Positions 1 to 43,341 of a stretch of 43,341 bases of DNA are shown in pieces. The notes under the pieces were generated by a model that saw only the letters and a list, made by a program, of their open reading frames with translations, had not been told where the DNA came from and did not search any database. The translations under genes and the position numbers were made by a program. The DNA lies in IMG/VR virus record IMGVR_UViG_3300038428_000030, positions 1 through 43,341 of that record, one strand, 5' to 3'. Source of the DNA: a virus. The first letter of the stretch is position 1. Every line of letters begins with the position of its first letter.

Positions 1-228
1 GGCTTTTCAGGCAGAACCTTACCCTATCTTTTGGGCGGTAAGGGCGGACGGCCAATTACTCGGCATGACCTTTGAAAGTCAGGAACAGGTCTATGCTTGG
101 TTTAGAATCGTCACGGACGGCGTTATTGAATCTGTGGCTTCTGTCAGTCAGGACAATGACGAAGATCAGGTATGGATTATTGTCAATAGAACTATTAACG
201 GGGCGACGGTTCGATATGTTGAATACTT
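1..228. repeat. Left copy of the 228-bp terminal overlap
   Basis: Bases 1-228 match 43114-43341 except for G at 128 against A at 43241. The overlap lies inside one continuous gene, so it marks the closing point of a circular or circularly permuted molecule rather than a biological repeat between genes. Confidence 0.95.
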
Positions 229-1501
229 CATGCCGCAAGAGATATTTGGAGACATTACAGAAGCCTTCTTTGTTCATGCAGGCTTGACGTGGGACGGCGG
301 AGACGCAGTTAATATAACGAACATCAGCAAGGCCGCTCCCCCGGTTGTGACCGCTCCCGGCCATACTTTCGCTAACGGTGATTTAGTTAATATTTCCGGC
401 GTGCTGGGAATGACGCAAGTCAATCAAGACAATACCGCAGCCTACACCGTAACGGGAGTAGGGGCTGTAAGTAATCAGGCCAAAACTGTGTCGGGCTGGG
501 GTTCAAGCAGCATCGGCACGAACACGCATGAAAAAATAACAGGCTTTGGTTTTACCGTTCTTTCCAATGCGGTCATAAGGGGAATTAAGGTTCAATATAA
601 TACTACGGGTTCTACTGTCGCTATTGACCCCAAAACTACATTAATGAAGGCTGGCTCAGATTATGGTGACACGCAAAACTGGATAAACCTTGAGGGCGGA
701 ACGTCATGGTGGTTTTCTAATATCACAACCCCGTTAGGCAGTTCTTCTGATTTGTGGGATGGCGATTGGTTATATTCTGACATCAATAACAATAGCGGTT
801 TCGGTGTAGATGTTGGGGTCAGCACACATGCCATTGGAGCAACATGGAGTTGCACGTCAATTACAATCACAGTCTATTATACAACGAATACTTTTTCGCT
901 GTTAGGTATTGATTCTACGGGATGGACTGCTTACGCGTCGGGCGGAACTGCCACGAAAGTCACGAATGTAATTTCCGGCATGACCTATCTTATGGGCAAG
1001 GAAGTGCAGGCGCTGGGTGACGGGGCAATTATCTTTGACGAAACGGTTGCCGCAGATACTATAACTTTTTCGTATTACTGTAATAAAATCCACATAGGAC
1101 TTCCCTATACCACAACAATAGATCCGATGAATCCTAATATCGGCAGCCAGCAAGGAACATCAAGGGGGAAAAAGCAAAAGATAAGCCGTGCTACTTTATG
1201 CTTCTATGAAACATTTGGCTGCAAGGTGGGGTCTAATAATAAAAAACTTTACAATGTTGGCTATGGTTATTCTATTGCTCCGGGAACTCTCGGCGTTTTC
1301 GGCTATTCCCTGAGTCCGGGCAATACCTACTTGATCCCGTTTGGAACGGGTACAGCGCCTACTCTTTTTACAGGCGACATAACGGTTGATATAGATGGCG
1401 GGTGGGACGATGAGGCAACAATAACAATCGTCCATGATCTGCCCTTACCCTTTACGCTTAAAGCCATAATTCCGCGATTGAGCGTTGCAGACGGCGGATG
1501 A
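1..1501 (+). CDS. Tail tubular protein B-like protein, C-terminal part (gene continues from the right end)
   Basis: The frame is open from base 2 and ends at the TGA at 1499-1501. It is the continuation of the gene starting at 41318: joining 41318-43113 to 1-1501 gives 1,099 codons with no break. The complete protein of about 1,098 residues starts with a motif typical of podovirus tail-tube/stabilisation proteins (NAGELSGL, then ARTDISKYASGC, then LPLVEGGAKKMPGT). This part is beta-rich, threonine- and glycine-rich, without catalytic motifs. By family it should form the distal tail nozzle that carries the fibres. The stop overlaps the next start as ATGA, so translation is coupled to the ejection-protein genes. 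The E/K codon at 128-130 differs from the copy at the right end. The family call is good; details of the C-terminal half are unknown. Confidence 0.8.
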   Translation, partial: AFQAEPYPIFWAVRADGQLLGMTFESQEQVYAWFRIVTDGVIESVASVSQDNDEDQVWIIVNRTINGATVRYVEYFMPQEIFGDITEAFFVHAGLTWDGGDAVNITNISKAAPPVVTAPGHTFANGDLVNISGVLGMTQVNQDNTAAYTVTGVGAVSNQAKTVSGWGSSSIGTNTHEKITGFGFTVLSNAVIRGIKVQYNTTGSTVAIDPKTTLMKAGSDYGDTQNWINLEGGTSWWFSNITTPLGSSSDLWDGDWLYSDINNNSGFGVDVGVSTHAIGATWSCTSITITVYYTTNTFSLLGIDSTGWTAYASGGTATKVTNVISGMTYLMGKEVQALGDGAIIFDETVAADTITFSYYCNKIHIGLPYTTTIDPMNPNIGSQQGTSRGKKQKISRATLCFYETFGCKVGSNNKKLYNVGYGYSIAPGTLGVFGYSLSPGNTYLIPFGTGTAPTLFTGDITVDIDGGWDDEATITIVHDLPLPFTLKAIIPRLSVADGG

Positions 1502-1968
1502 GAATTGATCTCAGGGTTGTGCCTTTTGCGGCAGAGCATGCGATAGATATTATAACCCGTAACCGGGGCATGGGCAAGGTGCTCTCTGAAAAGATGGTGA
1601 ATGAAATGCTGACCGCGTATCTTAGCCCCGGCAGCGCAGCTCTTACGCTTATGTGCTTTCAAGCCCCGGTCATGTGTGCGGGCATAATAAACCTCGGATG
1701 GAAACGCGGAGAAGCATGGATACTTATTTCGGCACTTTTTTATAAATACAAGCTGACCGCATTCAGAGAACTTAAAAAAAGATTGCCCTTAATGGCTGAA
1801 GAAAAAGGTTTTTGCAGGGTACAGGCGGTGTCGCTAACACATGATGAAAAATGGTTTAAATGTCTCGGTTTTGAGTTGGAGGGTTTTCTTAAATGCTACG
1901 GGCCTTCAAATGAATCTGTATATATGTATTCCCGAATTTTTAACAAGGATGCAATAAAATGGAACTAA
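1498..1968 (+). CDS. T7 gp13-like protein with GNAT-like fold
   Basis: A 156-residue protein starting in an ATGA overlap with the tail tubular B-like gene. Its size, its position directly before gp14-, gp15- and gp16-like genes, and its acetyltransferase-like pattern (a central GIINLGWKRGEAWI strand pair and a terminal HDEKWFKCLGFELEG segment resembling the last strands of GNAT proteins) match the gp13 family of T7-type phages. In T7, gp13 is needed for assembly of the ejection proteins. Whether this protein binds acetyl-CoA cannot be judged: the usual Q/RxxGxG/A loop is not clear. The next gene starts 10 bases before this one ends. Confidence 0.65.
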   Translation: MRIDLRVVPFAAEHAIDIITRNRGMGKVLSEKMVNEMLTAYLSPGSAALTLMCFQAPVMCAGIINLGWKRGEAWILISALFYKYKLTAFRELKKRLPLMAEEKGFCRVQAVSLTHDEKWFKCLGFELEGFLKCYGPSNESVYMYSRIFNKDAIKWN

Positions 1969-2426
1969 CTGCTACCAATATGGCGGGTTTGTTTTCCGGG
2001 ATGGGTCTTGCTGGCGGTACTGTCGGCGCGGTTGCCCAATACAAAAAGGGTCAGGCGGAAAGCGCGGCCTATGATTATAACGCAAATGTAGCCCTTGAAA
2101 AAATGAGGGAAGAATCCGAAGCCTCCACAGCCAAATTCTCTAACCTTATGGGAAGGCAGAGGTCGCTTTATGCAAAAGCCGGAGTTGATATTACAAAAGG
2201 CTCTCCGCTTCTTATCCTTGCCGATACCGCTATGCAGGCAGAGGAAGAACAGGAGAGGATTAAATACGCCGGGGAAACATCCGCTACTTTGCAAAAATAT
2301 TATGGAGATGTTGCCTCATACGCCGGGACAACGGGGGCTATGGGCACTTTTCTAACAAGTATAGGGCGTGCGGGTTTAGGGTACGCAGCCGCGCAAAAGG
2401 GCATAAACAGCCCGTGGATAGGATAG
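1959..2426 (+). CDS. T7 gp14-like internal virion (ejection) protein
   Basis: A 155-residue, alanine/glycine-rich, mostly helical protein. The N-terminus has a glycine-rich membrane-like segment (residues about 8-25). A charged helical core follows with a QRSLYAKAGVDITKGSPLLILADTA motif region near residues 65-90, which is typical of podovirus gp14-type internal virion proteins, and the C-terminus is again rich in Gly and Ala. In T7 this protein helps form the channel in the outer membrane during DNA ejection. The start overlaps the gp13-like gene by 10 bases and the next gene follows after 3 bases. Confidence 0.7.
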   Translation: MELTATNMAGLFSGMGLAGGTVGAVAQYKKGQAESAAYDYNANVALEKMREESEASTAKFSNLMGRQRSLYAKAGVDITKGSPLLILADTAMQAEEEQERIKYAGETSATLQKYYGDVASYAGTTGAMGTFLTSIGRAGLGYAAAQKGINSPWIG

Positions 2427-2429
2427 ATT

Positions 2430-4406
2430 ATGCCGCTAATACCAACCTCAATAACACCTAAAGAAGTACCGATGCCCGAACTATCACCGGGCATGGCGGG
2501 TGCTCCATTTGCCGCCGTGGAAAAAGCGGCAGAGGGTATTGAATCAACCGCGCAGTATGGGGCAAAAGTTTATCGCGCCATTCAAAGCGCAGAAGACCAT
2601 GTTTCGATGCTGAAGACGGAGAACCTTGTCAATGGCGATATTGAAAAGGTGATTGAGGGTTTTGAACAAAGGACTGATTATAATAATTTTACTGGTGATA
2701 TTCAGAAGCAGACCGATGAGCTTCTTAAAAAGTACCATGACCAGTTAGGGAATAACGAACGTATATGGAACCATGTCGAGCCGTGGCTTGGCGGGAAAAT
2801 AAACACGGTCAAGCATGCAATAGAAATGAAACGGCTGAAACTTCTCACGGAAGATGGGAAGTACCAGCTTGACATAGCAGCCGACGAAGCCTCGCAGCAA
2901 TGGTCTGAGCTTACACAGCAAATAGACCATGCCACGGAAGAAGCGGGCATAACCCTAATATCCGCTGATGCTGACGCTTCAATTTTACAGACGGGTGTTG
3001 ATCTAAAACCAAAAGGAATAGGCAAGCTGTTAGCCCAGCGTGCGGCCGTGGAAAACGAATACAGGGCAAAGCTCACATTAGCGGCAAACGATCACATCAT
3101 TACAGCACATGAACTGCACGAACGCACACAGAAATTTCTTAAGAAGCGGGAGGAATCGGAAGTTATTTTAGGTCTGAAAAGCAATGACCCATCATTGATT
3201 GTCCGTACATTAAAGAAGATGGACGCGGGAATATATAAGGACATTGATCCAAAGGAACTCGCCAATTTTCAAACATACGGAGAGAACAGGCTTGAAGTTG
3301 TTAAAAACAAGATGGACAGGGAGCAGGGCGAACTTGCGGTAAATGCCTCAATAGGAAAACTCGAATCCAGATGGCAGCACGAAGACGGAAGTTTTGATTT
3401 TGGTTCTGCCGAAAGAGAATTACAGAGCGAGGACTTTCGCAGGGAGAACGGGCTTCTCGATAAAAACGGCAATCCTAACCGTAAATTAATAAATGAAGCA
3501 GAAACCTACATTCATGCGAAGAACGCCGATACAGAGAGGATACAGAGGGAAGGCAAAGAGAAAGAGGCGCGGGGTGTTATTGAAGATATTGTAGGCGGGA
3601 AACTCGGAGAAGCAAGTAAAAAATTAAAGCAGAGCAAGTTCCTCAAGGGAACGCCTGAAGGATTACAACTTTTAAACGGCATCAGGACATGGGGCAAGAG
3701 GACGGATGAAGACGTTTCAAACCATGAGGACAGAAAGGAATATTTACGCATACAGGAATTAATAGACGGCGGGAACTATGATGAAGCCAAAAAGGAGATT
3801 GTCAATACCAATCATCTGAAAAGCGGGACAGCCTTTGCGCTTCTTGGTCGTCTTGATAATAGAGAATTGAAAGACACTAATCATGGATTATCTCAGGCGA
3901 ATAAATATCTCACAAGCCAGATTGCTCCGAGCAAAGGTGCGCTACTTCCTTCAATACCCGCTGAGACCGAAAAGGCGGCGCAAGCACAACAGGAACTTCA
4001 AAAGTGGGTAAAGGAAGAAACAAAGAAAGCCACAGAAGGAAAACGAGTACCAGTTACAACAGAAGAAATATTCAATAAGGCGAAAGAGATCGTACCTCAT
4101 TACAGGATGAAGATTGACGAAAAGGTGAAGTCAATAAAAGAGAGCATGCAATCAGGGAAGCCGAGCGGATGGGAGAAGATAAAGGGCTTTTTTGTTCCGA
4201 AATATACGCCGAGCACAGAAGCAAAACAGGAAAACACGATTACTACGAAGTCCGGCAAGCAAGCGTGGTTATGGCCTGATGGTCAGTATCATTATAGTGC
4301 GCCAACGGCTACAGCAAAGACCACAAAGGACATACCAAAAAGCAGAGAAGAAGTTGACCCGCAATATCGTGAAATGTACGACCTTGAACAAGCGGCAAAG
4401 AAATGA
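2430..4406 (+). CDS. T7 gp15-like internal virion (ejection) protein
   Basis: A 658-residue, highly charged and almost entirely alpha-helical protein with many Lys/Glu heptad-like stretches and no signal peptide or enzyme motif. It follows the gp14-like gene and overlaps the giant gp16-like gene by four bases (ATGA at 4403). Length, composition and order correspond to T7 gp15 (about 750 residues), which forms the periplasmic ejection tunnel with gp16. Sequence similarity to gp15 itself cannot be claimed by eye; the assignment rests on synteny and architecture. Confidence 0.6.
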   Translation: MPLIPTSITPKEVPMPELSPGMAGAPFAAVEKAAEGIESTAQYGAKVYRAIQSAEDHVSMLKTENLVNGDIEKVIEGFEQRTDYNNFTGDIQKQTDELLKKYHDQLGNNERIWNHVEPWLGGKINTVKHAIEMKRLKLLTEDGKYQLDIAADEASQQWSELTQQIDHATEEAGITLISADADASILQTGVDLKPKGIGKLLAQRAAVENEYRAKLTLAANDHIITAHELHERTQKFLKKREESEVILGLKSNDPSLIVRTLKKMDAGIYKDIDPKELANFQTYGENRLEVVKNKMDREQGELAVNASIGKLESRWQHEDGSFDFGSAERELQSEDFRRENGLLDKNGNPNRKLINEAETYIHAKNADTERIQREGKEKEARGVIEDIVGGKLGEASKKLKQSKFLKGTPEGLQLLNGIRTWGKRTDEDVSNHEDRKEYLRIQELIDGGNYDEAKKEIVNTNHLKSGTAFALLGRLDNRELKDTNHGLSQANKYLTSQIAPSKGALLPSIPAETEKAAQAQQELQKWVKEETKKATEGKRVPVTTEEIFNKAKEIVPHYRMKIDEKVKSIKESMQSGKPSGWEKIKGFFVPKYTPSTEAKQENTITTKSGKQAWLWPDGQYHYSAPTATAKTTKDIPKSREEVDPQYREMYDLEQAAKK

Positions 4407-7400
4407 ACGATATAGTTTCACAGAATGATATGCCAAATGTAAGCAGGGGGGATATTGTACCTATGGCGGATTTACCCCATCACGCCGAGCCTTCTCCATT
4501 CCCCGTTGATCAGTACGTGGACAACCATGTGAAAGATTTTACTCCTGATAAGCAGGTTGAACAGAGAAACGGATTCACCCAGTTTTTCAGTAATATTGCT
4601 GACCCGTGGATGGCTACGGGATATACGGCGGCATCTGCTATTAATCGCGGCATAGCGAACATGGCGGATACTTTTGATGTGCTTACAAAATATATACAGC
4701 GTGAGACAGGCATGGAACGCGGCGGACTATTTGAGAAGGCGGCGGAAGAATATAACCGTAATGCTGGTTACTGGAAGGATAGGGCGGACAAAGTAGGCGT
4801 GGGGTTTCTTGAAGAATTGGTAGGTGAAGCGGTGGGCGGAGCAGTTCCGGGGATTGTAGATTTTGCCTTAAAAGTGGCATCCGGCTTTACCATACCCGCC
4901 GTTACAGGTGCGGAGAAGGCAATCGAGCATGACCAAGACCCGTTTATCGGCGGCCTTATAGAAGCGGCAAAAACAGGGACGCTATACGGCGTGTTCAAGA
5001 TGATACAGCCGTTTTCAAGATATATTCAGGCTACCATGATGGGGGGGACGTTCGCCCTTGAGAGCGCAATGGAAGCTCCTGAAGGTCAGAAGATAAAAGA
5101 AGCCGCAAAGGGGTTAGGAACGGGATTGTTGTTTTCTTCTTTGTCGAGTCCCGGCGGCGTGAAGGTTCGTGATTTATACCCTGAGATTGGGCGAAGCGTG
5201 CCTGAGTTTAGGAAAGAGATAGAAGCCGAGGGACAACCCACGGCGGAAACTAAAATTGTTCAACCTGAGCCATCCTCGCAAGCCGAAATTAAAGGCGTAG
5301 GCGCGAAAGCCCGCGGCGCAAAGGGCGAAACCGCTCCCGACATAGACCAGCTTACACAATCCCTTGAGAACCTTCCCAAGACTACCACCTTTAATGACAG
5401 GATGAAGTTCTCAGAACAGGCATCCGCTATCTACAAGGGTGTCATGGCAGCCCCACGTAATGCCTTTGAGAAGGTCAAGGCTATAGGGGCTTCGGTATGG
5501 GATTGGTATAAAAACTCAGAAGTCAAGTTCACCAACTTTGACAAGGTATTCATGGAGCATCTTGGCGGAATAGATATTTCAGGACTCAAAACTCAGAAAT
5601 GGGCGGAACAGATAATCTCCACGGTATCGAGAAAAAAAAGAGAGGCAATGGCGAATTACGTTGCAGCCGGAGGGGATGCTGCAAAGCTCAGGGAATGGGC
5701 GGACAAATCACAAGACCCTGCTATCAAGAAGGGTTATGAGAACGCACTAACTTTAAGCGACGAAGAAAAGACCTTTGCCGAAAACATCAGGCAATATTAC
5801 AGCGCAAAACTCGATAAGGCTATCGAAGCGGAGATGATAGACCACGGTGTTTCTGATTACGTCAATCAGGTCTTGAAGAAAAAAGACCCGATGACGGGCA
5901 GAATTATGGCGGAATCCAACGCCGGATTATTCAGGGCAAACCCCGCATTTCTTAAAAAGAGAATTTTTGAACACTTCTTCGATGGTGAGCAGGAAGGATA
6001 CACCTACGAGAAGGACATTGGAAAACTCATTACTATTTACGAGAATTCTTTTAACAAGGCTATTCTGACAAGGAAGTTCGTCAAGGATTTACCTTCTCAA
6101 GATGCAGCCGATGGGAAGCCCCTTGCGATAGTTTCGGGTTCTGGTGTTGAATTACCCGGAGGGGAGAAGCCGTCAGAATCCTATCTAATTAAGCCCCGTA
6201 CAATTAAGGACGAGGATTACGGTCTTTACCGTGAAATACCACACTCCGCATTAAGGGGTTATAAATGGGTAGGTAAGGATGCCGAGGGCAAACCCATCTT
6301 TTTACAAGGTGATTTACTTATCCATAAAGAGGGATACAAAAAGCTGAAAAACGCCCTAGCTAAATCAGCATTACAAGAAAACGCTGTCACGGCTGCCATA
6401 CTCAAAGGAAGCGGGGAATTAAAGAATACACTCCTGAGCATTTCCCCGTTTCATCAGGTGACGGAAATTGAACACGCTATCGGTCACAAGGTTAATCCGT
6501 GGGGTACTCATGCACTCGATACGGAAGATCCCGTACAGAGAGAGCTTATCAATCACGGACTGAAAGTTTATGGCGGTGATTCGGCTTCGCTGTTCTCTGA
6601 GGGATTATTCGGATCAGGATTAATAGAAAAGATACCCCTGCTTGGCCCTGCATCCCACAAATACAAGGAATATCTATTCAAGAAAAAGATTCCTGAAATT
6701 AAGATGAACATGGCTATGGATGCTTTTGAAAGAAATCAGGCGCGGTATCCTGAATTAAACAGGGATCAGCTTTTAAAGTTAAGCGCGGATCAGGCTAACC
6801 ATGCTTTTGGGGAACTGAACTATAAGGCTATGGGTAGAAACCCTACCCTGCAAGATGTTTTCAGGCTTGCGGCGCTTGCCCCGGATTTTCTCGAGGCGCG
6901 GGCGGGATTTGCATTACAGGCATTGAAGCCATACGGAAAAGAACAGGCGGCGGCCTTAATCCGACTTGCCGCTTATAACTTTATAGGTGCAAGAATTCTT
7001 GGTGCGATTATAGGAGACGAAGCGGATAGACTTGCGAATGACCCCATAGATTATGCTGCTTATACTATGAAGCATCTCTTCGGGTTCGTCTATGACGGAA
7101 AGGAATATTCTATCAGGACAGTACCGGGCGATATTTACCATTTAATCACAGACCTCCGTAGCTTTTCATATCATAGATTAAATCCGGCAACGGTGAGACC
7201 CGCTATTGAAGGGCTTACTGGCCGCGACGCATGGGGTAGAAAAAAAGACGTAGGCGAACAGATAAGCGATTACGTGACGGGTTTTGCCCCTATACCAATA
7301 CAGGGATTGTTTAATGCGAGAGATTATACGCTGTATCAGTCCATGCTTCAATCCATAGGTGTGACTTCATGGAATGCCCCTTCTGATGCGGAAATCGCAA

Positions 7401-7534
7401 TCATGGATCTTCATAAAGAACAGGCAGAGCAGAGAAAGGAAATACAGAAGCAGGTTGAAAAAGCAATAGGGCCGGAAGCCACTAAGGAACTGCGGAGAAT
7501 GCAGAAGATGTTTACAATCAGGGGTCAGCAATGA
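4403..7534 (+). CDS. Large internal virion / ejection protein, gp16-like
   Basis: A 1,043-residue protein, the last of the four-gene ejection-like set. The N-terminal third has hydrophobic glycine/alanine-rich helices (residues about 140-240) that could insert in membranes. The middle is helical and charged. The C-terminal third has further amphipathic stretches (LAALAPDFLEARAGF; AAYNFIGARILGAIIG) and a TGRDAWGRKK motif near residue 935 that recurs in large podovirus virion proteins. T7 gp16 carries an N-terminal transglycosylase; no lysozyme-like or SLT catalytic motif is evident here, so wall degradation on entry may be absent or elsewhere. It overlaps the next gene by four bases. Confidence 0.6.
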   Translation: MNDIVSQNDMPNVSRGDIVPMADLPHHAEPSPFPVDQYVDNHVKDFTPDKQVEQRNGFTQFFSNIADPWMATGYTAASAINRGIANMADTFDVLTKYIQRETGMERGGLFEKAAEEYNRNAGYWKDRADKVGVGFLEELVGEAVGGAVPGIVDFALKVASGFTIPAVTGAEKAIEHDQDPFIGGLIEAAKTGTLYGVFKMIQPFSRYIQATMMGGTFALESAMEAPEGQKIKEAAKGLGTGLLFSSLSSPGGVKVRDLYPEIGRSVPEFRKEIEAEGQPTAETKIVQPEPSSQAEIKGVGAKARGAKGETAPDIDQLTQSLENLPKTTTFNDRMKFSEQASAIYKGVMAAPRNAFEKVKAIGASVWDWYKNSEVKFTNFDKVFMEHLGGIDISGLKTQKWAEQIISTVSRKKREAMANYVAAGGDAAKLREWADKSQDPAIKKGYENALTLSDEEKTFAENIRQYYSAKLDKAIEAEMIDHGVSDYVNQVLKKKDPMTGRIMAESNAGLFRANPAFLKKRIFEHFFDGEQEGYTYEKDIGKLITIYENSFNKAILTRKFVKDLPSQDAADGKPLAIVSGSGVELPGGEKPSESYLIKPRTIKDEDYGLYREIPHSALRGYKWVGKDAEGKPIFLQGDLLIHKEGYKKLKNALAKSALQENAVTAAILKGSGELKNTLLSISPFHQVTEIEHAIGHKVNPWGTHALDTEDPVQRELINHGLKVYGGDSASLFSEGLFGSGLIEKIPLLGPASHKYKEYLFKKKIPEIKMNMAMDAFERNQARYPELNRDQLLKLSADQANHAFGELNYKAMGRNPTLQDVFRLAALAPDFLEARAGFALQALKPYGKEQAAALIRLAAYNFIGARILGAIIGDEADRLANDPIDYAAYTMKHLFGFVYDGKEYSIRTVPGDIYHLITDLRSFSYHRLNPATVRPAIEGLTGRDAWGRKKDVGEQISDYVTGFAPIPIQGLFNARDYTLYQSMLQSIGVTSWNAPSDAEIAIMDLHKEQAEQRKEIQKQVEKAIGPEATKELRRMQKMFTIRGQQ

Positions 7535-8790
7535 TTCAGGATTATAAAAGTAAATCAGCCCATATTCAGGACAATGGCATCTTCTCGGAATTGCCGCGTA
7601 CCCTTGCGAAGTGGTTTGGGCGTGTGACGTATAGCAGCCCTTGGATTAACGCCTTTCCTTCTTCTAAAGATACGGAGGTCGGAGAAGGCTCAGATAAGTT
7701 TGACCGCGTAGAAGGCATTGCGGAAGTGAGGGAAGAAACCGACTTGTTTATATTCCCTGATACATACTACGGGAAAGAACAAATAGAGCTTGTTAATTCC
7801 GGCAAGAGGGTATGGGGCAGCAGAAACGCTGATGAGCTTGAAATCTATCGAAGTGAGGCTAAACCGTACTTTGACGAATTAGGAATCAACCAGGGCGAGT
7901 ATGAACTTGTCAAGGGTGTAAGCAAGCTCAGAAAATATATTAAAGAACATGACAACGAAAAGCTATGGATTAAGTGTGATAAGACGCGCGGCGATATGGA
8001 ATCGTTTTTCGTAGAAGGTTATGAGCTTTATAAAGGACAGGTTGACGACCTTGAATATCATTTAGGGCCAAAGGCGGAGATAATGACCTTTGTTGTTGAG
8101 AAGCATTTAGAAGGCACTATTGACATAGCCATTGATACGCATGGTGTTGATGGGTTGTGGCCTTCCGTTGCGCTTCTCGGTACTGAGGAAAAGGGGGAAT
8201 TCTATATTTGTGCGGTAAAAAAATGGTCACAGATTACCCCCAACCTGACCGTCATTTATGACAAGCTCAGCGACACGCTTAAAAAATATCAATGCCGGAA
8301 TTTTATAAGCCTTGAATCAAGGGCAAAGGGCAAAGATATAAAGCTGGGCGATCCCTGTATGCGCGGAGGTTCGCCGCCGTTTGAATTGCAAATGAACATG
8401 ATTACAAACTCTCCTGATGTATTTTGGTTCGGGGCAGAGGGTAAAATGATAGACCCTGAGTACGCCGCTAAATATGGGGTTATGCTTTGCGTACATAGCG
8501 ATTGGGCTTCTAAGCATCCCTTAATGGTTCAGTATCCAAAGAAATACAGGGAGCAAATTAAATTCCGTTATGACAGCGAGTTTGACGGGCATACGTGGAT
8601 AATGCCTCAAGATGCTGGCCCTCGTATTGCTGGCATCGTGGCTATGGGTGATAGCTTAGACCCGCTTTATGATGAAGTAAAAGAAATATCCGAACAGATG
8701 AAGGGCATCCAGATTGAGAGCTTCACCCGTTCAATTCCGATAGCAAAAGAAAAACTTAAAGAGTTGGCATCTTGGGGAATACGTATATGA
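7531..8790 (+). CDS. PurD-like ATP-grasp protein in the tail operon
   Basis: A 419-residue protein joined to both neighbours by ATGA overlaps. The region from about residue 70 to 290 follows an ATP-grasp plan: DLFIFPDTYYG (71-81) and a GSRNADELEIYRSE segment like the pre-grasp helix, a lysine strand (WIKCDKTRGDMESF, 146-159), a grasp strand with the conserved acid (FVVEKHLEGTIDIAID, 187-202), and a late metal-site strand (NFISLESRAKG, then LGDPCMRGGSPPFE, 257-285). This resembles phosphoribosylamine-glycine ligase (PurD) and carboxylate-amine ligases in general. No other purine gene is present and the gene sits between ejection and fibre genes, so a role in modifying a virion protein, glycan or small molecule is more likely than purine synthesis. 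The substrate is unknown. Confidence 0.6.
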   Translation: MIQDYKSKSAHIQDNGIFSELPRTLAKWFGRVTYSSPWINAFPSSKDTEVGEGSDKFDRVEGIAEVREETDLFIFPDTYYGKEQIELVNSGKRVWGSRNADELEIYRSEAKPYFDELGINQGEYELVKGVSKLRKYIKEHDNEKLWIKCDKTRGDMESFFVEGYELYKGQVDDLEYHLGPKAEIMTFVVEKHLEGTIDIAIDTHGVDGLWPSVALLGTEEKGEFYICAVKKWSQITPNLTVIYDKLSDTLKKYQCRNFISLESRAKGKDIKLGDPCMRGGSPPFELQMNMITNSPDVFWFGAEGKMIDPEYAAKYGVMLCVHSDWASKHPLMVQYPKKYREQIKFRYDSEFDGHTWIMPQDAGPRIAGIVAMGDSLDPLYDEVKEISEQMKGIQIESFTRSIPIAKEKLKELASWGIRI

Positions 8791-11249
8791 AAAAGATTAT
8801 TGCACTTATTTTTATATTTCTAATGATGACGGGTGTGGCATCCGCAACAATCAGCACGACTGTAAATAACGTCAGCTATGTTTGCGCTGGTACTACAGGC
8901 CCGTTTGCCTTCACATTCCCCGTAACGCCTGATGGCACGGCCCTTATAGTGACTGAAAAAGACCTTAGCGGAAATACCACGACACTTAATTACTCGACTG
9001 ACTATACAACTGCATCCGTAAACAACAGTTATTTAAACGGCGGAACTGTGACGCTGACTGTCGCCTGTACCTCCGGCTATACCTTGAAGATTTTAAGAAG
9101 CACGCCAGAGACGCAGTTAAGCTCCTTTACCGACGGGATGCCTACCCTCTATAAGACCTTTGAACGTGCGCTTGATAAAGTGACAATGATTGTCCAAGAC
9201 AATGCGGGGGGGGGATATGCTCCGTTAAATTCTCCCACATTTACTGGCACAGTCACTTTCCCGATCACGGGTTCAACTCAATGCCTTCATGTAAGCGGTG
9301 CGGGTGTTGTAAGCGGTACTGGTAGCGATTGCGGAAGTGGGGGCGGAGGTGGCGGTAATGTTTATACCCACGGCACTCCGACGGCCAATCAGTTAGGCAT
9401 GTGGTATGATTCTACTCATATCGCAGGTGTAACCCTAAGTCAAGACTGTACCATAACATCGGCGGGTGTAATCACTTGCCTAAAAAGCAATAACGTAGCT
9501 TTCGGGACAGGAGCTTTTGCAACAATAGCGAATTATGCTACTTTGGCATCTCCTACGTTTACAGGAATTGTAACCGTTCCTTCCTATAGCGCGGCGACTT
9601 CGGGTCTTACTATAGGAACAACGCAGGTACAGGCTACTGGAACACAGTTAAATTATCTTGCCTTAGCTACAGGCACAACGGGAACTTCATCAACCAGTTT
9701 GGTATATAGCACATCTCCTTTGCTTACTACCCCTACCCTTACGGCGGCTACGCTTAATGGTACAACCACCTTTGGCGCATTGACTGGCACAACACAATGC
9801 CTCCATGTCAATTCAAGTGGTGTTTTGTCTGCTACGGGTGCGGATTGCGGGAGTGGAGGCGGTGGGGCAAATGCAAGTGGGTACTATGTGGTTACACAGT
9901 CCACAAGTGAACCTGCCAATGCTGTTAATCTCGGAGCATTGACAACGGGGCTTCTGAAAATGGCGGTTTCTGGCGGTATAGCTACATTATCTACCGCATC
10001 TTCATCTTCCGACTATGAGGCGTATAATGTCAACCTTGCCTCGATTGCTAATTTGGCGAACTCTAGTGGATTTTTAAAGAATGATGGGTCGGGTAATTTC
10101 TCATATAGTTCGTCGTCATCAACTCCAGGTGGGTCTGATACTCAGGCACAATATAATAATGCGGGTGTGTTAGCGGGTATGTCAGCTATGACATATGATA
10201 AAAACACAACGATAGTTTATATCTCTGGCACATTGTCTGATTCATCGGGACTTAGTTCTGGTCAATCAACTGGACTGGGTATAGTAAGGACATATACATA
10301 TGGTGGAACTACTTATGATGGTTATGGTATCATATCTGATGTGACGGCGGCAGTAGCTAATTCCAATGTGGAGATAAGCGGTATTGAAAGTAATGTGTTG
10401 GTCACAAGTAATGTGAATACGGCGGGAATATACGGCGGGGAATTTCAAGTCTTTAAAAATAGTAGTGGGGGAGCCGCCCCAAATGCTGGAAACACGATAG
10501 TGTTTGATGCTATTTTGGTTAGTCAGGTTGACCCCGGAGGCACGCCGCTTTATGGTGTCGGTATCCGAGCTTACTCTGGTGATATTTCTCCCTATACCCT
10601 CAACAATGTTCGCCAATATGCGGGATTTCTTGCCGAGGGAAATAAGGGCTGGAAGTACCCATTCTTGGCTCTTGATACGGACAACTCAACTGCACTTTTC
10701 GATGTTGACCAAAATGGTGCGGGATATTTTAAGAGTAATGTTGGTATTGGTGGAACTTTACATGTTGTGAGTACGGTTCAGCTTGATTCTCTTTCCGGAA
10801 TACTTGTAGGTAATGGTGCATCGGTAGTTACGACTATTACAGACAATCATACAAATTGGGATGCAGCCTATTCCCAAAGACTACAATGGGATGGTGGTTC
10901 AACAAATCTTGTTGCTGCTACAGGCAGAACTTCATTGGGTCTTAATATAGGAAGTGATGTGCAAGCGTACAACGCAAACTTAACAGGCATCAATCAGGGG
11001 TTGGCGACAAATTCCAATGTTCAGTTTAATTTTGTATATACCGGAGGTGGAATAGGTATAGGGGGTGATCCCGGTGGTTCGGCTGGTCAATTTAGACCAA
11101 CAAATGTATTTACTGTCTATAGTAACGGTACAGGACAAACTGCACCATATAGTGTAACTGGTAGTACCCCTCCGGGGTTCTATGGATGGGGAAAAGTGTA
11201 TTACGGGGGTAATACATATTACATACCACTGTACGGAACGATTCAATAA
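8787..11249 (+). CDS. Tail fibre with signal peptide and T7-fibre-like N-terminal domain
   Basis: The ATG at 8787 is chosen because it forms an ATGA overlap with the preceding stop and puts a textbook signal peptide at the N-terminus: KK at 2-3, a hydrophobic core at 4-16, and an ASA cleavage site before TIS at 21. A TTG at 8772 would add five residues. Residues about 22-140 match the plan of the T7 gp17 tail-attachment domain: FAFTFPV, a strand pair ending in NYSTDY, then TLKILRSTPETQLSSFTDG, then ALDKVTMIVQDN. The rest is Ser/Thr/Gly-rich fibre sequence. A module with the motif QCLHV, then DCGSGGGG, occurs twice (near residues 165 and 337), giving paired cysteines. The C-terminus ends with a KVYYGGNTYYIPLYG motif. 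It is 820 residues long. Receptor binding is the likely role; the signal peptide is unexpected. Confidence 0.8.
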   Translation: MKKIIALIFIFLMMTGVASATISTTVNNVSYVCAGTTGPFAFTFPVTPDGTALIVTEKDLSGNTTTLNYSTDYTTASVNNSYLNGGTVTLTVACTSGYTLKILRSTPETQLSSFTDGMPTLYKTFERALDKVTMIVQDNAGGGYAPLNSPTFTGTVTFPITGSTQCLHVSGAGVVSGTGSDCGSGGGGGGNVYTHGTPTANQLGMWYDSTHIAGVTLSQDCTITSAGVITCLKSNNVAFGTGAFATIANYATLASPTFTGIVTVPSYSAATSGLTIGTTQVQATGTQLNYLALATGTTGTSSTSLVYSTSPLLTTPTLTAATLNGTTTFGALTGTTQCLHVNSSGVLSATGADCGSGGGGANASGYYVVTQSTSEPANAVNLGALTTGLLKMAVSGGIATLSTASSSSDYEAYNVNLASIANLANSSGFLKNDGSGNFSYSSSSSTPGGSDTQAQYNNAGVLAGMSAMTYDKNTTIVYISGTLSDSSGLSSGQSTGLGIVRTYTYGGTTYDGYGIISDVTAAVANSNVEISGIESNVLVTSNVNTAGIYGGEFQVFKNSSGGAAPNAGNTIVFDAILVSQVDPGGTPLYGVGIRAYSGDISPYTLNNVRQYAGFLAEGNKGWKYPFLALDTDNSTALFDVDQNGAGYFKSNVGIGGTLHVVSTVQLDSLSGILVGNGASVVTTITDNHTNWDAAYSQRLQWDGGSTNLVAATGRTSLGLNIGSDVQAYNANLTGINQGLATNSNVQFNFVYTGGGIGIGGDPGGSAGQFRPTNVFTVYSNGTGQTAPYSVTGSTPPGFYGWGKVYYGGNTYYIPLYGTIQ

Positions 11250-11262
11250 GAAAGGAAACCAT

Positions 11263-11499
11263 ATGAAAAAAATCATCATCACGGCATTGGTTCTGTTGTT
11301 TGCGACTACGGTATGGGCAGACGAAAAGACTGAATTGCAACTCAGAATAAGCAACTCCAAATTGATTCTACAGAATATCGAAATGCAAATGAGGTTTCTC
11401 CCACAGCAATATCAGGAGATACAAAAAGCTCTGCCTGAGTTAGAGGCAAAATTGAAAGCTATAGAAGACAAGGAAAAGGAAACTAAACCCAAGAAATAA
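11263..11499 (+). CDS. Small secreted coiled-coil protein
   Basis: A 78-residue protein. The start at 11263 is supported by the AAGAAAGGA ribosome site seven bases upstream; longer in-frame versions reach back into the fibre gene. Residues 1-19 form a signal peptide (KK, hydrophobic core, VWA cleavage site before DEK). The mature part is one charged helix with heptad-like spacing (LRISNSKLILQNIEMQM, then LPELEAKLKAIEDKEKE) and a lysine-rich tail. It could be a periplasmic chaperone or trimerisation partner for the neighbouring fibres, but no family is recognised. It lies 13 bases after the fibre and 15 before the next secreted gene. Confidence 0.7.
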   Translation: MKKIIITALVLLFATTVWADEKTELQLRISNSKLILQNIEMQMRFLPQQYQEIQKALPELEAKLKAIEDKEKETKPKK

Positions 11500-11514
11500 T
11501 CAGGAGGATTCACA

Positions 11515-12057
11515 ATGAAAAAAATACTTTTAGCATTGATGCTCGTAATTCTGTTTGCAGTTCCGGCTTACGGATTAGGGTCATGCACACAGACCGTTAA
11601 GACCTCGTACACACCACAGGACAGAGTTGCAGATGCGGTAACGGCCATAGTCACGATAACCTGTATCGCTGATTCGGGGGGTTCGGCTACCTTTCCAACC
11701 GCTACGATTGCCCTTGTGCCTTCCACAACGACAAATCCACCCTACAATCTCTATGGCTACTATTTGTATCAGGTAGGAAGAACGCCGGGAAATGTAAGTT
11801 CTTCTCAGCTTACATGCTCAGTTGCCTGTCCGACAACGCTTTACACGGTCACAATTACGGACACACAGGGATATGCAATTGATCTCGGATTGCTTACCTC
11901 AAACGGCTCAGCATCGGTAGCACAGTTGACGCTGATGGAAAATACCGCAACGGGCTATCCCGTAATCAGGTCAGCCCCTACCGTGGCGATTACCGGGAAT
12001 GGTGCTACTAACTACTCGGCCACGGTAACTCTCGACCTGATCTTTAAGGCTCGGTAA
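11515..12057 (+). CDS. Secreted beta-rich phage structural protein
   Basis: A 180-residue protein with an AGGAGG site before the ATG. Residues 1-20 look like a signal peptide (KK, hydrophobic core, AYG before LGSC). The mature part is beta-rich. Its pattern LYGYYLYQVGRTPGNVSS, then TLYTVTITDTQGYAIDLG, then a strand-rich end in VTLDLIFKAR resembles small phage virion proteins found beside fibre or decoration genes. Four cysteines in the mature part (GSC, ITC, LTC, VAC) could form disulfides if the protein reaches the periplasm. It is probably a fibre-associated or decoration protein; the exact role is unknown. Confidence 0.65.
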   Translation: MKKILLALMLVILFAVPAYGLGSCTQTVKTSYTPQDRVADAVTAIVTITCIADSGGSATFPTATIALVPSTTTNPPYNLYGYYLYQVGRTPGNVSSSQLTCSVACPTTLYTVTITDTQGYAIDLGLLTSNGSASVAQLTLMENTATGYPVIRSAPTVAITGNGATNYSATVTLDLIFKAR

Positions 12058-12068
12058 GGAGGCATGCC

Positions 12069-13103
12069 ATGAAAAAGATATTTCTATTTATAACAGCTTT
12101 GCTCCTGATTGCCTCGACTGCGTTTGCGATACCGCCATTACCCCCGAGCATTTCAGGAGGTGGTACTGCCTATATCGCCGCTGGCAAGACCTTCACGGTG
12201 AACAATACGCTGACGCTTTCGGGTGCAGATGGTGCAGCACTTGTCTTGACCACCTCCTATACAAACAATGGGGGGCCGGGAACGATTACATGGCCGGGGC
12301 CGGGAGCAACGCTTACAATTCCTACTGGCGGCGGCACCTTGGCATCAGCGGCTTTTCTTGCAGCTTCAACCTCACCTACAGCAAGCACGATAGCCGAATG
12401 GGATGCCAATTCAAACCTTTCTGCCAATAGTTTAATAGAAGGCTACCTTGCAACGGCAACGAGTTCCGCGACGGTCACATTAACCGTAGCATCCAAAAGA
12501 CAGCAGATTTTTACAGGTTCGGTAGCACAGACGGTAGTTTTGCCAGTAACAAGCACTTTGGTTCTCGGACAGCAGTTTCTTATTGTTAATAATTCCTCTG
12601 CTACTTTAACCTTACAGGCTTCCGATGCAACTACCGTGCAGGCTATGGCGGCTTCAACGTGGGCAATCGTGACCGTTAATTCAACCGCTTCTACCACAAA
12701 TACAGCGTGGAATCTGAATTATGCTTATTTGACACCTCAGTCCACAACGGCGAATTACATAGTTCTTGCTACCGTAACGACCAACGGAACATTAACAACC
12801 ACGCAGCTCGGCGGAAATTATTATATCAATAACACAGGGGCAAGCACAGCGATTACCATGACCTTGCAGCAATGCGGTACGGGTAATGCGTATAGTTATG
12901 CCGCCGAATTTGGAGTTACGGCTGCTCAATATTTACGGTTGACGGCTTATACTGGTGATGCCTTCCGCTATAATAATACAACAGGGGCAACGACAGGATA
13001 TATCAGAAGTAATACGCTTGGCACTCGGTGGAAGATAACTTGCAACGGAAACGGATATTGGGATGTTCACGATCTCTTGGGGGTTTTGAATTATGACCAG
13101 TAA
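12069..13103 (+). CDS. Second fibre-like protein with signal peptide
   Basis: A 344-residue protein with AAGGAGG before the ATG. Residues 1-20 form a clean signal peptide ending in AFA before IPP. The mature N-terminus carries a segment common in phage fibres (GKTFTVNNTLTLSGADGAAL, near residues 39-58) followed by Thr/Ser/Ala-rich repeats. The central part (STLVLGQQFLIVNNSSATLTLQ) is typical of fibre shaft or knob domains, and the C-terminus has aromatic strands (TRWKITCNGNGYWDVHDLLG) suitable for a tip. It is likely a receptor-binding protein or side fibre. The TPR gene starts 11 bases before its stop. Confidence 0.7.
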   Translation: MKKIFLFITALLLIASTAFAIPPLPPSISGGGTAYIAAGKTFTVNNTLTLSGADGAALVLTTSYTNNGGPGTITWPGPGATLTIPTGGGTLASAAFLAASTSPTASTIAEWDANSNLSANSLIEGYLATATSSATVTLTVASKRQQIFTGSVAQTVVLPVTSTLVLGQQFLIVNNSSATLTLQASDATTVQAMAASTWAIVTVNSTASTTNTAWNLNYAYLTPQSTTANYIVLATVTTNGTLTTTQLGGNYYINNTGASTAITMTLQQCGTGNAYSYAAEFGVTAAQYLRLTAYTGDAFRYNNTTGATTGYIRSNTLGTRWKITCNGNGYWDVHDLLGVLNYDQ

Positions 13104-13650
13104 GAGACCTTTATTTCTCATACTCTTTTGTATCTTTACCCTATGCTATTTCGATTTACAGACAGAAATGGGAACTGGCAAGGCAAGAGCGCACAGCAAT
13201 CTTGCGCTGATGTATTACAAGGTAGGAAGATATGCAGAGGCAAAAGAACAATGCCTGATTTCCATACAGAAAGACCCGAAAGCTCCTCACGCATACATTA
13301 ACCTTGGCGCAGTTCTGGTTGTAGAGAAAAATTACGATGAGGCGATAAAGGTTTTTAACAAGGTTTTGGAATTAGACCCCGGCGATAGGGCGGCCTATTT
13401 CAACCTTGGCAGAATCTATTACAAGACGGGTAGGCTCGAAGAGGCGGCGCATGAATTTTGGAAGGTGGCTAAATGTGGTCATGCCGATTTGGAATCGGTA
13501 GCTTGGAATGACATAGGGGTTATCCGGGCACAACAGGGGCGGCACAGGGACGCACTCGCGGCTTTCGAGAATGCCATTAAAGTTGATAAAACAAATGCAG
13601 AAGCAATAAAAAACTATAGAGAGTTTATAAGATTTCACAAGGAGGTCTAA
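13093..13650 (+). CDS. TPR protein with N-terminal membrane/signal segment
   Basis: A 185-residue protein overlapping the preceding fibre gene by 11 bases. Residues about 6-19 form a hydrophobic signal-anchor-like stretch without an obvious cleavage site. About four tetratricopeptide repeats follow (ARAHSNLALMYYKVGRYAEA; HAYINLGAVLVVEKNYDEA; AAYFNLGRIYYKTGRLEEA; VAWNDIGVIRAQQGRHRDA), from roughly residue 30 to 175. TPR proteins bind other proteins. Its place among exported fibre genes suggests a membrane-tethered scaffold or chaperone for them. TPR genes are uncommon in phages, and this one looks like bacterial cellular sequence, so transfer from a host is plausible. Confidence 0.75.
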   Translation: MTSKRPLFLILFCIFTLCYFDLQTEMGTGKARAHSNLALMYYKVGRYAEAKEQCLISIQKDPKAPHAYINLGAVLVVEKNYDEAIKVFNKVLELDPGDRAAYFNLGRIYYKTGRLEEAAHEFWKVAKCGHADLESVAWNDIGVIRAQQGRHRDALAAFENAIKVDKTNAEAIKNYREFIRFHKEV

Positions 13651-13652
13651 CA

Positions 13653-14768
13653 ATGAGCATTAAAAAATTAATCAGTTATCTAAGTATCTTTCTAATCCTG
13701 TCGCTTAGCCCGTTCGCACAGGCGGGGGGAGTATTCGGCAATATCAATTATAGCCACATAGCTTATATGATATCCACTGGTTCTTCCTACACCATACCGG
13801 AATCTGGTTGGTACAGGATTTCGGCACTTGGTGGTGGGGCGTCAGGAGGAGCGATTTTTGCCTATGGCGGAGCGGCTTCCGGTGGCGGGGGCGGTGGATT
13901 CACGGAAACGGAAATATACCTCTGGTCTGGTGATGTAATCCTCTATAGCGTTGGTACAGGTGGAGCGGCAGTAACGTCGTCTATTTCCGGTACAGGAGCA
14001 AGTGGCACCACAGGGGGAAATACTACATTGACCTGTTCTGCACGTAGTCTTTCCCTTTACGCTAATGGGGGAGGCGCGGGTTGGTTCAATATAGGTAGTG
14101 GCAAAACTGCCCCTGGTGGAACAGGCGGAACGGCATCAAGAGGAACTATAAATTCTACAGGTGGGGTAGGGGGTTCTGCTCAATACGCGGCTACTAGCGG
14201 TACTTATTATGCGTCCGGTGGAGGGGCGGCAGGTTCGCCTTTTGGCACAGGTGGACGCGGGGGAAACATAACGCAGACCAATGCCGGAGCTACAGGTGGT
14301 GGCGCTGTAGGTGGATGGCAAGGCGGGGATTTAAGTTCAAATGCGGTTACTAATTCTGGTGGAGCAGGCACAGGAGGTAATGCAGTAAATAATGCCGCAA
14401 TAGCCGGAGTAAACGCCCTTGGATTCGCAAGTAAAAACAGCACAGATGGTATTTGGCGGCAAGGCGGGGTTTGGGTAACGTCTGCCACAACTCAGGCTAT
14501 GGGGTTTGATTCACTTGTTGATCCCTTCAGGGCTTTAACTGGTGGAGGTGCTGCTGGGGCTAGTAGTACTGGTGGAGGTAGTGGTGCTGGCGGCGGAGCT
14601 GCTGCCAGTGGTTGGGGCGGTGTACTTGGGGGTTCATCGGGCAATACGGGTTCGGGAGTCGGTTGTAATAACTATCTGGGTGGAGGAGGGGGAGCAGATG
14701 CTTATTCTGCGTCCGCCACTTCTGGTGCTGGCGGCAATGGTCTAATCGCGGTAGAGAGGATAAGCTGA
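13653..14768 (+). CDS. Glycine-rich adhesin-like protein with signal peptide
   Basis: A 371-residue protein with AGGAGG before the ATG. Residues 1-25 form a signal peptide ending in AQA before GGV. The mature region opens with the module SYTIPESGWYRISALGGGAS, then GGGGGGFTETEIYLWSGDVI, as in glycine-rich phage tail adhesins. Long Gly-rich runs follow (GGTGG, GGRGG, GGGGGAD) of the kind that fold as polyglycine-II sandwiches in T-even-type gp38 adhesins. It ends LIAVERIS, a usual ending for this family. It is probably the host-range tip protein. Low-complexity DNA creates several antisense reading frames, which are ignored. Confidence 0.75.
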   Translation: MSIKKLISYLSIFLILSLSPFAQAGGVFGNINYSHIAYMISTGSSYTIPESGWYRISALGGGASGGAIFAYGGAASGGGGGGFTETEIYLWSGDVILYSVGTGGAAVTSSISGTGASGTTGGNTTLTCSARSLSLYANGGGAGWFNIGSGKTAPGGTGGTASRGTINSTGGVGGSAQYAATSGTYYASGGGAAGSPFGTGGRGGNITQTNAGATGGGAVGGWQGGDLSSNAVTNSGGAGTGGNAVNNAAIAGVNALGFASKNSTDGIWRQGGVWVTSATTQAMGFDSLVDPFRALTGGGAAGASSTGGGSGAGGGAAASGWGGVLGGSSGNTGSGVGCNNYLGGGGGADAYSASATSGAGGNGLIAVERIS

Positions 14769-14962
14769 TGCTTGAAAAGCTCGGATTGACTATCATAATC
14801 GACATATTCAAAGCGATTTGGAAAGCGTGTACGCCAAGCCCTCAACAGAAACAGAAGGTGGAAGATGAAAAGAAAATTGATAATCTTATTGATGCTGTCA
14901 ACAGTAATGACCCTGGCTATAAGTTGCCGAAGTCTGCCGACAAAGACAAGTGGGGTTCCTGA
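14768..14962 (+). CDS. Small protein overlapping the lipoprotein gene; possible spanin partner
   Basis: A 64-residue protein starting in a TGATG overlap with the glycine-rich gene. It has a short hydrophobic N-terminal helix (LGLTIIIDIFKAIWKAC, residues 5-21), too amphipathic to be a confident membrane span, then a charged tail. The lipoprotein gene starts inside it in another frame, an arrangement like Rz/Rz1 spanin pairs. It could be a degenerate inner-membrane spanin partner, but this is only inferred from layout. Confidence 0.5.
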   Translation: MLEKLGLTIIIDIFKAIWKACTPSPQQKQKVEDEKKIDNLIDAVNSNDPGYKLPKSADKDKWGS

Positions 14963-15110
14963 GCTTCAATTAGAGCATGGATGGAGTCCCACAAAGCAGA
15001 TGGAGCTTAACGGTCAGCAGGTAGATGTTCAATGTATGACGGTTGCCGATAAGACAAAACTACAAGAATATTTATTGATACTTGAGACACAACAAGGAAA
15101 GGAGAAATGA
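14865..15110 (+). CDS. Rz1-like outer-membrane lipoprotein (o-spanin candidate)
   Basis: An 81-residue protein with a lipoprotein signal: KRK, a hydrophobic core, and the lipobox LAISC ending at Cys21. The short mature chain contains proline (RSLPTKTSGVPE) as in Rz1-type proteins. Its start is nested in the preceding 64-residue gene in a different frame, the classic layout of Rz1. O-spanins join the outer membrane to an inner-membrane partner and disrupt it at lysis. The lipobox indicates a host with an outer membrane. The C-terminal half (QQVDVQCMTVADKTKLQEYL) is longer than in lambda Rz1. Confidence 0.6.
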   Translation: MKRKLIILLMLSTVMTLAISCRSLPTKTSGVPELQLEHGWSPTKQMELNGQQVDVQCMTVADKTKLQEYLLILETQQGKEK

Positions 15111-15111
15111 A

Positions 15112-15495
15112 ATGAGTTTACAAGCAGTGGAAAAGTATTTTGAGGAAGGGATACAGGCGGTGGAGAAGTTTGTAATCCCCGTGGCGCAGGTAGCCGTGAG
15201 TTGTATTCCAGGTATGCCGCCAATCGTGGGGCAGATAGTGGGTGCTTTGCCCGCACTTATGACTTCGGCAGAGCAGATACTTCCGGCAGACGGTAGCGGG
15301 CCTCTCAAGCAAGCGGGCGTTATGGGCTTCTTACAGGCTATCTGTGTAGAACTGGACAAGACCCTTACAGGCGGGGCGCACAACACCTTTGCTGAGATTT
15401 CACCTATTGCCCTTAGCGTCATTCAGAACGGCATGGCGGTAATCAACAGCAAGAATCTTGTGGCGGATCCTAAGTTGGCTAACACAGCCGGATAA
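15112..15495 (+). CDS. Hypothetical protein of the lysis region
   Basis: A 127-residue protein. The ATG at 15112 follows the previous stop by one base and has GGAGAAATGA upstream, so it is preferred over an in-frame start 30 bases earlier. It has moderately hydrophobic helices (FVIPVAQVAVSCIPGMPPIV; QIVGALPALMTSAEQI) without a clear transmembrane pattern. Similar small proteins occur in phage lysis or end-of-tail clusters, but no function is recognised. Confidence 0.6.
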   Translation: MSLQAVEKYFEEGIQAVEKFVIPVAQVAVSCIPGMPPIVGQIVGALPALMTSAEQILPADGSGPLKQAGVMGFLQAICVELDKTLTGGAHNTFAEISPIALSVIQNGMAVINSKNLVADPKLANTAG

Positions 15496-15506
15496 GGAGG
15501 CTCATC

Positions 15507-15707
15507 ATGTCTGGATTTCTCAGTAACGATTACATCAATGCAACGCAGGGCAATTACTCTATCCTTATCGGGTGGATCAAGTTTGAGTTGCCTATTGTAA
15601 TAGGGGTGATTTTAAAGGCTGTTGCGATACTTCACCCCGGGGTCAAAACCGATACGATAAGGGAACTGCTTACCCCTGCATCGAAAACACCTACACCGCC
15701 AACGTAA
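15507..15707 (+). CDS. Small hydrophobic protein, holin candidate
   Basis: A 66-residue protein preceded by AAGGAGG. One hydrophobic segment (FELPIVIGVILKAVAILH, residues about 27-44) and a proline-rich end (SKTPTPPT). Position between the spanin-like genes and the endolysin suggests a holin or antiholin, but the single short span leaves this open. Confidence 0.5.
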   Translation: MSGFLSNDYINATQGNYSILIGWIKFELPIVIGVILKAVAILHPGVKTDTIRELLTPASKTPTPPT

Positions 15708-15722
15708 AGAGGATTCTATGAA

Positions 15723-15995
15723 ATGGCAAACGAAACTAACGGGGCGAAATGTCCGACGTGGGCATGGTTAGCCGCTACATTTCTCGGTATAATCATGCTC
15801 CTTGTGGGGGCGGGTCTGGCAAATATGACCTCGACCATAAACAGCCATGCCAGCCAGTTACAGGGGCTTGAGGAAAAGAAGGTTGACAAAGAAACCTATC
15901 GTGCCGATGTAGCCGACATAAAGACCAATATCGGTGAAATGCGAAAAGACGTTCAAGCCCTTGTATGGCACATGAATAAGGGGGCTAAGAAATGA
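15723..15995 (+). CDS. Holin-like membrane protein with coiled coil
   Basis: A 90-residue protein with one strong transmembrane helix (residues 13-33, WAWLAATFLGIIMLLVGAGLA) followed by a predicted coiled coil (HASQLQGLEEKKVDKE; DIKTNIGEMRKDVQALV) and a lysine-rich tail. This is the layout of XhlA-type hemolysin/holin accessory proteins and of some inner-membrane spanins. The endolysin gene starts in an ATGA overlap with its stop, which supports a role in lysis. It could equally be the missing inner-membrane spanin. Confidence 0.65.
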   Translation: MANETNGAKCPTWAWLAATFLGIIMLLVGAGLANMTSTINSHASQLQGLEEKKVDKETYRADVADIKTNIGEMRKDVQALVWHMNKGAKK

Positions 15996-16465
15996 AATAC
16001 GCTGACATACCTATATTTCAAGCCTTGCAGGATAATCAGCTAATGGGCTTGTGCATCTACTGTGAAGCGGCGGGTGAGCCATACGAAGGCAGGGTAGCCG
16101 TGGGAACGGTTATTCTTGAACGTGTGGATAGGCACGATTGGGAAGGAAAGACCATACAGGAAGTTATCTTGAAGCCATGGCAATTTTCATGGACTATGCC
16201 GGAAGCGGGTCAGGCATACTATGAAAAGTGCGTAGCATTGGCTGATGATTTCGATGTTGAGATCGCCAAGAATGTGCCTTTGCAGGAGTGCTTTGATATA
16301 GCGAAGGGATTGAATAACGGAACGATACCGCGTGACCCTGACCTTCACGCCGTGAAATGTTGTCAATATTTGAATCCCTCAACGGCGTATCCTACAATGC
16401 AAAAGTGGTTAGATCATGGGCTGAAGGTAGTCAAGAAGATAGGGCATCACAGTTTTTTTGCGTGA
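15992..16465 (+). CDS. Endolysin, SleB-type cell wall hydrolase
   Basis: A 157-residue protein matching the SleB/Hydrolase_2 family: LMGLCIYCEAAGEPYEGRVAVGTVILERV (residues 18-45) contains the EAxGE motif with the candidate catalytic Glu25. WQFSW follows near residue 63 and the conserved HAVKCCQYLNPSTAYP near residue 119. These enzymes cleave the glycan backbone of peptidoglycan. There is no signal peptide, so release probably needs the holin. It ends the rightward late block and abuts the convergent leftward operon, with no visible terminator between them. Confidence 0.85.
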   Translation: MKYADIPIFQALQDNQLMGLCIYCEAAGEPYEGRVAVGTVILERVDRHDWEGKTIQEVILKPWQFSWTMPEAGQAYYEKCVALADDFDVEIAKNVPLQECFDIAKGLNNGTIPRDPDLHAVKCCQYLNPSTAYPTMQKWLDHGLKVVKKIGHHSFFA

Positions 16466-16789
16466 TTAGTTACATACGGTAGTTGCCATTTTACCGACAA
16501 ATGTAACATAACAATTATTTTCGTTATAGCCCCTTGAATGATAGCTTGCTCCACCGCCTCCCGTAACAGTATACCCTCCGCCGCCTCCACCGCCCCCGCC
16601 TGTTGCAGTAACATACCATCCACTTGAATAGCTCGTTTTGGAATAAGCCGTCCGTTTCATCGGCATTAACATGGCCTTATCAAACTCATTCTGATCGTAC
16701 CACAATAGACCCAAACTTATCAGGCACACAAGAATAATCAGAACATATCTGAATGGAAATTTTGGACGTACAGCATCAGGCCGATACAT
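16466..16789 (-). CDS. Membrane protein with glycine-rich tail
   Basis: A 107-residue protein. The start at 16789 is chosen because GGAGGGAGG lies just upstream; an in-frame ATG 21 bases earlier would absorb that site. It has a transmembrane helix at about residues 15-31 (YVLIILVCLISLGLLWY), then a Thr/Tyr/Gly-rich region with a run of nine glycines, and a C-terminal tail with two cysteines. The function is unknown. It is the last gene of the leftward operon and meets the endolysin gene end to end. Confidence 0.65.
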   Translation of the reverse strand: MYRPDAVRPKFPFRYVLIILVCLISLGLLWYDQNEFDKAMLMPMKRTAYSKTSYSSGWYVTATGGGGGGGGGYTVTGGGGASYHSRGYNENNCYVTFVGKMATTVCN

Positions 16790-16958
16790 CTTTAACCTCC
16801 CTCCATTCATATTTTTCTACATCAACTAATGGGTAGCAGTGATTCACCCCATCACTATCCTTTACCCAAATAAGAGGCCCATCGTAGCCACAACCTTCAG
16901 CACCCTCATACACGAAGAACCTCTTATCTTTCAAGAATATTTTAACGTCAACTTTCAT
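16776..16958 (-). CDS. Hypothetical small protein
   Basis: A 60-residue protein starting MKVDVKIFLKDKRFFVYEGA. The ATG at 16958 follows a GGAGG/GGAGGGGAG-rich stretch, making it better than an in-frame start 33 bases upstream. A short beta-rich, acidic protein without a recognised family. It overlaps the next gene downstream by 14 bases. Confidence 0.55.
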   Translation of the reverse strand: MKVDVKIFLKDKRFFVYEGAEGCGYDGPLIWVKDSDGVNHCYPLVDVEKYEWREVKDVSA

Positions 16959-17001
16959 CCTAATACTCCCCTCCGCCTCCTCCTTTCCCAACTGGGCAAA
17001 G

Positions 17002-17244
17002 TTACAGTTTCAATCTTTTGTTATTAAGCCAGTATTGCATCCGTTCTATCAATTCTTGAACCTCCTCACGATTTAGGTGATGGTCTTTTCCTATCCACAA
17101 CGCACTACTGCCTGGATGAAGCCAAGAGTCTTTATAATCTCCTATGGCGGATGATTCTTGAATTAACCTTTCTTCTATAGGCTCATTGGCATAGGTATCA
17201 TGTGTAACAACAATAAAGCCCCTCTGTGTTTGTTTAGCCTTCAT
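17002..17244 (-). CDS. Hypothetical protein
   Basis: An 80-residue protein starting MKAKQTQRGFIVVTHDTY. The start is a TAATG overlap with the upstream gene, with AAGGAAAGGAG as ribosome site; a longer in-frame version has no support. The segment SSALWIGKDHHLNREEVQELIERMQYW resembles small phage proteins that end in an amphipathic helix. No function is recognised. Confidence 0.6.
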   Translation of the reverse strand: MKAKQTQRGFIVVTHDTYANEPIEERLIQESSAIGDYKDSWLHPGSSALWIGKDHHLNREEVQELIERMQYWLNNKRLKL

Positions 17245-17429
17245 TATTTCTCCTTTCCTTCCTGTAGCTCTGTCAACTCCCTTTTTGTAGCAACGGCGAA
17301 GTGTGTTCCGCAATACCACTTTTCCCTAAACAGATATTTACCAAAAGCCCCGCAAGGATAACCCTTCCACGGCCATGATGAACGGATACCAGCACACTTT
17401 CTTTTCTTCACCAACTCCCTATCTGTCAT
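17244..17429 (-). CDS. Small Cys-containing protein
   Basis: A 61-residue basic protein with three cysteines and a late histidine (KCAGIRSSWPWKGYPC at 11-26, then WYCGTHF near 38-44), compatible with a small metal-binding fold. The ribosome site and start (AAGGAGCCGACATGA) are identical over 15 bases to those of the nuclease gene starting at 21203, suggesting a duplicated leader. The function is unknown. Confidence 0.6.
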   Translation of the reverse strand: MTDRELVKKRKCAGIRSSWPWKGYPCGAFGKYLFREKWYCGTHFAVATKRELTELQEGKEK

Positions 17430-17438
17430 GTCGGCTCC

Positions 17439-18065
17439 TTAAAAATCCTTTGTCTTTAATTTGATAATTATTCGATGCCCCTTCTTGTCAAAAAGGGTTT
17501 CTACGGTTCTGCCGACAATGCCCTCTGCCGGATGGTTTTCGCCTGTCTGTTCTGTGGCAAGCAAAGAAGAAAATCCATGTCGGACTAATTCAATTCCGTC
17601 CTCAAGGGTCATATTACCGATGAAGGGAACTGTTTTAAGTCCGAGTTTTGCGGCAACGTCACAAGTATTCTCCCAACTCAACCACCATTTATTATCAACA
17701 AGAACATCAAAGACAATGAATTGCTTTGTCTTGCTATAAGCCCCACCGCCCTTTTGGATTCCCGCACCATAACCTTCTCCATAAATCACGGCAGGGCAGT
17801 CGGGGAATATTTCTTGCAACTTTTCGGGCTTTACCATTTCATAGAGATATTTAATCAAGTCGGCGTGAAGCTGTGCCTTGTCTGTCTTGCCGCCAAAAGT
17901 CATTTTTCCGTCCTGCCAAATGATGCGGATATTTGTACCGTCAATCTTCTCCGTAAACTGCCAACTCTTGAAAATCCCATAGACAGGATTGCGAAGTCTA
18001 TCAGGAAAAACCTTGAACGTCTTTTCGTCCCTTTCAAACAATGTTTCTATTTTATGATATTCCAT
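17439..18065 (-). CDS. RNA ligase (T4 Rnl2/DRB0094-like nucleotidyltransferase)
   Basis: A 208-residue protein; the ATG at 18065 is taken because GGGGAGGGAG lies six bases upstream, while the next in-frame start is a GTG. Motif I is EKIDGTNIRI with Lys40 as the likely adenylated residue. Motif III-like QFIVFDVLVDNKWW lies near residue 120, motif IV-like EGIVGRT near 184, and motif V-like IIIKLKTKDF at the C-terminus. It lacks an extra C-terminal domain, as in the compact RNA ligase family. Phage RNA ligases repair tRNAs cut by host defence nucleases; no polynucleotide kinase is present here, so the substrate ends may be supplied differently. Confidence 0.85.
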   Translation of the reverse strand: MEYHKIETLFERDEKTFKVFPDRLRNPVYGIFKSWQFTEKIDGTNIRIIWQDGKMTFGGKTDKAQLHADLIKYLYEMVKPEKLQEIFPDCPAVIYGEGYGAGIQKGGGAYSKTKQFIVFDVLVDNKWWLSWENTCDVAAKLGLKTVPFIGNMTLEDGIELVRHGFSSLLATEQTGENHPAEGIVGRTVETLFDKKGHRIIIKLKTKDF

Positions 18066-18092
18066 ATTCACTCCCTCCCCCGTGGGGTTAGG

Positions 18093-18446
18093 CTACCACT
18101 CTATTAATAATCCAGTAAAAGGTAGTTCATATTTGGAACTAAAGAATTTACGGAAATCTTCAAATCCCGTAAATCCATCCGCTACTGCTAATTTTTCCCT
18201 ATCCTCAGAATAGAGCCACTTATCATCAATCATAATGCCCATGTTCTCGGTAAAGATTATTTGAGAAACGGAAGTGCATGATACTGCCCTTATCAGCCGA
18301 CATTGCTTAGTTCGCAATCCTTGATAAAGAAACAAATCGCTTCCCGTTTTTGGATTGCCACTCCTCCGAATTTTCCTTATGGTCTGGTGCTTTTCTCCAT
18401 TTTCAATAAGCGAAACAAACCTCTTTTGAAAATTATAGGCTGGCAT
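18093..18446 (-). CDS. ASCH-like domain protein
   Basis: A 117-residue protein with the layout of ASCH (PUA-like beta-barrel) proteins: KRFVSLIENGEKHQTIRKIR near the N-terminus, then KTGSDLFLYQGLRTKQCRLI, and the end AVADGFTGFEDFRKFFSS. ASCH domains bind RNA or modified nucleosides. It lies directly upstream of the RNA ligase gene in the same operon, so a role in RNA handling is possible but not shown. Confidence 0.7.
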   Translation of the reverse strand: MPAYNFQKRFVSLIENGEKHQTIRKIRRSGNPKTGSDLFLYQGLRTKQCRLIRAVSCTSVSQIIFTENMGIMIDDKWLYSEDREKLAVADGFTGFEDFRKFFSSKYELPFTGLLIEW

Positions 18447-18464
18447 CCCCTCCCCCTTCTGCCG

Positions 18465-18653
18465 TTAAGCAAACAAATCCCCTGTATCATCTTCTTTTTT
18501 GGCTTGCCGCTTCTCTTGCGCCTTAGACATTCCCCTAACGTGTTGCTCGATACAGAGACCAACTCTTTTATCATCAACGCGATGGAGCGTCATTCGATTA
18601 CAGGTCGGACAATACTTCGTAATCCGAACTGTGTTTTTAGGGTAGTGTTCCAT
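18465..18653 (-). CDS. Small zinc-binding-like protein
   Basis: A 62-residue protein starting MEHYPKN in a TAATG overlap with the 15-codon reading frame upstream; GGGGGAA serves as ribosome site. The cysteines CPTCNRMTLH, then VGLC, could bind zinc, and the tail is charged (EKRQAKKEDDTGDLFA). Similar small proteins with a CPxC motif are common in phage early operons. The function is unknown. Confidence 0.6.
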   Translation of the reverse strand: MEHYPKNTVRITKYCPTCNRMTLHRVDDKRVGLCIEQHVRGMSKAQEKRQAKKEDDTGDLFA

Positions 18654-18700
18654 TATTCCCCCAGCCACCTCGCTGCGATTTCGTTTAAGTTATCGGTCAT
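18653..18700 (-). CDS. Candidate 15-residue microprotein
   Basis: Fifteen codons (MTDNLNEIAARWLGE) with a full AGGAGG site eight bases upstream, stopping in a TAATG overlap with the next gene. The sequence resembles the first residues of longer phage proteins, so it may be a truncated remnant or a leader that couples translation. Its coding status is uncertain. Confidence 0.35.
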   Translation of the reverse strand: MTDNLNEIAARWLGE

Positions 18701-18845
18701 ACTGAAAGTCCTCCTGATACCCACATCGGGAACACTTTATCGTTCCTATTATCGAACGCTCATGCAAGGTTTTGTGGAATAAGGTGTGGAACTTATGTCC
18801 GAACCAGTAACATAAAAATTTAGGTATTTTCTTTTTCATTTCCAT
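18690..18845 (-). CDS. Small protein with C-terminal CxxC
   Basis: A 51-residue basic protein. The start at 18845 has AAGGAGG upstream and overlaps the preceding gene by 10 bases. The pattern HKFHTLFHKTLHE, then IKCSRCGYQEDF, suggests a half zinc ribbon. The function is unknown. Confidence 0.5.
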   Translation of the reverse strand: MEMKKKIPKFLCYWFGHKFHTLFHKTLHERSIIGTIKCSRCGYQEDFQYDR

Positions 18846-19186
18846 CCAAAAACCTCCTTGCCAAATTGTAAAGCCAGTTCGCAGAAACGAGTGGGGTTGA
18901 TGAGCCAGTTTAACCATTTACCTACGACATCTATAAAGGCACTTGGATCGCCAGTTGTTTTTCTGTATCCATTTTCTCCGTACATCCCCGTTTTCTTACC
19001 AAAGAAAGAGTAGTCTAAGAAATCATCCCACATCCCCTCCTTCACCAACTTCCCCTTGACCGCCATCATGTCGTCAGCCGTGGTGAAGGTTCTCCATATC
19101 TTTGTTTCATCCTTTTGGGTAAATCCACCATGTGGGATTGGTTCTGACAAAAACTCCGTCAACTCCTTCCGCCCTTGCTCGTCCAT
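18836..19186 (-). CDS. Hypothetical phage protein
   Basis: A 116-residue protein with GGAGGCAT before the ATG. The central motif WRTFTTADDMMAVKGKLVKEGMWDDFLDYSF resembles small phage proteins with an alpha/beta sandwich domain found near replication genes. The C-terminus is an amphipathic helix rich in aromatic residues. No activity can be assigned. Confidence 0.6.
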   Translation of the reverse strand: MDEQGRKELTEFLSEPIPHGGFTQKDETKIWRTFTTADDMMAVKGKLVKEGMWDDFLDYSFFGKKTGMYGENGYRKTTGDPSAFIDVVGKWLNWLINPTRFCELALQFGKEVFGWK

Positions 19187-19204
19187 AATGCCTCCTGTGC
19201 TAAG

Positions 19205-20191
19205 CTATGCTGACCATACTGGACAATCTTTTGTTGATGAACAGGTATTACAATCAGTTTTCGGTCTCGTATTCTTACCCTTTTCAAGATTAGGACAGCG
19301 TACTGCCATGCCGAGCTCGTAGCCCTTGAGGGCTTTCTTCTTTGAGTAGTCGATTTTCTCCGCTTCTTTCTCTTGATTTAGGGGTAAATCGGCGTTTTCT
19401 CCTTCCGGCTGTATCTTCTGTTGTTCATCGGCGATCGTTGATCCTGGGGCATTTAAAGCGGCCGTTCCTTTAGCCCATTCAGAAACCGCCTTGCCGGATG
19501 CCTCATCAATCAATTTATTAGCTGGAAACATGATTTTATGTTGCTCTTGGAGTTTAATGGGGTTCGGAATACCTGGCTTTTCGGGTAAAAGCAAAAAGGA
19601 TACCGTCAGTTCATAGGGTAGTTCTTTTGAGCAAATAGGCTGAAATCCAATGGGGATTATCTGCATTTTGCCCTGTGCATCCTTCTCCATCTTCAGCTTT
19701 TCTTCAGCCCTGAAGCACAGGATCAGGTGGGCTTTAACTTGAAGAAGCCTTTGGACCATCTGCTTATGAGATTGTTTCGGCTTAATCCACGATGCCATCT
19801 TACAAGCCTCTCGCTTGTGATAGTCCTGTCCCGCCATTCGGCTTAGTTCTTCTTCCTGCCAATCGAGTACGCCTTGTTGTCCCGCCCACTCATGGCTCAC
19901 AGAATCGACAACTATTGCCTTATACCCCGCTTTATCTGCCGCCATGATAGCCTCTGCATAAGCATCAGGACGGAAAGGCGCATTAAGCTCACAATGGTCG
20001 AATGTGAATCTGTCTGCATAGTGGAGCGCTCGCCTGGCTTCCGTGTCGATCACGGCAAAACTGTTGTCTTTGCCGACAATGCCGGATGCAAGGCGCATAG
20101 CCGAAAACGTCTTGCCTGATCCGCTTGCTCCAACTAAACCGATCAATAACCCGACTTCTCCCCTGACCGCTTTCTTGAATTCGTAAGCCAT
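19205..20191 (-). CDS. Sak4-like RecA-fold ATPase (recombinase/annealing partner)
   Basis: A 328-residue protein. The Walker A motif GASGSGKT is at residues 21-28 and the Walker B strand AIVVDSVSHEW at 93-102 (Asp96). The core, up to about residue 230, matches phage AAA_24/Sak4 ATPases, single-domain RecA-like proteins that work with SSB in strand annealing. The C-terminal 30 residues carry a cysteine cluster (CPNLEKGK, then CNTCSSTKDC) that could bind zinc. It lies downstream of the PD-(D/E)XK nuclease, as expected for an exonuclease-plus-recombinase module. The ribosome site is GGGGGAA. Confidence 0.8.
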   Translation of the reverse strand: MAYEFKKAVRGEVGLLIGLVGASGSGKTFSAMRLASGIVGKDNSFAVIDTEARRALHYADRFTFDHCELNAPFRPDAYAEAIMAADKAGYKAIVVDSVSHEWAGQQGVLDWQEEELSRMAGQDYHKREACKMASWIKPKQSHKQMVQRLLQVKAHLILCFRAEEKLKMEKDAQGKMQIIPIGFQPICSKELPYELTVSFLLLPEKPGIPNPIKLQEQHKIMFPANKLIDEASGKAVSEWAKGTAALNAPGSTIADEQQKIQPEGENADLPLNQEKEAEKIDYSKKKALKGYELGMAVRCPNLEKGKNTRPKTDCNTCSSTKDCPVWSA

Positions 20192-20199
20192 TATTCCCC

Positions 20200-20334
20200 C
20201 TAATTAAAGAAGATGTGCATTTTTTCGCATATTAAAATTGTAGCCATTAACCATCCACAAATACCTGAAAGATCACGATTAACGGCGGCCAAAATAACAT
20301 TTGCAATGCTAAGATATAAAAGTATTTCGGTCAT
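20200..20334 (-). CDS. Small membrane protein (44 aa)
   Basis: A 44-codon frame starting in an ATGA overlap with the stop of the nuclease gene. It has two hydrophobic stretches (ILLYLSIANVILAAV and ICGWLMATILIC) separated by a short polar loop, so a two-span hairpin is likely. The overlap and the good fit to the gap between neighbours support it. The function is unknown. Confidence 0.55.
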   Translation of the reverse strand: MTEILLYLSIANVILAAVNRDLSGICGWLMATILICEKMHIFFN

Positions 20335-21203
20335 TTATCCCCGTATTTTTTCATTTCCCAATTCGCCATAGCCCACCCTGGCGGCTCAAGAGTATAGATG
20401 CCCCTTGAGTATCCAGGCCATATCCCGCTTTTCGTACATTCGCCCCATAACTTAATCCCGCGATTTACCTTTTGTGCGCCCATGTCTTGAAACATCATGT
20501 CAAGCCGGATGAATGAGCAAAGGTACGGCTCCTGAATTTCTTGGATCATAAAGATCATGTCAGGCTCGACCTGATCAATATTGCTTATGCCGCGCCGATA
20601 GAATGAATCCTGAATATCAATTCCCGTATTTATAACAATGCGATTATAGTTTTCCGGATCTGCAGAAAGGGCGGTAGTTTTGTAATCGAGTAGTAAGGAG
20701 CGGTCTTTCGATAACCAATCCGGACGGATCCGGCACCAAACATCGCCTTCCTTCCAAAAGTAGCTGAGTTCACTTTGACCATCGGAAATCTGCAAATGAG
20801 AAGGTTTGCCATGTTCTAATTCCATGTTCCACAGGTGAAAGTGCGCGGCATTGACCATCTTATTGATTTCTTCGTATTGCTGAGTGAGCAACGGTATCTT
20901 ACCGAGCGCCCGTATTTCATCCCTTAATTCCTGGGTTGCTTTCTTGCGCCAATCATCAGCGTCAATAACCATCGCAACGTCTATACCCTGGAGAAAGATG
21001 CTGTGTGCGGCTGTCCCTATGTCGAACTGCATCTTTTCTTCTTCTTCGTAATTCGGGTTTAATCGTGGATGGCCATAGAAGGCATGGAGTGGGGATCGAA
21101 AAAGAAGTGTTTTGATGGTTGAGCGGGTGAGTGACGGGACAACACATGGATCACTCAAGTATTCCTCAAATGACATCGTATATACGCCTGGGGTGTCGAT
21201 CAT
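20331..21203 (-). CDS. PD-(D/E)XK exonuclease-like protein (DUF3799 type)
   Basis: A 290-residue protein. Features of the family are in order: TRSTIKTLLFRSPLH (26-40), the IGTAAHSIFLQG helix with His67, Glu145 in QSELSYFW, Asp162 in CRIRPDWL, and the catalytic LLDYKTT with Asp173 and Lys175. These residues correspond to a RecB-type nuclease core. Such nucleases resect DNA ends to provide single strands for the Sak4/SSB annealing system, and both partners are encoded in this genome. It starts after AAGGAG in an ACATGA overlap with a candidate 30-codon frame. Confidence 0.8.
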   Translation of the reverse strand: MIDTPGVYTMSFEEYLSDPCVVPSLTRSTIKTLLFRSPLHAFYGHPRLNPNYEEEEKMQFDIGTAAHSIFLQGIDVAMVIDADDWRKKATQELRDEIRALGKIPLLTQQYEEINKMVNAAHFHLWNMELEHGKPSHLQISDGQSELSYFWKEGDVWCRIRPDWLSKDRSLLLDYKTTALSADPENYNRIVINTGIDIQDSFYRRGISNIDQVEPDMIFMIQEIQEPYLCSFIRLDMMFQDMGAQKVNRGIKLWGECTKSGIWPGYSRGIYTLEPPGWAMANWEMKKYGDK

Positions 21204-21292
21204 GTCGGCTCCTTTGCTATCGTGCCTCCACCGCCGCCACTCGGGCCTTCCGAAGAATACCGTTTTAATTTTTCTGTCTCATTACGTGTCAT
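21200..21292 (-). CDS. Candidate 30-residue protein
   Basis: A 30-codon frame (starting MTRNETEKLKRYSSEGPSGG) with AAAGGGG upstream and a stop overlapping the next ATG. It has a run of five glycines and no recognised family. It fills the gap between two operon genes, which is the main support. Confidence 0.35.
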   Translation of the reverse strand: MTRNETEKLKRYSSEGPSGGGGGTIAKEPT

Positions 21293-21303
21293 TTTAAACC
21301 CCT

Positions 21304-21600
21304 TTAATCTTCTTTCGCTTTGGCAATACTATCACATTCTTCAATGGTCACATACTTCGTGCTGTGAATATAAACCTCTTTTTCTTCTCCTGGCAACAAC
21401 TGATCTACATTTTGTAGTGTATTATTTTCCCAGTTCTGAATTGCGGCCACTCTTGCCAAATCTTCGTTTTTAATCTTAATTTTCATTGTCATAATTCTTC
21501 TCCTTTTCATGAATCGTTTTTTAAATGCGTTCATTGTTTTATAGAGGTCTTTAAAGTCCTCTACCTGCCACTTTATATCTTTTGGTATGGTAAATGACAT
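21304..21600 (-). CDS. Hypothetical protein, two possible starts
   Basis: From the ATG at 21600 the frame encodes 98 residues (MSFTIPKDIKWQVEDFKDLY onwards). A second start at 21492 (MTMKIKIKNEDL) has a stronger AAGGAGA ribosome site and gives 62 residues. Both products may be made. The C-terminal half contains VDQLLPGEEKEVYIHSTKYV. No family is recognised. Confidence 0.55.
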   Translation of the reverse strand: MSFTIPKDIKWQVEDFKDLYKTMNAFKKRFMKRRRIMTMKIKIKNEDLARVAAIQNWENNTLQNVDQLLPGEEKEVYIHSTKYVTIEECDSIAKAKED

Positions 21601-21617
21601 TTTCAATAATTTAATCC

Positions 21618-22334
21618 TTAATAATCAAAAGATGTCTGGCTTAAAATAGTTTTTAGTGTTTTGTTGGACTTAAATCTGTGGTTCATTTCTGATTCCATTT
21701 TTAAATATTGTTTTGCTAATTCAGGATTATGCTTCGCCCCCACGCGCAAATCATTTTCCGAGGCCAGTACACAAAGCGCACAAGATACCCTTTCATTTCC
21801 GTAACCATAAGCCGGATGCGCAGACAATCCAGATGCGTTAATTATTCTAAATATGTCCTGTTCGGTAAATCCCAACATTGGGCGATATGACACAACATTC
21901 CGCTTCTTTGTTGTTAATCGACTTAATGGTTCCGATTCTTCCAAGATAGAGCGTTTTCTACTTTCTTCCCTTCTTTCTCCGGTAACAACTAAAACATTTC
22001 CTTCATATTTTCTCACAACCTTGTCAATATTTGATCTTTTACAAGCACTTGTACAGTGTCTACACGATATAGAAGGCCACATTCCCCTACGCAATATTTC
22101 TTCCGGCAATGATCTAAATGCCTTAGCAATAATAAGAGGAATATTGTATTTTTTGCTTATTAAGTCACACTGTATAATGCTTTCTTTCCATTCCGCCCCT
22201 GTATCAGCATAAACTAATACAAGTTTGTCCAATATTCCCTGCTCTGATGCAATAATTTCGACCATAGCCTGAGAATCTTTCCCGCCACTAACATTAAGAA
22301 TAATTTTATCATAATCAGAAAGTTTCATCTTCAT
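21618..22334 (-). CDS. PAPS reductase-family PP-loop protein
   Basis: A 238-residue protein. The ATG at 22334 with GGGGGC upstream is preferred over an extension that overlaps the small gene before it. The PP-loop SGGKDS is at residues 16-21, followed by VYADTGAEW. Cysteines CRHCTSAC near residue 91 and CALCVLAS near 190 could hold metal. TGERREESRKR and RPMLGFTEQDIF are typical of phage proteins annotated as phosphoadenosine phosphosulfate reductase. The family activates a substrate by adenylation and is related to DndC and tRNA-thiolation enzymes; a role in nucleic-acid modification is possible. Confidence 0.75.
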   Translation of the reverse strand: MKMKLSDYDKIILNVSGGKDSQAMVEIIASEQGILDKLVLVYADTGAEWKESIIQCDLISKKYNIPLIIAKAFRSLPEEILRRGMWPSISCRHCTSACKRSNIDKVVRKYEGNVLVVTGERREESRKRSILEESEPLSRLTTKKRNVVSYRPMLGFTEQDIFRIINASGLSAHPAYGYGNERVSCALCVLASENDLRVGAKHNPELAKQYLKMESEMNHRFKSNKTLKTILSQTSFDY

Positions 22335-22344
22335 AGTTTGCCCC

Positions 22345-22452
22345 CTAATCATTACAATAAGCGTTAACTCCACTATAGCGGGCCCCATCATTATAAAGTC
22401 CGCCATCCCTGCGCATCGGACACCACTTTTTCTTTGCTTCTTCTTCTGTCAT
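22345..22452 (-). CDS. Small phage protein with MTEEEAKKKWCP motif (35 aa)
   Basis: A 35-residue protein starting in an ATGA overlap with the coiled-coil gene. It begins MTEEEAKKKWCPMRRDGG and ends in VNAYCND, matching a very common small phage protein in which WCP is followed by a C-terminal cysteine pair. Here the usual second CxxDC motif is cut short to one cysteine. Its function is not known in any phage that I can name. Confidence 0.65.
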   Translation of the reverse strand: MTEEEAKKKWCPMRRDGGLYNDGARYSGVNAYCND

Positions 22453-23549
22453 AGTTCCTTGACCGCCTTCCGGATCTTCTTGACCAGCTTACCGATATCA
22501 TCAGCTATCGTGACAACAATGGCATTACCTTCTGCCGTTTGTGTCGCTGGCATTATCAAAGTTTCGAGCATCGTGGCAAACTCAAGGAGCTTCGTCTTGT
22601 CCGGCTTCAATGCTTCCTCTCGAGCCGCCTTCTCTTTTGCTTCTCGTTCAAGCCGCTCCTTTTCTTCGGCATCCTTCTTTGCTTTTTCCTCTGCCTCAAT
22701 CCGCGCTTTCTCGGCCGTGTCCTTTCTCATTTGCTCAAGGTCGGCAAGACGCTTTTTCTCGCGTTCCTCAGCTTCTTTGGCATCCTGCAGGGCTTTTTTC
22801 TCGGCTTCCAACTTTGCCTTCTCTTCCGCGATCCGTTTGTTCTCCGCGTCAATCTTTGCCTTTTCCCCTGCAAGCCTTTTTCGTTCTGCCTCTTGTTCGG
22901 CACGTTCCTTTGCCAGCCGTTCTTCTTCTATCTTGCGTAGCCGTTCCTTCTCGGCTTCTTCCTCTTTCTTCTTCGCTTCGATAGCGGCAACACGCTTTTT
23001 CTCATTATGTATCTCCGCGTAGATTTGAGTGCATATTTGCTCAAAATCCGCATCCGGCAACGTGGAAACCAATGCTCCGGACAGCGAAATACCGGCATTC
23101 TCAAACGGTAGCCGGTAGAAAGAGCCGTCATATTTCATGCCATAATCAAACTGCAGACGGTTGATCCGCGCCTGGATGTGTTCTTTCTCTTTCCGGTCCG
23201 CTTCTTCCTTGATCCGTAGCTTCTCCTGGGTGATCTTGTTTTCCTCTGCGGTAAGGTGTTCTTCAATAGGCGCGGCTAGCTCAACAAGCCTCTTGGCCTC
23301 TGTGTTGACATCCTTCTGATACTTTAAGACACCTGCCACAAATCCTTTCCGCTGTTCCTCAATTCCGGTCCGCAACTTAACCATGACCATCCGCGCTTTG
23401 TGAACTTCCTTGAGCCCTTTTTCATCATCCAGCCCGTCAATTTTCAGCGGCATGAATTCCTGTGACAGCTTGCCAATAAGGGCATCGTTTGCATCAAACT
23501 TGACTACTGCGAAATTAACTACCTGTGTAGCAACTTCTTTTTCTCCCAT
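22449..23549 (-). CDS. Long coiled-coil protein, DUF1351-like
   Basis: A 366-residue protein. Residues 1-110 form a compact helical N-terminus (VNFAVVKFDANDALIGKL; MVKLRTGIEEQRKGFV), residues about 130-180 a short mixed domain, and residues 185-310 an uninterrupted Lys/Glu/Ala coiled coil. The C-terminal 50 residues are globular. Proteins of this plan lie next to phage recombination genes (exonuclease plus annealing protein), as here. The antisense strand shows long Ser/Arg-rich frames that are by-products of the repeated codons. The ribosome site is AGGAGAA. Confidence 0.7.
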   Translation of the reverse strand: MGEKEVATQVVNFAVVKFDANDALIGKLSQEFMPLKIDGLDDEKGLKEVHKARMVMVKLRTGIEEQRKGFVAGVLKYQKDVNTEAKRLVELAAPIEEHLTAEENKITQEKLRIKEEADRKEKEHIQARINRLQFDYGMKYDGSFYRLPFENAGISLSGALVSTLPDADFEQICTQIYAEIHNEKKRVAAIEAKKKEEEAEKERLRKIEEERLAKERAEQEAERKRLAGEKAKIDAENKRIAEEKAKLEAEKKALQDAKEAEEREKKRLADLEQMRKDTAEKARIEAEEKAKKDAEEKERLEREAKEKAAREEALKPDKTKLLEFATMLETLIMPATQTAEGNAIVVTIADDIGKLVKKIRKAVKEL

Positions 23550-23562
23550 ATAATTTTCTCCT

Positions 23563-23775
23563 TTAAATTTTGACCTTCATTCCATTCCGATAGAAATAAT
23601 GTTCGCCCCTGTATTGCATGGTCGCTTCAATGCCATGATGCTTGTGTAGAGCCTTGATATACGCTGGCGCAACGTGATCATCAGGCTCCGCGCCGCGGGC
23701 TATCCAGACAAAAAACACGACAAGGAATAATATTAGAAATAAGAACACAGCCGCACTCTTTAGGTGGTCTCTCAT
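23563..23775 (-). CDS. Small membrane-anchored or secreted protein
   Basis: A 70-residue protein with a strong hydrophobic helix (residues about 8-26, AAVFLFLILFLVVFFVWIA) followed by RGAE, which could act as signal peptide or anchor. The C-terminal part (YIKALHKHHGIEATMQYRGE) is small and basic. The function is unknown. Confidence 0.65.
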   Translation of the reverse strand: MRDHLKSAAVFLFLILFLVVFFVWIARGAEPDDHVAPAYIKALHKHHGIEATMQYRGEHYFYRNGMKVKI

Positions 23776-23777
23776 GG

Positions 23778-24071
23778 CTACTCCTCCTCGTCTTCTGCTT
23801 CAATTAATTCGCCGCCACAAAACGGGCAATAGTTCATGCTATTTTCTTTGGGCGTTCCATCAGTCAAAATAAATGACTCGCCGCAAGAGGCATCCCAGTA
23901 AGTGTCTGGATAAAGATTTTCACTTCTTTTCCACGTGCATTTTTCTAATGGCATATCTTCCCCCTCCTCCTCATCCGCACACGCCGCATCGTTAGGCGGC
24001 CTTCGCCGTGTCAGGTCGAGTTTGCAACCGCCGTTACGGTCTTGATAAGCACACCGCATGGAGAAGCACAT
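23778..24071 (-). CDS. Two-part Cys-rich protein (possible internal start)
   Basis: A 97-residue frame. The N-terminal part has cysteines in CAYQDRNGGC and AAC. The C-terminal part (CTWKR, then ASCGESFILTDGTP, then MNYCPFCGGEL) is a recognisable Com-like zinc finger that can stand alone. A strong GAGGAGGGGGAAG site precedes an internal ATG at 23954, so either a fusion or two nested products (97 and 58 residues) are made. A regulatory, nucleic-acid-binding role is plausible. Confidence 0.65.
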   Translation of the reverse strand: MCFSMRCAYQDRNGGCKLDLTRRRPPNDAACADEEEGEDMPLEKCTWKRSENLYPDTYWDASCGESFILTDGTPKENSMNYCPFCGGELIEAEDEEE

Positions 24072-24074
24072 GAT

Positions 24075-24227
24075 TTAAGCACCCGGTTTGTACGTCAGGC
24101 ACTTCTCTCCTTTTTCATCAACCGCCAATTTAAAAGCATATTGGCAAGCGGGCATATACTTCGCCTTCTTGTCTCTATACATACAATCTGCTTTACAAAA
24201 TTCAGGTATTGGATATTCCTTCTTCAT
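24075..24227 (-). CDS. Small Cys-rich protein, early leftward operon
   Basis: A 50-residue protein. The ATG at 24227 directly follows an AGGAGG site. Four cysteines (EFCKADCMYR, then PACQYAF, then KCLTYKPGA) suggest a zinc-binding fold. A strong GC hairpin lies three bases upstream of its ribosome site. Confidence 0.6.
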   Translation of the reverse strand: MKKEYPIPEFCKADCMYRDKKAKYMPACQYAFKLAVDEKGEKCLTYKPGA

Positions 24228-24239
24228 AAGACCTCCTCC

Positions 24240-24261
24240 GGGGCGGGCTTTCACCCGCCCC
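24240..24261 (-). promoter_or_regulatory. GC-rich hairpin upstream of the leftward ribosome site
   Basis: A perfect 8-bp stem (GGGGCGGG with CCCGCCCC) with a 6-base loop. In the leftward transcript it overlaps the stop of the upstream small frame and ends three bases before AGGAGG of the gene starting at 24227. It has no U-run, so it is more likely an mRNA stabiliser or translation-coupling element than a terminator. Confidence 0.6.
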
Positions 24262-24427
24262 ATGCTAAAGTGAATACTAAAAATAAACAGACTATTAAGG
24301 GTAAATACATGTTGCCTCTGCTTCCCAAGCTGCCTACAGGACGATTCAGGGTTTTTAGATCGTCAGCCTTATTCGCTTCAACGGTGGCTAAGTTCGGTCG
24401 GTTGTCCTTCCGCTTGCCTATGAACAT
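24251..24427 (-). CDS. Candidate first gene of the leftward operon, small membrane protein
   Basis: A 58-codon frame beginning about 20 bases after the predicted leftward transcription start. There is no clear ribosome site at the first ATG. An internal ATG at 24310 has AGAGG four bases upstream and would give a 19-residue hydrophobic peptide (MYLPLIVCLFLVFTLAWGG), which might be a leader peptide. The C-terminal 19 residues are a membrane helix in either case. This is the only open frame found in the 220-base leader. Confidence 0.4.
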   Translation of the reverse strand: MFIGKRKDNRPNLATVEANKADDLKTLNRPVGSLGSRGNMYLPLIVCLFLVFTLAWGG

Positions 24428-24454
24428 GAACGGCGGCTTTCGGCTTTTGAGGGG

Positions 24455-24482
24455 ATTATATCATCTGCATCTGGCTTGTCAA
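24455..24482 (-). promoter_or_regulatory. Leftward consensus sigma70 promoter
   Basis: On the minus strand, TTGACA (24482-24477), a 16-base spacer and TATAAT (24460-24455): both hexamers are perfect. Transcription should start near 24448 and drive the leftward early operon. The -35 lies in an 8-base inverted repeat (CTTGTCAA / TTGACAAG) shared with the rightward promoter, suggesting one regulator could bind both. Confidence 0.85.
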
Positions 24483-24513
24483 GCATTATTTTTACACAAT
24501 GTTATTTTTTTTA

Positions 24514-24541
24514 TTGACAAGTCGATTCTATAAGGTATAAT
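24514..24541 (+). promoter_or_regulatory. Rightward consensus sigma70 promoter, leaderless transcript
   Basis: TTGACA (24514-24519), 16-base spacer, TATAAT (24536-24541), both perfect. Only seven bases separate the -10 element from the ATG at 24549, so the predicted start site falls on or next to the A of the start codon. The mRNA for the small helix-turn-helix gene would be leaderless, as for lambda cI from PRM. The 31 bases between the two -35 elements (24483-24513) are AT-rich. Confidence 0.85.
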
Positions 24542-24548
24542 ACACATC

Positions 24549-24743
24549 ATGCAACCACTAACATTAAACACAAAACTAATCAAACAGGAAATGGAAAGGG
24601 CGGGCATGACACGCTCTATGTTGTGTAAAAGATGGAGGATTTCCCGACAGGTAGCCTTTTATATCTTCCATGAAAAGCCCGTTTCTTATGCTCATAAGTT
24701 TGCTAAATTATTTAACAGACCAACAAAGGACTTTGTTTTATGA
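24549..24743 (+). CDS. Small helix-turn-helix protein, Cro-like regulator
   Basis: A 64-residue basic protein. Residues about 18-45 (RAGMTRSMLCKRWRISRQVAF) fit a helix-turn-helix, followed by YIFHEKPVSYAHKFAKLF as in Cro/CI-type domains. It is the first rightward gene after the divergent promoters and apparently lacks an untranslated leader, which is common for phage repressors. It is a good candidate for the regulator acting on the shared TTGACAAG repeat. No integrase or second repressor is seen, so it may control early expression rather than lysogeny. Confidence 0.65.
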   Translation: MQPLTLNTKLIKQEMERAGMTRSMLCKRWRISRQVAFYIFHEKPVSYAHKFAKLFNRPTKDFVL

Positions 24744-24889
24744 AATTACCAACTACCATAAAGGCTATAAAAAAATTACAAAAATACAACCCTGAAAAAG
24801 AAAAGTTTATCTACTTTCTTGTTTATAGGGAATTATGCGGGAATCAGTTGAGGTTAAAATTTAATGAGGGTTACGGAGCAAGAATATGA
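24740..24889 (+). CDS. Small basic hypothetical protein (49 aa)
   Basis: A 49-residue protein starting in an ATGA overlap with the regulator and running 26 bases into the RusA gene. Lysine-rich N-terminus (MKLPTTIKAIKKLQKY), then FIYFLVYRELCGNQLRLKF. The two overlaps and the exact fill of the gap support translation. The function is unknown. Confidence 0.55.
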   Translation: MKLPTTIKAIKKLQKYNPEKEKFIYFLVYRELCGNQLRLKFNEGYGARI

Positions 24890-25289
24890 GCGACTTAAAA
24901 ATCGTCCCGTTACGAAGATAACGGATATGGCGGTCTTTGATATTGTTCCTGTAGCAAAGCCGAGAATGACACGGCGGGATAAGTGGCTTAATCCTCCACG
25001 CCCCAAAGTTGCCAAATACAGGGCGTTTTGTAATGAAGCAAAGGCCTTGAAGATAACCATTGAGCCATCTGGAAGCCACGTTCTCTTTGTCTTGCCTATG
25101 CCAAAGTCTTGGTCAAAGCAGAAAAAAGAGATAATGAATTACCAGATGCACCAACAAACACCCGACCTTGATAATCTTGCGAAAGCTCTTTTCGATGCCC
25201 TGTTTGAGAACGATTGTCAAATATACGATGTGCGATTAACAAAAGTATGGGGATACAAGGGACAGATAAAAATAAGAGCAAAAACATAG
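24864..25289 (+). CDS. RusA-like Holliday junction resolvase
   Basis: A 141-residue protein of the usual RusA length. VAKPRMTRRDKW (30-41) is the typical N-terminal signature, and TPDLDNLAKALFDAL (99-113) holds the catalytic acids Asp101 and Asp103, with Asp117 and Asp122 further on (NDCQIYDVRLTKVW). RusA cuts four-way junctions that arise during recombination-dependent replication and packaging. It fits with the Sak4-like ATPase, the nuclease and SSB. Confidence 0.9.
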   Translation: MRVTEQEYERLKNRPVTKITDMAVFDIVPVAKPRMTRRDKWLNPPRPKVAKYRAFCNEAKALKITIEPSGSHVLFVLPMPKSWSKQKKEIMNYQMHQQTPDLDNLAKALFDALFENDCQIYDVRLTKVWGYKGQIKIRAKT

Positions 25290-25339
25290 ACACATGAAGC
25301 GCAAGGAGTTTCTCGATAAGCTGAAGAGGGAGAAGAAAA

Positions 25340-26302
25340 ATGAGAGAAAGAAGCGAAATCGTAAAAGAGGCACTAAGAAGATTTCCAAAGCTCCCAAAGA
25401 AAACGATAGCCCGTTACATACTGCATGAATACGGGGAACACTTTGACGGTAATCTTGAGGCGATCAGGTCAGCCATTCGCTACAAGACACAGAGCACCGG
25501 TGTTCGTAACCGCGCCGTAAAAGACCCCATTAAAAAAGACCCCGTCAAGATGCCTCCGACATGGAGAAGGCAGAAAACACCCTACAGGCTTAACCCCGGC
25601 CTCTGGTTGGTACTCTCCGACCTCCACGTTCCCTTTCACGAATTAAAACCCATTGAGGCTGCTATAAAGTACGCTCAAGAGCAAGGCGTTACAGGAGTGT
25701 TCATCAACGGTGATCTTCAAGATTGTGCTTCTATTTCTTACTGGCCTTCCGTTATCAAACGGGATTTCAACAAGGAGATTGAGGCTACCATTGACTTTCT
25801 GGACTTTCTTGAACAGGAGCTTCCTGTTGAAACCGTCTATAAGCCCGGAAACCATGAATACAGATTGCCCCGGCTGTTCGCATCCAAAGTGCCTGAACTT
25901 GTAGGTATGCCGCTTGCCGCTATGGATACTGTCTTGGGACTGGAATACCGGGGCATTGAGTTCCTTGACTTCTACCAATACGTCTATGCCGGGAAACTGC
26001 CTATCCTACACGGCCACGAAGTCCAGAGAATACACCTTGCGGTGAATCCGGCAAGGGGGCTGTTTCTCAAAACCCGTTCTTGGGCTGCCTGTTCTCATTG
26101 TCATACTACCTCAGAAAACAATGCAAGAAACATACAGGGAACGTATCTCACAACGTGGTCTTTCGGTTGCCTCTGTGATCTTCACCCGGATTACAATTCA
26201 GTCAACGACTGGAATTGGGGTACTGCTTTAATCAACATCGAAAAGAACGGGCAATTTGAAGTGATAAACAAACGCATATTACCTAACGGGGCGGTGGCCT
26301 GA
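25340..26302 (+). CDS. Calcineurin-like metallophosphoesterase with N-terminal helical domain
   Basis: A 320-residue protein. The catalytic domain shows all metal motifs: SDLHVP (Asp94, His96), NGDLQD (Asp125), PGNHEYR (Asn171, His172), LHGHEV (His224, His226) and SHCHTT (His253, His255). About 85 residues precede it (RFPKLPKKTIARYILHEYGE) and look like a small helical DNA-binding domain. Phage members of this family may act on DNA ends or on nucleotides. It is in the early rightward operon; the next gene starts in a TGATG overlap. Confidence 0.85.
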   Translation: MRERSEIVKEALRRFPKLPKKTIARYILHEYGEHFDGNLEAIRSAIRYKTQSTGVRNRAVKDPIKKDPVKMPPTWRRQKTPYRLNPGLWLVLSDLHVPFHELKPIEAAIKYAQEQGVTGVFINGDLQDCASISYWPSVIKRDFNKEIEATIDFLDFLEQELPVETVYKPGNHEYRLPRLFASKVPELVGMPLAAMDTVLGLEYRGIEFLDFYQYVYAGKLPILHGHEVQRIHLAVNPARGLFLKTRSWAACSHCHTTSENNARNIQGTYLTTWSFGCLCDLHPDYNSVNDWNWGTALINIEKNGQFEVINKRILPNGAVA

Positions 26303-26526
26303 TGGACTGGCTATTAGTGGCGGGATTTTACTTCATTTCTGATTACCTCATTGTGAAATATTACAAGCGTATCATCTTGAACAACCGCCTCATGGCATCG
26401 CTAATATCGGCAACGATAGTCGGGCTGACCTTAATCTCAATTACCATCGTCGTGGATAGCCCGTGGCTTATTGCGGCGGCGGTTATGGGTGCATTTGGGG
26501 GTACATGGGTAGGAATGCACAAATAG
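26302..26526 (+). CDS. Small membrane protein
   Basis: A 74-residue protein with three hydrophobic stretches (WLLVAGFYFISDYLIV; LISATIVGLTLISITIVV; WLIAAAVMGAFGGTWVG). It is coupled to the phosphoesterase gene through TGATG. Possible roles include superinfection exclusion or membrane protection; none can be shown from sequence. Confidence 0.65.
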   Translation: MDWLLVAGFYFISDYLIVKYYKRIILNNRLMASLISATIVGLTLISITIVVDSPWLIAAAVMGAFGGTWVGMHK

Positions 26527-26541
26527 TGAATTAGTGTCTCA

Positions 26542-26562
26542 TATTTCACAAATAATGAAATA
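26542..26562. promoter_or_regulatory. 7-bp perfect inverted repeat before the 26580 gene
   Basis: TATTTCA, a 7-base spacer and TGAAATA, in the 53-base gap between two genes, 18 bases upstream of an ATG with AAGGAGG. It may be an operator or a weak RNA hairpin. AT-rich content lowers its significance. Confidence 0.35.
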
Positions 26563-26579
26563 CAAGTAAGGAGGAAATA

Positions 26580-26972
26580 ATGGGAGAATGTGGTTGCGGA
26601 GAAATGATACCGCACAAGGTATTTAAGATTGGTAATAGGATTTTGGCAGTTGAAATCTATCGAGGCTGTCAAGATTGTTGCACAGGTATAACCGTTACTC
26701 TTAACTTGTTCACTAAGAAAGAGTGGAAAACGTGGGACATAGAACCCGATGCCGAGTTTAAGGTAGACGAACACGGATATGCCCAAATTGCTTTTCCAAT
26801 TATCGAACAAGAAGACCTCGTTGCAGTTGCAAAAAGCGAAGAATATCAAAACATCTTTGATGGGGAAAATGGATACGAGAACCTTGAAGATTTTTTCCAT
26901 GATGAAGGACTAAGAATATTACAGGAGGCGGTGGAACACTGTCAATTAAGGCAAAAAGGATACACGCCATAA
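26580..26972 (+). CDS. Hypothetical protein with N-terminal Cys clusters
   Basis: A 130-residue acidic protein. Cysteines lie in ECGCGEM (3-9) and GCQDCCTG (29-36), suggesting a metal site; the C-terminal half is helical and acidic (YENLEDFFHDEG). An AAGGAGG site precedes the ATG by a few bases. No family is recognised. Confidence 0.65.
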   Translation: MGECGCGEMIPHKVFKIGNRILAVEIYRGCQDCCTGITVTLNLFTKKEWKTWDIEPDAEFKVDEHGYAQIAFPIIEQEDLVAVAKSEEYQNIFDGENGYENLEDFFHDEGLRILQEAVEHCQLRQKGYTP

Positions 26973-27139
26973 TCCCATCGAATGACCCGACTTGCTGTAG
27001 CAACATTGAGCCGAGCTACGACATATCGCACCTCTCCATACAAGAGAAGGCAATCGTGTGTGACCGTATTTTGCAATATCTCTGGACTGAAAACGATGTG
27101 AGAAAGTGGTTTCCGAAGGTGGGGAGTAAAGAAAAATGA
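26939..27139 (+). CDS. Probable 66-residue protein with non-AUG start
   Basis: An open frame with no ATG, GTG or TTG at its beginning but ending in an ATGA overlap with the next gene, the arrangement used throughout this genome. AGGAGG at 26923-26928 precedes a CTG at 26939, the best start candidate. The product has protein-like composition (HAIIPSNDPTCC; HLSIQEKAIVCDRILQYLW) and fills a gap of more than 160 bases. The start codon is uncertain; an ATT start or frameshift from the upstream gene is possible. Confidence 0.5.
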   Translation: MSIKAKRIHAIIPSNDPTCCSNIEPSYDISHLSIQEKAIVCDRILQYLWTENDVRKWFPKVGSKEK

Positions 27140-27719
27140 GGGTTTTAGTGGCTTGTGAATTTTCGGGAATAGTCAGAGATGCTTTTGCGGCAAGGGGGCA
27201 TGATGCGTGGAGTTGTGATTTGTTGCCGACAGAAAGACCGGGAAATCATATTCAAGGAGATGTTTTGGAGATTCTCAATGACGGATGGAATTTGATGATA
27301 GCACACCCGCCGTGTCCACGATTAACCAATGCGGCTGTCTGCTGGCTACATAAACGTAATTTATGGAAAGAGTTAGATGAGGCAGCCATTTTCTTTAAGA
27401 AGTTTTTAAATGCACCGATTTCAAAAATAGCTGTAGAAAATCCTATCCCCCATAAATATGCCGTGGAAAGAATTGGTAGAAAGTATGACCAGCTTGTTCA
27501 GCCATATATGTTTGGACATCCAGAAAGAAAGGCAACCTTTTATGGATAAAAGGTTTACCTTTATTACAACAAACTAACGATGTAAAATCAGAAATGGAAA
27601 AATTACCAAAACACTTATCTCAACGAGTTCATTATGCAAGTCCAAGCCCCAATAGATGGAAAGAACGTAGCCGTACTTTTCAGGGCATAGCCAACGCAAT
27701 GGCGGAGCAATGGGGATAG
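27136..27719 (+). pseudogene. DNA cytosine methyltransferase-like gene with frameshift
   Basis: The first 137 codons (27136-27549) match the phage family beginning RVLVACEFSGIVRDAF, with the IAHPPCPRL motif holding the PPC catalytic signature and the AVENPIPHKYA segment. Translation stops after FGHPERKATFYG. In the other frame the family continues directly from 27540: WIKGLP, then VHYASPSPNRWKERSRTF, then GIANAMAEQWG, ending with TAG at 27717-27719. One extra T in the TTTT run near 27537-27540 would restore a protein of about 194 residues. So this is either a real inactivating deletion, a sequencing error in a homopolymer, or a frameshift site. The whole family is annotated as methyltransferase-like on the PPC motif; activity is uncertain. 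Confidence 0.7.
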
Positions 27720-27741
27720 CAGTTTCCGAAACGGGGGGAGA

Positions 27742-28188
27742 ATGAAAGTATATTTAGCGGCTCGATATAGTAGGCGTGAGGAACTTTGCGTTTATCGTAA
27801 AATACTTCAATCTTTGGGTTATACCGTACAGGCTCGGTGGTTAGATGGTAAACATCAGATCACAAGCGAGGGCGTGCCGATAGGTGATAACGGCGAAGCA
27901 CTTATTGAAGCTGAACACAGTATCGGAAACAACGAACTTCGCGCCAAATTTGCCCAGGACGATTGGGAAGACGTAACGGGTGCGGATATTGTCATAAACT
28001 TTACAGAGCCGCCACGATCAAACCATAGTCGCGGAGGTAGGCACGTTGAATACGGCATAGCCCTTGCCCTGCAAAAGCGTACCTTCGTCGTCGGCTACCG
28101 TGAAAACCTTTTTCATTGGCTACCCACTGTTGATTTTTACAAAACCTTCAGCGAGGTGCTTGAGCGTCTTACGAGGATGACGGAGTAA
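27742..28188 (+). CDS. Nucleoside 2-deoxyribosyltransferase-like protein
   Basis: A 148-residue protein with GGGGG before the ATG. It begins KVYLAARYSRREEL, the nucleotide-binding start of this family. WEDVTGADIVINFTEPP (75-91) is the central strand-loop, and GGRHVEYGIALAL (98-110) holds the candidate nucleophile Glu103. Family members cleave the glycosidic bond of nucleosides or nucleotides and may serve nucleotide salvage, base modification or removal of signal nucleotides. It lies after the methyltransferase-like gene; a link is only inferred. Confidence 0.75.
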   Translation: MKVYLAARYSRREELCVYRKILQSLGYTVQARWLDGKHQITSEGVPIGDNGEALIEAEHSIGNNELRAKFAQDDWEDVTGADIVINFTEPPRSNHSRGGRHVEYGIALALQKRTFVVGYRENLFHWLPTVDFYKTFSEVLERLTRMTE

Positions 28189-28202
28189 TGCAAAATAATC
28201 TG

Positions 28203-28230
28203 TTGACAGGGCGAATGAAAGTGGTAGGAT
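28203..28230 (+). promoter_or_regulatory. Rightward sigma70-like promoter before the structured leader
   Basis: TTGACA (28203-28208), a 16-base spacer and TAGGAT (28225-28230; four of six to consensus). It starts 15 bases after the stop of the preceding gene, in a 183-base gap. Transcription would begin near 28237 and run into the strong stem-loop ending at 28354. Confidence 0.55.
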
Positions 28231-28236
28231 GAGGTA

Positions 28237-28356
28237 TCAGGTGGGAGGCACGCCCGTGATAGAATCTGTAAAATTTGATAAAAAGCCAATATTTAAACGC
28301 CTTGTGGGGTTTTGCCTGTCTATCAGGAAACGTGCCACTCACAGGGCGTTTTTTAT
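28237..28356 (+). ncRNA. Candidate small RNA or attenuator leader
   Basis: About 118 bases between a promoter and a terminator-like stem-loop, with no convincing reading frame. Besides the 12-bp terminator stem, an upstream segment (GGCACG 28247-28252 and TGATAG 28257-28262) is complementary to CTATCA (28320-28325) and CGTGCC (28331-28336) inside the terminator loop. The two pairings would form a pseudoknot or compete, as in attenuators and riboswitches. It may be a stand-alone phage small RNA or a control leader for the HNH and primase genes downstream. No known RNA family is recognised. Confidence 0.5.
28295..28354 (+). terminator. Intrinsic-terminator-like stem-loop
   Basis: AAACGCCTTGTG (28295-28306) pairs with CACAGGGCGTTT (28340-28351) in 12 continuous pairs including one G-U, followed by a T-run to 28354. 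Inside the 33-base loop a second hairpin (GTTT..CCTG / CAGGAAAC, 28309-28331) adds eight pairs. It lies 18 bases upstream of the HNH start codon, so it must be leaky or regulated if the replication genes are read from upstream. Confidence 0.7.
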
Positions 28357-28371
28357 TGGCGAAGGATAGGC

Positions 28372-28731
28372 ATGAAGTATGCTGACAAACTCAAGGATCC
28401 AAAATGGCAAAAACGTAGACTTGAAATTTTTAACCGTGATAATTGGACTTGTAGGCTGTGTAAGGAGCCAGACAAATCATTGGTGCTTCATCACTTGTGC
28501 TACTTCCCCAAAATTGAGCCGTGGGAATATGAGGATAAATATTTATTGACCTTATGCGAACCATGCCACGATAAAAACGATTTTAAAACGCTCGGCGGTT
28601 TGGTTGATAAAATTATTCTTGATGCCTTTCTTCAAAGCCGTAGGCGGATGCTGGAAAACATTTTAGAAGATAATTATGACCCCGAATTATCAAGACATTT
28701 AGATTTAGTGCTGTGCCTGTTGGGTGTGTAG
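28372..28731 (+). CDS. HNH endonuclease
   Basis: A 119-residue protein. The ATG at 28372 has AAGGATAGG upstream; a longer frame would begin inside the terminator-like stem and is not used. The HNH core is clear: NRDNWTCRLCKEPDKSLVLHHLCYF (21-45) with CxxC and the HH pair at 40-41, then LCEPCHDKND (61-70). The two CxxC pairs should bind a structural zinc. It may assist packaging, act as a homing-type nuclease, or cut host DNA; it lies next to the replication gene rather than the terminase. Confidence 0.85.
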   Translation: MKYADKLKDPKWQKRRLEIFNRDNWTCRLCKEPDKSLVLHHLCYFPKIEPWEYEDKYLLTLCEPCHDKNDFKTLGGLVDKIILDAFLQSRRRMLENILEDNYDPELSRHLDLVLCLLGV

Positions 28732-28733
28732 CT

Positions 28734-30401
28734 ATGGCAAAGAATAAGCTTCTTGAAGCGGCATTGACGTATGAAGAAATGGGTTTTTCTGTTATTCCCA
28801 TAATCCCCGGTCAAAAGAAACCGATGGTCAAATGGGAATCATTCCAAAAGCAACGGGCAACAAGACCACAAATTATTTCCTGGTGGTCTGCAACACCAGA
28901 TGCAAACATTGGAATTGTTACGGGCGAAATATCGGATCTGTTTGTAGTAGATATAGACACAGAGGAAGGACAACAAAACCTTCTACAATACGGATTTGAT
29001 AATGCCAGCACACCGATCGTTAAAACTCCCCGGGGCGGCCAGCATCTATATTTCAAATATCCAAAGGGCAGAAACATAACCATCGGAGCCGGAAAAATTA
29101 AGGGTACAGATTTCCGGGGCAATGGTGGTTATGTCCTCGCCCCCCCATCAAAGAACGGTGAGGGCAAACCGTATCAATGGATCGTAGATTTGAGCCATGA
29201 ACGGAGCCTCGCCATGCCAGAGGCTTATCTTAAAATAATAAGTACATTATATATAGGCAATGTAGACAAGACAAAAGACGATAGTCTACAAGTGTCTACA
29301 GAGTCTACAAATGTCTACAATGAAAATATATGGGAAGTGGGCAAAAGGGACGATAGTTTATTTAGATTAGCCTATACTTTAGCATTAGGTAAATGCACAA
29401 AAGAATATGCCTTTCAAGTGCTTATCTCTATAACTGAATCATGGGGAGAGCATGATGAGAAATGGATCCAAGACAAAATCGAGAGCGCATGGAAGAGGGC
29501 AAAATCTAAAGAACGGAACCTAATGCAAGACATCAGGGATGACATTGTGTCTACAAGCGGCGTGTTTTTGTCTACAGAACAGGCAAAACGTCTACAACTG
29601 TCTACAAGAGAAGAGTTGAAGAACCAATCTATCTGTTTGAAGCGTGCTGTTACGGAGGGATTAATAGTAAAGCATGGCAGTAAAAGCGGTCAATGGCGAA
29701 CAGTAGATCAAGACGAAGAACCGATTGACTGGGAGAACGCAGACACAACGCCGTTAGATATAAAATTTCCGCTAAATGTGCATGAATATGTGAAGATTCA
29801 CAAGGGCAATGTAATTGTAGTAGCCGGGGAATCTAATGCAGGGAAGACGGCTTATTGTATGAACTTTGCATTAAAAAATAAAGACCTAATGCCCGTAAAT
29901 TATATGAGTTCTGAAATGAAGGAGGGGTCTGAGCTTAAAATTAGAATGGATGAATTTCATGTGGGCGATAGTGCATGGCGGGCAATTAAATTTACTTTTA
30001 GAACCGATAATTACCCCGACAAGATTAATCCTGATGGTATAAACATAATTGATTATTTAGACGAGGGGAGCGATGCCGAAGCATATAAGATGCCTATGAG
30101 GATCCGACTAATAGCCGATAAACTACAAAGTGGGATTGTTGTTATTGCTATACAGAAGGATCCAAATAAACAGTTTGGTTTTGGTGGAGCCGGAACCATG
30201 AATAGGTCAAGAGTATATTTGACTATTCAAAGAAAGGGAATATTAACTATAGAAAAGGCGAAGATATGGAGGGATAAAAATGATAACCCAGATAGGAAGT
30301 TTATCCAATTCAAGCTTGCCGCCGGATGCAGGTTTACACCCGTTGGTCAATGGAAAAAACAAGGCGAAACCCTTGAAGATGAAACAACATTGGAGAGGTA
30401 A
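28734..30401 (+). CDS. Bifunctional primase-polymerase / RecA-fold helicase
   Basis: A 555-residue protein starting MAKNKLLEAAL; a start 21 bases upstream is possible. The N-terminal primase-polymerase domain has GFSVIPIIPGQKKP (17-30), catalytic VVDIDTE with Asp73 and Asp75, PRGGQHLYF with His104, and DFRGNGGYVLAPPS (126-139). Residues about 195-265 fit a PriCT-like helical linker. The C-terminal RecA-like ATPase has Walker A GESNAGKT (365-372) and Walker B INIIDYLDE (Asp440). It should prime and unwind phage DNA; with no phage polymerase found, the host replisome probably extends. Two clusters of a 7-bp iteron lie within codons 184-291. Confidence 0.85.
   Translation: MAKNKLLEAALTYEEMGFSVIPIIPGQKKPMVKWESFQKQRATRPQIISWWSATPDANIGIVTGEISDLFVVDIDTEEGQQNLLQYGFDNASTPIVKTPRGGQHLYFKYPKGRNITIGAGKIKGTDFRGNGGYVLAPPSKNGEGKPYQWIVDLSHERSLAMPEAYLKIISTLYIGNVDKTKDDSLQVSTESTNVYNENIWEVGKRDDSLFRLAYTLALGKCTKEYAFQVLISITESWGEHDEKWIQDKIESAWKRAKSKERNLMQDIRDDIVSTSGVFLSTEQAKRLQLSTREELKNQSICLKRAVTEGLIVKHGSKSGQWRTVDQDEEPIDWENADTTPLDIKFPLNVHEYVKIHKGNVIVVAGESNAGKTAYCMNFALKNKDLMPVNYMSSEMKEGSELKIRMDEFHVGDSAWRAIKFTFRTDNYPDKINPDGINIIDYLDEGSDAEAYKMPMRIRLIADKLQSGIVVIAIQKDPNKQFGFGGAGTMNRSRVYLTIQRKGILTIEKAKIWRDKNDNPDRKFIQFKLAAGCRFTPVGQWKKQGETLEDETTLER
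29261..29606 (+). repeat. Iteron array GTCTACA, candidate replication origin
   Basis: Eight direct copies of GTCTACA begin at 29284, 29294, 29303, 29313, 29549, 29570, 29590 and 29600, plus one inverted copy (TGTAGAC) at 29261. Start-to-start distances within clusters are 10, 9, 10 and 21, 20, 10 bases, near whole turns of the helix, so bound proteins would lie on one face. The copies fall in different codon phases (AGT CTA CAA; TCT ACA; GTC TAC AAT), so they are kept as DNA and not as a protein repeat. Position inside the primase-helicase gene fits a replication origin, as in lambda O. Confidence 0.75.
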
Positions 30402-30591
30402 GTTTGTTTTTAACCTTGAATCTTATGTGCTTTACCGCTATGCTTATACTAAAAGACAGGCATGGTTGCTTATGTGTAAAGAGATTGCCCGCAAACAAGA
30501 CGTAATTCCGTCATTGGTTATGGATTACTTTGACGGATCCAAAGATAATTATACAATAGAGATAGAAACTGAATGGAGGGAAGGTGAATGA
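30379..30591 (+). CDS. Small hypothetical protein between primase and SSB
   Basis: A 70-residue basic protein starting MKQHWRGKFVFN, overlapping the primase-helicase end by 23 bases and the SSB start by four (ATGA). It contains YTKRQAWLLMCKEIARKQ, an amphipathic helix. No family is recognised; the position suggests a replication accessory factor. Confidence 0.6.
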   Translation: MKQHWRGKFVFNLESYVLYRYAYTKRQAWLLMCKEIARKQDVIPSLVMDYFDGSKDNYTIEIETEWREGE

Positions 30592-30953
30592 ACCAGGTTA
30601 AGTTAATTGGACGGTTAGGCGCGGATCCAGATGTTAAGTATTTACCTGATGGCAAGATGGTTGTAAATGTAAACCTTGCAACTTCAAATGATTATAAGAA
30701 AAATGAGGAATGGGTTAAGCGTCCGGCTTCTTGGCATCGGCTTGTAGCTTTCGGGGATATCGCTGAGGAATTGGCGAAGTATGCGAAAGGTAATAAACTT
30801 GAAATAGAGGGCAAGATCACATATCGTCAATGGGAAAATAAAGACGGTAATAAAATGACCTTAACAGAGATACAGGTTTGGAAGATCGAGGGTACACCGT
30901 CAGATGTAAAACCGAGTGCATCAGAACCCGTTGACGATGACATTCCGTTTTGA
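30588..30953 (+). CDS. ssb: Single-stranded DNA-binding protein
   Basis: A 121-residue OB-fold protein of bacterial SSB type: NQVKLIGRLGADPDVKYLPDG (2-22), VNLATSNDY (28-36), WHRLVAFGDIAEELAKYAKG, and GKITYRQWENKDGNK. It ends in an acidic tip, DDDIPF, used to recruit partner proteins. It should coat single strands for the primase-helicase and Sak4-like ATPase. It starts in an ATGA overlap. Confidence 0.9.
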   Translation: MNQVKLIGRLGADPDVKYLPDGKMVVNVNLATSNDYKKNEEWVKRPASWHRLVAFGDIAEELAKYAKGNKLEIEGKITYRQWENKDGNKMTLTEIQVWKIEGTPSDVKPSASEPVDDDIPF

Positions 30954-30962
30954 GGAATACAA

Positions 30963-31031
30963 ATGACCTTCCGGACCGTTCTGGGCATTACCGGGCACGC
31001 TATTAACCGTAATCGGCTCAACCATGATTAA
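30963..31031 (+). CDS. Candidate 22-residue microprotein
   Basis: A 22-codon frame (MTFRTVLGITGHAINRNR onwards) with GAGGAA upstream, ending in an overlap with the next small frame. It may be translated only to couple the following frame. Low certainty. Confidence 0.3.
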   Translation: MTFRTVLGITGHAINRNRLNHD

Positions 31032-31104
31032 CGTTGGGCTTGGCCTGTTAATCTTAGGCGCATGGTGCATTGTTTATTCTGCTTTTCTGCCGGAGGATAA
31101 TTGA
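31024..31104 (+). CDS. Candidate 26-residue membrane peptide
   Basis: A 26-codon frame (MINVGLGLLILGAWCIVYSA onwards) that forms one transmembrane helix. It overlaps the frame before it and shares TTGA with the next gene. No independent ribosome site is visible, so translation would depend on coupling. Confidence 0.4.
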   Translation: MINVGLGLLILGAWCIVYSAFLPEDN

Positions 31105-31304
31105 CCAGACTCCACGATCCGCATATCTGCATGAGAGCAGAGTCTGTTGAGGAATATTTGGCAAGGGGAGGCAAAATAACACACGTTGGCTCGTACGCCA
31201 ACATTCCTGATAAACTTACCCGACCCTGTAATAAAGCAAGGGATTTTGCCAGTTATGATTATAGTGATGCAGATTATCCTGCGAGTTTGAAGCATGGAAA
31301 ATAA
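31101..31304 (+). CDS. Small YLARGGKI-motif protein, TTG start
   Basis: A 67-residue protein. The TTG at 31101 has GGAGG five bases upstream; an ATG 30 bases later is the alternative. The motif SVEEYLARGGKITHVGSY is shared with the N-terminus of the next gene (AVSEYLAKGGKIRKMPT), so the two are probably related by duplication. The function is unknown. Confidence 0.6.
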   Translation: MTRLHDPHICMRAESVEEYLARGGKITHVGSYANIPDKLTRPCNKARDFASYDYSDADYPASLKHGK

Positions 31305-31716
31305 GGCAGTATCGGAATATTTAGCCAAAGGCGGCAAGATTCGCAAGATGCCTACTATTCACAAATCATCAGATCGCGCCAAGGTAAGAAAAAGATATGT
31401 GCTTGACCCGTGTCCGATATGCAAGGATTATCAGACTTGCAAAGACCCCTGCCCCAAAGTAGAGAGGTTTCTTAACCACGACGACGGCCTTGAATCATGG
31501 AAAAAGGTAACAACGATTGCTCACATTAACGGCAAACATGCCAAAGAAATGCCCCAAGGGGTGTCAACTTGCGAAGCTATATTAATAAATTATTTTATAG
31601 ACCGCACGACACCACGGGAAATAGCAAATAACTATCACAAATCAAGGCAGTACATCCACCGCATCATAAAACACTATTCTAAAATAATCATCGAAAACAT
31701 CAAAAAATCGGTTTAA
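31294..31716 (+). CDS. Sigma-region-4-like regulator with zinc motif, candidate late activator
   Basis: A 140-residue protein. It has the YLAKGGKI motif at the N-terminus, a cysteine cluster (PCPICKDYQTCKDPCPK, near 39-55), and a C-terminal helix-turn-helix (FIDRTTPREIANNYHKSRQYIHRIIKHY) like sigma region 4 or ArpU-type late regulators. It lies just before the terminase genes, where late activators are often encoded, and no other candidate for switching on the late block is seen. The role is inferred. Confidence 0.6.
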   Translation: MENKAVSEYLAKGGKIRKMPTIHKSSDRAKVRKRYVLDPCPICKDYQTCKDPCPKVERFLNHDDGLESWKKVTTIAHINGKHAKEMPQGVSTCEAILINYFIDRTTPREIANNYHKSRQYIHRIIKHYSKIIIENIKKSV

Positions 31717-31757
31717 AATCTTCCTGTAAGTAAAAAGTACCTTAAGTTCTTTCCGTA

Positions 31758-31780
31758 GTGGGTTGCGAATGCAATCCCAC
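31758..31780 (+). promoter_or_regulatory. Hairpin upstream of the terminase genes
   Basis: GTGGGTTGC and GCAATCCCAC form a 9-bp stem with one bulge and a GAAT loop. It lies in the 112-base gap after the putative late regulator. No T-run follows, so a terminator is unlikely; a regulator-binding or packaging site is possible. Confidence 0.4.
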
Positions 31781-31828
31781 GAGCATAGAACCGGAAGGAC
31801 AACAAAACAACCACCAGGACGATCAAAC

Positions 31829-31984
31829 ATGGTTCAAAACCTACTGATCCCTGGCAAGCCGCAAGCAACGCGGCTAACAAACAACGGAGCACAAAACATG
31901 CTCTTCAAGATAGGTATCTCACTCTTTATAATCATGCTGATTCTCAGCTTAACCTTCTGCCTGATGGAGTACGCGAAACAATGA
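31829..31984 (+). CDS. Small membrane protein before the small terminase
   Basis: A 51-residue protein starting MVQNLLIPGKPQATRL with one transmembrane helix (FKIGISLFIIMLILSLTFCL, residues 26-45). A longer frame from 31763 lacks a good start. Its stop overlaps the terminase start as ATGA. It could be a holin-like or signalling protein, but there is no direct evidence. Confidence 0.5.
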   Translation: MVQNLLIPGKPQATRLTNNGAQNMLFKIGISLFIIMLILSLTFCLMEYAKQ

Positions 31985-32559
31985 CGGCGCAAGAGAAGAA
32001 GCCCGGTCTTAAACGCGGAAGACCCACAGACTACAAACCTGAACTCTGTGATGATATCCTTGAATTCTTCGGCGCTACAGAAGAATGTTACAGGGAAAGT
32101 GAAGTCACGGTAGGCGGCAAGAACTGGGAACGAACAGAGACAAAACTTCTACCCACAAAACTACCCACACTTGAGGGTTGGGCCTGTAAACACGGAATAC
32201 ATCCCGGAACCGTATGGGATTGGACACAGCGACATCCAGATTTTGCCGATGCCGTTACGCGAGTGAAGGCCTGGCAGAAACAGTTGTTGATTCAGGGCGG
32301 AATCATGGGTGTCTATGATAGTAAGTTTGCTCAGTTTGTGGCGATTAACGTCACAGACATGAGAAACACACTTACGGTAGATAACAACCTTCAGCTTACC
32401 CTACGACGCGATCCCAAAGAACTAGAGATGATGGCAGAGATGGCCCGCGAAATCGGCGCTAGAATAGCCTCTGGTCAGTTACCCCAGCCACCCCAAAGTG
32501 GAGGGAAAGACCAACAGGGCGAGACAATAGATGCCGAAATGGTAGGTAATAGTGGATAA
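31981..32559 (+). CDS. Terminase small subunit
   Basis: A 192-residue protein. The N-terminal part (LKRGRPTDYKPELCDDILEFF) and the helix-turn-helix (LPTLEGWACKHGIHPGTVWDWTQRHPDFADAVTR, about 60-93) are typical of gp3-type small terminases. The C-terminal acidic and proline-rich tail is variable. It recognises the packaging site and forms a complex with the large subunit encoded 396 bases downstream. Confidence 0.8.
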   Translation: MTAQEKKPGLKRGRPTDYKPELCDDILEFFGATEECYRESEVTVGGKNWERTETKLLPTKLPTLEGWACKHGIHPGTVWDWTQRHPDFADAVTRVKAWQKQLLIQGGIMGVYDSKFAQFVAINVTDMRNTLTVDNNLQLTLRRDPKELEMMAEMAREIGARIASGQLPQPPQSGGKDQQGETIDAEMVGNSG

Positions 32560-32955
32560 TAAGTATCCAGACGATACACCTTATTTATCATCCACAATAA
32601 TATCAATAGCTTATGGGCAAGCCAAACTGTGTATAAGAAGTATTATGTAAACTCTAAAAAGCTGGTGGAGTTGAAGGATTGAAACGAGGATCAAAGTGGA
32701 GAATGGGCGACGATGGAGCTTCCCTGAAAATCGGTTCCAAAGCATGCTTTTTGGACGACCCCCCACCCCCCTTTTTGAGAGGGTGGCTCGGAATTTCACG
32801 GACTCCGTTTTCATGTATAACCCCTATGGCCTTTAGTTTTTAGGAACGCATTATAAATCCAGACCGTGATTACTCACAAGACCCCGGCATAGAGTTGTGT
32901 TTCTACGTGTGGCTGTTCATTGTGCTTTTGCTTTGCTGGTTTTACATAGGGGCTT
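32560..32955 (+). other. 396-base gap between terminase subunits, no convincing gene
   Basis: No well-supported gene. It contains a CCACCC...GGGTGG hairpin near 32766-32789, an ACGGA/TCCGT inverted repeat just downstream, and a 54-codon TTG-started frame (32679-32843) with proline runs but no ribosome site. A membrane-like frame without standard start codon runs into the terminase (AGGA then ATT near 32850). This unusually large gap in a compact genome is a plausible packaging (pac/cos) or late-promoter region. Confidence 0.5.
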
Positions 32956-34599
32956 ATGGCTTTTGATCCTTCCAGAACTGGCATGAGGGAACTCGCACAG
33001 ATTGACCCGTGGTGCTGGGCGTATTGGAACAAGTTAAGGCTTTCCGCTGGTGAATTCAGGGTTGAGGGACACGAATATCAGGTTGGTCTGATGCAGAGCC
33101 GGGCGAGGAAGCGTGTGTATAAGAAGGCCGCACAGATGACGTTTTCCGAGTCTGAGATTTTGCGGACGTTACATGGAATGATTCACGGGTTTTTGCCGAA
33201 GGGTTGCCTGTATTTATTTCCTACGGATGATGATGTAGGCGAGTTTTCAAAGGCGCGGTTTACGCCGCTGATCGAGTACAACCCGGATTCCATAGGGAGG
33301 TATGTCACTTCAACGGATGCGACGAACATTAAGCGAATAGGACGGGCATTTCTGTATCTGCATGGTGCGAGGTTGACGCAGAAGATACAGGGCGAGAAGA
33401 AGGATTCTTCCAAATTACGTACACGGTCTGTGGACAAGGTTGTCTTTGACGAGAGGGATCTAATGGAGGATGGCGCTATTGCGATGGCACTTGAACGGTT
33501 TTCGCATTCAGAGGTTCAGGAGCAGGTTGAAATATCCACTCCCACCACTCCGGGCTGGGGCGTTGATGAATCATATGAGAATTCAGATCAGCGTGTATGG
33601 ATGCTGAAATGTGAAGCGTGCGGGGCGGATACTTGCCTTGAAATTGAGTTTCCCGACTGTTTAAAAACATTAGCAGACGGCACGGTTTACCGGGCGTGCA
33701 TTAAATGCGGCAAGGAAATATTTTCAAAAAGCGGGCGATGGATCGCACAGTATCCGGGGCGCGAGGTTGAAGGCTACTGGATATCACAACTCAACAGCAA
33801 GTACGTTTCCCCGAAGACAATTTTAGACATGTTCCGCAATCCTCCAAACGGGGATTTGCAGGAATTTTACAACTCAAAGATGGGGATGGCCTATGTTGCG
33901 GCAGAGAACAAACTGACCATGAACGATGTCTATTCGTGCTGTAATAAAGAGGCCATGCTTATTAACCACCAGGGGCCTTGTGGGATGGGTGTTGATGTCG
34001 GGTCTATGCTTAATGTTTTGGTCGGTTTCAAACCGAAAGAAAAGCAGTTACAGGTTTGTTATATGGCGCGGGTGTCCTCGTTCAATGACGTGCATGATAT
34101 TGGCAAGAGATTTAACGTGAAGTCATGCGTGATTGATGCCGAGCCGGAACTGAGGAAGGCGCGGGAGTTTGCCGAGTCTCAATCCTATCCATGTTGGGTG
34201 TGTGATTACGATGATAATTTAACGGGCATCCAGTGGCACGAAGACAAGCGATTAGTCAAGGTCAATAGGACATGGGTATGTGACGCGACACATAATCTCG
34301 TATCAGAACCCGGTCTTTTGATTCTGCCCCGGAAAAGCGAGGAAATGACCGTATTCGCCAAACAGGTGAGCGCGGCAGTAAAGAAGTTGGTGGAAACGCC
34401 CGACGGTTCACGACGCTATGTTTATCTGAAGGCGGTTGACCATTATCGGCATACTTTAAATTATTTATGGCTGGCAGCAAAACAGATTGGACTTGCGGAA
34501 CCCGATTCCCCGGAGAAAAGGATCATGAAGATGATAAGGGACAGGGAAATGGGTAGAGCAAACTACGAACCCCTCAGTCATGGATTGGCGGTGAATTGA
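32956..34599 (+). CDS. Terminase large subunit, GpA-type
   Basis: A 547-residue protein. The ATPase has a degenerate Walker A (VYKKAAQMTFSESE, about 54-66), resembling the KxAQxGxTE motif of lambda GpA-type terminases, and Walker B KVVFDERDLME (161-171; Asp165, Glu166). A zinc-binding insert (CEACGADTC and CIKCGKE) follows, as in the GpA family. The nuclease part has GMGVDVGSML and CVIDAEPELRKA as acidic motifs. It cuts and pumps DNA through the portal. The next gene starts in a TGATG overlap. Confidence 0.85.
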   Translation: MAFDPSRTGMRELAQIDPWCWAYWNKLRLSAGEFRVEGHEYQVGLMQSRARKRVYKKAAQMTFSESEILRTLHGMIHGFLPKGCLYLFPTDDDVGEFSKARFTPLIEYNPDSIGRYVTSTDATNIKRIGRAFLYLHGARLTQKIQGEKKDSSKLRTRSVDKVVFDERDLMEDGAIAMALERFSHSEVQEQVEISTPTTPGWGVDESYENSDQRVWMLKCEACGADTCLEIEFPDCLKTLADGTVYRACIKCGKEIFSKSGRWIAQYPGREVEGYWISQLNSKYVSPKTILDMFRNPPNGDLQEFYNSKMGMAYVAAENKLTMNDVYSCCNKEAMLINHQGPCGMGVDVGSMLNVLVGFKPKEKQLQVCYMARVSSFNDVHDIGKRFNVKSCVIDAEPELRKAREFAESQSYPCWVCDYDDNLTGIQWHEDKRLVKVNRTWVCDATHNLVSEPGLLILPRKSEEMTVFAKQVSAAVKKLVETPDGSRRYVYLKAVDHYRHTLNYLWLAAKQIGLAEPDSPEKRIMKMIRDREMGRANYEPLSHGLAVN

Positions 34600-34856
34600 T
34601 GGCAGATTGGGGAATAGGTGAATATGCAGCAGTAACCGCAGCGGCAGCTACCGTAACTGGCACTACTTATACTCTTATGAGCGCCCCCAAAATGCCCACC
34701 CTTCCGGCGCAGCCTTCATCGGCGGATACGGAAGCGGCGGCCTACGCTCAGGCCATAGAATCGAGGAAAAGGCAGGGAGCGGCATCGACGATACTCACAA
34801 GTCCGTTGGGCGTGGGCGGAACCCCGCAGACGCAACGGGCTACATTAGGGACATAA
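34599..34856 (+). CDS. Small protein between terminase and portal
   Basis: An 85-residue protein starting MADWGIGEYAAV, with an alanine-rich possible membrane helix at 8-30 and an ESRKRQGAASTILTSPLGVG motif near residues 60-80. Proteins with this motif are regularly found between the large terminase and portal in podoviruses of this type. The role is unknown, perhaps in head assembly. Confidence 0.7.
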   Translation: MADWGIGEYAAVTAAAATVTGTTYTLMSAPKMPTLPAQPSSADTEAAAYAQAIESRKRQGAASTILTSPLGVGGTPQTQRATLGT

Positions 34857-34859
34857 GAT

Positions 34860-36617
34860 ATGGCCGAAAAAGAAAGAACCGACGACCAAAAAGCGCAAGA
34901 CTGTCAGAAATATCAAAAATATTTAGCCTCTGTTCGGCTGCCGTTCGAGCCGATGATTGACAATATTATTACGTATGTAAATCATTCACGCCGGAAGATA
35001 GTCGATAAGGAATCTAAGAAGGGGCAGAAGACGGGCATTGAGGTCTATGACGGTTCTTCAATGCTGGCAAAAAACCTTCTTGTTGACGGCATGGTGGGTT
35101 ATCTCTGCGGAAGAAATATTGATTGGTTTGGCTATGAACTTCCGGGCAAGTTTAACTTTCCGCGCACTTCGGGCATGCGTCACTGGTCGGGCAAGCGCAT
35201 GGATGAAATGCCGCAGGTGCGAGTATTCCTACAGGACTGCATGGATGTTTCATACGCCGCTTTCAACAGGTCTAATTTTTACGATGTCATTCCCGAATTC
35301 ATAGGCGACGGCGCAACGTGCGGGACAGCCAATTTACTTGCAGAAGAAGAAGTAGCGTCTGGCCGCATTACCTTTACCGTTCCCCATTTCAGAGAAAACT
35401 TTATTGCAGAAAACCAGTGGGGCAGGGTCGATACCAATTACCGCCTTTATAAACTTACGCTCCGGCAACTCAAGGACAAGTTCGGCATGGAGACGATGAA
35501 GAAGGTTGACCCCGGATTTTCTAAAGCATACGACGACAACATGCACGCGGAAAAAGAAATCCTGCATGCAATCTATCCCCGCAGCGATTATGACCACGGC
35601 AAGATAAATGGGAAGAACAAACCCATAGCATCCATGTGGGTTTATCTGTCTCCGTTAAAACTCATTGAAGAAACGGGTTATAACTGGCTGCCTACCATAA
35701 CGTGGAGATGGAGAAAAAACAATGACGAATGGTACGGGAGGTCTCCGGCATGGGACGCTTACATAGACATAATGCTGTCAAACCAGCAGGGCAGGACAAA
35801 CCTTATAGCAAGTCACAAGATGGCCGAGCCCCCGATGGTAGCCTTTGCAGACATGCGCGGGAATGTGAACGTGGGGCCGCGAGGATGGACGTTCATGGAC
35901 AAGACCACGAACCCGAATTTAGGCGAGGTCATGCCCCGTCAGTTGATGACCATAGCAAGCCTTCCGTTTTCCGTAGAGGCTCAGGGTAAGACGGAGAAAA
36001 CCATTAGGGAGCATTTTCACGTCGATTTCTTTTTGATGCTCTATCAGGCGGCTATGAACAAGACAGAGCTTACCGCAACCCAGGTTATTGAGATGATGGG
36101 AGAGAAGGCGGCTGTCCTAGGAACTCGCGTCGGCATGCTTCAATCAGAAGCCTTTGATCCTATACACGACAGGGTATTTGAAATTGAAATGAACGCGGGA
36201 CGCATGCCACAGCCTCCACAAATCCTCATGGACATCGGCGGAGTTATCGGAGTGCAGTATCTTGGCCCGCTTGCACAGGCGCAGACAAGGCTTACAAAAT
36301 CCCGTTCAATACAGGCAGGCTTGACATTAATCAGCCAGGTAGCAGACCGCAAGCCGGAAGCGCTTGACCTTATTGATTGGGATGGTTCGATAAAAGAAAT
36401 ACTCGATTCAACAGGATTCCCCGCAAAGCTGATCCGTAATGACGACATGGTTAATAAGATACGTCAAATGAGATTACAGGCCCAGGAGAAACAGAGACAG
36501 ATTGAGAACCTGCCAAAGATTGCAAAGGCAGCGGCGGCAGCAGGGAAGGCCACACAGGAAGGCAGCCCACTTGCGGCACTAATGGGCGGCGGAACAGGCG
36601 AGGAAATGAATGCCTGA
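34860..36617 (+). CDS. Portal protein (podovirus head-to-tail connector family)
   Basis: A 585-residue protein of the size and pattern of the podovirus head-tail connecting family. It has SSMLAKNLLVDGMVGYLCG (62-80), FIGDGATCGTANLLAEEE near 150, and PHFRENFIAENQWGRVDTNYRLY. TATQVIEMMGEKAAVLG lies near 405, and the C-terminal helical tail ends in an Ala/Gly-rich segment. A dodecameric portal forms the packaging vertex and joins the tail. The last codons overlap the Bbp19-like gene. Confidence 0.85.
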   Translation: MAEKERTDDQKAQDCQKYQKYLASVRLPFEPMIDNIITYVNHSRRKIVDKESKKGQKTGIEVYDGSSMLAKNLLVDGMVGYLCGRNIDWFGYELPGKFNFPRTSGMRHWSGKRMDEMPQVRVFLQDCMDVSYAAFNRSNFYDVIPEFIGDGATCGTANLLAEEEVASGRITFTVPHFRENFIAENQWGRVDTNYRLYKLTLRQLKDKFGMETMKKVDPGFSKAYDDNMHAEKEILHAIYPRSDYDHGKINGKNKPIASMWVYLSPLKLIEETGYNWLPTITWRWRKNNDEWYGRSPAWDAYIDIMLSNQQGRTNLIASHKMAEPPMVAFADMRGNVNVGPRGWTFMDKTTNPNLGEVMPRQLMTIASLPFSVEAQGKTEKTIREHFHVDFFLMLYQAAMNKTELTATQVIEMMGEKAAVLGTRVGMLQSEAFDPIHDRVFEIEMNAGRMPQPPQILMDIGGVIGVQYLGPLAQAQTRLTKSRSIQAGLTLISQVADRKPEALDLIDWDGSIKEILDSTGFPAKLIRNDDMVNKIRQMRLQAQEKQRQIENLPKIAKAAAAAGKATQEGSPLAALMGGGTGEEMNA

Positions 36618-36897
36618 AGATTTTGATTTAGTACAACAGGAAACAGAAGCGGAGAAATATGAGCGGGAGATCAAAGACAAGTATCGCGCCTTATTTGGTT
36701 CTGGCATTGGCGTTGAGGTGCTTGCGGATATTCTTGCCCTTTGTCATTTCGGTTCTACACTTGATCCAGACAATAAGGTTCAGGTTGCGGAATATAATGT
36801 CGGCGTGTCGCTTCTCGCAAGGTGCGGGATTCTTGCGCCGGATAACTTTGAAAGCGTGATTCACGCTTGGTTGGGTTTACGCAGAAAACGTAAATGA
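36610..36897 (+). CDS. Bbp19-like head protein
   Basis: A 95-residue acidic helical protein with YRALFGSGIGVEVLADILALCHFGSTL (25-51) and the C-terminal IHAWLGLRRKRK, matching the Bbp19 family of Bordetella phage BPP-1 and relatives. It is found between portal and scaffold or capsid genes in epsilon15-like phages. It overlaps the portal end by eight bases. Confidence 0.7.
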   Translation: MPEDFDLVQQETEAEKYEREIKDKYRALFGSGIGVEVLADILALCHFGSTLDPDNKVQVAEYNVGVSLLARCGILAPDNFESVIHAWLGLRRKRK

Positions 36898-36913
36898 CCA
36901 AAAGGAGGATGTG

Positions 36914-37588
36914 ATGGGAGCAATTAATTTTTGGAGGAAAAAGACAGATTTAGTTTGGTCAGGATCAGCGGGCCAGTTAATCAAGGGTGTGTTCAATGCC
37001 ACGACTGCCGGATATGGTTTAAAGCTAACCACGGCCCGCACATGGATTGAGAGGGGCAATGCAGACGATGGCGGAGCGGTTATAAGCGGCTCAGGTGCGG
37101 CTTATCTGTTCGGCTCGCGAAGATTACTTTTAACTGCCGCACAGACAGGCAACAACTCATGGTATGGCGGCTGTGACCGGGTATCTGTCAATTCGGATTG
37201 TAGTGCGGTTACGGGTCATGTAGCAGGACATTGGGGGTATCTTGAAATGAAGGCATCCTCAAAAGTGAATGTTGCCGGGGCCGTTAGGGGTCAAATTGAT
37301 TGTCCAAGTACGGCGGTAGTCGGCACTTTGGCAGGTGCTTTTATGGCTGCATCAAACGACCTGTCAGGAACGCACACCGGGCCGATTTGCGCTATGGCTG
37401 TGACTACGCCCGTGGCCGGTTCATGGGATGGACTTGTTGGTATTCAGTCAACGGAATGTGTTGTTACCTCATTTACAGGAAATACAACATTTGCGGCAAA
37501 CAGCAAGGGGAGTTTCACGCAGGTAGGCCAGATTAAAATATATGTGGGCGGTAGCCTCTATTATATCCCCTACGGGACAGTAGCATAG
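36914..37588 (+). CDS. Beta-rich virion protein with fibre-like C-terminal motif
   Basis: A 224-residue protein. The ATG at 36914 lies five bases after AAGGAGG; a GTG three bases earlier is too close. It is Gly/Ala/Thr-rich and beta-rich, with HWGYLEMKASSKVNVAG in the middle. It ends in GQIKIYVGGSLYYIPYGTVA, close to the end of the tail fibre encoded at 8787 (KVYYGGNTYYIPLYGTI). Position next to the scaffold suggests a head decoration or vertex protein. No firm family. Confidence 0.6.
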   Translation: MGAINFWRKKTDLVWSGSAGQLIKGVFNATTAGYGLKLTTARTWIERGNADDGGAVISGSGAAYLFGSRRLLLTAAQTGNNSWYGGCDRVSVNSDCSAVTGHVAGHWGYLEMKASSKVNVAGAVRGQIDCPSTAVVGTLAGAFMAASNDLSGTHTGPICAMAVTTPVAGSWDGLVGIQSTECVVTSFTGNTTFAANSKGSFTQVGQIKIYVGGSLYYIPYGTVA

Positions 37589-37604
37589 AAAGGAAGGTTT
37601 TTGA

Positions 37605-37766
37605 ATGGTTCTCGACAGCGAAGACCAGCGCGGATTGATTCTTAATGCTCTTATGTCTCAACCGATTCAGGGAGACTATCAGGGCATTGTAGAAATGTTA
37701 CCAAAGTTCACAGCGGTAGTTGAAGCGGTGAAGACCGCTACAATAGAGGAGAAGAAAGATGGCTAA
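37605..37766 (+). CDS. Small hypothetical protein (53 aa)
   Basis: A 53-residue acidic helical protein (MVLDSEDQRGLILNALM at the start, ending IEEKKDG) with AGGAAGG upstream. It overlaps the next gene by eight bases. It fits the gap exactly and shows phage-like gene packing. The function is unknown. Confidence 0.6.
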   Translation: MVLDSEDQRGLILNALMSQPIQGDYQGIVEMLPKFTAVVEAVKTATIEEKKDG

Positions 37767-37944
37767 GGGAAGCGGCGGTAAATCCAAAGACCCCTCGATG
37801 TTGGAAGAAGATTATTTCATCCAGAAGAACATCAAGCAGAATAAAAAGTTTTTACCGCCAAAACCAAAGAAGAAACCCGCCATGAACTATAGCGGGAAAT
37901 TAGGGATAGTTTATAAAACTGTTCCAAACAGCAACGCGCATTAA
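37759..37944 (+). CDS. Small lysine-rich hypothetical protein
   Basis: A 61-residue basic protein (FLPPKPKKKPAMNYSGKLG in the centre) directly before the scaffold gene. AGGAGAAGAAAG precedes the ATG. It could be a minor head protein; no family is recognised. Confidence 0.55.
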   Translation: MAKGSGGKSKDPSMLEEDYFIQKNIKQNKKFLPPKPKKKPAMNYSGKLGIVYKTVPNSNAH

Positions 37945-37962
37945 AAGAAAGGAAGTGTTTTA

Positions 37963-38691
37963 ATGGCAGGCGAGATACTTGCACAGCTACCGGAAGACCT
38001 GAGATCGAATGAGGCTTTTACCGGAATGAATACGGCGGGAGACCTTGCAAAAGGCTATCTCGACGTGAAGGGGAAAGTTTCGGAGTTCGAGGGGAAGGTA
38101 AAGGACTATGAGGGGAAGGTAATACCTGACCTGAATAAGCGCCTTGAGAATTCAATCCCGAAGTTGTCAGAAAACGCCACGGACGCAGACAAAGCGGCTT
38201 ATTACAAAGCTATCGGAAGGCCGGACAAGGCAGAAGATTATGAGCTTCTTGGCCCGGACGGGAAACCGATGGACTCGAAAATTTCACAGTGGGCAAGAAA
38301 CCTGTTTTTTGAAAATGGCATCTCAAAAGAAGTTGGAAAGAAGATCGGGGATGCGTGGAATGCCTACTTGGGAAATGTTGTAAAGGCCGAGGTTGAGCTG
38401 CGTGAGAAGGAAAAAGGCGAAGCGGAAACGAAACTCAAGGCGGAATTAGGAGACAAATACGATGCAAGCGTCGAACTCGTCAAGAGGGTTTGGAAAAAAT
38501 TCTCTAATGATGAATTCGATAAGTTCGTAAATGAAACCAAAATTGGAAACCATCCAAGCCTTATCCGCTTCATGATTAACGTAGCAAAACTTACGGGAGA
38601 GGATAAGAGTCCTCCGGGGTCTCCAAGACCGGGAGCGGGAGAAAAGGGCGGAATCGTTTACGACAAGAGTCCTGAACCTCCTAGAAAATAA
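37963..38691 (+). CDS. Capsid scaffold / assembly protein
   Basis: A 242-residue, strongly charged helical protein placed immediately before the major capsid gene. It has a coiled-coil stretch (LDVKGKVSEFEGKVKDYEGKV, 35-55), the KAAYYKAIGRPDKAEDYELLGPDG motif common in phage scaffolds (about 80-105), and a basic helical C-terminus before a proline/glycine tail. Scaffolds guide capsid assembly and are then lost. The ribosome site is AAAGGAAG. Confidence 0.75.
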   Translation: MAGEILAQLPEDLRSNEAFTGMNTAGDLAKGYLDVKGKVSEFEGKVKDYEGKVIPDLNKRLENSIPKLSENATDADKAAYYKAIGRPDKAEDYELLGPDGKPMDSKISQWARNLFFENGISKEVGKKIGDAWNAYLGNVVKAEVELREKEKGEAETKLKAELGDKYDASVELVKRVWKKFSNDEFDKFVNETKIGNHPSLIRFMINVAKLTGEDKSPPGSPRPGAGEKGGIVYDKSPEPPRK

Positions 38692-38710
38692 TCCTCTCTG
38701 TTTGAGGAGG
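38692..38710 (+). promoter_or_regulatory. Hairpin covering the capsid ribosome site
   Basis: TCCTC (38692-38696) can pair with GAGGA (38704-38708) across a 7-base loop, directly after the scaffold stop. The 3' arm forms part of the GAGGAGG ribosome site of the capsid gene. Ribosomes ending the scaffold gene would open it, linking capsid to scaffold translation. The stem is short. Confidence 0.45.
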
Positions 38711-38717
38711 ATAAAAA

Positions 38718-39761
38718 ATGTCATCAACAGCAGTATTGGGTTACGCAACCCTAATGGATGTCGTCAATGAATATACGTCCCTTGACGCACAGGGGCAGTA
38801 TATTTGGGCGGCACAGGTTTTAGACAGGAAATGCCCTCTTGTGAGAGTGCTTCCAATGGTTGCTTCTAACCAGATTATGAGCAACATCGGATCGCGGGAC
38901 ACCTATATAGGCTCTCCCGGAGCAAGACGGTTCAATGAAGGCATCGTTCCGACAACCACACACAGTGCGCCGCTCTCCGAACCAATCGCCATGTTTGAGG
39001 ATTATTCGGAAGTGGATTATGCGCTGTGGAGAATTCAGAATGATCCGAACGCTTGGAGGCAGAGCCAGGATCGCCGGAAGGTGGAGGGAATGACGCAGAA
39101 GGTCGAATATGACTTCTATTACGGAAGCATTGCCACTTATCCCGGTGAGTTTAACGGGCTTCTGACAAGATTCAACAGCCTCACGACTTATCCGAACGGT
39201 GATTCGACATGGTATTACAACGTGCTTTCAGGAGGCGGCGGAACCTCCGCAAATACCACATCAATCTGGATTATTGAATTCGGCGACAAGAAGGTTTACG
39301 GGATTTATCCCAAGAACCTTCCGGGCGGCCTTGAAATTGAAGACCTCGGAAAAGTCACAAAGGAGGCGGGAGCATCCGGCGGGACAAGCGGTTCTCTCTT
39401 TGAGGTTCTCCGTACACACTTCACTTGGTTTGTTGGTATTGAAATAGACGATGAAAGATGCGTCCAAAGATATTCCAGCATCGGAACCATGGTAGGCGGT
39501 GCGGCCAATTTCGACGAGGAAGTTCTTATCCAGTTGAAGAATCAGCTCCCTGGATTGGGTGAAGATCCCGGCACGGTGATTTTCTGCAACAGAACCGTGA
39601 AGACGCAGATGGATATTCGTGCGGTGTCTCAGAAGACAAATACCTACTTCACGCAAGACCCGGCAACGGGTGATGTGTGGGGCAGGCCAGTAACACGCTT
39701 CCAGGGCATCCCGGTCATGGTTGCAGAAAAGATTACCAACACCGAAACCGGGTTGAGTTAG
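38718..39761 (+). CDS. Major capsid protein, epsilon15 gp7 / BPP-1-like
   Basis: A 347-residue protein of the size of epsilon15 gp7 (about 335). It starts STAVLGYATLMDVVNEYTSLDAQG and has IGSRDTYIGSPGARRFNEGI (55-74) and a long spine-helix-like segment DPNAWRQSQDRRKVEGMTQKVEYDFYYG. It ends in VWGRPVTRFQGIPVMVAEKI, a usual capsid ending in this group. The HK97 fold is expected. It is preceded by a scaffold and followed by a Bbp16-like cement protein, which supports the call. Confidence 0.8.
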   Translation: MSSTAVLGYATLMDVVNEYTSLDAQGQYIWAAQVLDRKCPLVRVLPMVASNQIMSNIGSRDTYIGSPGARRFNEGIVPTTTHSAPLSEPIAMFEDYSEVDYALWRIQNDPNAWRQSQDRRKVEGMTQKVEYDFYYGSIATYPGEFNGLLTRFNSLTTYPNGDSTWYYNVLSGGGGTSANTTSIWIIEFGDKKVYGIYPKNLPGGLEIEDLGKVTKEAGASGGTSGSLFEVLRTHFTWFVGIEIDDERCVQRYSSIGTMVGGAANFDEEVLIQLKNQLPGLGEDPGTVIFCNRTVKTQMDIRAVSQKTNTYFTQDPATGDVWGRPVTRFQGIPVMVAEKITNTETGLS

Positions 39762-39774
39762 GAGGAGGTGCAAT

Positions 39775-40176
39775 ATGCCAGTTTATGATTATAAATATCT
39801 TTTAACCGACAACGGGATAGTGACAACGGATATTGTTTCCACGAACACCGTGAACTTCGGAGTAGCAAAGCCGAATGTAAATAAGGGCGGTAAGTTCGGG
39901 CTGCACATCATTATCACTACAGCGTTCACAGATGCGGCAAGTGGTATGGATTTTAGTATTGTCCATAGCGCCTCTGATAACCTCAGCACATCAAGCACGA
40001 AGCACACAACGGCGCGGATTCAGGTAAGTGATTGTACCGCAGGGGCGCACATCTTTATTCCAATGGCATCCCACACCATGCTTCAGTATGTTGGTGCTGT
40101 TGCCGCGCATGTGTCCGAGGCACTTACCGCCGGGTATGTAACAATGTATCTTGGCGATGCGGAACCACCCTCATAG
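39775..40176 (+). CDS. Bbp16-like capsid cement protein
   Basis: A 133-residue beta-rich protein with GGAGGAGG before the ATG. It starts VYDYKYLLTDNGIVTTDIVSTNTVNFG and has GLHIIITTAFTDAASGMDF and a C-terminal LTAGYVTMYLGDAEP, matching the pattern of cement proteins following the capsid gene in BPP-1/epsilon15-type phages. It should sit on the capsid surface as a stapling dimer. Confidence 0.75.
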   Translation: MPVYDYKYLLTDNGIVTTDIVSTNTVNFGVAKPNVNKGGKFGLHIIITTAFTDAASGMDFSIVHSASDNLSTSSTKHTTARIQVSDCTAGAHIFIPMASHTMLQYVGAVAAHVSEALTAGYVTMYLGDAEPPS

Positions 40177-40191
40177 AAAGGAGCATTTTAA

Positions 40192-40560
40192 ATGCTTTGT
40201 AAAGCAGTGAAGTGTTTAAAAGACTGCATTGATGGTCAGGCAGTAAGGTATGACCGGGAAAGGATATACAATATTGACCCGACTAATCCATGCGCGATTT
40301 ATTTCGAACTTCCAAAGGAGGGCAGAATCATTGCCCTCCAAACGGAAAAGGAACGGCGGCTGAAAACGCTGGAAAACCAGAGGGCGCTTGGTTACAAGGA
40401 TGAGCGTTTATCAAAGGCAAATCCAAATGAATTCGACGCTGAACTTAAAAGCCTCGGCGTAAAGATAGATGACAACGAATTCATGTGTACCTTTGATGGA
40501 TGCGAGTTTATCGCAAAAAACGCCTTTGGTTTACAGTCACACATGAGGTCGCATAATTAG
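40192..40560 (+). CDS. Head-module protein ending in a C2H2 zinc finger
   Basis: A 122-residue protein. Residues 1-50 have three cysteine-containing turns (LCKAVKCLKDC) and a small beta region; residues 50-90 are helical and charged (EKERRLKTLENQRA). The C-terminal 25 residues form a complete classical C2H2 finger: C99-x4-C104-x12-H117-x3-H121, with the hydrophobic residues at the usual places (Phe97, Phe106, Leu114). It stands between cement and tail-tube genes. A structural head-completion protein or a DNA/RNA-binding regulator are both possible. Confidence 0.65.
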   Translation: MLCKAVKCLKDCIDGQAVRYDRERIYNIDPTNPCAIYFELPKEGRIIALQTEKERRLKTLENQRALGYKDERLSKANPNEFDAELKSLGVKIDDNEFMCTFDGCEFIAKNAFGLQSHMRSHN

Positions 40561-40566
40561 GACAGG

Positions 40567-40599
40567 GGGGGCTTAAAACGCCCCCTTATCCTTAAGGGG
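40567..40599 (+). promoter_or_regulatory. Two mutually exclusive hairpins at the tail-tube ribosome site
   Basis: Stem 1: GGGGGC (40567-40572) with GCCCCC (40580-40585). Stem 2: CCCCTTA (40582-40588) with TAAGGGG (40593-40599), loop TCCT. The C-run is shared, so only one can form. Stem 2 hides the AAGGGG ribosome site of the gene at 40605; stem 1 releases it. This looks like a translational switch. Confidence 0.55.
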
Positions 40600-40604
40600 A
40601 TTTT

Positions 40605-41318
40605 ATGGGAACTCCCAGCGCTTCGCAGGTGGGCATTATAAATCTTGCCCTGTTACGCATTGGTGCCAGCATAATCTCGGCCATTGATGAAGGGTCGGCC
40701 AATTCGATAAAAGCCCTTGCCGTTTGGGATTATATTTTTCAAGAAGTATTACAGGCGCGGGATTGGCGGTTTGCAAAGACACGATATAAAATGTCGCAAT
40801 CTACGGAAGCGCCGCTCTATGCTTATCAATTTGCATATCCCCTGCCTTCTGATTTCTTACGTCTTGTTAAACCGAAAGAGTCAACTTCAAAAGGCGTTAA
40901 TCCCGTGGCCTATCCTTTGGGCTACTGGTACAACATTATTGACACGTCGGGTTATTCACGTTTCTTTAATTATGATCCGCCTGTTTATCCCGCCGGATTG
41001 CCGTATGTCATAGAGGCATTGCCTGATACCAGCGTGCTTTGTCTCTTTACCGATTACGACAATACAGAGCAAGACCTTTACATCAACTATATCCGCCTGA
41101 TTTCTGATTACACATTATGCACACCCGCTTTTATCAACTGCCTTGCGAACAGGCTTGCGGCGGAACTTGCAATCTCCATCACAGAAGACAAAGAAAAGGC
41201 CGTCAATAAGATGCAGGATTATAAGAACTCCCTTAACTCCGCCGAAGCTGTTAATGAATCACTTGACTATTTAGATGATGAGGCCGGGGGGCAAGAGTGG
41301 GAGAACGCGGGTAGATAA
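40605..41318 (+). CDS. Tail tubular protein A-like (head-to-tail adaptor)
   Basis: A 237-residue protein beginning with SQVGIINLALLRIGASIISAIDE (7-29), the signature of T7 gp11-type tubular proteins. It continues with ALAVWDYIFQEVLQARDWRFAKTRYKM (41-67) and FAYPLPSDFLRLVKP. The C-terminal helix NRLAAELAISITEDKEKAVNKM is also typical. It forms the ring that connects portal and nozzle. It ends in a TAATG overlap with the tubular B-like gene. Confidence 0.85.
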   Translation: MGTPSASQVGIINLALLRIGASIISAIDEGSANSIKALAVWDYIFQEVLQARDWRFAKTRYKMSQSTEAPLYAYQFAYPLPSDFLRLVKPKESTSKGVNPVAYPLGYWYNIIDTSGYSRFFNYDPPVYPAGLPYVIEALPDTSVLCLFTDYDNTEQDLYINYIRLISDYTLCTPAFINCLANRLAAELAISITEDKEKAVNKMQDYKNSLNSAEAVNESLDYLDDEAGGQEWENAGR

Positions 41319-43341
41319 TGTTTAAGTCTTCTATTCCAATCAATAGCTTTAATGCCGGGGAGCTTTCGGGGTTAATAGAAGCCCGCACGGACATTTCTAA
41401 ATACGCAAGCGGCTGTCAAACGCTTGAGAACGCCTTACCTCTTGTAGAGGGTGGGGCAAAGAAAATGCCCGGTACTTATTATGGTGGTTCTACTAAGTAT
41501 GGCAGTGCAAGCAAGGCACGGCTTGTCTCTTTCAGTTTTTCCACAATTCAGAATTATATTTTAGAGTTTGGCAATCAGTATATAAGGGTATGGGCTACAG
41601 GCGCAAATGCCGGACTTGTTACAGGTGATGTTACCGCCCTGAGCAACTACGTTCCCGGCACGGCTTACACGGCGGGACAGTACGTTAAGGTAGGGGCTTA
41701 TGCCTCTTTTTCTTTTACGGGGTCAAAGGTTCTTAACATCATAGCCCCCTTTGCACAATTTTATACAGGCAATGTTACCATTACCATAGGCGTTAATACA
41801 GGAGACACACTCTCCGTTGCTAAAAATGGCATAACACCGAATCAGGGTCTTAGTATTCTACTTGCAAACGCAACTCCTTCTAAAAATAGTGCCACGAATA
41901 TTCAAGCCGCAATCGTTGCGCTGGTCGGTTTAAACGGCGCTACCGATGAATATATTGACTTGACGGGCTGGACGGTTGACGCGAATTCAGCATACAATAC
42001 AACTCCGGCTATCGTCGCCCCTGCAACCACATCTTCGTCAATGACCACGGTTGCTCAAGCATACGTGGCGAACCATAATAATCAATATGAATTCCCTCCG
42101 CTCTTTACCGTTGATTGGTCTATTTATTCACCCGCTACTGTTGTTGAGATTACCACACCATACCTCGCGGCAGACCTGTTTGATTTAGACGTCAATTCGC
42201 AAAGTGCGGATGTATTATATATTTTTCACCATTCCTATCCTCCGGCAGAACTTATGCGGTATTGCTCTTTTGGCTGGGTTTTTCAAAACCTTTCATGCAG
42301 GGGAACTCAAGGCCCGGTTAGCGCCGGATATGCAGACATAGGCAATCCAATAGCTTCAATTTCTCAACAAAACCCCGCAGTCGTTTACGTAACTAAAGAT
42401 GGATTAGCAACTGGTCAGAGAATCTACATGAGTGGAATTTCCGGCATGGTTGAACTTAACGGGGGGGAGTTTCTTGTTTATAACTATACTACGGGTGGGC
42501 CAGGTTCATGGAAACGGTTTAACCTTCAAGACCCGGATACCGGGGCGGTAATAGATACAACACAGTTTAATGCCTATGTCGCTGGCGGATTTGTTGTTGC
42601 GGTAAATAATATGTTCGCCGCTACGGGAGATTATCCTGATTGCGGAACCCTATTTCAACAGCGTCTTGTCCTTGCCGGGTCTGACAATAAACCACAAGAT
42701 ATAGATGGTAGCGTGCAAAGCGATTACCCCGATTTCATTTGTGACCTTAACGAAGAAGATCATGCCTTTCAGTTTACGATGGTTTCAGGTCAGGTTGACC
42801 GCATACGCTGGCTTGTAGGGAAGCAGATGTTAATGATCGGCACGGCTGATGGCGTTTGGGGGATGGGCGGAACAAATGGCGCTTCTCTTTCACAGGCCAA
42901 TGTGGATAACGAAAAACAGATTTCAACAGGCGTTGGCAAGATAGCCCCGCAAATGGTCAATGATTCAATTATATGGGTTACGCGGTCAGCAAGGGTTGTG
43001 CGGCTGCTTCAATATCAATGGCAGACTAATCAGTGGATAGCCCCGGATTTAACTCGTGTTGCAAGGCATATTACAATAGGCCCGACCAAAGAGACTTCCG
43101 GCATTATACAAACGGCTTTTCAGGCAGAACCTTACCCTATCTTTTGGGCGGTAAGGGCGGACGGCCAATTACTCGGCATGACCTTTGAAAGTCAGGAACA
43201 GGTCTATGCTTGGTTTAGAATCGTCACGGACGGCGTTATTAAATCTGTGGCTTCTGTCAGTCAGGACAATGACGAAGATCAGGTATGGATTATTGTCAAT
43301 AGAACTATTAACGGGGCGACGGTTCGATATGTTGAATACTT
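41318..43341 (+). CDS. Tail tubular protein B-like protein, N-terminal part (continues at base 1)
   Basis: The ATG at 41318 overlaps the previous stop by one base. The first residues (MFKSSIPINSFNAGELSGLI, then ARTDISKYASGCQTLENALP, then VEGGAKKMPGTYY) are diagnostic of podovirus tail nozzle/stabilisation proteins of T7 gp12 type. The frame is open to the right end and joins the segment 1-1501 in frame through the 228-base overlap, for a total of about 1,098 residues, longer than T7 gp12 (about 790). The extra length is beta-rich sequence in the C-terminal part, which may carry additional fibre-docking domains. Confidence 0.85.
   Translation, partial: MFKSSIPINSFNAGELSGLIEARTDISKYASGCQTLENALPLVEGGAKKMPGTYYGGSTKYGSASKARLVSFSFSTIQNYILEFGNQYIRVWATGANAGLVTGDVTALSNYVPGTAYTAGQYVKVGAYASFSFTGSKVLNIIAPFAQFYTGNVTITIGVNTGDTLSVAKNGITPNQGLSILLANATPSKNSATNIQAAIVALVGLNGATDEYIDLTGWTVDANSAYNTTPAIVAPATTSSSMTTVAQAYVANHNNQYEFPPLFTVDWSIYSPATVVEITTPYLAADLFDLDVNSQSADVLYIFHHSYPPAELMRYCSFGWVFQNLSCRGTQGPVSAGYADIGNPIASISQQNPAVVYVTKDGLATGQRIYMSGISGMVELNGGEFLVYNYTTGGPGSWKRFNLQDPDTGAVIDTTQFNAYVAGGFVVAVNNMFAATGDYPDCGTLFQQRLVLAGSDNKPQDIDGSVQSDYPDFICDLNEEDHAFQFTMVSGQVDRIRWLVGKQMLMIGTADGVWGMGGTNGASLSQANVDNEKQISTGVGKIAPQMVNDSIIWVTRSARVVRLLQYQWQTNQWIAPDLTRVARHITIGPTKETSGIIQTAFQAEPYPIFWAVRADGQLLGMTFESQEQVYAWFRIVTDGVIKSVASVSQDNDEDQVWIIVNRTINGATVRYVEY
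43114..43341. repeat. Right copy of the 228-bp terminal overlap
   Basis: It matches bases 1-228 with one substitution: A at 43241 against G at 128, changing a Glu codon to Lys. It marks circular closure of the assembly; the unique genome length is 43,113 bases. Confidence 0.95.

Follow-up and report, generated by a model that had tools for sequence, protein, structure and literature searches.

What role may a gene encoding a TPR protein play among the receptor-binding genes of a phage? The question is raised by a viral DNA of 43,341 nucleotides (IMG/VR record IMGVR_UViG_3300038428_000030), the whole of which is referred to below as the window. In a first-pass annotation of this DNA, the gene at 13093-13650 was proposed to encode a membrane-bound assembly platform for exported fibres, and thus the organising piece of a fibre export system. 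Here we compare this proposal with the properties of the protein, its gene neighbourhood and the related phage genomes.

The first 228 bases of the window are identical to its last 228 bases, and these terminal repeats indicate that the window is a complete genome. The protein families matched (portal or head-tail adaptor, major head protein, terminase, tail tubular and internal virion proteins) point to a podovirus with a T7-type tail. A small ORF at 14768-14962 overlaps a lipoprotein-like ORF at 14865-15110 in the manner of an i-spanin/o-spanin pair, which would suggest a diderm host. On the opposite strand, at 16466-16810 (-), lies a gene for a small membrane protein with a glycine-rich tail.

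Results

The TPR protein and its N-terminus

Pfam TPR_1 matches the product of 13093-13650 in four stretches with an E-value of 8.2e-29 (98.7 bits, above the curated cut-off of 27.8), which places it among the TPR repeat proteins and rules out a chance ORF. The best of five AlphaFold2 models obtained from the single sequence has a mean pLDDT of 90.3, the five means ranging from 90.3 to 43.1, and contains helix pairs for four TPR units followed by a capping helix, as well as a long first helix (residues 5-43) that runs from a hydrophobic segment into the first repeat. The 34-residue units start at about residues 31, 65, 99 and 135, in a register set by eye (Table 1). The gene and its four repeats are thus confirmed as first annotated, and so is the signal-anchor-like start: the N-terminal MTSKRP leads into a hydrophobic run at residues 6-20, with a 15-residue Kyte-Doolittle mean of 2.45.

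The lipobox pattern [LVI][ASTVI][GAS]C was not found in residues 1-40, and no ordinary signal-peptidase site was seen by eye near the hydrophobic core. The run of about 15 residues after K4 and R5 is short for a permanent anchor. Judging export and topology by a simple hydropathy and cleavage script together with the N-terminal positive charges, we infer that the protein may reside in the inner membrane with its TPRs toward the periplasm.

Table 1. Positions of the TPR gene, its parts and the neighbouring features in the window.
Feature	Position	Strand	Basis or remark
Tail fibre, T7-type N-terminal adaptor (phrog_1640, residues 21-137) behind signal peptide	8787..11249	+	PHROG, hydropathy script
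78-aa protein with signal peptide	11263..11499	+	later ATG of ORF 11182-11499
180-aa protein, four Cys, signal peptide	11515..12057	+	ORF list, hydropathy script
Upstream fibre-like protein with signal peptide	12069..13103	+	passenger after signal peptide unrelated in sibling G004
Exchangeable cassette holding the TPR gene, approximate extent	12136..15688	.	alignment ends against G004; left junction checked
TPR gene, 185 aa	13093..13650	+	ORF list, Pfam TPR_1, AlphaFold2
Signal-anchor/signal-peptide-like N-terminus, residues 1-20 (basic n-region, hydrophobic 6-20)	13093..13152	+	own hydropathy script
TPR unit 1, residues 31-64	13183..13284	+	register by eye
TPR unit 2, residues 65-98	13285..13386	+	register by eye
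TPR unit 3, residues 99-132	13387..13488	+	register by eye
TPR unit 4, residues 135-168	13495..13596	+	register by eye
C-terminal capping helix, residues 169-183	13597..13641	+	AlphaFold2 model
Glycine-rich adhesin-like protein with signal peptide	13653..14768	+	sub-threshold match PF21722

A run of genes with signal-like N-termini

As had been noted, the TPR gene overlaps the 3' end of the fibre-like gene (by 11 nt) and is followed by the adhesin-like gene, which begins at the third base after its stop. On the + strand no sigma-70-like promoter was detected in 12822-14771 and no terminator-like site in 12000-14900, in weak scans whose counts did not exceed those in shuffles and which presuppose a sigma-70 that may not be the host's; the TPR gene therefore probably shares the transcript of the fibre.

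The 12069 product is a presumed fibre. It has no Pfam, PHROG or NCBIfam match, part of it resembles proteins of three other virus contigs (40-46% similarity), and its single-sequence structure model, with a pLDDT of 41.9, was set aside as too poor to use. The label of adhesin for the 13653 product comes from a glycine-rich family, PF21722, matched at 23.4 bits, below the cut-off of 24.3.

The six consecutive genes from 8787 to 14768, the TPR gene among them, all have signal-like N-termini according to the script, versus 3 of the 44 other genes (one lipoprotein-like, one membrane protein and one P-loop protein, the last probably a false call). The enrichment gives a Fisher value of 5e-6, calculated post hoc on a hand-made gene list. 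The run opens with the T7-type adaptor fibre, the start codon of which overlaps the stop of the preceding gene and in which the adaptor begins right after the signal peptide. Sixteen phage records match this adaptor, in every case from query residue 16-21 onward and without most of the signal peptide; in the one of them that was inspected the annotated gene starts where the match starts.

Similar genes were observed elsewhere. Four consecutive signal-peptide genes of fibre or spike type are found at L092:3985-8551 (-), in a lineage with a portal 52% identical to that of the window. In an otherwise different virus contig, L013:6831-9041 (+) encodes a fibre-like protein of 736 aa whose start resembles a signal peptide, and comes after two mutually similar genes that have no such start.

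The TPR gene belongs to one allele of an exchangeable cassette

The sibling G004 could be aligned over 31,184 of the 43,341 bases of the window, mostly at 98-100% identity and at 96-100% in the longer blocks; it also keeps the small membrane protein gene of the opposite strand. No TPR was found in G004 by protein search, by TPR_1 or by phmmer (six-frame stretches of at least 40 aa, E<=1), so that the gene is absent from an otherwise similar phage, as a moron would be. The homology is lost immediately behind the signal peptide of the 12069 product (window ~12145; L018 ~19350 (-)) and returns near 15688. At this left junction the signal peptide (AFAIPP) and the ribosome-binding site are kept, while the passenger in G004 is an unrelated 806-aa spike, which has a signal peptide of the same kind and matches a beta-helix family at 26.2 bits (cut-off 25.9). 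After the spike gene comes an unrelated one, for a YiiX-like peptidase (Pfam C92 at 27.2 bits, against a cut-off of 27) that also matches phrog_1128, described as enoyl-CoA hydratase-like and assigned to the PHROG class 'moron, auxiliary metabolic gene and host takeover'. The rest of the cassette consists of three small ORFs, one of them lipoprotein-like.

G004 thus keeps the signal-peptide fibre genes with another cassette, and the alignments show the TPR gene to be one allele's part of an exchangeable block of predicted receptor-binding genes. The presence of a moron-class gene at the corresponding place suggests that accessory genes, and not chaperones, may be what occupies this slot.

The G004 contig ends carry a short (249 aa, L007:14346-15095) and a long (L019:2248-4284 (-)) version of the adaptor fibre. 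The sampled G004 population may hold both versions; alternatively, one of the ends may be an assembly artefact.

Distribution among the related phages

A portal scan returned 24 loci, 52-100% identical. The 28 records compared comprise 25 with a common portal or internal virion protein and three with the fibre domain only. As a check, the first-pass annotation had named a search for the TPR gene beside fibre genes in related phages, and this arrangement was present in G001 and G002, near-identical siblings in this region and the only two of the 28 records matched by TPR_1; it was not so in the other 26, many of which are fragments that may not reach the region. G003 ends at window 12165, near the junction, and is thus uninformative.

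G001 and G002 carry an identical TPR protein, and the stretch 8787-13650 has no differences among the three genomes. Between 4069 and 16800, 32-33 positions distinguish them from the window; these all lie beyond 14138, most of them in the end of the adhesin gene, and past ~16800 there are replaced stretches as well. In all three the TPR gene travels with fibre 12069 and adhesin 13653, the latter being found among viral_contigs in these siblings only. Since the three genomes are near-identical here, this co-occurrence is not independent and no dN/dS could be computed. The sibling differences cluster at 14648-14750, in the adhesin C-terminus, mostly at third codon positions, a pattern to be expected if a diverged copy, itself under purifying selection, had recombined with the gene.

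A second lineage is represented by G019, G020 and G021 (99.8-100% identical here, G020 being without part of the region). The order in G019 is an adaptor that has no signal peptide, an 86-aa gene and four signal-peptide genes, one of them for a beta-helix protein. No TPR was found in these three records by TPR_1 or phmmer. Signal-peptide fibre genes are therefore more widespread than the TPR, and the comparison of the gene orders shows that the predicted signal-peptide module does not have the TPR protein as a fixed part. That the latter is the organising piece of fibre export, as first suggested, is consequently unlikely.

Rarity and origin of the TPR gene

The scarcity of TPRs in phages, asserted at the outset, was borne out: of 50,697 phage records, 6 match this TPR at E<=1e-3, while a consensus TPR has 43 matches (E<=1e-4), of which three or more are Salmonella genome contigs. 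In the three of the 43 contexts that were inspected no named fibre gene stands beside the TPR, most genes there being called hypothetical. A fold search of BFVD returned viral TPR and glycosyltransferase-TPR proteins, with no fibre-linked name among the best 50 matches. A role as a component of a defence system was rejected, PADLOC giving only weak matches (TPR, PrimPol and candidate families, the best at 1.6e-4).

The rarity raises the possibility that a host TPR gene was recently captured by chance and is functionless in the phage. The restriction of the gene to two near-identical siblings agrees with such an origin, as does the abundance of TPR proteins in cells, the TPR_1 control matching 13 of 14 cellular genomes. 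The first-pass annotation, however, had tied this explanation also to a close host match, and none appeared in partial searches. A single scan of genome_contigs yielded 24 loci with identities of 25-51%, the top value being confined to 37 residues, and 395 genomes of one phylum, which may not be the host's, yielded two matches at E<=1e-18 with eight candidates scored per genome, the better being 36% identical over 141 residues. Recent host capture is thus not shown and, as the ORF is intact in three records and has codon usage (rank 19 of 38 genes) and G+C ordinary for this phage, we regard a functionless passenger as improbable.

Likeness to known systems

PilF is the pilotin of the type IV pilus and a lipoprotein, and PilF/PilW (TIGR02521) is the best NCBIfam match of the TPR protein. 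The score of 72.3 bits falls short of the cut-off (154), and since a bare consensus TPR reaches 90.6 bits with this model, the match is generic for the most part. On MamA the consensus TPR and two of three further TPR stretches obtain a better score than on PilW; the opposite order in the phage protein is a weak hint of a likeness to PilF. PilF/PilW (PDB 2fi7, 2vq2) is also a small envelope TPR protein of bacteria, and its fold is shared by residues 24-185 of the model (2fi7: Z 18.3, rmsd 2.1, 162 aligned residues, tied with O-GlcNAc transferase and others), although the phage protein, in contrast to PilF, is without a lipobox. MamA, a magnetosome TPR scaffold, is similar in fold and size, and membership in its family (NF040959) was rejected at 62.6 bits against a cut-off of 200. 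The type III secretion chaperones LcrH/SycD (TIGR02552) were rejected as well (44.7 bits, cut-off 104.8).

The genes of classical fibre chaperones, such as Tfa of lambda and gp38 of T4, are located directly downstream of a fibre gene. The TPR gene likewise lies directly downstream of a fibre-like gene and overlaps it, but its product differs from these chaperones in its TPR fold and in its predicted location outside the cytoplasm. No fibre-chaperone family is present among its nine PHROG hits or the best 25 of its 36 Pfam hits. Eight of the nine PHROG families are of unknown function and one is a glycosyltransferase. The position between two presumed receptor-binding genes might also suggest that the protein is bound to the virion together with fibre and adhesin; this we consider very unlikely given its hydrophobic N-terminus and the lack of any virion family among the nine. 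The nearest analogues of the action proposed below would be periplasmic TPR scaffolds such as PilF and, by gene position, the fibre chaperones.

Discussion

The data are consistent with an envelope-directed TPR protein encoded among signal-peptide fibre-like genes. This part of the platform proposal stands, and a narrower role, in handling only the 12069 and/or 13653 products, may apply. Our preferred reading, which we hold tentatively and at somewhat less than even chances, is that the protein is an accessory, periplasm-facing adaptor, a dedicated local assembly or holding factor of one receptor-binding cassette. Its hydrophobic N-terminus would place the four-repeat adaptor at the inner membrane, the TPRs being turned toward the periplasm. 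Translated together with the 12069 fibre, owing to the overlap and to a position typical of fibre chaperone genes, it would meet the exported fibre and/or the 13653 adhesin as they leave the Sec channel, a predicted contact, and would keep or pair these products until lysis.

Almost as likely, because G004 holds a moron-class gene after its spike, is that the gene is an envelope-acting moron. Its periplasmic TPRs would then bind a host envelope machine (a pilus, secretin or polysaccharide exporter) and not the fibres, and would exclude other phages or alter the receptor. The allele-specific presence of the gene fits this explanation, and so do the best NCBIfam match and the place of PilF among the closest solved folds, although the largely generic nature of the PilW match reduces the weight of the former. 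A precedent is described in a passage of PMC12309495: lom of lambda, the gene of an envelope protein, lies between tail spike and tail fibre genes. The product of the phage TPR gene is likewise predicted to be envelope-targeted, and the gene is lodged between fibre-like and adhesin-like genes, though Lom is a beta-barrel protein and the TPR protein is all-helical in the AlphaFold2 model. Against a moron speak the lack of promoter- or terminator-like sites of its own on the + strand in our weak scan, and the probable late co-transcription with structural and lysis genes, which makes superinfection exclusion less useful.

If the adaptor reading is extended to the whole run of genes, a two-compartment completion of the virion may be imagined, in which the T7-type adaptor fibre and further receptor-binding proteins leave through Sec and fold, with disulfides, in the periplasm, the membrane-anchored TPR protein gathers the fibre and adhesin of one allele there, and the particles do not acquire their fibres until lysis breaks the envelope. 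The signal peptide would then serve as a fixed socket for passenger spikes swapped by recombination. As a whole this scheme is speculative and improbable. In the literature searched, neither a TPR protein that assembles fibres nor tail fibres exported by Sec were found described, which does not prove their absence from print; the passages of PMC3322345, PMC3338817, PMC3556154 and PMC5587285 that name signal peptides belong to methods or references only.

Of greater interest than the TPR gene is the signal-peptide module, with its differing passengers. Should the TPR protein indeed act on exported fibres, it would represent an assembly factor for phage tail fibres that operates beyond the cytoplasm. 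Regardless of such a role, the comparison with G004, where the signal peptide is kept and the passenger differs, makes the existence of Sec-exported phage receptor-binding proteins directly testable.
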